IMG/VR virus record: IMGVR_UViG_3300028840_007531
Span: 1 to 38,617 of that record
Reading direction: 5' to 3' (one strand)
Length of the DNA stretch: 38,617 nucleotides
Origin: a virus
Part shown: piece after piece, positions 1 through 38,617 of the stretch
How positions within the stretch are numbered: the stretch's first letter is position 1
Layout of the letters: every line of letters begins with the position of its first letter
The notes under the pieces: model-generated
Seen by the model: only the letters and a program-made list of their open reading frames with translations
The model's database searches: none
Told to the model about the DNA's origin: nothing
Made by a program: the position numbers and the translations under genes

Positions 1-98
1 TTTGGCGGGGTTTGGGTGCAGGACGCGGCTTCGAGGAAGAGGTGTTTCTCGTAGGGCGTCCGTTCGCGGGGCTCCAGGCGACGAGTGTTAGGCTTCAT
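1..98 (-). CDS. hypothetical protein, 3' end outside window
   Basis: The ATG at 98 overlaps the stop of the preceding membrane-protein gene by 11 bases, the tight spacing seen throughout this operon. The visible N-terminus (MKPNTRRLEP, then a basic and acidic stretch, ending in CTQTPPK at the edge) has no motif I recognise. The frame is open to base 1, so the gene continues outside the window. No function can be given. Confidence 0.5.
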   Translation of the reverse strand, partial: MKPNTRRLEPRERTPYEKHLFLEAASCTQTPP

Positions 99-363
99 TT
101 TCGGTGTCTTTGCCCTTGGGTTTCAGGCTGATACAGACCAAACCCACGATGAAGAGGATGACGCCGTAGAGCTCGTGGCCGACTTCAAGGAGGTTGAAGG
201 GGCCTTCATTCAACTCATCCCAGATAAGCCAGAGTCCGCCCCCCGCGAGGAACATACCGATGACGCGCCAATAGTATTTTTTCCACGTTAAAACTAGCAC
301 GGTTGCCATGGTCACGGCGGCGCCGTAGACGGCATACGCGACCACGTTGTTTTCAAGAGGCAT
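88..363 (-). CDS. small membrane protein, possible holin
   Basis: This is a 91-residue protein starting MPLENN. The ATG at 363 is chosen because GAGGTGAT lies just upstream; an in-frame start six codons earlier has no such site. About three hydrophobic segments are visible (near residues 8-25, 32-47 and 65-80), separated by short charged loops. The C-terminus is charged (KPKGKDTENEA). Size and topology resemble phage holins or small inner-membrane proteins, but there is no lysin gene next to it, so a lysis role is only inference. Confidence 0.6.
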   Translation of the reverse strand: MPLENNVVAYAVYGAAVTMATVLVLTWKKYYWRVIGMFLAGGGLWLIWDELNEGPFNLLEVGHELYGVILFIVGLVCISLKPKGKDTENEA

Positions 364-367
364 AACA

Positions 368-625
368 TCACCTCGCTGCATATTTATTCCATAGAAAAGA
401 TATACCTGGAAGCCGGTAGAGCCACGCGGCTAATGTAAATCCTAAATCTAAATCATGAAATAGAACTCGCTCTTTTATGAAGTGATATAGACAAAGATAA
501 CACCAATGTCCAAAAACATCTCGTGGGTTATGCCATATAACTTCACAAAAGGGGAGCCTATGACAATTAGGATAATTACATTTAAAATCAGATGCGGTTA
601 AAGGATGTTTTCGCATAATCTTCAT
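368..625 (-). CDS. small Cys/His-rich protein, putative zinc binding
   Basis: This is an 85-residue protein starting MKIMRKHP four bases after the stop of the radical-SAM fusion gene. AGG sits just before the ATG. Cys16 and Cys21, then Cys27, Cys42 and Cys45, together with His residues, suggest a metal-binding fold. The gene is visibly more AT-rich than its neighbours. It is not a family I can name; it could be a small nucleic-acid-binding protein. Confidence 0.6.
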   Translation of the reverse strand: MKIMRKHPLTASDFKCNYPNCHRLPFCEVIWHNPRDVFGHWCYLCLYHFIKERVLFHDLDLGFTLAAWLYRLPGISFLWNKYAAR

Positions 626-628
626 TAC

Positions 629-3286
629 CTAATATCCCTGTCGGAGTCCCACCAACCGTCCGTAGAGGGTGGGTTTTCCATCGTTGGCGAAGGCGTGCAG
701 CCTCCGAAAACATTCGTCGTAGTAGGGCATCCGCTGGCTACACGTCGCGCAGCATGGGTGACGTCCCGCGCGCTGAAACTTCCGTTGCCATAGGTCGAGT
801 AAGTCCTCGTCATATCTCCCAATCACGCCGTCCACGGGGGAGACGTCGGGGCACTGCAGTACGTCGCCTTCCCACGTGATAGACAGGTTATGCCAGTTGG
901 GGCACGGCCTGCCCTCCGAGAGTTTGCCGGCGGCGTACTGGGTACTCCACATCTGCCGAATCAAGTCGTCCCACGTCAGGGGTTGTTCGGCGTCGAGGCC
1001 CGCGCTCGTCGCCCGATCCAAGCTGAAGTGGAGGGGCCGGATATCATGCGTGTACTGGGCGAAGCGTTTGCGCCATTGGGGCAACTCGTGGAAGTTGAGG
1101 CCGGTCAACACGTAGTTCAAGATGATGCGTTGATTCGGCAACAGGTGATCGGTGACCCATTCCAGGGTGTTGAGGGCATCATGAAATTTATCGTGGCCAT
1201 GCATCATCCGATACGTTTCGCGGGAAGCCGCTGAGATCGTGAAGCGGATGACGTCGATGTGGGGGTTCATCAACAAGTCGCGGTTTTTATATAGCGTTCC
1301 GTTGCTGTAGGCTTCCACCGTCGCATGCGGTTGATACTTATCAAAGAGAGGCGTGATGTCGGGGAGGCGGTGTTCGAGCAGGATTTCGCCATTCATGAAG
1401 GCGCAAATCGTGTCCACGTCAAGGCCGCGGTCACTGAAGTATCGGAGGACGGTTTCCATGACGTCGATGGGCATGTAGCCGCGGCCCCGCCGCTCCGCGA
1501 AGGCGTGTTGGGGGTTACAGTTTTTGGATACAAGGCCATTTGCAATATAGTTATGAGTGTCTGTTTCAAGGTTGTATACAGTTTGTTCTTCTTCAATCTT
1601 TTCAATGCGAATAAAAGATGAAGTTCCATAACATCCTTTTCCAAAAAATGATTGTCGCCTTCGCTGAACCGCGGGATTGGTCATTGCGAAAAAATATACG
1701 GTGGCTTCAAGACCACCTCGAAGACGTATACCGTGTCTTTCCTGTATCCAATCGAAATTTAACGCGGTCAGTGATTCAGTAATTCTTTTTAATATTGCCT
1801 CATCATAATTGGTTATACGTATGACATCACTATATGAGCCTTCTGCATCAAAGATTCCTGCTAAATATCCACGATAAAAATCTTTGTCGTGTATCCAATA
1901 CTTCACGATATTAATCATATTATTGTATATTGTGCGATTATTGCAGGGTATTGCTATTAAATCATCTCCTGTCTTGTTTTTATGTGGACGAGGCTTCACA
2001 GTTAAACCAGTATATTTCAAGAAACGATCAATGATTTCATAGTCTTTCACGGCCAAACGAAAATAATAATTTACGTCGGTTTGAGGGTTATAACCGCGGT
2101 TGCGAGGATATTTTTTGAGACATCCATCGCCTTCAATTATTCCTCTCAGCCAGCCCGATTTATAGGCATTGTTTGCTTCAAAAATGGTTGGAGGTGATAA
2201 CCATTTTATTCGTTGATTTGTTGATGTATTATATTTTATTGCTGGACGATATCGACTGTGTTTGTCAAGCCATCGATGGTTGGGCGTACATATTACTGAG
2301 CTTTTTTCTGTGATAAAACGAATAACTCGGCTTTTTCGTTTAAATGTTTTACGAACAGTAGTTTTAACATATTTCCAATGTCCTTCTTCTGGTTTATGTA
2401 ATCCGATAACTTGGTCACCAATTTCAATATGTTGAATTGGCTTCCAAGATAAATCACCCATTAAAACCAAAGTATCTTTACCAAGACAATAAATACAATT
2501 CAAGTTACAATAATTATGCGTGTCCAGTTGAATCGTGGTGGGGTGCCGCGCCCACCGGGGGACGCCGTACCGCATCCGATGAAGTATTCGTTTTCGTATA
2601 ACGGGATTTGTGAGTAAATAGTACAGTCCCCGTGGCCACGTGAGGCCACGGCGGATCCAGAGGTATTCCCGCCACTCGTCGGCGAAGGGGTTGAGGGGCA
2701 GTTTCCTCGCCCACGCGTAGAGGTAGCCGAGGATCTTGGTGAGGTTGCCTTCGACGGCGCGGTCCTGTATGTAGGTGTCGAGGGGCCACCCCACGCGGTA
2801 GCAGTCGTGGCCCTCCTCCCATCGCCGCTTGATGTTTTCTTGCGGCCACTTCAGAATCGTGGGTTTGCACACCCAGTCGGATAAGAGGCATTTTAATCCC
2901 CGCATCTCGAAGACGTAGTGGGGGAGGCTGTCCTCCATGTCGGTTTCGTTCCACCGCCCCAGCATGGCGAGGAAGGGTTGCATGCGGATGAGGAGGCCCG
3001 CGCCCATCCCCATGATATCATAGTCCGCCGCGATGTTTTCTTCGAGGAAATCAGGGGGAAAGAGGATGTCGTCGTCGGCTTTCAGCAGCCAATCGTATTG
3101 CGTTAAATCGATGTGGTCGAGGACCTCGTTGATGGCTTCGCCGACCCGCTGCCCCACACTCTTCCACCATACGCCGGGTTTATCCGCGATATAAATGTCG
3201 GGTTGCAGGGTTTGGGCGAAGAGGCTGTCGAGGGTGCGCTGGGCGTCCTCGACGCGGCGGGTGACGACGATGGCGAGGGCCTTCAT
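629..3286 (-). CDS. GT2 glycosyltransferase / radical-SAM fusion with intein
   Basis: This 885-residue precursor should become about 562 residues after splicing. Residues 1-230 look like a GT2 glycosyltransferase, with an N-terminal beta-alpha nucleotide-binding start and an acidic DDD at 70-72 (KADDDILFPPDF). From residue 250 there is a radical-SAM domain. Its CxxxCxxC cluster motif uses Cys260 and Cys264, and the third Cys is supplied only after the intein (residues 267-589) is removed, when Cys590 joins Ile265-Tyr266. The C-terminus has a SPASM-like Cys set (CPNW, LQCPD, then CCATC), typical of auxiliary cluster domains. The gene overlaps the start of its 3' neighbour in the operon by four bases. 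Neighbouring genes point to glycan modification. The fused enzyme presumably transfers or modifies a sugar or a peptide/lipid-linked precursor; the substrate is unknown. Confidence 0.85.
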   Translation of the reverse strand: MKALAIVVTRRVEDAQRTLDSLFAQTLQPDIYIADKPGVWWKSVGQRVGEAINEVLDHIDLTQYDWLLKADDDILFPPDFLEENIAADYDIMGMGAGLLIRMQPFLAMLGRWNETDMEDSLPHYVFEMRGLKCLLSDWVCKPTILKWPQENIKRRWEEGHDCYRVGWPLDTYIQDRAVEGNLTKILGYLYAWARKLPLNPFADEWREYLWIRRGLTWPRGLYYLLTNPVIRKRILHRMRYGVPRWARHPTTIQLDTHNYCNLNCIYCLGKDTLVLMGDLSWKPIQHIEIGDQVIGLHKPEEGHWKYVKTTVRKTFKRKSRVIRFITEKSSVICTPNHRWLDKHSRYRPAIKYNTSTNQRIKWLSPPTIFEANNAYKSGWLRGIIEGDGCLKKYPRNRGYNPQTDVNYYFRLAVKDYEIIDRFLKYTGLTVKPRPHKNKTGDDLIAIPCNNRTIYNNMINIVKYWIHDKDFYRGYLAGIFDAEGSYSDVIRITNYDEAILKRITESLTALNFDWIQERHGIRLRGGLEATVYFFAMTNPAVQRRRQSFFGKGCYGTSSFIRIEKIEEEQTVYNLETDTHNYIANGLVSKNCNPQHAFAERRGRGYMPIDVMETVLRYFSDRGLDVDTICAFMNGEILLEHRLPDITPLFDKYQPHATVEAYSNGTLYKNRDLLMNPHIDVIRFTISAASRETYRMMHGHDKFHDALNTLEWVTDHLLPNQRIILNYVLTGLNFHELPQWRKRFAQYTHDIRPLHFSLDRATSAGLDAEQPLTWDDLIRQMWSTQYAAGKLSEGRPCPNWHNLSITWEGDVLQCPDVSPVDGVIGRYDEDLLDLWQRKFQRAGRHPCCATCSQRMPYYDECFRRLHAFANDGKPTLYGRLVGLRQGY
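1520..2488 (-). mobile_element. LAGLIDADG homing intein within the radical-SAM motif
   Basis: The element encodes 323 residues, Cys267 to Asn589 of the host protein. Block A starts at CLGKDTLVLM. Block B is TPNH (334-337) with the expected Thr and His. Two dodecapeptide motifs, LRGIIEGDG (380-388) and LAGIFDAEG (475-483), mark a LAGLIDADG homing endonuclease. Block F reads VYNLETDTHNYIANG, and block G ends SKN followed by extein Cys590. The penultimate residue is Lys rather than the usual His. The DNA is clearly more AT-rich than the flanking extein, consistent with acquisition by homing. Removal restores the sequence CNLNCIYCNPQ. Confidence 0.93.
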
Positions 3287-4374
3287 CGGCGAAGCCTCTT
3301 GACGAAGTTCAAGCCGTAGCGCCCCACACGAAGCAGATTATACGCCCAGTCATTCGTGGCATATCTAGAGTTCGGAACCACGGGCTGCTCAATGTATTCA
3401 TTAAATTCGTGGATAGATAACCCTAGGCTCTCAATGAAAAACTGGTGGTCATAGAGGAATTGATTAACGTCTTCATAGGGCGGCAACGCAAGTTTCTGTA
3501 GGGCTTCACCCCGCGTCATCTGCCCACTACAGATCATCGACGAGAAGTGGGGTTTCCGCTTGTCCCACCCCGTCCGCCAAGGCAGAATGAATTGTTGGTA
3601 GAGGCGGGTGCAGATGCATTCGCCGTGCTTGTTGCCATAGTCACGCCACCCCCATTCTTTCACCAATATACTTTTAGCAATATTTCGATTATATTGCATG
3701 TGGTTGAGGGGCGCTACGGTCGTGATCTTCCGCATGAGCCGGCTGTACCGCCAGAGGCTCATCGTTGGGAAGGTCTTGAGAGGTATCGTGCCGTGGTGCT
3801 TATGGATATCCAGGATGTTTTTGCGGTCTTTGGCGCGGTAGCCCCAGTGCCGTGGGAGGATGCCCTCCGTCGCCCAGTTGCTCCCCGACAACACGTATTT
3901 CATACCGTTGGTTTCCGCCACCGAGTAGGTGGAGGCGATGATGGCGTGATCGCAGATCGCCTCAAGGTTCAAGACGCCGCTCTTGAGGTAGGCCCGCTTT
4001 AAATCATAGATTTCCTCGACGTCGCAGGAGAGGGGCAGGTAATCCCAACCCGTGTGCTCCACGACTCGCTGGATATTCCAGTGGGCTTCCTCGGTGTCAA
4101 AGCCGTTGTCGAGGTGCGTGAGCAGCACCCGAAGCCCCGCCCGTGAAGCGAGGTAGGCTACGTAACTAGAGTCGATGCCACCGCTGATGCCGAGCAACGC
4201 ATCATATTTTGGGTGATGATTCTGTTTGATGGTCTTGAAGACCGATGGCAAGTCGTCTCGCATCACGTGTTTGGCCTTCACAAAAAATTCGTGGCAGTAG
4301 TTACAGATGCCCTGTTCGTCGAAGACGATGAAGGGATCCGTAGAGTCCATGACGCATCGTGTACACACCGTCAT
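3283..4374 (-). CDS. N-acetyl sugar amidotransferase-like PP-loop enzyme (WbpG-like)
   Basis: This is a 363-residue protein. The N-terminus carries a zinc-binding pair CTRC (Cys4, Cys7) and CNYC (Cys24, Cys27), followed by a PP-loop ATP-pyrophosphatase signature SGGIDSS at 64-70. This arrangement is that of the WbpG / N-acetyl sugar amidotransferase family, which moves ammonia onto an activated nucleotide sugar to form acetamidino groups in surface polysaccharides. The start overlaps the upstream GT2 gene by 74 bases; the conserved CTRCVMD start supports this choice. No glutaminase partner (HisH-like) is visible in the window, so the ammonia donor would come from the host. Such an enzyme is unusual in a tail-gene neighbourhood. 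Confidence 0.82.
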   Translation of the reverse strand: MTVCTRCVMDSTDPFIVFDEQGICNYCHEFFVKAKHVMRDDLPSVFKTIKQNHHPKYDALLGISGGIDSSYVAYLASRAGLRVLLTHLDNGFDTEEAHWNIQRVVEHTGWDYLPLSCDVEEIYDLKRAYLKSGVLNLEAICDHAIIASTYSVAETNGMKYVLSGSNWATEGILPRHWGYRAKDRKNILDIHKHHGTIPLKTFPTMSLWRYSRLMRKITTVAPLNHMQYNRNIAKSILVKEWGWRDYGNKHGECICTRLYQQFILPWRTGWDKRKPHFSSMICSGQMTRGEALQKLALPPYEDVNQFLYDHQFFIESLGLSIHEFNEYIEQPVVPNSRYATNDWAYNLLRVGRYGLNFVKRLRR

Positions 4375-5173
4375 GTAATCCCAACTTACATTCCAACGCG
4401 GAGACGTACCGCATGATTCGCTGTTTCATCCGTCGCTGTCGCGCTCCGCGGATATACGACGCGATCGGCATCTGCGGAACTTTTTTTAGTCGATAGGTGA
4501 GCTGCCCCACCAAGATCGATGTGGCGAGTCGAGGCGATTCGCCACGCGTGATGTCAAAGAATATGCGTCCGAGGGTGGCGATGAGGGGGGATCCTAGCAG
4601 GTGCTCGGCGTGACCGTAGGAGTACACGGTTTTGCGTCGGTGACCAATCAACTCGGTTTTAATGGGATACATTCGGTATTTGATGCCGAGTTGGTCCATG
4701 CGGTAGAGCATCCAGCTATCCCACGCCAAATTCGGGGGTAGCGGCATCAACTGCCGCATAAGCGACGCCGACATCACCCGCCCGCTACCGCGGGGGGCGT
4801 AGGTGTCCGCGTAGGTGTCCGTGTACCCTGATACCAGCGCCACTTTGTCTCGCTGCATCCAAGTGATGAGGGTTTCAAGGTAGTCTGGGGGGTAGCGGTG
4901 GTGGCACCCGCTAATCATGTAGTAATCTGATAAAGGAGCCGCGCGGTACGCCATGTTCACGAGGACGGCGACGCGGTCATAGCTCCGAGGCTCGCGGCGT
5001 GTATACCGCACGTGGACGGCACCGTATTCTTTGATGATGTCGGGGGTACGATCCACGCTGGCGTCATCGGCAATTATTACCGTTGCGGTAATAGATTGAT
5101 TCCTCAAACTGTCGAGGGTGGCGGATAGCGTGGCTTCCCCGTCGCGGCAGGGAATCAACACGGAAACAGACAT
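4301..5173 (-). CDS. GT2-family glycosyltransferase
   Basis: This 290-residue protein begins with the GT-A beta1 strand SVSVLIPCRDGE, followed by IIADDAS with Asp36 and Asp37, the usual uridine-binding acidic pair of GT2 enzymes. The position where most GT2 proteins have a metal-binding DXD reads ISGCHHRYPPDYLE, so the canonical DXD is missing or replaced. That could mean an altered metal requirement or loss of activity. The C-terminal third is basic and could lie on a membrane. It forms a unit with the two genes downstream and probably acts on host surface glycan or a virion glycan. Confidence 0.8.
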   Translation of the reverse strand: MSVSVLIPCRDGEATLSATLDSLRNQSITATVIIADDASVDRTPDIIKEYGAVHVRYTRREPRSYDRVAVLVNMAYRAAPLSDYYMISGCHHRYPPDYLETLITWMQRDKVALVSGYTDTYADTYAPRGSGRVMSASLMRQLMPLPPNLAWDSWMLYRMDQLGIKYRMYPIKTELIGHRRKTVYSYGHAEHLLGSPLIATLGRIFFDITRGESPRLATSILVGQLTYRLKKVPQMPIASYIRGARQRRMKQRIMRYVSALECKLGLHDGVYTMRHGLYGSLHRLRRTGHL

Positions 5174-5179
5174 GGTTAC

Positions 5180-5701
5180 TTAACTCGCCATTAACTCAAC
5201 GACGTATTGGCGAATCTCGTTGCGGAAGGCCGCCGTCAACGACATCACGTAGGCTGGCGTCGCGGGCAAGGAATACGCGTTCGTAGTGGAGGCAACGTTC
5301 ACGGCGTCGCGGCCCAGTAAGGCGTCCCGCAGGGTTTGAATGAGGCTGTCTGCCCACGCCGTATCCGCGATGATTTCAACGGCCTTGATCTTCCAGCTAC
5401 GGATCAACCCGTATTGGTGGACGTCATTCACGTAGACGCCATCTACCCAGCGGTCAGTTTCCACCATCTGGCTTCGATATCGCACCGAAATATCCGTGGC
5501 CTTCACCAGCGAGTCCGCGAGGTAGAGGCCCACGGACAAGGATTCACCTTGCACGGTGACGTCTCGATACTGGTCTTCGTCAAGGAACAGCGATAGTTCG
5601 GCGCTTCCCGCTCCGTAGTCGGTGGGCGTCGCCGCGACGCCTTGGATGGTGACGTCGCGGGCTTCATCGCCATCCCATGTCGTGATATGGGTTTCGCTCA
5701 C
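5180..5701 (-). CDS. tail protein sharing a C-terminal module with 9034-9855
   Basis: This is a 173-residue protein. The last ~75 residues (from RSWKIKAVEI) align by eye with the C-terminus of the protein at 9034-9855 (RAWQLKCQEE). Shared features are a W/T-DS-ALRDA-GR-V pattern and a final beta strand. The N-terminal half is beta-rich with repeated DVTIQG / DVTVQG strands. It is probably a component of the distal tail or an adhesin assembly. It is the last tail gene before the glycan module. The exact role is unknown. Confidence 0.7.
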   Translation of the reverse strand: MSETHITTWDGDEARDVTIQGVAATPTDYGAGSAELSLFLDEDQYRDVTVQGESLSVGLYLADSLVKATDISVRYRSQMVETDRWVDGVYVNDVHQYGLIRSWKIKAVEIIADTAWADSLIQTLRDALLGRDAVNVASTTNAYSLPATPAYVMSLTAAFRNEIRQYVVELMAS

Positions 5702-5711
5702 GGGGGTTCAC

Positions 5712-6527
5712 CTAGAGGAGAAGGGTGATGGCCCGCCCCATCGTCGCGCTGCCGCCGCCCACCGTTGCTTGGGCTTCGCCGAGGAAGTCGTCAACATCAC
5801 TCTTCGTCGTCGCAATCACGATGTCGGTATGGTACACGTACTTCGCGTTTTGGTTAAGCCCCGTATAGAGACCACATTTGAACCGGTGGTTAGCATAGCC
5901 GTCTGCGACATCGGTGGGGCACATGCGGTAGTCACCGGAGTCATCAACGATTTTGTCGCCGTCATACCACAGTTCAAACTGGCCGTCCTCAACGCAGTTG
6001 AGGTGGTAGATGTGGGTGAAGGGTCGTCCCCGAATCAAATCATAGTATTCATAAGTTGTGGTCACAAACTCGCTGATACTATAATCGTATTTTCGGTATT
6101 TCCACCGCACCTCTTGGTTACTATATTGGACGTAGAAGGCGACGCCCCACGTGCCATGCTCCTTCAACTGGAACAAGCAGCAGCCTTGTGGCCAACAATC
6201 CGTTCCGTAAATTGTGTAGAAGTCCGATGGTAGATAGGTGCGAAGGCCATAATAGAGGTCTGAATCATCTTCACGGAAGCTCCCAGACCCCGGATAATTA
6301 TCGCTGCGACTGACCTCGGCGCGGCACTTACAGTCGGTGCTCGGGTCCGATGGATAGGTGGGGTCCACGACGTGAGCTTTCAACCACGTTCGACCAAGAA
6401 ATGATTCCAGCGTCAACGTCGAGTACGGTGGGTCGTCCTGCACCAGTCCTCCACCGCCTTCGGAAAAGATGTCCACGCCTTCGGGTTCGAGAAATCGTGT
6501 GCTGAAGCGAATGGTCATCCATCTCAC
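5712..6527 (-). CDS. polysaccharide-lyase-fold tail protein (heparin lyase I-like)
   Basis: This 271-residue protein resembles the concanavalin-like beta-jelly-roll of the Polysacc_lyase family. It has a RAEVSR motif near residue 70, YYGLRTYLPSDF, LFQLKEHGTWG, a FELWYDGDKIVDD strand and a terminal CGLYTGLNQN ... YHTDIVIA strand. Six or more Cys residues suggest disulfides or metal sites. The protein ends in a Gly-rich linker and hydrophobic tail (GGGSATMGRAITLLL). Its place among tail-tip genes suggests a depolymerase or sugar-binding adhesin that engages capsular or cell-wall polysaccharide. The start is GTG in a GTGA overlap with the upstream stop; an ATG three codons in is possible. Catalytic activity is unproven. 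Confidence 0.72.
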   Translation of the reverse strand: MRWMTIRFSTRFLEPEGVDIFSEGGGGLVQDDPPYSTLTLESFLGRTWLKAHVVDPTYPSDPSTDCKCRAEVSRSDNYPGSGSFREDDSDLYYGLRTYLPSDFYTIYGTDCWPQGCCLFQLKEHGTWGVAFYVQYSNQEVRWKYRKYDYSISEFVTTTYEYYDLIRGRPFTHIYHLNCVEDGQFELWYDGDKIVDDSGDYRMCPTDVADGYANHRFKCGLYTGLNQNAKYVYHTDIVIATTKSDVDDFLGEAQATVGGGSATMGRAITLLL

Positions 6528-7246
6528 GCGCCACTGAAGTCGTATTGGACGATGAGGACGAACGTTGACGTGTAGTGAACTTCATTCGCGTCGTTGCTAT
6601 CCACTTGCCACCTGAACGTCACGGTTTCACCGGTGTCGATGCCCGTCACGTTCTCCACGAGGATGAGTGAATCGTTTTCTCCGTCAACGGCTGGTAATGT
6701 CACAGGCGGACTCGTGGTGAGGTCGCGGATATCCGTCCATCCTCCACCAGCAATGTTCTTTTGCAGCGTGACGCCGACATCGTGGGCGTTGGCGCTCTGG
6801 TTATTCGCTTTGATAATGGCTACAACGGCCGCAGAGAGCAGAGTGGAGTTTGTTGGAAAGGTCACGGTGACAGTGGTTGGGTTTGTGAGAGCCGTTTCTG
6901 AGGCGCTGCTGACGCTGTCGCTCTCCGTTTCAAAGGGGTAGCGACGGGTAAAGACTTGGTTACGGATCTCTTCAACGAGTTGCTCCATGCCCTTCTCCAC
7001 GAAGTAGGTGAAGGTCTTATGGAACTTGGGGTCGCTGCAATACGCGTAGAACGTCCATTCGCCTGCGGTATCGGGTGTCCACGAAACACTGTAAATTCCG
7101 TAGGCGATGTGACTCATTGACCCCGACGTGAACTGTCCATCCGCTTCATCGTACACTCTGTAGTTCACGGTGGCGCCGGTATCGGGATCACCGCTGTCAT
7201 CAAGCACCTGGACCTTCGTTTCGACGGCTTCATTAATTTTTAGCAT
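6524..7246 (-). CDS. tail protein with N-terminal Ig-like module, paralogue of 8296-9030
   Basis: This is a 240-residue protein. Residues 1-90 are nearly the same as the first 90 of the protein at 8296-9030 (shared blocks: QVLD, SGDP, SGSMSHIA, GEWTFYA, PKFHK). They form an Ig-like beta sandwich. The C-terminal part is different and ends in beta strands with FRWQVDSND. The conserved N-terminus probably docks the protein to the tail tip, while the variable C-terminus could contact the host. The start ATG at 7246 has weak upstream signals in an AT-rich 41-base gap. Confidence 0.75.
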   Translation of the reverse strand: MLKINEAVETKVQVLDDSGDPDTGATVNYRVYDEADGQFTSGSMSHIAYGIYSVSWTPDTAGEWTFYAYCSDPKFHKTFTYFVEKGMEQLVEEIRNQVFTRRYPFETESDSVSSASETALTNPTTVTVTFPTNSTLLSAAVVAIIKANNQSANAHDVGVTLQKNIAGGGWTDIRDLTTSPPVTLPAVDGENDSLILVENVTGIDTGETVTFRWQVDSNDANEVHYTSTFVLIVQYDFSGA

Positions 7247-7287
7247 TTTTCTTTTTCACCTTTTCATTAAATTATTTGTTACCTTCT

Positions 7288-7980
7288 TTACAGCATTCCA
7301 AGGAACTGCATGATGCTAGCAATTCCACCCCCAGCGCCTCCTTCACTTTCTTCTTCCTGTTCTTCTGGCTCAATCATTGAATCTGCAACGATGACACGGT
7401 CGAGGTAAAGTTCAACGGCTTCTGCGCAGTCTGGAATCCCAACTTCAACCCGTTCAATGTTTCCGTACAATGACGAATCGACGTTGAGAATTTCTAAGTC
7501 AAGGACGTCGTTGAGGTACACGCGGTGAATTCCAGCGGTGCTATGGATCTTCGTGTAGAGCTGGATGAAATACCATTGCCCGGTCATCAGGGCGGAGCCG
7601 TAGCCAGCAGTCAACCAATCTTCACCATCTTTGCCTTCAAGTCGAAGCCGTGTCGTTTCTGGAGAACCCCCAGTTTTTATACGAAGTTGTGAGACATTGT
7701 ACGACCCACGGTGGATGAGGCACATTTGCCGGTTGCCCGTTGGAAGCGATAAGAATTTGACGTAGATTGCCGTGTAGATTTCGCTGAGATCTAGCGTTTC
7801 TCCGTCGTTAAAGTACACATATGCGTACAGACCATCGGCATCCGTTTCAAAGTGGGCGTGGTATGTACCGAGGTAGGGGTCGGTTGAGAGAACCTCAGAT
7901 GTACAACCAGAGCTGGTGACGGTGCCATCGAAATCGGAAAGGTCGTTGCCTTCGAAACCAGTGTTCAGGTATTCGGTCAT
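7288..7980 (-). CDS. LamG/concanavalin-like tail adhesin
   Basis: This 230-residue protein has a jelly-roll pattern typical of LamG-like phage proteins: an initial NTGFEGNDLSDFDGTV, a central ETLDLSEIYTAIYVKF strand, a WYFIQLYTKIH strand, HRVYLNDVLDLE, and a terminal strand LYLDRVIVAD. The C-terminus is an acidic EEQEEESEGG linker followed by a hydrophobic tail GGGIASIMQFLGML, similar in style to the tail of the lyase-fold protein at 5712-6527. It is probably a sugar-binding fibre or decoration of the tail tip. Confidence 0.72.
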   Translation of the reverse strand: MTEYLNTGFEGNDLSDFDGTVTSSGCTSEVLSTDPYLGTYHAHFETDADGLYAYVYFNDGETLDLSEIYTAIYVKFLSLPTGNRQMCLIHRGSYNVSQLRIKTGGSPETTRLRLEGKDGEDWLTAGYGSALMTGQWYFIQLYTKIHSTAGIHRVYLNDVLDLEILNVDSSLYGNIERVEVGIPDCAEAVELYLDRVIVADSMIEPEEQEEESEGGAGGGIASIMQFLGML

Positions 7981-7992
7981 TCGTTCTCCCCT

Positions 7993-8308
7993 TCATGGTA
8001 AGCAAAGGTATTCGGCAATCGCCAATATTTTTTTCAACACAAGTGATTTCACACGCCCAAGGTTTTTGGGTATGCAAAGGACGTAAAGTTGTTTCACGGG
8101 AAATTCTGTATCCATTTTACCGTACCACACTCTCCTCGTCGGGCAACGAAGACATGTCAAGTGAGGGCGTCGCAGTCGGTGACCACATAGGGTGGTACAC
8201 GCAAAACTTAATGCGGATTTCGATTTGTCCTCTCCAATTGTGATGTTGAATTTTGCGTTTTCTCCGTTGAAGGAAATGCTTGATGGCATCGTAGTCTACG
8301 GCTTCCAT
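7993..8308 (-). pseudogene. small hypothetical gene split by a frameshift
   Basis: Two overlapping frames each hold half of a sensible protein. One frame starts at ATG 8308 (MEAVDYDAIKHFLQRRKRK) and stops at 8117 soon after LPDEESVV. The other frame reads on from about 8135 as WYGKMDTEFPVKQL through to a stop at 7993. A one-base shift near 8125-8140 would join them into about 105 residues. There is no obvious slippery motif, so this is either a real mutation or a sequencing error. The function is unknown. Alternatively the 98-residue frame starting at 8289 is read by itself. Confidence 0.4.
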
Positions 8309-9030
8309 GAAACGAGGATTCCCCACGCCACGTCCTTCAACAACAGGTTTCCTCCGTCGGCTTGGGCATTTTCAAACCGCCCATAGAACGTTCCATTGCC
8401 CGTTATTTCCGTTTTGACATCGGTGTTTCCCTTGATCCCATCGCCAACGCGCTCGGCTGATTCATCGACTGCCCAACCGTTGTCAGGGATATCAATGGCG
8501 GGAACTGTTGAAGAATAATCGCTTTCTGAATCAACGCTCAACATCATACTTCCATTGCTTATCGCGTTATCGGAACCGCTACTGTCTTTTAATAACGCGA
8601 TTTTCAACATGACAATGACACGTTGAATTGAAATACCGGAGGGAAGACTAGCAACGGTGATATTTGGTAGGTTAAGACTTTGAGACGAATCCGTGATGGC
8701 AATTTCGTCGTCGCCGCCACTCCAAAAATCCATGTGGTACATGGACTTGTCCTTGAAGTCGTCTTCTATGCCCTTTCCCACAAAATACGTCACGCATTTA
8801 TGGAATTTCGGGTTCGAGCAAGAGGCGTAGAACGTCCATTCACCCGACGCATCGGGTGTCCAGCCCGCCGAGTAAATCCCGTTGGCGATATGCGACATCG
8901 AGCCTGACGCGAATGCGCCGTCCCCCTCATCATACACCGTGTAACTCACCGTCGCGGCCGTCGCGGGGTCGCCGCTGCTATCTAAGACCTGGATCTTCGT
9001 TTCAATGGCTTGATCGGTCTTTAATACCAT
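8296..9030 (-). CDS. tail protein with N-terminal Ig-like module, paralogue of 6524-7246
   Basis: This is a 244-residue protein. The first 90 residues match the Ig-like module of the protein at 6524-7246; the remaining 150 are unrelated to it. This is the modular pattern of tail adhesins that swap receptor-binding parts. The C-terminal half is beta-rich (IQRVIVMLKIALL, SMMLSVDSESDYS, GTFYGRFENAQ). The start ATG at 9030 follows the stop of the upstream gene by three bases. Confidence 0.75.
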   Translation of the reverse strand: MVLKTDQAIETKIQVLDSSGDPATAATVSYTVYDEGDGAFASGSMSHIANGIYSAGWTPDASGEWTFYASCSNPKFHKCVTYFVGKGIEDDFKDKSMYHMDFWSGGDDEIAITDSSQSLNLPNITVASLPSGISIQRVIVMLKIALLKDSSGSDNAISNGSMMLSVDSESDYSSTVPAIDIPDNGWAVDESAERVGDGIKGNTDVKTEITGNGTFYGRFENAQADGGNLLLKDVAWGILVSWKP

Positions 9031-9033
9031 ATA

Positions 9034-9855
9034 CTACATTTTCTCCTGAATGTTAATGGTGAAGTATCGGATCTGATCCGTGTTCTCTGGCTGAAAATCG
9101 ACGCCGCGCACGTAGGTGTCGCCGCTGAACTGGTAGGCGTCTAAGTCCACGTCGAACGTCACGTCCTCGCGGCCGTCAATCGCGTCGCGGAGCGCCTTCA
9201 CCACGCTGTCCGTCCACGACGTCGATGTTTCCTCTTGACATTTGAGTTGCCACGCGCGGTAGCCGCCGTAGGGCTTCTGCCGACGCTTGTACGCCGCGCT
9301 TTCCCACCCATCCCATTCCGCCACTACTGGATGCAGCGTCAGTTGAAGATCTGAACAATTCAACGCTTTCGCGTTCTCGTAGACGATGATGCGATCTAAG
9401 GAGACGTCGTCATCGACGACCGCGCCATTGAGATCGTGAGCCATATGTCCGATACTTGACATATCTGCACCGCTACCTGACGTCGCATCGGTGTCCGTGA
9501 AGTCACGGGTAATGAATTTCCAACTGGTAAAGTCGTCAGTGGTATAATACCAGTTGCGGTCATCCCAATCCGTATTCAATGTGAATCGAAAGGTCTTTCC
9601 ACTGTTGGTGCCTTTCATCCAAAACCCAAATTTATCCTTTGCAGACCAGTCCTTTGCTGATGAAAACGCTTTGACGATGTACCCATATTCATAGCTTCCC
9701 GATACATTCTCATATAATACGCAGTTGTCGCCTTCAATTTCATTGGTTTCATCGTCAGTTAATGTTACTTCGACGCTTCCAGAACCCGTATTTTCAATAG
9801 TCCATTCATTTGCGTCGTCCGCCCAAACCACTTCAGCCCCAACGACAATGGTCAC
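9034..9855 (-). CDS. tail protein with carbohydrate-binding-like N-terminal domain
   Basis: This is a 273-residue protein. Residues 1-170 form a beta-sandwich pattern resembling carbohydrate-binding modules (KFGFWMKGTNSGKTFRFTL, TSWKFITRDF, VSLDRIIVYE). Residues 190-273 (RAWQLKCQEE ... RYFTINIQEKM) match the C-terminal module of the protein at 5180-5701. The GTG start at 9855 overlaps the upstream stop as GTGA. It is likely a distal-tail or receptor-binding component; the binding target is unknown. Confidence 0.7.
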   Translation of the reverse strand: MTIVVGAEVVWADDANEWTIENTGSGSVEVTLTDDETNEIEGDNCVLYENVSGSYEYGYIVKAFSSAKDWSAKDKFGFWMKGTNSGKTFRFTLNTDWDDRNWYYTTDDFTSWKFITRDFTDTDATSGSGADMSSIGHMAHDLNGAVVDDDVSLDRIIVYENAKALNCSDLQLTLHPVVAEWDGWESAAYKRRQKPYGGYRAWQLKCQEETSTSWTDSVVKALRDAIDGREDVTFDVDLDAYQFSGDTYVRGVDFQPENTDQIRYFTINIQEKM

Positions 9856-10871
9856 CGGACATCCACTCCAATTGAGGCGATGCAGGCGCCGCGTCCATAC
9901 ACGTAGAGTGACGCCTCATTCTCCTGCACTTCCTCAAACGTGTAGTTGATTTGCTGAATCCCCGTGGATGAGTCATCGCTGTAGTATGTGGTGGCGTCGC
10001 CGAAGTCGATGGCTCGAAGTTTTCCGATGCGAACATACACTGTGGGGTTTAAAATCAGAGGCTCCGTCATCAGGTAGAGCGTGGAGCCCTGGGGAAAATC
10101 AAGTGCAACGGGCTCAAAATCGGTGTCCGCGGGAAGAATCCACGGACAAAGGATGATCGAGATGTGAACCACCGTGTTTGCGTTGTCCTTCGATATCTCC
10201 ACGGACCACGATGACCCCACATCAACGACGCCCCAGTAATCCGCCCACGCGTTTTCTTTGCTGTCCGTATCTTGCTGCCGATTCGTCCAATCCACCTGGC
10301 TCTCATCAACGCTGATGCTGACACCATTCGTCTCATCGTCACCTGCATTCTCGAAGTTCGTATCAGCACCCGACGTGTAGGCAAAACAATTCACGATGAG
10401 CGTGGCTTGGTTCGTATCGCCTGCGGGCGTGAAGCGACTTGTCAAACTTACGCTGAGTGACGTCGAATACGTTTGCAGGGATTCGCCGTCCACATCCGCA
10501 AAGTCAACACGCCCCATCTTAAAGTTCTTGATCTGCGCCACGCCGTCGGGCGTCCCCGATAACCCGTAGCCCTGCGCCAACACGGTTTGTGAGCCCGAAG
10601 GCAGATATGTGACGACTTCTTCGGTGACCCAGCTACTCGTCAACGCCTTCCCGTAGACCCAGCGATCACCGATTTTGAGGCGGAGCCACGCGGGGTTTGA
10701 TGTGTACTGCACCTCAAACTGTATCACATAGATGCCTGCGGTCGCAGGCTCAATGGAGCCGTAGCTGTGCAGGGTTTCCCACGACCCCGCGCCACTCGTC
10801 GAGTACGTGGTGTCCACATCGATGTCCTGTGATTCGGTGCTGATTTGCCGCGTCATCTCGCTGAGAAACAT
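9852..10871 (-). CDS. tail-tip structural protein
   Basis: This 339-residue beta-rich protein is encoded directly after the tape measure gene, the position normally held by a distal tail or tail-hub protein. The N-terminal half has a jelly-roll-like pattern (AGIYVIQFEVQYTSN, RLKIGDRWVYGKAL). The C-terminal half carries alternating strands ending in GACIASIGVDVR. A GGTGAT site lies upstream of the ATG at 10871. I do not recognise a specific family; the position supports a role linking tail tube to adhesins. Confidence 0.68.
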   Translation of the reverse strand: MFLSEMTRQISTESQDIDVDTTYSTSGAGSWETLHSYGSIEPATAGIYVIQFEVQYTSNPAWLRLKIGDRWVYGKALTSSWVTEEVVTYLPSGSQTVLAQGYGLSGTPDGVAQIKNFKMGRVDFADVDGESLQTYSTSLSVSLTSRFTPAGDTNQATLIVNCFAYTSGADTNFENAGDDETNGVSISVDESQVDWTNRQQDTDSKENAWADYWGVVDVGSSWSVEISKDNANTVVHISIILCPWILPADTDFEPVALDFPQGSTLYLMTEPLILNPTVYVRIGKLRAIDFGDATTYYSDDSSTGIQQINYTFEEVQENEASLYVYGRGACIASIGVDVR

Positions 10872-10881
10872 GGTATATCAC

Positions 10882-13086
10882 CTAAATTGGAAACCGTGTC
10901 GACCCCACCCGGCCACCCGAGAGCGATGGCGTGGACGCGGCGCCGCGGCGGATGGTGGTGCCGCTGCGGATCCGCTTCTGCTCGCTGGGGGCCTGCGAGG
11001 AACTGGCTTCCACCGTCACGCTTTTGAGGACTTCCTGAATCTGCACCGTCACCATCTCGGCGACGCCCTCATCCACGGATCCCGCCACGTAGACGAGGGG
11101 ACCATTAAACACTTGTTGGACGCGGGTCGGCGTCCGCATCATATAGCCGCCGCTGCCCCTTCTGGGAGAAATGTTTACGTCTTCGGCGCCGGCTTCACCC
11201 GCCAAAAAGAGGGTGGGTCTGTCAACGGTTTGTGAAACACCCGATGCTCCGGGGATGACGGGGATTACGCTGGGCGCGCCTTCCTCCTCAATGGATCCCG
11301 CGGGGCCAGCAAAGCCTTGGCCTGAAGCCAGTTTCTTCATGTTGTCATACATCTTAGCTCGGAGGGCAAGCTTATCAGCGTTGAATTGTTTCTCGGCTTC
11401 AATCCGCTGTTGATTCGCGGTCTCAGTAATACTTAATAATTCTTCTTGTTTTTGTGTTTCCAGCGTCGCCAAGTCTTTGGCGTGTTGTTCCTCAAGGGTT
11501 TTTTCTTCCGCGCGGATCGCGGCGATGTCTGACGCCTTCTTATCCTCAACCTTCATGATGGCGTCTGCTCGCTCGGCTTCGATGGAGGCTTCTGCGTCAC
11601 TAAACCGTTGTTCGGCCTCAAGCTCCTGCACACGATAGGTGTCATTGAGTTTACCCCGCTCTTCGTTGAGTTGTTTCTCCAATCGCTCAATGAAGAGCTT
11701 CTTGTTCGCGTAAGACGTATCAGATTCTTCGATGGCCTGCTTCTCTTTTAGGAACTGCAGTTCCAAGGCATTGACTTCTTGACTGCGAAGCCCCCGTATC
11801 GCGTCTAAATGCTCACGTTCTGCATCAAGCTTTCCATTGTAGAACCTGTTTAGCTCCGAAAGCTGTTTACCATAATAGGCCTCATACTGCGCGACGACGC
11901 CGTCCCAGCCACTCGCGTTCACCGCGATAAGGTCCAGCCACGCCTGCTGGGCAGAGCTCAGTTGATTACCGTAACTCGCGTCAAGAACGTTTTCAAGAGC
12001 CGTATACTTGTCCTGTACCGTAAAGACCATCTCGTCGATGGCTGCGAGTTGTTCCCGATAAGCTTCTTTAACGGCCTTCATCTGTCCCAGCAACTCCACT
12101 CTGAAGTCGCGTCCCATACTCGTGATTGTGTCCCTGACACCGCCGAAGTTCATGGAAACTGCGGCCGCGAATACGCCGACGGCCGCGATAACCCACCCGA
12201 TGGGGCCCATCAACGCCTTCACGGCGACGTTGAGGCCGTGGATGACGCCTGTGACGCCTCCGATGCTTGTGATGAGGTGGGGCAGCGTTGTGGCCGCCAT
12301 CAAGCCGATGGTGGGAGATAAATCCGCAAAGAGTCCACTGAATTGACCGAGGGGACCTAACGCGCCTGCGACACTGGTTTTCGCGTTATCTATTTTGGCG
12401 TTCCACTGTTCCTGCGCGATCTGGGCTTCAGACGTTGTCCCTTCCAATACGCGGGCTTTCTCCCGCAACGATTCAATTGCCGCTGTCTGAAACGCGGTCT
12501 TACGCTCCGCGTCCGTGAGCTGCGCCGAGGTCTTCCCAATCGACGTCGCGTAGGCGGCTTGGGCTTGCTCGGCGTGGACGATGATGCCGAGGTTGTCAAG
12601 GATAAATCGTGATTGGCGGCCGATACCAGTTGTCAGGTCTTGGACGGCTTGCAGGGTGGTGCGGCCCATCGCGTGACCCACGTCCATCGCCGCCGCGAAG
12701 AGATCATTCAACTCGTCGGCGGGCAGGTTCAGGGCCAGGGCTTGGTTGGCGGCGGTGAGGAGGTCGATGTCGCTGACGGTGTTCCGCGTCACCTCGCGGA
12801 GGCTTTCGATGTTGACGTTGGTCGCGCCGACTTCCCGAATCATGGCATCGAAGCCCGCGCGCAGCGTGTCCAGTCGTCCCGTTAACTCGAAGATTTCGGT
12901 GGCGGAGCGGACGGCGCCCTGCACCATGTCTCGTAAGAGGACGCCAGCGGCGATGGACGCCGACTTCTGCAGTCCCTTGAATCCGGTGGAGAGGGCGTCG
13001 GCTTCCCGCCGAATAGACTGTAAACTGCCTTTGACGCCTTGGATCTGCGCGAGGATTCGTAGATACACGTTGGGAAAATCAGGCAT
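10882..13086 (-). CDS. tail tape measure protein
   Basis: This 734-residue protein starts with a helical stretch typical of tape measure proteins (GVKGSLQSIRREADALSTGFKGLQKSASIAAGVLLRDMVQGA). It contains a hydrophobic, membrane-active-looking region at about 250-310 (MGPIGWVIAAVGVFAAAV) and a long charged coiled coil at about 400-600. An AGGAG site precedes the ATG. At roughly 1.5 angstrom per residue, 734 residues would give a tail near 110 nm, which fits a siphovirus of modest tail length. The neighbours (chaperone and gp10-like protein upstream, tail tip downstream) agree. Confidence 0.92.
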   Translation of the reverse strand: MPDFPNVYLRILAQIQGVKGSLQSIRREADALSTGFKGLQKSASIAAGVLLRDMVQGAVRSATEIFELTGRLDTLRAGFDAMIREVGATNVNIESLREVTRNTVSDIDLLTAANQALALNLPADELNDLFAAAMDVGHAMGRTTLQAVQDLTTGIGRQSRFILDNLGIIVHAEQAQAAYATSIGKTSAQLTDAERKTAFQTAAIESLREKARVLEGTTSEAQIAQEQWNAKIDNAKTSVAGALGPLGQFSGLFADLSPTIGLMAATTLPHLITSIGGVTGVIHGLNVAVKALMGPIGWVIAAVGVFAAAVSMNFGGVRDTITSMGRDFRVELLGQMKAVKEAYREQLAAIDEMVFTVQDKYTALENVLDASYGNQLSSAQQAWLDLIAVNASGWDGVVAQYEAYYGKQLSELNRFYNGKLDAEREHLDAIRGLRSQEVNALELQFLKEKQAIEESDTSYANKKLFIERLEKQLNEERGKLNDTYRVQELEAEQRFSDAEASIEAERADAIMKVEDKKASDIAAIRAEEKTLEEQHAKDLATLETQKQEELLSITETANQQRIEAEKQFNADKLALRAKMYDNMKKLASGQGFAGPAGSIEEEGAPSVIPVIPGASGVSQTVDRPTLFLAGEAGAEDVNISPRRGSGGYMMRTPTRVQQVFNGPLVYVAGSVDEGVAEMVTVQIQEVLKSVTVEASSSQAPSEQKRIRSGTTIRRGAASTPSLSGGRVGSTRFPI

Positions 13087-13097
13087 TGCTTATACTC

Positions 13098-13454
13098 CTA
13101 ATAACTAAATAATGGGGCGAGGTGCTTCCACAGGATTTGGGAGAGGTGGTTGGTGACGGCGTCGATACTTGGCCGGATGAAGGGCTGCGCCCGCATTTTT
13201 GAGGTTCCGTACTCCACGTAGAAGCCGTAGTACAGCATCTCGATGATGGCTTCCAGCTGTCTCCGCTGCTTGACCGAGAGGCTTCGCTGGAGAGCCCCCG
13301 TGTCCACGGGAACCAGTTCATGGGCTCGCGCTGCGATGGCTTCCGCGATCTCCAGTAACGCGCGGTTCACGGCGGCGTCAAGTCCAGCGATGGATGCGTC
13401 GAGGGCGCTACGTAGCTCGGTGAGTCCATGAACCTCCACAAGAGCCATATTCAT
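13098..13454 (-). CDS. HK97 gp10-like head-tail connector / tail completion protein
   Basis: This is a 118-residue protein with the HK97-gp10 family signature. ELVPVDTGALQRSL occurs in the middle and is followed by YYGFYVEYGTSKMRAQPF, which leads into the IRPSID motif. The ATG overlaps the stop of the -1 frameshift extension of the tail chaperone (ATGA). Members of this family usually lie between connector and tail-terminator genes; here the gene is just upstream of the tape measure gene, a less common position. Confidence 0.85.
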   Translation of the reverse strand: MNMALVEVHGLTELRSALDASIAGLDAAVNRALLEIAEAIAARAHELVPVDTGALQRSLSVKQRRQLEAIIEMLYYGFYVEYGTSKMRAQPFIRPSIDAVTNHLSQILWKHLAPLFSY

Positions 13455-13986
13455 CGTTTCCGTGTTTGGTTATGCATCCAGTGGAGCCCCGCCAACAGAA
13501 ACGCGGATTGGTGGGGCATCAGGTCGCCGACCACGTCAGGCGTCACCTTGAATTCATAGCAGAGAAGCCATAGGTTACGGGCGTCCGGCGTGTAGCGTAT
13601 CCACTGGGTCAAAGAGTCTACTGTAAAAAAATGTTAGAGTCCTCATTAATGGCGTTGATAATCAGCGCGGTTTCCGTTGGATTCATCGCCAGAATCTTGT
13701 CTTTCGTGACGTTTGCGTCAGCTTTACTCAGCATCATATAGAGTATTTCGAGGCCTTGCTCATTCTCGTCACTGATTTTACTGATGGAAAGCGACTCCTC
13801 GTTTGTTAGGCGCTTGTAGCGGACGATGATGTCAAGCTCCTCAACGGGGACTTCACGTATTTCCTCTACGCTTGTGACGAAGTCGTCGATGTCGAAGTCC
13901 TTGAACTGGCCTTCCCGCTGATCCTTAAACTCGCGGAGCCGTCGCATCCGTTTTTCGCGTGGCGTCTCGCCTTTGTTTTCTGTCAA
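13451..13986 (-). CDS. tail assembly chaperone, long form made by -1 frameshift
   Basis: This entry is the join of the 122-residue chaperone frame with a -1 frame open from about 13630 to 13451. After reading TTT TTA in the slippery heptamer T TTT TTA (13626-13632), a shift back by one base continues as TVDSLTQWIRYTPDAR and ends HNQTRKR, adding about 57 residues. The short-plus-extended pair just upstream of the tape measure gene is the lambda gpG/gpGT arrangement. The extended product is thought to recruit tail tube subunits to the tape measure. The extension frame has no start codon of its own with an adequate ribosome site, which supports frameshifting. Confidence 0.8.
13618..13986 (-). 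CDS. tail assembly chaperone, short form (gpG-like)
   Basis: This is a 122-residue, mainly helical and acidic protein (ISKISDENEQGLEILYMMLS). It ends NIFLQ just after the slippery run. The preferred start is TTG at 13986, which has GGAG eight bases upstream; a GTG at 13995 directly abuts that site and is too close. Together with its frameshifted form it occupies the canonical tail assembly chaperone position between tail tube and tape measure. Confidence 0.8.
   Translation of the reverse strand: MTENKGETPREKRMRRLREFKDQREGQFKDFDIDDFVTSVEEIREVPVEELDIIVRYKRLTNEESLSISKISDENEQGLEILYMMLSKADANVTKDKILAMNPTETALIINAINEDSNIFLQ
13626..13632 (-). promoter_or_regulatory. -1 ribosomal frameshift site T TTT TTA
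   Basis: On the minus strand the bases read AACATTTTTTTACAGTAG. In the chaperone frame this is ATT TTT TTA CAG TAG, giving the X XXY YYZ heptamer T TTT TTA, two codons before the stop. This heptamer is the same as the HIV-1 gag-pol slip site. The -1 frame is open for 57 codons beyond it. Confidence 0.82.
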
Positions 13987-14170
13987 AATATTCACTCCAT
14001 GAAAGCTTCTTTAAATAGAGCCGACGCGCCGTCGCCGTGTTATAGACGACGTTGAGGCGCGGAAACTCTTCCTTGATGATGTGTTGCAGCCGCTCAATCT
14101 CGCTGAGGGGCCCCCAACAAATCAACCCGAAATTGAGATAGACCTCGCGGTTTTTCTCATTGAAATCCAT
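13925..14170 (-). CDS. small hypothetical protein between tail tube and chaperone
   Basis: This is an 81-residue protein starting MDFNEKNREVYLNFG. The ATG at 14170 is chosen over earlier in-frame starts because AGGTG lies seven bases upstream. The C-terminal 20 residues overlap the start of the chaperone gene in another frame. The sequence is amphipathic with a basic C-terminus. Its position suggests a tail assembly role, but I recognise no family. Confidence 0.62.
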   Translation of the reverse strand: MDFNEKNREVYLNFGLICWGPLSEIERLQHIIKEEFPRLNVVYNTATARRLYLKKLSWSEYFDRKQRRDATRKTDATAPRV

Positions 14171-14187
14171 AAAATACACCTGTCTGA

Positions 14188-14580
14188 TTAGACGGGTAGC
14201 GTCAGTGACTTGCCTTCGCCAGCGACGTTTTCGAGGACGATGCCGTCCTGCGTGACCGTCATCTCCCAACTCGTGAAGATGGCGTCGTTGATCTTGTAGA
14301 ATCCACCGCCGCCTCCACTGCCCGCGGGATGCACCTCGATGTCCGTTGCGGTGCCTGCCTCCACGAGGGTCGCGTAGGTGTTGTCGATGTACAGGAAGTC
14401 GATGGTGAACGGGAAACTCTTGTTACCGTCCTCCAGGATCGCCGGCATGTCGCCGTCGGTGCCGATGAAGTAGGCCTTGATGACGTCTGTGCTGATGCCG
14501 ACGGTGCAGCCGGTGCCGTAGCCCACGGCAGTGTCTGCGATGTAGATGTCTACGTCTCTGCCGATTACTGGTGTACTCAT
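14188..14580 (-). CDS. major tail tube protein
   Basis: This is a 130-residue protein starting MSTPVIGRDVDIYI. The beta-rich pattern (CTVGISTDVIKAYFI, FPFTIDFLYIDNTYATLVEAG, a Gly-rich loop, then FTSWEMTVTQDG) fits small phage tail tube proteins. Position supports it: after the tail terminator and before chaperone and tape measure. AAGGAGG lies nine bases before the ATG. The RNA just upstream carries hammerhead-like ribozyme copy A. Confidence 0.82.
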   Translation of the reverse strand: MSTPVIGRDVDIYIADTAVGYGTGCTVGISTDVIKAYFIGTDGDMPAILEDGNKSFPFTIDFLYIDNTYATLVEAGTATDIEVHPAGSGGGGGFYKINDAIFTSWEMTVTQDGIVLENVAGEGKSLTLPV

Positions 14581-14606
14581 GGTTTTTCCTCCTTTTCAAT
14601 TCGATT

Positions 14607-14662
14607 TATGCTTTCTATCCCCTTTCGGGGATTCATCAGCCCCGTCAATTCGGGGAAGCATA
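14607..14662 (-). ncRNA. hammerhead-like self-cleaving ribozyme, copy A (type III)
   Basis: Minus-strand RNA in order: stem III 5' strand UAUGCU (14662-14657), H17 U (14656), stem I CCCCG / loop AAUUGA / CGGGG (14655-14640), core CUGAUGA (14639-14633), stem II AUCCCC / GAAA / GGGGAU (14632-14617), an extra A, then GAA (14615-14613) and stem III 3' strand AGCAUA (14612-14607). Cleavage is predicted after 14656, triplet CUU. The stop codon of the upstream gene is in loop I. The unpaired A before GAA departs from the usual consensus. Confidence 0.82.
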
Positions 14663-15124
14663 CGTCGCTAACTTATATAGAAAATCCGTCAACAATACGG
14701 GGTACAGTTGATCCCTATATGCTTCATAATGGTCGTTGGAGATCATGTGCCATCGGAGACCCCACTGCTCGCGGATGCTCCGCACAAACGCGTCTCTAGA
14801 TACCTCGTCTTTCATCGTATCGAGTTCTTCGGCGACCAACAGGAAGGCGAGGGCCAGCCACTGCCGGTAGTACCGGTCTTCCTCCATAATGTAGGTGAGG
14901 ACCTTCACCATGGTTTGGAGGACTTGGTGAAAATTATTATCGTCAAGGCCACGCCGCTGCTGTAACTCCTCAAGCGTATACGTGTTCTCCAGACGCTGAA
15001 AGACCCGCTGCAGAATCAGGGTCTGTGGATGGGTGGCGGGGCGTTCAGGCACCACCGCGTTCAGGAGGGGTATGAGGCGGTTGATGACGCCCTTCACCAC
15101 ATGGAGCTTCACGGTGTCAGCCAT
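14645..15124 (-). CDS. hypothetical helical protein upstream of the tail tube gene
   Basis: This is a 159-residue, largely alpha-helical protein (TLEELQQRRGLDDNNFHQVLQTMVKVLTYIMEE ... RYYRQWLALAFLLVAEEL). The start ATG overlaps the upstream stop as TAATG. Its last codons and stop fall inside hammerhead copy A, so predicted cleavage lies inside the coding region, within the fourth-last codon counting the stop. It may be remotely related to the protein at 19545-20093 (both have a xYYxxWxxxF helix), but the similarity is weak. The role is unknown. Confidence 0.72.
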   Translation of the reverse strand: MADTVKLHVVKGVINRLIPLLNAVVPERPATHPQTLILQRVFQRLENTYTLEELQQRRGLDDNNFHQVLQTMVKVLTYIMEEDRYYRQWLALAFLLVAEELDTMKDEVSRDAFVRSIREQWGLRWHMISNDHYEAYRDQLYPVLLTDFLYKLATYASPN

Positions 15125-15594
15125 TAGATGTCACGGATTACAGTGGCTTGAATCAGGAACCGCAGGATGGGCGGCTCACGATTCAACTCGTCGAGGGCGA
15201 CGCCCGAGCCGTTTAACACCACTTCCTTGATGTTGGTGAGGCCCGTCCGATTCGCTTTGAGGATACGTTTCACTTCTTGCTGCATCTGCCACCGATATTT
15301 TTTCGCTAACCCCGCGCCCTTTGAGCTGGCGCGGATGACGGGAACCCACACGTTGAAGTCGTAGGTCGCGTACACCCACACCTCGGGGCATCCCAGCGCG
15401 AGGGGCACACTGTACTCGCTGGACTCGGAAATCGAGAGCTGGGGGCCGAGGAAATCGTCGTCGTACCACCCCGTGGAACATAAGACTTCGCTTTCGTCGC
15501 CGCCGAGGGTGTCAATGGCCCCGTCGAGGTCTGCGGCGCCGTCCCACCCCGCGATCAACGCGGTGCGGAGGGTGATGAGGGGATCTGCGTCCAT
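15124..15594 (-). CDS. probable tail terminator / minor tail protein
   Basis: This is a 156-residue protein whose position (after the head closure gene and before the tail tube) is that of the tail terminator. The sequence has an N-terminal helix (LITLRTALIAGWDG), a beta sheet core (CPEVWVYATYDFNVWVPVI) and a C-terminal strand (PPILRFLIQATVIRDI). That pattern matches the alpha/beta fold of gpU/Gp17-like terminators. Family membership rests on context and pattern only. Confidence 0.62.
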   Translation of the reverse strand: MDADPLITLRTALIAGWDGAADLDGAIDTLGGDESEVLCSTGWYDDDFLGPQLSISESSEYSVPLALGCPEVWVYATYDFNVWVPVIRASSKGAGLAKKYRWQMQQEVKRILKANRTGLTNIKEVVLNGSGVALDELNREPPILRFLIQATVIRDI

Positions 15595-15944
15595 TAGGTG
15601 CCTTCCTCCATCAGTTTCAGCATGGCTTCAAGGTGCAGGGTTGAGCCTTGAAGGGTGACGGTGTCCACGTGCAGCACCGCGTACTTGGTGGAGCCATACA
15701 GGATGTAGTCGTTGGCTTGGACGTCGCTGTCGCTCGTGAAGAGGCCGAGGTAATCGGCGTCCGCGAAGCGCCCCGCAAGGCTTTGGTACGGTCTTGCCCG
15801 TCGGGGCTGGATGATGGCGCGCTCCGACGCCTGCAGCGTCCACGTGGGCGCGCGGTCGCCGTAGTTGTCTTCCGCCCCCTTCGATTCACGGTAAATGTCT
15901 ACGGAGACCCCTTCCAGATCCACCAACACGTCAATATCCGTCAT
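15594..15944 (-). CDS. head-tail adaptor / head closure protein
   Basis: This is a 116-residue beta-rich protein (VSVDIYRESKG, APTWTLQASERAIIQPRR, DYILYGSTKYAVLHVDTV). The pattern and length match SPP1 gp16-like head closure proteins, which form a ring joining the adaptor to the tail. It sits between the connector gene (15947-16267) and the probable tail terminator, the usual order. Confidence 0.7.
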   Translation of the reverse strand: MTDIDVLVDLEGVSVDIYRESKGAEDNYGDRAPTWTLQASERAIIQPRRARPYQSLAGRFADADYLGLFTSDSDVQANDYILYGSTKYAVLHVDTVTLQGSTLHLEAMLKLMEEGT

Positions 15945-15946
15945 AC

Positions 15947-16267
15947 TTATTCGTCCAGTTCATCGGCGACGCGCCACCGATCCACCAGCCGCCGCGCGAC
16001 CCGCCGCACGTAGTTCCGCCATTCGGTGGTGCGCTGCGAGTAATCGACGCGGGTTGACCCCGCCGTGTATGTGGTGGGCGAGCGCTGGGCGATCATGATG
16101 GCGGTGAGGCGCATACTACACTTCTTCTTCTGGGTGGTGGTGATGGAGGCGCCGCCGAGCATATCGTCGAGGTCGCTGTCCGCCAGCGGAATCAGGTCGT
16201 CGATTTCGTCGTCGGTCAGGTTGGTGTGGATGAGGAGGCGCACATCCGATGCGTTACAATACGTCAT
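15947..16267 (-). CDS. head-tail connector protein (gp6-like adaptor)
   Basis: This is a 106-residue helical protein starting MTYCNASDVRLLIHTNLTDDEIDDLIPLADSDLD. This is the classic opening of gp6/gp15-like adaptors that bind under the portal. It ends with a basic helix (RVARRLVDRW). The neighbouring closure and terminator genes support the assignment. Confidence 0.8.
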   Translation of the reverse strand: MTYCNASDVRLLIHTNLTDDEIDDLIPLADSDLDDMLGGASITTTQKKKCSMRLTAIMIAQRSPTTYTAGSTRVDYSQRTTEWRNYVRRVARRLVDRWRVADELDE

Positions 16268-16268
16268 G

Positions 16269-16574
16269 TTACTCCACCTTGAACTTCACTTCGTCACTCG
16301 ATAGTTTGCTGCCGTGGGTGATCGTCCACTTGAGGGTGTAGACGCCGAGTTCGTCGTCGGCCGCGATGGGGACGTAGAGGTCGTAGGTGCCGTCCTCGTT
16401 GTTGGTGACGTCATCCGCGTCATACGTTGAATGACTCGCGGCGAGGGGGTCTGTCACCGTGATGGCATGGGTCGAGCAATTCGTGATGCTTGAATCGTCA
16501 AAGTCCGTCAATGTGAGGCGGGCGCGGATGGTGTTGGGGGGGATGAAGGTGATTTCCATCGTTTGGTGGCTCAT
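16269..16574 (-). CDS. small Ig-like structural protein
   Basis: This is a 101-residue protein with an Ig-like beta sandwich pattern: IRARLTLTDFDDSSIT, EDGTYDLYVPIAADDELGVYTLKWTIT, ending DEVKFKVE. The DGTYDLYVPI ... GVYTLKW arrangement resembles the Ig-like modules in the adhesin-like proteins at 6524-7246 and 8296-9030. It is likely a decoration or fibre component. The ATG overlaps the upstream stop (ATGA). Confidence 0.62.
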   Translation of the reverse strand: MSHQTMEITFIPPNTIRARLTLTDFDDSSITNCSTHAITVTDPLAASHSTYDADDVTNNEDGTYDLYVPIAADDELGVYTLKWTITHGSKLSSDEVKFKVE

Positions 16575-16747
16575 TCTAACTCAAACTCCATTCCTCGGTT
16601 CTTCAAAACTAACGCGACATCGCGGACTTCGGGGACGACGTCGAGGCCCCGCAGCGCGAGGGCGAACGATAAGACAGCGCCGTTATACTCAAGAATATCA
16701 AATATGTTGGGGTCGAAGATCGCGGGGTCAAACAACGCTTTAGGCAA
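16571..16747 (-). CDS. small hypothetical protein, TTG start
   Basis: This is a 58-residue protein starting with TTG at 16747 (PKALFDPAIFDPNIFD, after an initial Met) and ending KNRGMEFELE. It overlaps the stop of the fibre gene upstream by eight bases and the start of the Ig-like gene downstream by four, which fits the operon style. The DPAIFDP / DPNIFD repeats are common at the ends of phage fibre genes. No function can be assigned. Confidence 0.62.
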   Translation of the reverse strand: MPKALFDPAIFDPNIFDILEYNGAVLSFALALRGLDVVPEVRDVALVLKNRGMEFELE

Positions 16748-18005
16748 CGCCCATCACCTTCCCGATGTCCGCAACCGCGACACCACAAATCTTCGCGGGG
16801 TCAGTCACGCCCATAAGCTTGCCCGTCCAGCCCGACACAGATGGCTCATAAGTGCAGTAAATACTGTATTGTTTTGCGACGACCGTTGGAACGTGTGGGG
16901 TCGGCCAACCGTTATATGTTTCTTCGTCGAGGCCGCCTTTATCCGCCACCACATCCCAATAATGAAGTTTCGATGAGTACCCGTTGTTATTCCAGTTATA
17001 GAGCCAGTAATCCTGCGCGGTGACGTCGGTGACAACAGTGTAGTCATACCACGCGGCGCCAGTGACACCTGTCAACTCGTTAGTTTCCGCCACCTTCACA
17101 TTATCGCTTTTCCGATAAATTGCGCTTTTATAGTAGTACCCATACGCCCGATTATGGTACACCGTGATTTTGGAGGTGGTGCCCGCCGACGGACAGCTAA
17201 ACCACGAACCCTTCAAGAGGTTGGCGGCGTAGTCGCCCGAGGTATCCCCGATTTCGTTGAAACCAAATATTTCGGAGTCTCCGCCCATCACGACAGGGTA
17301 TACGGCGTCGTCAAGAAACGATTGGGAAAATATGAAGGTCAATACGCCTTGCTGTTCATTGATATTAATTGAAGCCCATGCTTCCTTTCCTGTTCCATCA
17401 ACGAGTTTGGGGCGGTAGATGGAAAAAGCTTTTCCCGATTTATATTTTTCAGCGTCCTCAACGGAAGCATGGATACATGTTTTTGTCGCATGATAAACAG
17501 CGTAACTACCAACCACGTTTTCAGGCCTATATGCGTCAGGTATGCCGTCACCGTCTTCATCAACCCACGTTGGGTGTTCAGGATGAAGTGGCGGCTGATA
17601 ATAGAATTTTAACCCCTGAGGCTGGATGGCAAAGCTAAACTGGTTGCTCAGTGGTTTCTGCTTGAAAACGATTTGGAAGCCAAAGCCGCCGAGGTCGCCT
17701 TGCTTAAAGACGCATTCCTCGCCGTCCACCATGATGATTTTGTCCCAAGCGTCAGACGCGTAAAAATGAAAGTCGAGGTTTTTGGTCTCCCACTTCACCA
17801 CATCCCCTTCAACTTTAACCGTTTTAGCTCCCGTGATAGATTTCTCGTCAAAGTCAAGGCTTAAACTACATTCGCCACCCCAACGATTCAACTTGAAATG
17901 AGGCTTGAAATTCTTGACGTCCCTGTTTCCAACTTCAACGTCAACACTAAGACGCTTCAACACATAAGCATCGTTTTCGATGGGTGTAATATCTGTAGAT
18001 GACAT
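16740..18005 (-). CDS. large fibre/adhesin-like structural protein with Ca-binding loop
   Basis: This is a 421-residue, mostly beta protein. Near residues 147-157 it contains WVDEDGDGIPDAY, a thrombospondin-type-3/dockerin-like calcium loop. The C-terminal 40 residues (SGWTGKLMGVTDPAKICGVAVADIGKVMGVA) are of the kind found at the ends of phage structural proteins. The long central section (residues 245-360) is aromatic-rich and could bind sugars. Its gene is between capsid and connector genes rather than in the tail-tip cluster, so it may be a capsid fibre or a displaced tail fibre. Confidence 0.68.
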   Translation of the reverse strand: MSSTDITPIENDAYVLKRLSVDVEVGNRDVKNFKPHFKLNRWGGECSLSLDFDEKSITGAKTVKVEGDVVKWETKNLDFHFYASDAWDKIIMVDGEECVFKQGDLGGFGFQIVFKQKPLSNQFSFAIQPQGLKFYYQPPLHPEHPTWVDEDGDGIPDAYRPENVVGSYAVYHATKTCIHASVEDAEKYKSGKAFSIYRPKLVDGTGKEAWASININEQQGVLTFIFSQSFLDDAVYPVVMGGDSEIFGFNEIGDTSGDYAANLLKGSWFSCPSAGTTSKITVYHNRAYGYYYKSAIYRKSDNVKVAETNELTGVTGAAWYDYTVVTDVTAQDYWLYNWNNNGYSSKLHYWDVVADKGGLDEETYNGWPTPHVPTVVAKQYSIYCTYEPSVSGWTGKLMGVTDPAKICGVAVADIGKVMGVA

Positions 18006-18449
18006 CTACGCGCTGATCTCCAGGTAGGTTTGGTCGGGGTTAAAGAACATGATGTCCGCCGAATAGGCGTGGCCGATGATGCGCACGATGTCCGCCGCGC
18101 CACTGGGTCTGGTGGCGGTGGGGTTGCCGCCCTCCGTGTGGACGTAGAGTTCGGCGCCGATGGTCCAGTTCCACGTGTCGTCCCGCAGCTTCCCATACAA
18201 CAGGAAGACGCCGCTGGCGTCTGCTGTGATGGATGCCGTGGCGATCGCTAACATGCCTTTGGCGGTGGCTTCCGCGTCGGCGTCGGCCTTCCAGAACTTG
18301 CCGTCCGACTTCAGGTAACACACATCGCCGATGACCACGTTCTCCCCCGCCGTCGCCGACGTCGTGACGCCCACGGCAGCGTGATCACTGCCCGGATTCG
18401 GAAAATCCACATTCTCGCCGCAGTATTGAATCTCAGTCCACGTCGCCAT
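18006..18449 (-). CDS. decoration/fibre-like structural protein
   Basis: This is a 147-residue protein opening MATWTEIQYCGENV, almost the same opening as the protein at 18764-19264 (MATWKEIAYVDNV). The rest has a beta pattern with VVIGDVCYLKSDGKFWKADADAEATAKGMLAIA. That resembles phage proteins of the DUF2190 / capsid-decoration type, in which a surface strand is followed by GDV.YL...G...A. The two MATW proteins may share an attachment point. Confidence 0.66.
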   Translation of the reverse strand: MATWTEIQYCGENVDFPNPGSDHAAVGVTTSATAGENVVIGDVCYLKSDGKFWKADADAEATAKGMLAIATASITADASGVFLLYGKLRDDTWNWTIGAELYVHTEGGNPTATRPSGAADIVRIIGHAYSADIMFFNPDQTYLEISA

Positions 18450-18712
18450 TACTGAATCACACGGGGCTTCTTACTTGATAAACTGGGGGCTTGGCGCTCC
18501 GCCGCGATATTCTTCATCTTGACCTGTAGGGCCTCCTGCAGCAATATTTCGAGGGTGATGATGATGTCGTCGATATGACTCTTTTCCGCAACGATGATTT
18601 TCACTAACTGGTTGTGGAGACTAGCGACGCGCTCATTCTTCTCGCGTTTCCACTCGGCGTCCCACGCGTCCACCATCCGCTGAAACCATTTTTCATACTT
18701 CAACCTCGTCAC
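18449..18712 (-). CDS. small helical protein
   Basis: This is an 87-residue, strongly helical and charged protein (YEKWFQRMVDAWDAEWKREKNERVASLHNQLVKII), probably a coiled coil. The annotated frame begins with GTG at 18712. However, GAGGTGA overlaps that start, so TTG at 18703 (giving LKYEKW) may be the real start. Its stop overlaps the following ATG as TAATG. The role could be a chaperone or trimerisation partner for fibre proteins; this is inference. Confidence 0.6.
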   Translation of the reverse strand: MTRLKYEKWFQRMVDAWDAEWKREKNERVASLHNQLVKIIVAEKSHIDDIIITLEILLQEALQVKMKNIAAERQAPSLSSKKPRVIQ

Positions 18713-18763
18713 CTCTTCGATGAGGGTTCTGGGTACTCCAGAAAAAATCGGTGAAAACGCGTG

Positions 18764-19264
18764 CTACGCGACGGATGTACAGATGTAGAGTTTCTGGTCG
18801 TCACTATCATGCCATAGCTTGCCCACAACAGGTGTGCCAGGAGCCGCTGAGGACTGCATCACCACCATATCGGTGGCCTGCTGACCCGCAAAGTCGAGAG
18901 CCGCTGAAAGCGCCTCGATATGCTCGCTGCCCACCGCGTCGTCCGCGATTTTAGTCGCGTCCACGACGTCTGCGGCTAGGTGTGTGGTGTCGATGCTGCC
19001 ATCGGTGTAGTGCTCCGAATCGATTGCGTCGTCCGCGATTTTTGTTCCGTCCACGGCGTCCGCGCCAAGGGCGGTCGTGTCAACCACGCCCGCCGCGAAG
19101 AGGGCAGAGGCGTCAATGCATCCGGTGCCGAGGTCATGCACGTGGTCGTCCCGACTCGCGTCGGTGCCCGTGCCCGCTGCCGCGGAGGTTCCAACGCTTT
19201 GCGGCGTCAAGTCACTGAGTGTCGCCACATTGTCTACATAGGCAATTTCTTTCCATGTCGCCAT
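18764..19264 (-). CDS. tail/capsid fibre protein with degenerate repeats
   Basis: This is a 166-residue protein with MATWKEIAYVDNV at the N-terminus. A series of related 15-20 residue units follows (VDTTALGADAVDGTKIADDAIDSEHY, then IDTTHLAADVVDATKIADDAVGSEHI), the T-I-x-D-x-A-I/V-D/G-S-E-H repeats seen in phage fibres. It ends with a small domain VGKLWHDSDDQKLYICTSVA, a common fibre cap. GGAGAAGAAG precedes the ATG. Likely a trimeric fibre. Confidence 0.75.
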   Translation of the reverse strand: MATWKEIAYVDNVATLSDLTPQSVGTSAAAGTGTDASRDDHVHDLGTGCIDASALFAAGVVDTTALGADAVDGTKIADDAIDSEHYTDGSIDTTHLAADVVDATKIADDAVGSEHIEALSAALDFAGQQATDMVVMQSSAAPGTPVVGKLWHDSDDQKLYICTSVA

Positions 19265-19318
19265 ATTTTCTTCTTCTCCTTTTCGGTTTTGATTCGTATT
19301 TTGTTGGTGTTAAGCCCA

Positions 19319-19555
19319 CTAGGTGGGTATAACGATGTGCAGGGACTTGTCTGAGGTGCGGTACACGAGGCGACCGATCATCGCCACCGTCGCCCCTGGC
19401 AGCGACGCCAAGTTCTCGATGCGATGCTTCAGGCTCTCGTTGTTGTCGAAGTCCACGTCGCCGTCAATGGTGTGGTCTTCATTCCACTCATCCGCCGACA
19501 TTTCATAATCAACGTTGTCTTCCCGCGCACTCTGCGTGGTATGCTTAATCCCCAT
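19319..19555 (-). CDS. small fibre-associated protein
   Basis: This is a 78-residue protein starting MGIKHTTQSAREDNVDYEMSADEWNEDHTI. The ATG at 19555 is preferred because GAAGGA lies just upstream; a GTG four codons earlier is possible. The pattern SADEWNEDH followed by a short beta end (AMIGRLVYRTSDKSLHIVIPT) is found in proteins that accompany tail or head fibres. It overlaps the upstream gene by 11 bases. Confidence 0.62.
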   Translation of the reverse strand: MGIKHTTQSAREDNVDYEMSADEWNEDHTIDGDVDFDNNESLKHRIENLASLPGATVAMIGRLVYRTSDKSLHIVIPT

Positions 19556-20093
19556 CTCTTCCTTCACTCGCTAACGATTCATCATATAATTGTAATCCAC
19601 CGCAGAGGCGGAGGTTCCACGCCCGTTCCTGAAGTTCGGGCGTGAATAATTTTTCTTGACCCACAGCGTCAAGTTGTTTACGAATCAAGTCGCCGTGTTC
19701 CCCGTAGCCCTGCACCCACTGCTCATGGCTGTGCTTCATGAAGTAGCCAATCCACAACGCATAGTAACCATCCCGTTCGCCGAGGTAATACGCGGCCTTG
19801 AACACGGTCCGCAGGAACCGCAGAAAATTCATGTCCCGCGGTTTCAGCCGTCGCTCATGCTCTGCGATGCGGGTCATGCGCTGCTCGATGTTGCGAAGCA
19901 TCCGCGTCTGCGGTCTTTTCAACTCCATGTCAGGGAACACGCGGTTGATGAGGCGGAGCCCCGTGTTGAGGAGGGCTTTACGGATCCACATCCCGATATT
20001 ATCGTCGGGGGTGCCGTCCCGCCACAGGCGGTACAGCCACATGACGCGGCATGGCCGAACGTGACGATACCAAAACAGTTTAATTGGGTGCAA
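19545..20093 (-). CDS. hypothetical helical protein
   Basis: This is a 182-residue protein rich in Arg and aromatic residues, largely helical (RMLRNIEQRMTRIAEHERRLKPRDMNFLRFLRTVFKAAYYLGERDGYYALWIGYF). The first in-frame start is TTG at 20093, overlapping the upstream stop by 14 bases. A start further in is possible because the ribosome site is weak. A weak YYxxW helix similarity to the protein at 14645-15124 is visible. No family is recognised. Confidence 0.62.
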   Translation of the reverse strand: MHPIKLFWYRHVRPCRVMWLYRLWRDGTPDDNIGMWIRKALLNTGLRLINRVFPDMELKRPQTRMLRNIEQRMTRIAEHERRLKPRDMNFLRFLRTVFKAAYYLGERDGYYALWIGYFMKHSHEQWVQGYGEHGDLIRKQLDAVGQEKLFTPELQERAWNLRLCGGLQLYDESLASEGRDGD

Positions 20094-20385
20094 GGAGCTT
20101 CAACCAATCTGATAACCAAACAACGGTTTGTGCGTCAGCGGTTCGGTCTTCTTCCGGTATTTCTGTCAAGGACGCTATAATATCAGAGTGAACACTAGAG
20201 ATGAGGGGGCAGTTTTCCATTATTCTCTTGAAATCATCCACATGCATCCAACATCGCTCGTTTTCGGCGGCTTCCCGCTGCCGCATGTTCTGTAGAATGG
20301 CTTCGACGGAGCCGTAGGGGCGCAGTGGCGGAATCGTCTTTCGGATGTCCCGCCACGACCGCAGGTACTTCTCTAATTCACCCAT
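20080..20385 (-). CDS. hypothetical protein
   Basis: This is a 101-residue, mainly helical protein starting MGELEKYLRSWRDIRKTIPPL. The region after residue 40 (RCWMHVDDFKRIMENCPLISSVHSDIIASLTEIPEEDR) has no motif I recognise. It is tightly packed between a zinc-ribbon gene (one-base overlap) and a helical protein gene. Its place near the capsid genes is the only functional hint. Confidence 0.62.
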   Translation of the reverse strand: MGELEKYLRSWRDIRKTIPPLRPYGSVEAILQNMRQREAAENERCWMHVDDFKRIMENCPLISSVHSDIIASLTEIPEEDRTADAQTVVWLSDWLKLLAPN

Positions 20386-20648
20386 TATCGCGCTCTCACG
20401 GGGATGCGTTCTGACCCGATGTGAATCGCCTTCAACTTGGGAAACTGGAGTCGCCGAGGGTTAAACCGCAGCTCCTGCATCCGCTTCGTGATGAGGGGCC
20501 ACCCGCCATTGCCCTGACAGGTGGGGCACCACGTCTCCGACATCACTCGGCCCAGCGAGTCGTCCCACGACGCGGATTTCCCGGAGCCGTGGCAGTTCCA
20601 GCATTTCTGCCAGAACTCGGGGTACACATTTGTCTTCTTAATCTTCAT
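20385..20648 (-). CDS. DnaJ-type zinc-finger small protein
   Basis: This is an 87-residue protein with two CxxCxGxG-like motifs: CWNCHGSGKS at 16-25 and CPTCQGNGGW at 41-50. It is a single DnaJ-like central zinc site and may act as a chaperone-like or protein-binding module during assembly. Its start codon at 20648 lies in stem III of hammerhead copy B, and its GGAG ribosome site lies in stem II, so folding of the RNA should hide the initiation region. It is the first gene after the major capsid gene. Confidence 0.78.
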   Translation of the reverse strand: MKIKKTNVYPEFWQKCWNCHGSGKSASWDDSLGRVMSETWCPTCQGNGGWPLITKRMQELRFNPRRLQFPKLKAIHIGSERIPVRAR

Positions 20649-20700
20649 TTTCTGCCTCCGTGTGGGGGCTCATCAGACCCGTCAATTCGGGTGAATAAAA
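20643..20700 (-). ncRNA. hammerhead-like self-cleaving ribozyme, copy B (type III)
   Basis: Minus-strand RNA in order: stem III 5' strand UUUUAUU (20700-20694), H17 C (20693), stem I ACCCG / loop AAUUGA / CGGGU (20692-20677), core CUGAUGA (20676-20670), stem II GCCCCC / ACAC / GGAGGC with one C-A mismatch (20669-20654), an extra A, GAA (20652-20650), and stem III 3' strand AAUGAAG (20649-20643, two G-U pairs). Cleavage is predicted after 20693, triplet UUC. Stems differ from copy A yet still pair, including the switch from C-G to A-U at the base of stem I. Confidence 0.83.
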
Positions 20701-20710
20701 GTGGGGGAGG

Positions 20711-20747
20711 TATCGGTAAATACCTGAATTAATAAGGAATACCGATA
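20711..20747 (-). other. 8-bp hairpin after the major capsid gene
   Basis: The arms TATCGGTA and TACCGATA pair perfectly around a 21-base AT-rich loop. It begins seven bases after the capsid stop codon and ends ten bases before hammerhead copy B. There is no U-run, so it is not a standard intrinsic terminator. It could protect the 3' end left after ribozyme cleavage, stabilising the capsid mRNA (inference). Confidence 0.55.
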
Positions 20748-20753
20748 GTATGC

Positions 20754-21629
20754 CTAGATGTTGGTGAGGGTGCAGATGGCGTTGGTTTCCCAGATCCGGG
20801 GTACAACACATTCGTAGACAACACCGTACAAGTCCTTGCCGAAGTTCAGCGGCAGAATCTCCATCATCGACGTCGTATCGACGCCGACGGCGAGGTCAAA
20901 GAACCCGCGGTCACCCGCCGCGACCAACATGCCTGTGGCAGCGGTCTGCGCGGATGTCTCGTAGATATGTCCGCCAATGATGCGTTGCACGACATCCACT
21001 TCAGCGACAGCGGTGTTCGTAACGACATCGAACATCTCCCGGTACTGCGTGGGGTTCAACACCATGTTGACCGGTGGATAGATGTTATCGGTTTCGAGGA
21101 CGGCGAGGGCGAGGTTGACCTTCTGGATCGCGTAGAGTGCGGTGCCGAAGTCCTTGGAAGTGGCTTCCGTGTTGTTCGCTGCCTGATACAGCCCGTTCAA
21201 GTCATACGTTGAGCCGTCAGCCGCGAAGCCGTCGAGGATTAAGTCATCTTCGAGCTTCGAGACCTTGTAGGCCGCGGACTTGGCGGTGGCGGTGTCCAGG
21301 CGGATGCCGCTTTCCCGCATCGAGGCGAGGCTGCGAGCGTTGATGCGGAAGGGTTTCTTGAGGACGGGAACCTTGGTGACGGTGCGTGCGGTGAGTCCGG
21401 TGTCTTCGCTGCCGCGGGCGCTCCACGCAAATTCGAGGGTGGCGTCCGCGACCTCAGTCAGTAAGTCGTAGGTAATGGATTGTGTGCCGAAGCCGAGGGG
21501 CCCATAGAGCGGCGTAAGCCGTCGGCCGATCATGGCTTGCCGAGCCGCCACCTTGATGGCGGCGTCAACCTGCCGATAGGCCTCCAATGGAACCGGCGCG
21601 TCGGTTCGGAACGCTGAGATTGATTGCAT
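20754..21629 (-). CDS. major capsid protein, HK97-fold
   Basis: This 291-residue protein begins with an N-terminal helix (EAYRQVDAAIKVAARQAMIGRRLTPLYGPLGFG). It has a spine-helix-like segment (LDTATAKSAAYKVSKLEDDLILDG), a P-domain-like VNMVLNPTQYREMFDVV and a C-terminal beta strand (AICTLTNI). The arrangement resembles encapsulin-like HK97-fold capsid proteins. AAGGAGA precedes the ATG. It follows the decoration-like gene and the protease/scaffold gene, the normal order. Some GC-rich repeats in the DNA reflect the Ala-rich coding. Confidence 0.88.
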   Translation of the reverse strand: MQSISAFRTDAPVPLEAYRQVDAAIKVAARQAMIGRRLTPLYGPLGFGTQSITYDLLTEVADATLEFAWSARGSEDTGLTARTVTKVPVLKKPFRINARSLASMRESGIRLDTATAKSAAYKVSKLEDDLILDGFAADGSTYDLNGLYQAANNTEATSKDFGTALYAIQKVNLALAVLETDNIYPPVNMVLNPTQYREMFDVVTNTAVAEVDVVQRIIGGHIYETSAQTAATGMLVAAGDRGFFDLAVGVDTTSMMEILPLNFGKDLYGVVYECVVPRIWETNAICTLTNI

Positions 21630-21639
21630 GGTGGTCTCC

Positions 21640-22089
21640 TTAGATGGCGAGGACCATTGCGAGTCCCGCCGCGGTCGTGGCTTCGAGGGCGATGGCCATG
21701 ATGTCGTTGGTGCCGATGGTGGAGGTGTTGAGTTCTCCGGTGCCTGCGGCGGATGCCATGAGGGCGCTGCCGACGTAGACGTTGGCGACTACGCGGCTGC
21801 GGAGCACCATTGGGCCGCCCCGGAGGGCGACGGGGATGAATGCGCCGCTGGCGTAGGCGGTGGCGATGGTGTCGGGCTTCCACTCGTCGTGGGCGGGCTC
21901 ATAGAGCGCCCAGCCGATCGAGAGGTTTTTGGTGCCTGTGGGGGCTCCGCCTTCGTCGATGGTGTTGGTGCCGTTGATGTAGACCGTGTCCCCTGGGAGG
22001 ATGGCGCCTGTGCTGCCGTCGTGGTACTCGCAGATGACGGGGTCTCCGGCGATGAGGATCTTGTTGGTGGCTTCTGTAAATCCGACCAT
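21640..22089 (-). CDS. capsid decoration/stabilisation-like protein
   Basis: This 149-residue protein is beta-rich, with a small-residue-rich sequence (GDTVYINGTNTIDEGGAP, YASGAFIPVALRGGPMVL, NTSTIGTNDIMAIALEATTAAG). It sits between protease/scaffold and capsid genes, the place of lambda gpD-like or DUF2190-like decoration proteins. AAGGTGA lies upstream of the ATG. A structured untranslated region extends for about 370 bases before it. Confidence 0.7.
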   Translation of the reverse strand: MVGFTEATNKILIAGDPVICEYHDGSTGAILPGDTVYINGTNTIDEGGAPTGTKNLSIGWALYEPAHDEWKPDTIATAYASGAFIPVALRGGPMVLRSRVVANVYVGSALMASAAGTGELNTSTIGTNDIMAIALEATTAAGLAMVLAI

Positions 22090-22457
22090 AATTGTTTCAC
22101 CTTGTTATGCCCATATTGCAGGGTATTTTTCAGCAGGGTTATGCTCCTTGCTTGCGCTTCCCCGTCGGCTCCACACCGCGGGTACAAGTTGTCGATAAAC
22201 CTCTCCGGCTCCTCGCGCGGATCATCGGCGTGACTAGAAAATAATTGCTAACTATTCTCCCGACAGATTTCAGGTCTAGGAGAATCCCCCCACGATTATG
22301 ACGCGTTCGTGAGCGATGCGGATTCAAGGTTGGTTGTGCTACCCTTGAACTCGTGTTTTGAAGGACTAGATAATAGTCCTTCTCCACCGTTCATCTAAGC
22401 TGTAGAGACCGTTTTCGACTATCCATCTGTTTTCAGGTTTAGTTAGCGCACGTTAAC
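22090..22457 (-). ncRNA. structured non-coding leader or small RNA, branched
   Basis: No credible gene is in this 368-base gap. In minus-strand RNA, GCUAACUA (22447-22440) pairs with UAGUUAGC (22254-22247), an 8-bp helix enclosing about 185 bases. Inside are hairpins UCUCUAC/GUGGAGA (22408-22381), AAGGACUA/UAGUCCUU (22381-22361), UUCAAGG/CCUUGAA (22349-22323), CACGA/UCGUG (22311-22291) and AUUCUCC/GGAGAAU (22285-22254). The last 150 bases up to the decoration gene are unstructured or weakly paired by eye. I do not recognise a known RNA class. Confidence 0.55.
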
Positions 22458-22739
22458 TTAGTCGTGGACGCGTTCAAACCATAGCGTGTGATCCGGCACA
22501 CGTGTCCGTACAGGGGTGCCTTCTGGAACGAATTGACCGGGCTTCTGCGGGTTCGGTACACGGTATCCTACTTTCATATAGGCGTCGTATTTTGACTGGG
22601 GCAGATGGATGATGTCGTCCTTCAGAAACGAGGTTTTACCATCGTTCAGCGAACCAATGTCTTCGTCGTTATAACTTCCGCGGAGCAGACGCACCGTCAC
22701 GACTTCCTCTTTCTTCTTCTCGGGTTTTGTTTCACTCAA
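22458..22739 (-). CDS. small hypothetical protein in the head module
   Basis: This is a 93-residue protein with TTG as the likely start at 22739 (MSETKPEKKKEE), eight bases after GGTGA. The Lys/Glu-rich N-terminus is followed by VVTVRLLRGSYNDEDIG and DDIIHLPQSKYDAYMKVGYRVP. That pattern is shared with small phage proteins of unknown role near scaffold and capsid genes, possibly head-to-tail or scaffold-associated. No domain can be named. Confidence 0.68.
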   Translation of the reverse strand: MSETKPEKKKEEVVTVRLLRGSYNDEDIGSLNDGKTSFLKDDIIHLPQSKYDAYMKVGYRVPNPQKPGQFVPEGTPVRTRVPDHTLWFERVHD

Positions 22740-22750
22740 TTTGTTTCACC

Positions 22751-23182
22751 TTACTCTTCGTTGGCGCCGGGCATGGGTTTGCCGAAGAGGCTACCCACGG
22801 TCAGGCCCTTTCCCGAGTCCTCAAGACTTGCCGGCGGCTCCGATCCGCCTGTGGGCGGGGTTTGTCCGCGGCGATCCGTCGGCTTCGGCGACTGCCCCCC
22901 TTGAGGTGGCTTCACGACTTTCATCTTCAGTTTTTCGAGTTGCGGCACCGACCAACCCTCATAATCCTCGGCTTTTTCCTCGGTGCCTTCAATCAAGTCC
23001 TTGATGATGGCTTGCCGCTGCGCTTCGATGCGCGCGGCTTCCGCGTCCTTGAAGGCTTGCAGTTGTGTGGCTAAACCCGTTTTCTCGGTTTCCCACGCCG
23101 CTTTGGCGTCCCGTAACTCGCGGAGTTCCTTGAGTTGGGCTTCAATTTCGGGGCTGATCTGTGATCCTTTCTCTTCACTCAT
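22751..23182 (-). CDS. nested scaffold-like protein from internal start
   Basis: An in-frame ATG at codon 272 of the protease/scaffold gene (MSEEKGSQIS) is preceded by GGAAGGTGA at ideal spacing, a ribosome site as good as any in the window. It would give a 143-residue, coiled-coil, charged protein (EIEAQLKELRELRDAKAAWETEKTG) with a Pro/Gly-rich end. This layout copies lambda C/Nu3, where the scaffold is made from inside the protease gene. Confidence 0.68.
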   Translation of the reverse strand: MSEEKGSQISPEIEAQLKELRELRDAKAAWETEKTGLATQLQAFKDAEAARIEAQRQAIIKDLIEGTEEKAEDYEGWSVPQLEKLKMKVVKPPQGGQSPKPTDRRGQTPPTGGSEPPASLEDSGKGLTVGSLFGKPMPGANEE

Positions 23183-23995
23183 AGTTCGTTCACCTTCCTC
23201 TGGTTTTTTGGGGTTCTCAGGCTTTAGTTTCCCTAGAACCCACGACTTTAATTTTGAAATATTCACTAAGTCCCCGCCTGACAGGTCGGGTTCTTCTTCG
23301 TCGAATCGGAGACCACAGCCGTCCGCCACGCTGCACGCGCCTTTGGGGATGCCGACGGCGTAGTGGTCGTAGCGGATCTGTCGCTCGACGCGTTCATAGG
23401 GTTTGCCCTTGAAGACGCCACTTGTTAAATCTGAAACACTCCAGTATCCCACGGAGCCTTCACGGTTCCGTCCCGCCTTCAACTCGTCCACGTACCATTG
23501 CGGCGCCTTGTCCTTGTGGATGCGTGTGATGCCACGAACCACGTTATCGCCGTGTCGCACATCGATTTTCAAGGCTTCCCCGATGATGGGGTCGCAGCTG
23601 TCAACGGGGCGTTCATCGGGCGGATGCTGATACACGACGGGACGATGTTCAAGACTCCGATAACTTTCAGGGTCACTGAGTTCATCCCACGGCTTCAACC
23701 CCCCGTTCTGGACGCCTTCACGCGTGAAAACCGTGGGAATCTCAAGGATGTTGTCGTATTCGATGAGGTTGGCTAAATCAAAGTGTAAGGCGCATTCGTC
23801 GTGATGAAACTCGTCGCGTCGCCCATACTTCTCGTTCACGGCGGACCAGGCACTAGCGATGGCTTTGCCCTCGTCGTCGGGGTAGGTCTTCAACGCCGCG
23901 TTCACGACTTTGAGGAACATGGCCCGCGCTGCCGCAGGATACTTCTTCAGCTTCGGGAAGCGTTTCACGACGCCGCTAACGCTGGAATACGGCAT
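22751..23995 (-). CDS. ChaB-DUF2213-like prohead protease/scaffold fusion
   Basis: This is a 414-residue protein. Residues 1-58 are a ChaB-like domain (RFPKLKKYPAAARAMFLKVVNAAL ... AIASAWSAVNEKYG). Residues 70-240 resemble DUF2213, a phage prohead protease/scaffold-type domain (FTREGVQNGGLKPWDEL, EHRPVVYQHPP, REGSVGYWSVSDL). The C-terminal 150 residues form a charged coiled coil with a disordered tail and would act as scaffold. The neighbours are portal/MuF genes upstream and capsid genes downstream. The catalytic residues of the presumed protease are not obvious by eye. Confidence 0.8.
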   Translation of the reverse strand: MPYSSVSGVVKRFPKLKKYPAAARAMFLKVVNAALKTYPDDEGKAIASAWSAVNEKYGRRDEFHHDECALHFDLANLIEYDNILEIPTVFTREGVQNGGLKPWDELSDPESYRSLEHRPVVYQHPPDERPVDSCDPIIGEALKIDVRHGDNVVRGITRIHKDKAPQWYVDELKAGRNREGSVGYWSVSDLTSGVFKGKPYERVERQIRYDHYAVGIPKGACSVADGCGLRFDEEEPDLSGGDLVNISKLKSWVLGKLKPENPKKPEEGERTMSEEKGSQISPEIEAQLKELRELRDAKAAWETEKTGLATQLQAFKDAEAARIEAQRQAIIKDLIEGTEEKAEDYEGWSVPQLEKLKMKVVKPPQGGQSPKPTDRRGQTPPTGGSEPPASLEDSGKGLTVGSLFGKPMPGANEE

Positions 23996-24007
23996 AGTTC
24001 TTCACGT

Positions 24008-24280
24008 TTACTTGTAGATGATGTCCCACGTACACCGGCAGCCCACATGATTCGGGATACGCGGCGTAAACTGGCCCCGCCGATACCTTCGTCCTGATTG
24101 ACTGTCACAGTAGTCGCATGGTGGTGACCCGAAGTATGAGGTGACCCACTCAAAGCCCCAGATAGAGGGCGGCGCATAGCGGGTGAGGGCGTCATTGTAG
24201 GCGCGGTACACCGCGGCCTCCGCCAAATTCTTGAGTCTGACGTCGATGCCCGCGGGGCTCCTCCAGTAATCGCTACTCAT
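24008..24280 (-). CDS. short MuF-like minor head protein
   Basis: This is a 90-residue protein whose C-terminal half reads CDYCDSQSGRRYRRGQF followed by IPNHVGCRC, the conserved end motif of Mu gpF-like (SPP1 gp7) minor head proteins. Typical family members are 250 residues or more, so this is a reduced or truncated version that keeps only the Cys/His end. It sits between the portal-side zinc ribbon and the protease/scaffold gene, the usual place. Confidence 0.78.
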   Translation of the reverse strand: MSSDYWRSPAGIDVRLKNLAEAAVYRAYNDALTRYAPPSIWGFEWVTSYFGSPPCDYCDSQSGRRYRRGQFTPRIPNHVGCRCTWDIIYK

Positions 24281-24464
24281 TCGCTGTCACGGTGACGTCG
24301 TAGATGGGTTGCAGTGGCGACCCGCAGTCGGGGCAGTACCGCCAGTCCGCGGGATTCAATCGGCCGCATTGGGGACACTGTTTTAGCCACGCCGCCGAAG
24401 CGGTCGCCGTATAATATTCTCGTGAATACGCGTCGAATCCTGTTGGATAATAGCGTTCACTCAT
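24273..24464 (-). CDS. zinc-ribbon small protein
   Basis: This is a 63-residue protein with CPQC (30-33) and CPDC (44-47), a compact zinc ribbon, after a Tyr-rich N-terminus. It overlaps both the portal gene and the MuF-like gene by a few bases. It could bind nucleic acid or help assemble the portal vertex; the role is not known. Confidence 0.68.
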   Translation of the reverse strand: MSERYYPTGFDAYSREYYTATASAAWLKQCPQCGRLNPADWRYCPDCGSPLQPIYDVTVTANE

Positions 24465-26098
24465 TCCTGTTTCACCACGTCATCCAGCATCCGTTCAAAA
24501 TCCTTTAATAATTTAACTTCCTCCGCCTCAAAATTCGCCCGCTGCTCCGGCGTCAAGTCGGGGACGGCGTGGCCCACCACCCGCTCGATTTTGGCGCGGC
24601 CTTCTTCCCGCGCCGCCACGGAATAGCGGTGGATTAAATCGTTACCGACAGCAAGGACGTCGGGGGGAGCGATCCCAGCCTTAACTTTCGCCACTAATGC
24701 GTGGAGTTCCATATACAACTGTTCGGTGCTGACGGGGAGCTTCGTGAGGTGCGCCGCATCCTCTGAGGCCTCGGTCTTCAGTGTCGGCAACCTACCCGCG
24801 CCGATCTGCGGGTTCAACCCGAGGATTTGCTCTCTTGCTTCTTCGACGCTCATGAGGGGCGGTATATTCCTAAACGCATCACCCAACGCTAGCACAGCGG
24901 TTTCCATCTTGATCTTATTGAGTTCCGCGCGCTCCCTTTCAGATATTTCCCAGAGCGGCGTCCACTCCACGTCGAAGTCGCCCTCATCGAGGATGCCCCA
25001 TGCCTGAAGCTGCTGATAAAACGCGATGAGGAGGGGCTCCGCGTAGGTGCGCTGCTCATCGGCGATGTTATCATACCACATCTGCATGTTGACTTCACCG
25101 CTAGCGATGGCGCCCGCCTCGGTGCCCAGCAAAATCTGTTTGGGGATGCGGAGCTCACCCGCCATAATTTCTAATAACGGATCAAAGAGCTTGGCGGGGT
25201 CAAGGATGACGCCGCTGCCCTTCACCGTGTCAAGGACAAAGCTAGCGGGCTTAATGAAGCGTTTCTTGACATGGAGGTTTTCCAAATCCTCCTGCATGTC
25301 ATCGAGTTCCGCGTCGGTGGGCGACTCCACCGCCTCCGCATCATCCCACGACAACACGAAGAGGGGCGACGCATTCTGGTAATAGGCTTCGCCGGCGCTC
25401 CACACCCCATTCATGAACACCACGAAACTGTTGTAGGCGGGGGTGAGGACGCTGTTGCCCCACGTTTTGTCGCCGAGGTGGATGACGCGGCTCGCGTGAA
25501 TCCAGAAGGGCGTGATGTTGCCGCCCAACGTGATCTTATAACGTGTAATCTGTCCGTAGGTCTCGCTGTTCTGGTCTTTATCGTACTCCATTTCACTGAT
25601 CTGCTTGGCGTCGTACACCCGGAGATACGTGAGTGTATCGGGTTTTTCCACTTCGTCTTCGACCTGGAGGCCGTCGGCGACGCCGTACATGATGATGCTC
25701 ATGCCGTAGAGCCGCGCCTTGGCGTGTGCCTCCTGAAACCGCTTCCGCACCCGAAAATCCTGATTGATCGCCCAGATGTCTTTTTCGAGCTGGGAGTCCT
25801 GTACCTCGTCGCCCTGCTCGTTGACGACCTTGATGGTGAAGCCTTTGCCCCACACGCGGTCGGGGATGGCGTCCACGGCGTTGGTGGCGATGCCGCAGCG
25901 CTCATAGAGGTAGCCGAGGTCGTCTTTGGTGACGTCTTGGGGGAAGAGCTTCCACTCGTAGGCGGCGCCGAACTTGGGCTTCGCGCCCTCAAAGGCGTAG
26001 GCGGGCACCTGCTGCCCGTCCACACGGTATTCGGGGACGAGGCCTGTCCGATCAAACTCTTTCAACTGATTAAAATTGAGGACCGCGAGATTACTCAT
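24461..26098 (-). CDS. portal protein, DUF1073 type
   Basis: This 545-residue protein has the DUF1073 portal pattern: LYERCGIATNAVDAIPDRVWGKGF near 65-90, AHAKARLYGMSIIMYGV, a wing-like domain with ITRYKITLGGN ... WIHASRVIHLGD, and KQILLGTEAGAIASGE near 330. The C-terminal helices (ERERAELNKIKMETAVLAL, then PEQRANFEAEEVKLLKDFERML) fit the crown region. It forms the dodecameric channel for DNA. It is encoded after terL with a 137-base gap, which may hold a promoter. Confidence 0.9.
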   Translation of the reverse strand: MSNLAVLNFNQLKEFDRTGLVPEYRVDGQQVPAYAFEGAKPKFGAAYEWKLFPQDVTKDDLGYLYERCGIATNAVDAIPDRVWGKGFTIKVVNEQGDEVQDSQLEKDIWAINQDFRVRKRFQEAHAKARLYGMSIIMYGVADGLQVEDEVEKPDTLTYLRVYDAKQISEMEYDKDQNSETYGQITRYKITLGGNITPFWIHASRVIHLGDKTWGNSVLTPAYNSFVVFMNGVWSAGEAYYQNASPLFVLSWDDAEAVESPTDAELDDMQEDLENLHVKKRFIKPASFVLDTVKGSGVILDPAKLFDPLLEIMAGELRIPKQILLGTEAGAIASGEVNMQMWYDNIADEQRTYAEPLLIAFYQQLQAWGILDEGDFDVEWTPLWEISERERAELNKIKMETAVLALGDAFRNIPPLMSVEEAREQILGLNPQIGAGRLPTLKTEASEDAAHLTKLPVSTEQLYMELHALVAKVKAGIAPPDVLAVGNDLIHRYSVAAREEGRAKIERVVGHAVPDLTPEQRANFEAEEVKLLKDFERMLDDVVKQE

Positions 26099-26161
26099 CG
26101 TTTTCGCCTTTTCAAGAAACTAGGTATAAATAACGTAAAATGAAGATTGAAAAAAGATAAT

Positions 26162-26189
26162 TCAATACACCAGCATCTCGTGATGTCAA
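26162..26189 (-). promoter_or_regulatory. possible sigma70-type promoter before the portal gene
   Basis: The 137-base gap between terL and portal is AT-rich. On the minus strand TTGACA (26189-26184) is a perfect -35 and TATTGA (26167-26162) a partial -10, with a 16-base spacer. The start of the portal gene lies 63 bases further. The hexamers are the only support, and the host type is unknown. Confidence 0.28.
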
Positions 26190-26235
26190 GATACATGATG
26201 TTATGATAGAACGGCGACATAATGATTCATCAAGT

Positions 26236-27594
26236 TTATCGTAGGCTTGACCGGTACCGCGTCCGCTGCCCCTTATTTAATAACGCAAATGCGCCACTGG
26301 TCGCGTCCACCTGATCCTTGAATTTGCCTTCGGGAAACAACATTAATTCATCAAGATATGCTTCGTTCCATAAACCCGAAACCAGTTTCACATTACCTGC
26401 TTCTGCGGCGCTGCTCACGGGGTTGGCTCGCAATTCCTTGCTGCCCGTCACCTTGTCACCGTAAAACGGGAAGCCTTTCAATATTTTTCGCCGGTAATGG
26501 TCAATGGTGTTTACACCTGCACTTCCAGGCTCCTGCTCCATCCCAATAATACAGGCGTTTCCGAATCGGGCGCGGTCAAGTTGCGCCGTCAACTTTACTA
26601 GGGATTCTACGCCAAGTGGTGTTAACTGGTCCCGCTGTACATTAATGATGTAATATTGCCCTTTTGATTCACCGAGAAGGACGCCCGCCGTATATGCGGG
26701 ATCGTTATCTTTCGTCTTCTCCGTTGCCGCAATATCCCAATACCGCACTAAACGACATTTCTTTGGGTAGTCTTCCACTATTTCAAACCATGATCGCTTG
26801 AATTTTCGTCCTTCACCCCGGATCTCCCAGTTACCTTCGAGGAGCCGCGCCCGCGTGATGGGGTCAAGGCGGTTGAGGCTGCGGACGTAGCTGACGCGGT
26901 CGAGGTTGCGGTTATCTTCAAGCTTCGCGGGGACGAAGGGACGCTGGGGGTGACCGGGCTTCACGAAGCGGCGGTACACCCACTCCAGTCCGATACCGTC
27001 GGGGTTGCCCGCGCAGCGGAGCCGCAGCGGAATCGTGGTGTCTTCGAGGCGGCGGAGGCGGCTGCTGAGATACGTGTACTGGGTTTCGGTGAACTGCGGC
27101 AACTCGTCGAAGCCGATGTACTGGTAGGCCGAGGATTGGTAGCGGTACTTGTCTTTCTCCGACTCCATATTGCCGAACGCGAGTTTGGCGGATGAGGGAA
27201 ACGTCCAGATGTGGTCACGGTCATTCCAATGCGCGTCGGTGCCGCTGAGCCACTCCTGCGCCCGGTCCATCAGGGCCTCAGGAAGCTTCAAATCCGAGAA
27301 GGTGCGTCGGAAGAGGATGGCAGCGTACCGCGGGACATCCACATACTGGAGGGCACCCATCAAGAGCGCGTCGCTTTTGCCTCCGCCTGCGGCTCCACCG
27401 TAGAACGCTTCTTCCTCTGGAATTGATAAAAATAAAGCCTGTTTTTCCGTTAAGCCTTTTCCATCATCCCTCGGCAGCCGATGGCTTTCAGGTATCCACG
27501 GGTTCTCAAGTATCGTCGTCTTCAGCAGATTCCGCATCAATGAGAGTTGGCGGGAAGAGTACCGCGAATTGGCCGAGGAGGGCGTCAATATCAT
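26236..27594 (-). CDS. terL: terminase large subunit
   Basis: This is a 452-residue ATPase-nuclease. The ATPase part has Walker A YGGAAGGGKS (65-74) and Walker B YIGFDEL (159-165). The nuclease part shows RYWDIAA (284-290, Asp287), GMEQEPGS (351-358) and KDQVDATSGA, the three acidic clusters of the RNase-H-like fold. It motors DNA into the prohead. The start at 27594 overlaps terS by 323 bases in reading; an in-frame ATG at 27537 would overlap less. Ribosome sites are weak at both, so the start is uncertain. Confidence 0.93.
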   Translation of the reverse strand: MILTPSSANSRYSSRQLSLMRNLLKTTILENPWIPESHRLPRDDGKGLTEKQALFLSIPEEEAFYGGAAGGGKSDALLMGALQYVDVPRYAAILFRRTFSDLKLPEALMDRAQEWLSGTDAHWNDRDHIWTFPSSAKLAFGNMESEKDKYRYQSSAYQYIGFDELPQFTETQYTYLSSRLRRLEDTTIPLRLRCAGNPDGIGLEWVYRRFVKPGHPQRPFVPAKLEDNRNLDRVSYVRSLNRLDPITRARLLEGNWEIRGEGRKFKRSWFEIVEDYPKKCRLVRYWDIAATEKTKDNDPAYTAGVLLGESKGQYYIINVQRDQLTPLGVESLVKLTAQLDRARFGNACIIGMEQEPGSAGVNTIDHYRRKILKGFPFYGDKVTGSKELRANPVSSAAEAGNVKLVSGLWNEAYLDELMLFPEGKFKDQVDATSGAFALLNKGQRTRYRSSLR

Positions 27595-27916
27595 CTTTCC
27601 GCGTCACCTCCACGTCGGCTTCCACTTTGATCGTGGCTTCAATCCGTTCCTTCATCAGGCCTTTGTAGAGGTCAACGAGTTTCTCAAACTTCTTTGTGTC
27701 GCTGACTTCCCCATCACGAAAGAGGCGTAGAAGCTCGGCTTCAACCCACTCCGTCCACTCCCCACTCTGCTTCATCGCCGCCACGTCGCGTTTAATCGTG
27801 CGTTCGGTGACGCCGCAGATAAGGGCAATCCGCATATAGTCGTGCGTGGCAACGAGCTGTTTTATCTTCTCCTTGCGCTCGTCAAAGGGAAGGCTGGGCT
27901 GACTCCGAGGGGACAT
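27506..27916 (-). CDS. terS: terminase small subunit
   Basis: This is a 136-residue protein with an N-terminal helix-turn-helix (YMRIALICGVTERTIKRDVAAMK), typical of DNA-recognising small terminase subunits. A helical middle and an acidic C-terminus (DAESAEDDDT) follow. It is directly upstream of terL with overlap. The HTH would recognise the packaging site; no site can be identified here. Confidence 0.8.
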   Translation of the reverse strand: MSPRSQPSLPFDERKEKIKQLVATHDYMRIALICGVTERTIKRDVAAMKQSGEWTEWVEAELLRLFRDGEVSDTKKFEKLVDLYKGLMKERIEATIKVEADVEVTRKDDIDALLGQFAVLFPPTLIDAESAEDDDT

Positions 27917-27925
27917 AGGGGACGC

Positions 27926-28210
27926 TCATTCTTTGGGTTTGATGCCGTACTCAGCGCCGAGCTGCAGCGAGAAGGGCCCGAAGAAACTCGCAAACAACGT
28001 CACCACCGCCATCAAGACGTCACCCGCATTATAGAGGCCAACAAAGGCAATAAGCCCCGCTGGAAAACCCATCAACCCCGCGACGAAGGCGCGGTGATAC
28101 TTGTGGGCGTCGAAGGGACTCTTATCCTCGTGTTCTTCCATGGGTGGGGCGTCGGTGGCGGCTCGGACGATGGTTTGCCGCGCGTCGTACAGCGATCGAC
28201 GTAACTCCAT
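27926..28210 (-). CDS. putative holin-like membrane protein
   Basis: This is a 94-residue protein with a basic N-terminus (MELRRSLYDARQ) and two hydrophobic segments (about 43-60 AFVAGLMGFPAGLIAFVG and 65-82 VLMAVVTLFASFFGPF). A short charged end follows (GIKPKE). Two-segment membrane proteins of this size in phages are often holins. AAGGTGA precedes the ATG. No lysin gene is adjacent, so the lysis role is a guess. Confidence 0.6.
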   Translation of the reverse strand: MELRRSLYDARQTIVRAATDAPPMEEHEDKSPFDAHKYHRAFVAGLMGFPAGLIAFVGLYNAGDVLMAVVTLFASFFGPFSLQLGAEYGIKPKE

Positions 28211-28428
28211 TGAATCACCTTTTTTTACGTTGAGAAATATGAAGTAAACACCCTAGGGTTTTTGCGTAAAGAAATTTCGTAGTTGAGGGGGGCGCAAATA
28301 TGTTGGTTGCAAAGCGTCCGGTCATCGCATATTAGTGTAGAAGGGCTGCCCGCCCCAGAGGTTGATGCCAAAACGCGGCGTACCGGCTCTCGCCCCCCAC
28401 GAATAAAGGAGTTTCCTCCCTCATCAAC
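28211..28428 (-). other. gene-free region with long-range pairing
   Basis: This gap of about 210 bases has no credible gene. In minus-strand RNA, GGGGGGCG (28398-28391) can pair with CGCCCCCC (28294-28287), and GUUGA (28428-28424) with UCAAC (28286-28282), closing a loop of about 100 bases. GGAG-GAAA-CUCC (28419-28408) and GGC-GAGA-GCC (28394-28385) are GNRA-loop hairpins; the second competes with the long helix, so two alternative folds exist. The region precedes the holin-like and terminase genes and may be a late-operon leader with a regulatory fold. Confidence 0.45.
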
Positions 28429-28663
28429 TGGGTGACGAAAATCGTTTTTTATATTTTTCAAGCCATAATGCGCCTTTTATTCGGGAGCCTTCAATAGTTT
28501 CAATAATATTGAGGTTGGTTTCTTGACCTTGCGTACCGAGTTTAAATTGATGTTTTTTCTTCCAATAGAGCCGTTTACACGTATCGGAACAATAAAGTCG
28601 AGGACGGCCTCGTTTCTTTTGTTCAAATAATCCCCCGCAATAAAGACATTTTTTACGTGTCAT
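28424..28663 (-). CDS. small zinc-finger protein with GRPRxYCS motif
   Basis: This is a 79-residue protein starting MTRKKCLYCGGLFEQ, with the ATG overlapping the upstream stop. CLYC at 6-9 and YCSDTC at 25-30, with GRPRLYCSDTCKRLYW between, form a treble-clef-like zinc site seen in many phage and transposon-linked small proteins. The basic WKKKHQ end suggests DNA or RNA binding. The gene is AT-rich compared with the structural genes. Confidence 0.72.
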   Translation of the reverse strand: MTRKKCLYCGGLFEQKKRGRPRLYCSDTCKRLYWKKKHQFKLGTQGQETNLNIIETIEGSRIKGALWLEKYKKRFSSPS

Positions 28664-29024
28664 CTCGATTAAATTCACCACGCATATACTTACGCCCCTG
28701 ATATGGATGCCAAGCAAGAGGGCCTTCATCTAATTCATAATTTATAATAATTTTAGAATTCCTTTCTTCTATAACACCGCATTTTCGACAAGCACGGAAA
28801 CCCACATGATAATCCCAATCGTGTTTACATTTCTTTTTTTTCGATAATTGAATAATTACTTCTTTTGGTTTTATCTGATTTAAAAAAGAACAATTCTCTG
28901 ATTCATCTACGTGTTTACAAACATAACGACAATAATCGAGAGATATCACTGCCTTCTTAAATGAACAAAAAAAATCGAAAAGGCGTTTGCGGGGGCGACC
29001 CCGCGCCCTCTTCGGCTCAGACAT
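28653..29024 (-). CDS. Cys-rich AT-hook-like protein
   Basis: This is a 123-residue protein. KRARGRPRKR at the N-terminus is an AT-hook (core GRPRK), which binds the minor groove of AT-rich DNA. It is followed by DYCRYVCKHVDESENC and later by CKHDW ... FRACRKCGVIEE, a probable zinc ribbon. Codon use is AT-rich, unlike its 5' neighbours. It could be an early regulator or a DNA-bending protein; no family can be named with confidence. Confidence 0.68.
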   Translation of the reverse strand: MSEPKRARGRPRKRLFDFFCSFKKAVISLDYCRYVCKHVDESENCSFLNQIKPKEVIIQLSKKKKCKHDWDYHVGFRACRKCGVIEERNSKIIINYELDEGPLAWHPYQGRKYMRGEFNRDDT

Positions 29025-29226
29025 CGTGAATCATCCATCGTTTGCCGTGCGTGGTTTCCTCGTAATACGTGCAGCGCTCCTGTTTGCCGGGACAGCGACG
29101 ACGACCTTCCTGGATGACGTCGTTCGGCAACAAGTTCTCGTAGACGGCGCAGACCTCGCGGAAACTGACGCCACGCATCCGGCGGGCCTCAGCGATGACG
29201 TCGTCGCCTTTTATTGGTTGAGTCAT
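29017..29226 (-). CDS. small hypothetical protein
   Basis: This is a 69-residue protein starting MTQPIKGDDVIAEARRMRGVSFREVCAVYENLLPNDVIQE. The first 40 residues look like a helix-turn-helix-like or domain-interaction module. The C-terminus has CPGKQERCTYY, a possible metal pair. It overlaps the nuclease gene upstream by four bases and the AT-hook gene by eight. The role is unknown. Confidence 0.62.
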   Translation of the reverse strand: MTQPIKGDDVIAEARRMRGVSFREVCAVYENLLPNDVIQEGRRRCPGKQERCTYYEETTHGKRWMIHDV

Positions 29227-29885
29227 GAGCTGTCACCTCCCTTGCACCGCGCGTAGTGTTCGCAGTACTCGGGGTTGCACTCCCACGCCTCCTCGGGTCC
29301 CTCCAGCGCGTCGGGTTTGCTGCGGGTGAGGGCGTGGTCGAGCCTGAACGCCCGCGTCCACAGGTAATCCAGAATTTCAGGGTTCTCCTGAACGTCCTCC
29401 ACCACAAGGTCTTCCGCCAGCATCAGGATTCGCGCCTTCTGAATATCGAGGAGGTCGCCGTTGGCATGCGCCATCGCCAGGTAGCACTGGACCTGTCTTT
29501 GATAAAAGTCGCTGGCGCCGTATTGCTTGCGGTAGTACGTGGAGGCGGGCATCTTGAGGTCGCAGAGGACGCGCTCCCCTTGGTCGGAAAAAATGAAGTC
29601 GAGGGTGCCCGTGATCGTGATGCCGCCGCGGTGGACGGTGTAGGTCCGCTGGTTCACCTCGAAGAGGGGACTCCAGAGGTGGTCGAAGGTTTGGCCGCGG
29701 ACGATGTTCCACAGGCTCTTCACGCCCTTCGCGCCGTTGGGGTGCTTCCGTCTAAAGTAGGCTTTACGGAGGCAGTACAACAGGTCGGTGACGTGGTAGA
29801 GGTGGGGCACCTTGGGGCGATCCCGCACGCTGTTCCGCAGGTATTGGACGATGGGCGCAGGCAGGTATTCAAGGCCGATCATCAT
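29223..29885 (-). CDS. Cas4-like PD-(D/E)XK nuclease with four Cys
   Basis: This is a 220-residue protein. It has one Cys near the N-terminus (Cys38 in LLYCLRKAYF) and three at the C-terminus (Cys203, Cys208, Cys214), the layout of the Fe-S cluster in Cas4/AddB-like nucleases. The catalytic core shows GTLDFIF (Asp96) and CDLKMP (Asp109, Lys111), then QRQVQCYLAM like the QhxxY motif. Such proteins process DNA ends in viral replication or recombination. There are no CRISPR genes nearby, so a viral recombination role is more likely. Confidence 0.82.
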   Translation of the reverse strand: MMIGLEYLPAPIVQYLRNSVRDRPKVPHLYHVTDLLYCLRKAYFRRKHPNGAKGVKSLWNIVRGQTFDHLWSPLFEVNQRTYTVHRGGITITGTLDFIFSDQGERVLCDLKMPASTYYRKQYGASDFYQRQVQCYLAMAHANGDLLDIQKARILMLAEDLVVEDVQENPEILDYLWTRAFRLDHALTRSKPDALEGPEEAWECNPEYCEHYARCKGGDSS

Positions 29886-30067
29886 TTGTCATCACCCACG
29901 TCGCCGATGATGCAGTGGTGGCACACCCACTCCTTCGGGTCTTCCGAGGGAAAGCCCTTGGCGTTGCGTTTATCCACCAACTCCTCGCAGAGGGTACAGA
30001 ACATCATGTTGGCGTCCCACAGCAGGTCAGCGGACGCAGAGACGTCCCGCGGGTCAAGCACCATCAT
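29882..30067 (-). CDS. small zinc-binding protein
   Basis: This is a 61-residue protein starting MMVLDPRDV. The ATG at 30067 overlaps the upstream stop (ATGA) and has GGAGG just upstream; a longer in-frame start is less likely. CTLC (24-27) and CHHC (50-53) suggest a zinc site, with EWVCHHC at the end. Its role is unknown; it is one of several tiny Cys-pair proteins in this region. Confidence 0.66.
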   Translation of the reverse strand: MMVLDPRDVSASADLLWDANMMFCTLCEELVDKRNAKGFPSEDPKEWVCHHCIIGDVGDDK

Positions 30068-30336
30068 GAGGCCTCCATTTCGTGTTGATTTAACCAAAAC
30101 ATCTCGATGGCCTCCCATGTGTCAGCGACCAAGAGTAGGGCGCCACAGCGACATTTCGCAAACGCGGCGATGTGGTCGAATGCAATGGGTTTCTTGGTTT
30201 CCACATCCCACTCCGTGGCATGTTCCCAGAGAACACGGCGGTGATACTTGTTACAGTTTGGACAGCAAAAATCAACTTCACCGACTTTATGACGGATTTG
30301 GGGATATTTCTCGGAAACCACAATCATTCTACCCAT
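30064..30336 (-). CDS. small zinc-ribbon protein
   Basis: This is a 90-residue protein with CCPNCNKYHRR at 24-34 and CRCGALLLV at 62-70, the two halves of a zinc ribbon separated by about 35 residues. It follows a beta strand (VVSEKYPQIRH) and ends in an amphipathic helix. It may be a DNA- or protein-binding adaptor. It is closely packed between two other small genes. Confidence 0.66.
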   Translation of the reverse strand: MGRMIVVSEKYPQIRHKVGEVDFCCPNCNKYHRRVLWEHATEWDVETKKPIAFDHIAAFAKCRCGALLLVADTWEAIEMFWLNQHEMEAS

Positions 30337-30524
30337 TATTCCAGTTCCTCCGCGCGGTGCTCATTCAGCACAATCCACGCTTTGAGGGCACGGATAAATC
30401 CCAAGCTCAACGTTCGGCGGGAATACCTGTCAATCTTCGTGAGGCATTCATGTTCACCCTGGTACACGGTGACGGTGACTTCGGGATTGTAGGAGATGTG
30501 GTGGACTTGCATGGCTCTCGTCAT
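30336..30524 (-). CDS. small hypothetical protein
   Basis: This is a 62-residue protein whose start MTRAMQVHHISYNPEV is favoured because the ATG overlaps the stop of the radical-SAM gene (ATGA). It has a beta strand VTVTVYQGEH, then a basic helix (RYSRRTLSLGFIRALKAW) and an acidic end. No family is recognised. Confidence 0.6.
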   Translation of the reverse strand: MTRAMQVHHISYNPEVTVTVYQGEHECLTKIDRYSRRTLSLGFIRALKAWIVLNEHRAEELE

Positions 30525-31006
30525 TGCTCGTATTCCTCCCAAGGGATGAACTCGTAGAAGCGTTGATTCACCCAACGAGCAAAATCGTGAAGTTGTTTGC
30601 CAGGTTTGTTGTTGTAGATCATGATGAAGGGCATACAACCCAGCTTGGCGATGACGTTGTGGTGGCTGATCCAGTCGAATGGGGTTTCCCTGATGAGTCC
30701 CTCTTTTTCGCGGATGATGCAGAACCCGCAGTCACGGATGCAGCCCCGCGACGTGAAGCCGATGCTGTAATCCGCCTTGAATCCCTCATAATCAGGGACG
30801 ACGGCTTCGATTTCAGGTGGTAACTCACTCTTCAAGTCGTAGCCAGATCCCCCGACAAAGACCTTACTCGCGTAGACACGATCAAATTTATGATTACTCA
30901 TATCAAGAACGGTGACCTCGTCCCCTCGCTTCTTATGCCACGCCGACAACTTCATCAAGGCAAGATTATGCATTTTGCCGTCGAGTTGAATTAATCCAAC
31001 CCGCAT
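30521..31006 (-). CDS. B12-binding-type radical-SAM protein, apparently shortened
   Basis: This 161-residue protein begins with a B12-binding-like Rossmann fold (MRVGLIQLDGKMHNLALMKLSAWHKKRGDEVTVLD). A radical-SAM cluster motif CIRDCGFC follows (Cys89, Cys93, Cys96). Complete relatives seen in phages and clostridia continue for about 150 more residues with the SAM-binding barrel. Here only a short tail remains (EYEQ at the end), so the protein is probably inactive or needs a partner. Its stop overlaps the next ATG, so the shortening looks stable. Confidence 0.76.
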   Translation of the reverse strand: MRVGLIQLDGKMHNLALMKLSAWHKKRGDEVTVLDMSNHKFDRVYASKVFVGGSGYDLKSELPPEIEAVVPDYEGFKADYSIGFTSRGCIRDCGFCIIREKEGLIRETPFDWISHHNVIAKLGCMPFIMIYNNKPGKQLHDFARWVNQRFYEFIPWEEYEQ

Positions 31007-31852
31007 CTAGGTGGGCACCTCCTTCACTTCCACGCGGAGTTTGTCGTGACCTGCCAGCCCTGCGTTGCGGAACGGTTGAATCTGGATGAGGGGAGACCCG
31101 AGGCTGAGGGGTGGGTACGCGCGGCGTGCCACGTAGCCGCTGAAGGGCTTCGTGGGGTGGTCCACGTAGCCTCGGAGGTAGGAGCCGGTGAAGACGAAGC
31201 GCTGCGTGGACTCCACGATGTGATCCGCCTTGTTCGCGGTGAGCATGACGCGGGGCGGCGACTCGCCGAGGAGGTGGACGTGCCCCATCGCGTAGAGGTG
31301 CATGGTGGGGAAGATCAGGGCAAGGTCCTCAATCTTGTTGACTTTGCCCCCTGTCCGCCGGCTACCCGTCCAGCCGTGGTGGGCGTAGATGTCGATTAGA
31401 CGTTTACCCGCGCCTTTCTGGCGGCTGACTTCGAGGCGGATCACCGCGTCGAAGGTGCCGTACTCGGTCCCCAAGTCGTAGGCGAGGGCGTCCACGTAGT
31501 TGTGGTGATGCGCCTGGTAAAAGCCGTAGTCGTGGTTGCCGTCGAGGAGGCAGATGATCTTGTCCTTGAAGGGCTCAAACTCCTCCCGCAAACACTTGAA
31601 CTGGGCGTCGGGTGTAATCAAGTCAGGGATGTAGCTGTTGACGTCGTAGCGGCGATCTTGGGGCGCGATAAATTCGGAATAGTCACCCATCCCCACGATG
31701 AGGCAGTCGTGGCGGGTGATCCAGCGGTACACCCGCTTCAGCAGGGCGACGTCGCAGTTCCTTGAGGCGCGGTGGATGTCCCCGAGGAACACGAGGCTGA
31801 TTTTTCCGCGGTGAGTTTTTACAGAAGTTTTATATCGGATGACATGGGTCAT
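31007..31852 (-). CDS. calcineurin-like metallophosphoesterase
   Basis: This is a 281-residue protein with the full metallophosphoesterase motif set: GDIH (24-27), GMGDYSEF (55-62), GNHD (105-108), HHGW (158-161) and GHVH (190-193). These ligands hold two metal ions and cleave phosphoesters of nucleotides or DNA. Phage members often act on DNA ends or nucleotides. The TGA-ATG overlap with the upstream gene shows operon membership. Confidence 0.86.
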   Translation of the reverse strand: MTHVIRYKTSVKTHRGKISLVFLGDIHRASRNCDVALLKRVYRWITRHDCLIVGMGDYSEFIAPQDRRYDVNSYIPDLITPDAQFKCLREEFEPFKDKIICLLDGNHDYGFYQAHHHNYVDALAYDLGTEYGTFDAVIRLEVSRQKGAGKRLIDIYAHHGWTGSRRTGGKVNKIEDLALIFPTMHLYAMGHVHLLGESPPRVMLTANKADHIVESTQRFVFTGSYLRGYVDHPTKPFSGYVARRAYPPLSLGSPLIQIQPFRNAGLAGHDKLRVEVKEVPT

Positions 31853-32184
31853 TTAGTCGCTGGATCCTCCTGTTCGTTGTCTCTGCCAGGGGCCTGGGGG
31901 CGGGCGGAGCCAGCCTTCATACGCTTTAACAAACTAAACTTCCTCGTTTTCATATCATCTATCATTTGACGCCAAGCATTGGGTTCAACCCAATAATCCG
32001 GAATCTCAATATGGGATGTCTGAAAATATTTTTCTTCGAGAAAAAAGATGAGATCATCATCTTCAAGGAGAAAGATGTCTTTATGACCTAACACCAGAAA
32101 TTGTCCAAGCCGTAAATCAGGATATTGCTCCCAAATTTCCTTGATTCGATTTAAAACGACTGGTATACGTTTTGGGTTTCTCAT
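31849..32184 (-). CDS. DUF1040-like small protein
   Basis: This 111-residue protein starts MRNPKRIPVVLNRIKEIWEQYPDLRLGQFLVLG. That matches the DUF1040-type pattern of a short protein with RIP, a W-xx-xPDLRLGQ core and a following acidic stretch (LLEDDDLIFFLEEKYF). The ATG at 32184 is preferred to an earlier in-frame start because GGAGG lies seven bases upstream. Its function is unknown. Confidence 0.72.
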   Translation of the reverse strand: MRNPKRIPVVLNRIKEIWEQYPDLRLGQFLVLGHKDIFLLEDDDLIFFLEEKYFQTSHIEIPDYWVEPNAWRQMIDDMKTRKFSLLKRMKAGSARPQAPGRDNEQEDPATK

Positions 32185-32236
32185 CTCATATCCTCCAAGA
32201 GCCAGAACTTCAATGTGCGAAACCACGTGTACTCAC

Positions 32237-33997
32237 TCATTCCTCGGATTCCTCCTTGGGTTGAAACCGGATGTTTGGAAACGTCGTCCGCAACCCCTGA
32301 AAACACTCGCCGCACCGCAACAGAACACTGCCGTCGATGTCAACGCGAAACGCGGCGACGCGCCCGCGCCCACACACCTCACACTCCACGTCGCCGGGGA
32401 TGCGGGTGTAGTAGGCGACGTGTTGTGACTCTATATTTTGGACAATTCTGCCCGATTCCTGAATGTCCACAGTTTTAGGCTTCTTTTCGGGTTCGGTTGA
32501 CGCTATACTCGAACTTTCAGATAATTCGGGTTGAGACGCCTCAATTTCGTCTAAGAGGCGCTGTTTCTCCCCCGATATATAGCTCGTAATCTCCTGTAAA
32601 AGAGGTATATACTCTTCAATATTTTGGAGGGATACCCCACTTACGGCGTTCGTTTCGAGTAGTGTCGTTAAGTGGTTTTCAGCCCCCTCCGCGAATTTCA
32701 AGGCCAACTGACCCGAATTTTCCAAGATTTCGAGTACACTATTCCTCTTTTGGATAATCGACGCCAAATTATCAGGCAACATGTAGTCGAGGCTTCGACC
32801 CTTCTCCGCCGGCCGCGTCACGAAGTACCCTTGCTTCGCCAGCTCCCGCAGATACATGGTGATCGTGGATTCCGATAGCCCCGCGTTCCGCGCCAAGCGC
32901 CCACGGGTTTCCAGCGTGATCACGCTATCCATCAACGTTATCCCCAAGTCCTTCATCGCGTCAAACAGTTTGAGGAAGCGGGGCTGCAGGCCCGTCGTCA
33001 TGATGACGAGGGGTGACTGCGCCAACGTGAAGAGCTCGGCGATGGCCGCTGGCGACGCGACGATGATGCCGTTGACTTTCGGCAGGACCTTCTGCATGAG
33101 GAACGTGTGGAACCACGCCAGCGCCCAAAACTTGTCGTAGTCCCCGCGGACGCGGATTTTCTCTTTTTTTAAGATGGAGAAGATTTCGCCGGGAAACGGG
33201 ATGAAGACGTTCACGTCCTCCAGCTGCTCCACGATGGCCTTCAACACGCGGAGCGCCCGACTTTTCTTGGGCTCCCGCATGATGCCGAGGGCGAGAAAGT
33301 TGTCCTCCCACTTCTCCTGTATCTTGAACGCTTCGATGCGGCCCGTCTGTTCGATGGATTCATCGATGTTGAGGGGCCACGCTCGACGCGTGAATTGGGG
33401 GTCAAACTCGACGCGGGTGCTGCAGGAGATGACGGTGACGGGCGGGATCTTCTTCTCGAAGGTGGTCCATGACTTGGTTTCGTTGTCGTAGGTGGTGATT
33501 TCGATGGTGTAGCCCTTGTCGTCGGCGCTCAAGAACTTGAGGGTGGAGATGCCGTATTCCTCGTCATCCATTTTACCCATTTCTTGGAGGTAGAGGACTT
33601 CGTATCCGGTGAGTTCGGTGTAGTCGAGGGCTCGTTTTGAGAATCGCCCGATTTTTTTGGTCTTAAATAGCCGTGAGAGGTTGTTGGCGATGGTTGTTTT
33701 GCCGCCGCCCGCGTCGCCTAACAGTAGTATGATTTGTTTCTTTTTTGGGTCTCTGCATTTTCCGCTTAATAATAGTTGAAACACCAGTTGTTTGTTGGCG
33801 TCTTCGCCGGCCACCAACATGTCGAGGTAGGGCTTGGCTTCGGTGAGGGGGTGATCGCTTTCGAGGATTCGTATGGCTTCGGCAACGTCGTCGGGGGTGG
33901 GGGTGATGTCGCCTTGGTCTTCGCGTTCCTCTTGGATGAGCACGTTGTCCTTTCGCCGCGCGCCTTGAAACTGGGCTTTCTTGGCGTTGTCACTCAT
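32237..33997 (-). CDS. AAA+ ATPase with winged helix and zinc ribbon, probable replication factor
   Basis: This is a 586-residue protein. Walker A is GDAGGGKTT (94-102), Walker B is VLYLQE (134-139), sensor 1 is SCST (191-194) and the Arg finger is probably Arg204/205. A winged helix at about 365-395 (RGRLARNAGLSESTITMYLRELAKQGYF) could bind DNA. A zinc ribbon at the end uses Cys539, Cys542, Cys562 and Cys565. The arrangement suggests a helicase loader, an origin-binding ATPase or a transcription-linked AAA+ protein. It overlaps the radical-SAM gene upstream by eight bases. No replicative polymerase lies in the window. Confidence 0.82.
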   Translation of the reverse strand: MSDNAKKAQFQGARRKDNVLIQEEREDQGDITPTPDDVAEAIRILESDHPLTEAKPYLDMLVAGEDANKQLVFQLLLSGKCRDPKKKQIILLLGDAGGGKTTIANNLSRLFKTKKIGRFSKRALDYTELTGYEVLYLQEMGKMDDEEYGISTLKFLSADDKGYTIEITTYDNETKSWTTFEKKIPPVTVISCSTRVEFDPQFTRRAWPLNIDESIEQTGRIEAFKIQEKWEDNFLALGIMREPKKSRALRVLKAIVEQLEDVNVFIPFPGEIFSILKKEKIRVRGDYDKFWALAWFHTFLMQKVLPKVNGIIVASPAAIAELFTLAQSPLVIMTTGLQPRFLKLFDAMKDLGITLMDSVITLETRGRLARNAGLSESTITMYLRELAKQGYFVTRPAEKGRSLDYMLPDNLASIIQKRNSVLEILENSGQLALKFAEGAENHLTTLLETNAVSGVSLQNIEEYIPLLQEITSYISGEKQRLLDEIEASQPELSESSSIASTEPEKKPKTVDIQESGRIVQNIESQHVAYYTRIPGDVECEVCGRGRVAAFRVDIDGSVLLRCGECFQGLRTTFPNIRFQPKEESEE

Positions 33998-34682
33998 CGG
34001 GTTCCCACCACGCCTTTCGGATGGTTTTGCGGTAAACCGTTGTAAAGGATTCTAATTCGTCAATCAACGCCTGTGCGTTACTTAGGGCGGGCTCGTCGAG
34101 GCCATTTTTATAATTATCGTAGCCTATAGCCACGCCCCACGGACGAATTCCTTTAATGATAAAACTGAAGCGGTGTGTGAACTCTAAAATAGGTTCGATG
34201 GAGATGAATAATGGGAGCGAAGTCATTCTTGAGATATGCGTCATAGTTACAAGTCTTTTATGTAATGTGGGGGCTCCAGATATCTGAAGATAAAAAGGTA
34301 TGTGGTCGGATTCGATGGTGCAACCTAATGTGATGTTGTTGGAGAACTCGCTGTCGGTGATTAATTGTATATATCGTGTAGGATTCTTCGTCAGTAATAG
34401 AAATTTGGCAGGTGACTCTTTTATCCAATCTAGGACGCGAAGGATTAGTCTTGTGGGAACGTTATAAGCGAATAAGTCTGACATATCTTGTACAAATACG
34501 AAGTCATCTTCAGTGAACTTCTTCTTCAATTCTCTTTCGATGATGCGTGGTTCACCCCGATATTTCTGGTATTTGCGGTGGTCGATGAGGGTTTTCGCCC
34601 AGCAATACACGCAGTTATAGGGGCAAACGCCGCCGATGGGGTTCCACGTCTTGGTGATGAAGGGGAACATTCGAGAGGTCAT
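33990..34682 (-). CDS. DUF5131-type radical-SAM protein (phage Gp37/Gp68 family)
   Basis: This 230-residue protein opens with TKTWNPIGGVCPYNCVYCWAK. Cys20, Cys24 and Cys27 hold the Fe-S cluster. FVFVQDMSDLF and FLLLTKNPTRY match the phage Gp37/Gp68 (DUF5131) pattern, a family of radical-SAM proteins common in phages and mobile elements with unknown substrate. The gene is AT-rich, suggesting a separate origin. The ATG overlaps the upstream stop (ATGA). Confidence 0.84.
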   Translation of the reverse strand: MTSRMFPFITKTWNPIGGVCPYNCVYCWAKTLIDHRKYQKYRGEPRIIERELKKKFTEDDFVFVQDMSDLFAYNVPTRLILRVLDWIKESPAKFLLLTKNPTRYIQLITDSEFSNNITLGCTIESDHIPFYLQISGAPTLHKRLVTMTHISRMTSLPLFISIEPILEFTHRFSFIIKGIRPWGVAIGYDNYKNGLDEPALSNAQALIDELESFTTVYRKTIRKAWWEPDE

Positions 34683-34819
34683 ATGAGGCCCTTCTTGTAT
34701 TCGTCTTTGAGCTGGCTGATCATGCGGGCGTAGTATTTTCGGCTAGGTGTTTCGGCTTCGGTTTCCTTCAGTTTACTCTGGAGCCCTGTGAGGTGCTGGT
34801 TGAAGCGCGCGTCATCCAT
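34679..34819 (-). CDS. small helical protein
   Basis: This 46-residue protein starts MDDARFNQHLTGLQSKLKETEAE and ends QLKDEYKKGLI, whose stop overlaps the start of the radical-SAM gene. It is helical and charged. It has the same close packing as neighbouring genes, supporting it as real. The role is unknown. Confidence 0.6.
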   Translation of the reverse strand: MDDARFNQHLTGLQSKLKETEAETPSRKYYARMISQLKDEYKKGLI

Positions 34820-34824
34820 TATTT

Positions 34825-35157
34825 TCAAATCCAATGTATAATTGTGACAACGTCATTAGGTTCAAGTAGTACTTTGTTAATGTGAAACATCGTACACCAT
34901 AATCCGTCAACTGTCCTACAATCAGGTGATTCTTCCTTCAAGTCTTCGTCAAGGATATTACAGAATGGGAGAGCTTCCACATGAGAAATATGGGTTGTAA
35001 AAAGAATCCTAGGTTTGTATCGTGAGCCTACAGTTAAGTCAACCATTTGGCCCCTGTGAAACCTCTTTGTTTTGTCGCCGACTCTCACCGTTGTTCTCTT
35101 TTCACCATTGTTGATGAATTTTTCATAACATTTCTTGAAGTTCAGTCTAACCATCAT
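34825..35157 (-). CDS. ASCH/PUA-like domain protein
   Basis: This is a 110-residue protein starting MMVRLNFKKCYEKFINNGEKRTTVRVGDKTKRFHRGQMVDL. The K-R-T-x-R and F-x-x-G-x-x-V pattern is that of ASCH domains, small PUA-like RNA- or nucleotide-binding folds. The remainder (HISHVEALPFCNILDEDLKEESPDC) fits the second half. Its function in phages is not known; some ASCH proteins are RNases or modify RNA. The gene is AT-rich like its downstream neighbour. Confidence 0.76.
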   Translation of the reverse strand: MMVRLNFKKCYEKFINNGEKRTTVRVGDKTKRFHRGQMVDLTVGSRYKPRILFTTHISHVEALPFCNILDEDLKEESPDCRTVDGLWCTMFHINKVLLEPNDVVTIIHWI

Positions 35158-35371
35158 GTTTCACCTTGAGGTCGCGGATTTCTCGTTTGAGCCGCTGGTT
35201 TTCGGCGTATAATGCCTCGTTTTCTTGGCGGGCGAGGAGATAATCGCGCTTCAGGCGGCAGTGGGTCACCGAAGCTTTCCGCGCGGACGCGGATTTGAGG
35301 TTGCGGGCGATCTCCAGGTTCCGCTCGACCACCTTTAACTCGGCTTCAATCATCTGAGATGCGACGCTCAT
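35147..35371 (-). CDS. small coiled-coil protein
   Basis: This is a 74-residue, highly helical protein starting MSVASQMIEAELKVVERNLEIARNLKSA, with a long coiled coil at the C-terminus (YLLARQENEALYAENQRL). The ATG at 35371 is chosen because it overlaps the upstream stop (ATGA). The role is unknown; it may oligomerise with another small protein. Confidence 0.62.
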   Translation of the reverse strand: MSVASQMIEAELKVVERNLEIARNLKSASARKASVTHCRLKRDYLLARQENEALYAENQRLKREIRDLKVKHDG

Positions 35372-35553
35372 GGTTTGTCGTTCCACTCCGTTTCGCCGAA
35401 GTCCCAGTTGAGTTCCTTGCCGAAGAGCTTGATTTGCCCGAAGAAACTGAATTTCGTTGATGTTGTATAGGAATTTAGCTCTAGTTTTTCACGGATTATC
35501 AGTGTCCAGCCGATGCCGTTGTTGGCGTGCCAGATGTCAAATGATAGCTGCAT
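35368..35553 (-). CDS. small hypothetical protein
   Basis: This is a 61-residue, beta-rich protein (MQLSFDIWHANNGIGWTLI, then FSFFGQIKLFGKELNWDFG). It begins one base after the stop of the preceding gene. No motif is recognised. Close spacing is the main support. Confidence 0.58.
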   Translation of the reverse strand: MQLSFDIWHANNGIGWTLIIREKLELNSYTTSTKFSFFGQIKLFGKELNWDFGETEWNDKP

Positions 35554-35667
35554 TTAGGGAATCACCGTTGTTTCTCCCGTCATGTTCAAGAGATAGGAGA
35601 ACCCACACAACTCAGTTGTAACGAGTTGTGGGAGCCGGTTCGTCTTGTCCATGATTTCGGGGAACAT
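35554..35667 (-). CDS. very small hypothetical protein
   Basis: This is a 37-residue protein starting MFPEIMDKTNRLPQLVTTEL. The ATG overlaps the stop of the membrane protein gene upstream (TAATG) and the frame closes one base before the next gene, which favours a real coding region. Nothing can be said of its role. Confidence 0.5.
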   Translation of the reverse strand: MFPEIMDKTNRLPQLVTTELCGFSYLLNMTGETTVIP

Positions 35668-35789
35668 TAGGGGGTCACCTGGGTGTGGCGGAGGGTTTCG
35701 ACGACGACGCGGACGAGGATGAAGAAGCCCGCTACCAGGGCGCAGAGCGAGGCGATGTAGAGGCCGAGGAGACACAGGCGACGGGTCAA
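35667..35789 (-). CDS. single-pass membrane miniprotein, TTG start
   Basis: This is a 40-residue protein with a basic start (TRRL), one long hydrophobic segment (CLLGLYIASLCALVAGFFILV) and a short polar end. GGAGG lies upstream of TTG at 35789. It is likely a small membrane peptide of the kind used in lysis control or superinfection exclusion, but nothing more specific can be said. Confidence 0.55.
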   Translation of the reverse strand: MTRRLCLLGLYIASLCALVAGFFILVRVVVETLRHTQVTP

Positions 35790-35793
35790 CGGG

Positions 35794-36177
35794 TTACTTC
35801 CTCCGCATGATGCTGCCGGTGTCGTAGGGTGGTCGGGGTGGGAGATACCACATGTCGCCGCGTTTGGCTTTGGCGTCGGCGACGTCGCGGGGATCCGCGT
35901 CTTGCTCGGGGCACCACTCGATGCCGGGGTTCCGGCTTTGCTGCCACGGCGTGTTTGGCGTCCGTGGCTGTGGGGGCGTGTATCCTGTCGCGGGTTGGGC
36001 GGGGGGTAGGGTCTGCTGCGCGGGGACGCGGTCATTGAGGGTTTTGAGCTGGGTCTGGATGTACTCGTATTGGCGGTCGGTGCGGTCCTGTCGCTCTGCG
36101 ATGTCTTCGATTTTGTTGATGAGGATGTGGACGGCTTCGGAGAGCTCCTTGATTGCGTCTATGTGGTCAGGGATCAT
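35794..36177 (-). CDS. coiled-coil, proline-rich protein
   Basis: This is a 127-residue protein. Residues 1-50 form a coiled coil (IDAIKELSEAVHILINKIEDIAERQDRTDRQYEYIQTQL). Residues 52-90 are Pro/Gln-rich and disordered (PPAQPATGYTPPQPRTPNTPW), and the last 35 are acidic then basic. It looks like a flexible adaptor. No family is recognised. Confidence 0.62.
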   Translation of the reverse strand: MIPDHIDAIKELSEAVHILINKIEDIAERQDRTDRQYEYIQTQLKTLNDRVPAQQTLPPAQPATGYTPPQPRTPNTPWQQSRNPGIEWCPEQDADPRDVADAKAKRGDMWYLPPRPPYDTGSIMRRK

Positions 36178-36452
36178 TCATTCACCTCCCGTTGCTTCTG
36201 TCGTCGGCGGAACCGACAGAGTTCCGCGTAGAGGTGGTTGAGGAAGCCTTCCTTTGCCGAGATGTAGCATCGGAGGTCGTCGCTTTTGAGGATGAGGCAC
36301 TCCCTTACGCCGGGTAAATACCCGATATATTCCACTTGGCGGAGTTTGAGGTCGAGGTGACTTGATTCGCCACTTTCAAAGGGATACTCGGTGACTTCCA
36401 ACGCGTCTTCCATGTACTGGAAGTGGTGGGTGACGGATTTTTCGCTGTTCAT
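36174..36452 (-). CDS. small hypothetical protein
   Basis: This is a 92-residue protein starting MNSEKSVTHHFQYMEDALEVTEYP. A beta-rich core (LRQVEYIGYLPGVRECLILKSDD) is followed by an amphipathic basic helix (HLYAELCRFRRRQKQREV). It overlaps the neighbours on both sides by four bases. It could be a small nucleic-acid-binding protein. Confidence 0.6.
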   Translation of the reverse strand: MNSEKSVTHHFQYMEDALEVTEYPFESGESSHLDLKLRQVEYIGYLPGVRECLILKSDDLRCYISAKEGFLNHLYAELCRFRRRQKQREVNE

Positions 36453-36661
36453 AGCGATTCCTCGTGGATGCCGATTTGGAAGCTCACGAGGTCGCCTCGG
36501 AGCAGCTTGTAGGTGACGTCACGTATCGCTTGGTTGATGTGGCTTCGCGGCACGTGGTCGTCCATACTGGAGTGGTTGTCGTGTTTATCCCATGTGACGA
36601 CGTAGAAGCGTTGCTCATCCTGGGCTTGCGTCTGGTGTGACCCGACTTCCATTGTGGCCAT
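36449..36661 (-). CDS. small hypothetical protein
   Basis: This is a 70-residue protein starting MATMEVGSHQTQ. The ATG at 36661 is chosen because AGGTGA lies six bases upstream; a GTG three codons earlier lies inside that site. The sequence YVVTWDKHDNHSSMDDHVPRSHINQAIRD has many His and Asp but no known motif. Confidence 0.58.
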   Translation of the reverse strand: MATMEVGSHQTQAQDEQRFYVVTWDKHDNHSSMDDHVPRSHINQAIRDVTYKLLRGDLVSFQIGIHEESL

Positions 36662-36670
36662 GGCGTTCAC

Positions 36671-36745
36671 CTAGATGACGATGATGCCGTTGAGCCAGCA
36701 CCAGAGTTCCCAGAGCCAGCGAGGCCAAAAGATGGTTGCACTCAT
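36671..36745 (-). CDS. Trp-rich hydrophobic micropeptide
   Basis: This is a 24-residue peptide, MSATIFWPRWLWELWCWLNG then IIVI, with five Trp residues, stopping two bases before the AGGTG ribosome site of the next gene. There is no clear Shine-Dalgarno sequence upstream. It could be a membrane peptide or a leader peptide controlling the next gene. Size alone keeps confidence low. Confidence 0.35.
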   Translation of the reverse strand: MSATIFWPRWLWELWCWLNGIIVI

Positions 36746-36788
36746 TTTCGTTCAAGTGCAACAAACGGTGAAAGTAATGATATACGCG

Positions 36789-36825
36789 CCGTGACACAGC
36801 GTCACGGTTTCGTGTCAAAAACACG
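36789..36825. promoter_or_regulatory. two adjacent inverted repeats, possible operator
   Basis: CCGTGAC acagc GTCACGG (36789-36807) is a perfect 7+7 dyad. It is followed by CGTGT caaaa ACACG (36811-36825), a 5+5 dyad with the same CGTG core. They lie in the gap between the winged-helix gene and the next gene. No U-run follows, so they look more like protein-binding sites, or a stable hairpin, than a terminator. Confidence 0.42.
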
Positions 36826-36833
36826 TTTAAAGT

Positions 36834-37127
36834 CTAGTCAATGATTTCCCACGTGTAGCGGGAGGGGTGGGATACCATGCCCCACTGCTCCAGTTTTTTG
36901 AGGGCGGTGTTGACGTGTTGACGCGGCCCCTCGATGGCGTCAGCGATTTGGTGGGTGGTGTACTGGACGCCGTGATGCTGGAAGAGGAACAGGTAGGTGC
37001 GGGTGATGATGTTGGCGAAGCCGTACACGAGGTTGAACAATGGCTTGATGTTGTCCACGTAGAACTCTGCGAGGGTCCACGCCGGGATTTTTTGTAGCGT
37101 GTCCTTGATCTGGTCCTCGCGGCTCAG
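36834..37127 (-). CDS. winged-helix DNA-binding regulator, probable CTG start
   Basis: This is a 97-residue protein. The C-terminal two thirds form a winged helix (TTHQIADAIEGPRQHVNTALKKLEQWGMV). The frame is coding-like well upstream of the GTG at 37058 (SREDQIKDTLQKIPAWTLAEFYV) and reaches a CTG at 37127 that has GAGGG seven bases upstream, so CTG is the likely start. A palindrome lies just before it, perhaps its own operator. It resembles MarR/TrmB-like small regulators. Confidence 0.74.
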   Translation of the reverse strand: MSREDQIKDTLQKIPAWTLAEFYVDNIKPLFNLVYGFANIITRTYLFLFQHHGVQYTTHQIADAIEGPRQHVNTALKKLEQWGMVSHPSRYTWEIID

Positions 37128-37146
37128 GTTTTTTCCCTCGCGTTAT

Positions 37147-37170
37147 CTAGCTATAGCGCGCGCTAGCTAG
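37147..37170. promoter_or_regulatory. imperfect palindrome upstream of the regulator gene
   Basis: CTAGC TA TAGCGCGCGCTA GCTAG is a palindrome with a TA bulge, 20 bases before the CTG start of the winged-helix gene. It contains the stop codon of the upstream miniprotein gene. Its symmetry fits the binding site of a dimeric regulator, perhaps self-regulation (inference). Confidence 0.4.
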
Positions 37171-37289
37171 CCATTACGCTTTCTGGAGGTATTCAGTGAA
37201 CGCTCCAATCTTTCTAGTTTTAAAAGTATTAACTCCAAAGTGTCAAAGATTTTCTGTACTTCGTCCGATGTAATATAATGCAAAGTCAT
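37167..37289 (-). CDS. small coiled-coil protein
   Basis: This is a 40-residue protein, MTLHYITSDEVQKIFDTLEL and so on, forming one amphipathic Leu-rich helix (LILLKLERLERSL). The ATG overlaps the upstream stop (ATGA) and GGAGGAG lies eleven bases before it. It may be a partner subunit for another small protein. Confidence 0.6.
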   Translation of the reverse strand: MTLHYITSDEVQKIFDTLELILLKLERLERSLNTSRKRNG

Positions 37290-37417
37290 GTCGGGGGCTC
37301 CTCCTTAATCATAGAATCTACTTCCACACGATAATACTTGACAAGCCACCTGACAACAGCGTCACGTAGACGCCAGTTATTGCTCAGCCAAGTCTTTATC
37401 AAATCGCTATCACTCAT
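37286..37417 (-). CDS. small helical protein
   Basis: This is a 43-residue protein, MSDSDLIKTWLSNNWRLRDA followed by a basic aromatic helix (VVRWLVKYYRVEV). Its ATG overlaps the stop of the Ala/Trp-repeat protein gene and its stop overlaps the next ATG, strong operon support. The role is unknown. Confidence 0.6.
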   Translation of the reverse strand: MSDSDLIKTWLSNNWRLRDAVVRWLVKYYRVEVDSMIKEEPPT

Positions 37418-38121
37418 GTTGATTCAGCCTCCTCTTCCTTTTCTGCGTCATCTAGCAGTCGCAGCAGCATTTTTCGCTGCCAATCCCGCTCAGTAGCATC
37501 AGCAGCAGCCCCAGCAGCCATAGCAGCCCAAGCAGCATCAGCAGCCCCAGCAGCAGCCCTAGCAGCCCAAGCAGCAGCCCTAGCAGCCCAAGCAGCCCAA
37601 GCAGCCCCAGCAGCCCAAGCAGCCCCAGCAGCAGCCCCAGCAGCCCCAGCAGCAGCCCAAACAGCGGCCTCTACCTCTTCCTCATTTGCGTCCGTCGGAT
37701 CATCCAAATAGCTCTCAGCTGCCTCAACGGCCCTACGAGGACGCAAATCGTCAGGGTATTTCTTCTCAAAGATGGAAAGCACATGCCCAGCGCATTCCAC
37801 CGCAAACCGCCGCAGAACCGAAAGGGGTATCTCCCCGGTTAACCGCATCTCCCTGGCACAGAACTTATCGCCTCCGTGAAGGATCGCGCCCCTGGCTTCA
37901 CAGCGGAACCACCTCGTTCCAAACACGTAACTCAAGCTGTCAAGCGCGTCCTCGCTAGCGTGAAACCCGTTCTCGCACAGCCCCAGGACGCCCTCGCACT
38001 TCTGCCACTCTCCAACAATCCACTGCACGTCGCCACGCTCGCTCCGCAAGTCCTCCATGACGAAGCGGAAGCCCTTCACCGTCTCGCTCAACCTGACGCC
38101 TCCCCGGCCTCTATCCGTCAC
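37414..38121 (-). CDS. DUF7666/Imm5-like protein with Ala/Trp repeats
   Basis: This is a 235-residue protein. The first half carries GFRFVMEDL, CEGVLGLCENGFHASEDALD and a final AVECAGHVLSIFEKK, the pattern of phage DUF7666/Imm5-like proteins that begin with a GF-C-ENGFH motif. From about residue 150 there is a run of AAW/AAG/AAR triplets, an Ala-rich helix with Trp every few residues, before an acidic basic end. GTG is the start, overlapping the previous stop. The function of this family is not established. Confidence 0.72.
   Translation of the reverse strand: MTDRGRGGVRLSETVKGFRFVMEDLRSERGDVQWIVGEWQKCEGVLGLCENGFHASEDALDSLSYVFGTRWFRCEARGAILHGGDKFCAREMRLTGEIPLSVLRRFAVECAGHVLSIFEKKYPDDLRPRRAVEAAESYLDDPTDANEEEVEAAVWAAAGAAGAAAGAAWAAGAAWAAWAARAAAWAARAAAGAADAAWAAMAAGAAADATERDWQRKMLLRLLDDAEKEEEAEST
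37490..37670. repeat. CAG/CCC-rich triplet-like repeats in the Ala-rich gene
   Basis: On the plus strand the bases cycle through AGCAGCCC(C/A) units with small variations for about 180 bases, encoding the Ala/Trp repeats on the minus strand. This is a degenerate minisatellite, likely to change length by slippage. It is coding, not a CRISPR array (no spacers). Confidence 0.7.
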
Positions 38122-38279
38122 CGCGGCCCCGCCTCCCCATCATCCTTTTTGCGGAAAATATATTCACATTTCAGACACATGTATTGATACCATCGTTTGC
38201 CCCATTTAAGGTGCCAGTGCGTCACGCATGGTGCACCACAACGAGGGCATTGTTTTCTCCTCTTTTGTCTAACGCTCAC
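38118..38279 (-). CDS. zinc-ribbon miniprotein
   Basis: This is a 53-residue protein, CPRCGAPC near the start and CLKCEYIF near the end, a compact zinc ribbon. The GTG at 38279 is preferred over an earlier ATG at 38312 because it overlaps the preceding stop (GTGA) in the same way as its neighbours. The gene ends with GEAGPR, encoded by the shared junction element. Possibly a nucleic-acid-binding protein. Confidence 0.62.
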   Translation of the reverse strand: MSVRQKRRKQCPRCGAPCVTHWHLKWGKRWYQYMCLKCEYIFRKKDDGEAGPR

Positions 38280-38398
38280 CGCGTCCCCGCCTCCTCTATC
38301 TTTTCCTTGCATCGACCACGCATCAGATTCAATTTATCTCGTAGACACGCCCCATTTTCCTTAAAATAACAGCGCAAATCACAGTAGACTTTCGTCAC
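38276..38398 (-). CDS. Cys-rich miniprotein
   Basis: This is a 40-residue protein, MTKVYCDLRCYFKENGACLR and then LNLMRGRCKEKIEEAGTR, with four Cys. It starts at GTG 38398 in a GTGA overlap. The C-terminal GTR comes from the junction element. A small metal-binding or disulfide-linked peptide is possible; nothing further is known. Confidence 0.55.
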   Translation of the reverse strand: MTKVYCDLRCYFKENGACLRDKLNLMRGRCKEKIEEAGTR

Positions 38399-38433
38399 CG
38401 CGACGCCGCCTCCTCAGACGTCCGCTTGAACAT
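38395..38433 (-). CDS. short open frame or gene end ending at a junction element
   Basis: The frame MFKRTSEEAASR ends at the TGA in the third junction copy. An in-frame TAG lies 27 bases before the ATG, so if real it encodes only 12 residues. It may be a leader peptide for the coupled series or the degraded end of another gene. Confidence 0.28.
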   Translation of the reverse strand: MFKRTSEEAASR

Positions 38434-38515
38434 GACGGCGCCTTTGGCGTAAATATTCTACAATTCGTTTTAGCCATAGAACCACACTGTTCTGAATGTT
38501 TACATAGAATACAGT

Positions 38516-38617
38516 TCAAGTCTTACCACCCAAAATCTCCTTCACATCGATGAAAACTGTTTTCTGCCCCGTTAAATCGACGATAACCATTCGATGAGGG
38601 TTATCGTATTCATCCAT
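38516..38617 (-). CDS. small hypothetical protein at window edge
   Basis: The frame reads MDEYDNPHRMVIVDLTGQKT and VFIDVKEILGGKT, 33 residues, with the ATG exactly at the last base of the window, so the true start could be further out. The sequence has alternating strands and a helix. No function is visible. The 82 bases downstream (38434-38515) show nothing recognisable. Confidence 0.5.
   Translation of the reverse strand: MDEYDNPHRMVIVDLTGQKTVFIDVKEILGGKT

Follow-up and report, generated by a model that had tools for sequence, protein, structure and literature searches.

The window, that is, the whole stretch of viral DNA analysed (38,617 nt, IMG/VR record IMGVR_UViG_3300028840_007531), carries on its minus strand a major capsid protein gene and, immediately downstream, a small gene whose start is overlapped by a hammerhead-like element, here called copy B. 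A second such element, copy A, lies in the same window. The features concerned are:

20754-21629 (-): major capsid protein gene, just upstream of copy B (phrog_264 major head protein, E=1e-7)
20711-20747 (-): inverted repeat UAUCGGUA...UACCGAUA between the capsid stop and the ribozyme, from a computed fold
20643-20700 (-): copy B
20385-20648 (-): downstream gene, 87 aa, CxxC zinc-finger-like
14603-14665 (-): copy A, sister type III hammerhead, predicted cut 14656/14655

The product of gene 20385-20648 gives a weak match to the anti-termination Q-like family phrog_6060 (E=1.5e-4). A scan of positions 20350-20900 revealed no promoter or terminator pattern, so that co-transcription of the capsid gene and copy B is likely. 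Just 5' of copy B, a CCUCC (20705-20710, minus strand) is complementary to the Shine-Dalgarno sequence GGAGG; before cleavage the two could pair, an arrangement not favoured by the energy model. The 3' end of copy A is located 26 nt ahead of a gene with its own Shine-Dalgarno sequence (14188-14580). The upstream ORF 14645-15124 ends in a TGA that falls in the loop of copy A's stem I, beyond the predicted cut on its 3' side (14645-14656, minus strand), and cleavage would therefore strip this message of its stop codon; a similar arrangement is seen in contig L196. Elsewhere in the window, a radical SAM protein with a probable intein (629-3286, minus strand) shows LAGLIDADG, Hint and intein-splicing matches. 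The nearest relatives of the terminase (26236-27594, minus strand) are those of methanogen phage psiM2 (47%) and Gordonia phages, and the capsid protein (20754-21629) has weak similarity to a Halorubrum virus; the psiM2 and Halorubrum virus likenesses might indicate an archaeal host.

By its sequence, copy B is a complete type III hammerhead at the junction of the capsid gene and the next gene, and its fold is strongly supported. CUUUUAUUC lies directly before ACCCG AAUUGA CGGGU CUGAUGA, and from 5' to 3' the parts are:

20694-20700 (-): UUUUAUU, 5' strand of stem III, pairing with 20643-20649; U16.1 is 20694
20693/20692 (-): predicted self-cleavage site between C17 (20693) and A1.1 (20692), placed by the hammerhead layout
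20677-20692 (-): stem I hairpin ACCCG-AAUUGA-CGGGU, 5 bp, loop at 20682-20687
20670-20676 (-): catalytic core CUGAUGA, between stems I and II
20654-20669 (-): stem II GCCCCC-ACAC-GGAGGC, weak, with a bulged A or mismatch
20655-20659 (-): Shine-Dalgarno GGAGG within stem II, 6 nt before the ATG
20653 (-): extra A at the junction of stem II and GAAA
20649-20652 (-): core GAAA (G12 to A15.1)
20643-20649 (-): AAUGAAG, 3' strand of stem III, with the start codon inside
20646-20648 (-): ATG within stem III

All three stems are paired (5 pairs, 5 with one bulge or mismatch, and 7), stems I and II being closed by loops and stem III open. The A15.1-U16.1 pair is present and position 17 is a C (H17 not G). 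A preliminary description of this DNA had placed a hammerhead-like element at 20643-20700 with a cut at 20692/20693, and the full layout agrees on both. The features that it listed as common to copies A and B (CUGAUGA, loop AAUUGA, extra A) are found in the sequence, as is the change at the foot of stem I from C-G in copy A to A-U in copy B, and its placing of the ribosome site in stem II and of the ATG in stem III is exact. Stems II and III, said to differ wholly while still pairing, do differ between the copies and do pair, although in copy B stem II (GCCCCC/GGAGGC) is weakened either by a C x A mismatch or by a bulged A, and the A/U-rich stem III has G-U pairs at two of its seven positions.

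A strict hammerhead descriptor, run on the window and on 100 shuffles of it, retrieved copies A and B from the window (scores 16 and 14) and seven matches in total from the shuffles, the best scoring 12. Since a search of the window against Rfam gave no match, even at E=5, relatives were sought with a pattern that specified the loop and both core blocks, allowed a spacer of flexible length and left the stems and extra A free. In viral sequences this yielded 113 stretches, several dozen of which have all three stems paired. A related pattern, in which AGAAA was required, gave 64 matches in 257 Gb of cellular genomes and no comparable hammerhead on folding; chance matches thus rarely fold, and the search provides no host assignment.

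A covariance model, R1, was trained on seven relatives of type III layout that possess the extra A, all from other viruses and including no sequence of the window. In the window it recovers copy A with 58.7 bits (E=1.1e-16) and copy B with 54.9 bits (E=2e-15). A third match (30522-30583, minus strand, E=0.063) was rejected, as it lies within coding sequence and has no CUGANGA. Against 923 kb of terminase-related viral contigs R1 gave no match at E<=1. The idea that copy B is a chance resemblance can draw on the loose core pattern CTGATGA...GAAA, seen three times in the window against 0.74 expected, and on the 64 cellular matches, none of which folded into a comparable hammerhead. However, the score of an independently trained model, the covariation in relatives and the existence of a second copy with an identical loop and a matching extra A make this reading scarcely credible.

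The covariation is apparent in the seven training sequences, whose MAFFT alignment is free of structure-fitting bias: 13 of 17 pairs change on both sides, and the covariation score is 0.74 against 0.22. The counts for 37 distinct type III relatives were made on a model-based alignment (A5) which was fitted to structure and so leans towards it; there, 92.9% of cells pair, against 33-44% when the strands are slid, both-sided changes occur in 15 of 17 pairs, and the covariation of 0.64 (0.19 when shuffled) is reached in none of 500 shuffles. In stem I every cell pairs, with both-sided change at four of the five pairs. The covariance check proposed earlier thus comes out in favour of the fold. The preliminary description had taken covariation between the two window copies as a sign of selection; two copies alone are thin evidence, and the argument is carried by the 37 distinct sequences. 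These comparative data lend good support both to the identification as a hammerhead and to selection for the fold.

The family defined by the AAU-N-R-A loop comprises about 65 distinct copies in viral contigs, 37 of type III and about 28 of type II. The type II relatives share this loop and have a stem I hairpin like that of the window copies (GCCCGAAUCGACGGGC and similar). Model matches to such type II copies number 9, 9 and 13 in the whole records of L001, L145 and L197, respectively, in arrays at successive gene starts:

L001, 854-4562: type II array
L145, 1898-7938: type II array
L197, 3149-7449: type II array

Further copies, for which the preliminary description had suggested searching related viral genomes, number in the dozens in viral contigs. 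A same-strand ORF has its start codon no more than 60 nt past the 3' end in most of them (type III, 34 of 37; type II, 26 of 28); random 90-nt windows contain the first ATG of an ORF in about 22% of cases. Within the type II arrays, 30-36 nt separate the predicted cut from the start codon that follows, and the upstream stop codon typically precedes the cut by 20-40 nt. CUGANGA and the GG next to it together spell the ribosome site GAGG, at a spacing of 6-9 nt from the AUG, so that in nearly all copies the Shine-Dalgarno sequence is built from the core and stem II. Two relatives (L195 and L152) have an SD-like AGAAGG within stem III. In most type III relatives, including copy A, the Shine-Dalgarno sequence and AUG are outside the ribozyme. 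In five contigs (L103, L167, L190, L106 and L108), type I and type III hammerheads are mixed between genes.

Nearly all AAU-N-R-A copies have one or two unpaired A residues in the 3' strand of stem II, no more than about three pairs from the core, either at the junction or as a bulge. The unpaired A is absent from elements with other loops: neither the L005 element described below nor the type I hammerheads located in the same contigs have it. Type II copies lack a loop on stem II, and the hexaloop would therefore most simply dock on this unpaired A.

The same junction was compared among capsid relatives. Used as a single query, the window capsid found no relative in IMG/VR; relatives were obtained with a two-sequence and then a four-sequence profile. 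Among 50,697 named phages, searches at the DNA and protein level with the local DNA and with the downstream gene gave no match. In L005/L287, whose capsid is 39% identical to that of the window, the same gap holds a different hammerhead:

L005/L287, post-capsid element: UUCUGU C ACCCC UUCAAU GGGGU CCGAUGA GCCGG...CCGGC GAA ACAGGG

It is a hammerhead of type III that has the U4C change and lacks the extra A, its stems being unrelated to those of the window; it matches RF00008 (Hammerhead_3) at E=1.7e-4, below cut-off. For a viroid, a hammerhead with U4C is reported to be still active enough in vivo (PMC3088659). The next gene, glycosyltransferase-like as judged from its sequence, is unrelated to that of the window. 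The closest relative, L284 (67% capsid identity), has no hammerhead at the junction and instead a different structured element, and in the group with 44-46% capsid identity (L285, L290-L294) the gap is 15 nt long and contains no hammerhead. The L284 element (5877-5970, 90 nt) has an outer stem AGGAUCAAC...GUUGAUCC and an inner hairpin with the loop CUCCGCUU, for which AAGCGGAG, located between the inner and outer stems, is a possible pairing partner; its topology is reminiscent of twister ribozymes, and an Rfam search with it gave no match.

A hammerhead is therefore found at the junction in two of four capsid lineages, a different structured element in one and nothing in one. Absence of the pairing from related genomes, named in the preliminary description as evidence against the fold, is seen in two of the four lineages, whereas the other two have a hammerhead at this place. 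This mixed presence indicates a device that is gained and lost rather than fixed, and comparison of the junctions shows a post-capsid position that is re-used, with turnover. Such patchiness among capsid relatives, together with arrays of 9, 9 and 13 copies per record, would also be expected of a mobile or selfish ribozyme cassette which spreads among viral gene junctions and is neutral for its carrier. Nevertheless, the stems differ at nearly every site, the fit to the Shine-Dalgarno sequence and AUG is precise, and no flanking repeats or carrier gene were noticed in a non-systematic inspection; a cassette of this kind appears improbable.

We consider it probable that copy B acts as a type III hammerhead which severs the late transcript at the junction of the capsid gene with gene 20385-20648, thereby freeing the start codon of the latter; both cleavage and translational control by copy B are what we infer from its layout. 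Copy B would be transcribed within a late polycistronic RNA and cut co-transcriptionally at 20693/20692, separating the capsid mRNA from the downstream mRNA. The capsid mRNA would keep the 20711-20747 hairpin near its 3' end, where it could cap the cut end, and the downstream mRNA would start with a 5'-OH and a 44-nt leader headed by the stem I hairpin. Once the RNA is cut, the AU-rich strand of stem III would leave and expose the AUG, and the cut RNA would be translated better than the uncut RNA. The AAU-N-R-A loop would dock on the unpaired A of stem II, replacing the usual loop-loop contact.

In a plain energy model the stem III strand pairs elsewhere, by a margin of 2.5 kcal/mol (0-3.3 in the family), and when tertiary contacts are left out the probability of the A15.1-U16.1 pair is 0.02. 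According to this model, the Shine-Dalgarno sequence remains in stem II, with an unpaired probability of about 0.2 both before and after the cut, and access to the AUG rises from 0.73 to 0.87 on cutting. Since the gain for the AUG is modest and that for the Shine-Dalgarno sequence nil, control of translation is possible rather than demonstrated, and the translation step proposed for copy B is weakly supported by the modelling. The case is stronger for type II copies, because there the partner strand of the stem bearing the Shine-Dalgarno sequence departs with the upstream product.

It could also be that copy B is a real, cutting hammerhead which serves only mRNA processing or stability, the overlap with the Shine-Dalgarno sequence and AUG being a space-saving accident. 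This has nearly an even chance of being correct: cutting changes AUG access little in the energy model, both signals are clear of the ribozyme in copy A and in most type III relatives, and L005 keeps the position yet has another next gene. On the other hand, the core and stem II form the Shine-Dalgarno sequence in nearly all copies of the type II arrays and an AGAAGG recurs in stem III of L195 and L152, so that the overlap is not confined to copy B. The weakness of stems II and III in copy B and a Shine-Dalgarno sequence paired with a probability of about 0.8 could further suggest a non-catalytic hairpin which hides the Shine-Dalgarno sequence and AUG until opened by ribosomes or a protein, its core being a relic. 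A mere hairpin would not keep the catalytic core, however, and CUGAUGA, GAAA, the A15.1-U16.1 pair and an H17 other than G are intact in copy B and its relatives; this explanation is therefore quite unlikely.

Beyond the single locus, a cutting hammerhead at the gene start raises a broader and distinctly tentative proposal, that of a virus-specific 'cut-to-translate' arrangement in which the cistrons of a long transcript become translatable only after self-cutting, the capsid message thereby being separated from its neighbours. Its anatomy would consist of AAU-N-R-A hammerheads of types II and III at successive gene starts, with the Shine-Dalgarno sequence and AUG in the fold. This anatomy makes a concrete prediction, namely that each ribozyme delimits a single cistron and overlaps its ribosome site, and since cut and start codon of the type II arrays are a fixed 30-36 nt apart, such a role is directly testable.

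The literature treats the role of hammerheads in prokaryotes and their viruses as an open question (PMC6155905). Perreault et al. (2011) described hammerheads clustered around prophage genes, which cleave in vitro and in some cases in E. coli, and in the early transcript of halovirus HF1 a mapped 5' end lies within 3 nt of the hammerhead site (PMC3088659). Phage hammerheads are thus already known; the form combining an AAU-N-R-A loop with an unpaired A is new and is without an Rfam report. A search of the literature outside subscription papers found no report of this combination, nor of a ribosome site inside a hammerhead core. At the loci tested, Rfam 15 at its cut-offs does not report the AAU-N-R-A subfamily, and phage hammerheads are therefore probably under-counted. 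These elements represent a little-catalogued variety, with up to 13 copies per viral genome, at gene starts.

Compared with RF00008 (Hammerhead_3), the window copies have the same strand order, CUGAUGA and GAAA blocks, A15.1-U16.1 pair, cleavable C17 and three stems; they differ in the extra A between stem II and GAAA and in the hexaloop AAUUGA, and gave no match up to E=5, the family threshold being 48.5 bits. The type II family RF02276 is approached by the arrays of L001, L145 and L197, in which the stem I hairpin and unpaired A of the window copies recur; three L001 copies match it below cut-off (up to 29.6 bits against a threshold of 37). The window copies themselves are of the type III permutation and fall outside RF02276, and the pseudoknot from loop I to the 3' tail in the published type II consensus (PMC3088659) is not obvious in them. 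Extra core nucleotides are known from other hammerheads, such as A10 of CChMVd (PMC3705267) and U13a. Like the extra A of copy B, A10 is tolerated at the junction of the core and stem II, but it lies between A9 and 10.1 (PMC3705267), whereas the A of copy B occupies the opposite strand, with 11.1 and G12 as its neighbours. The core insertion of HF1 is at C3 (PMC3088659) and so also differs from that of copy B. A parallel in genomic context is provided by the prophage clusters and haloviruses HF1 and HF2 (PMC3088659), which likewise place hammerheads at phage gene junctions, the HF1 copy being 13 nt before a start codon; copy B differs from them in following the capsid gene and in holding both the Shine-Dalgarno sequence and the AUG inside the fold.
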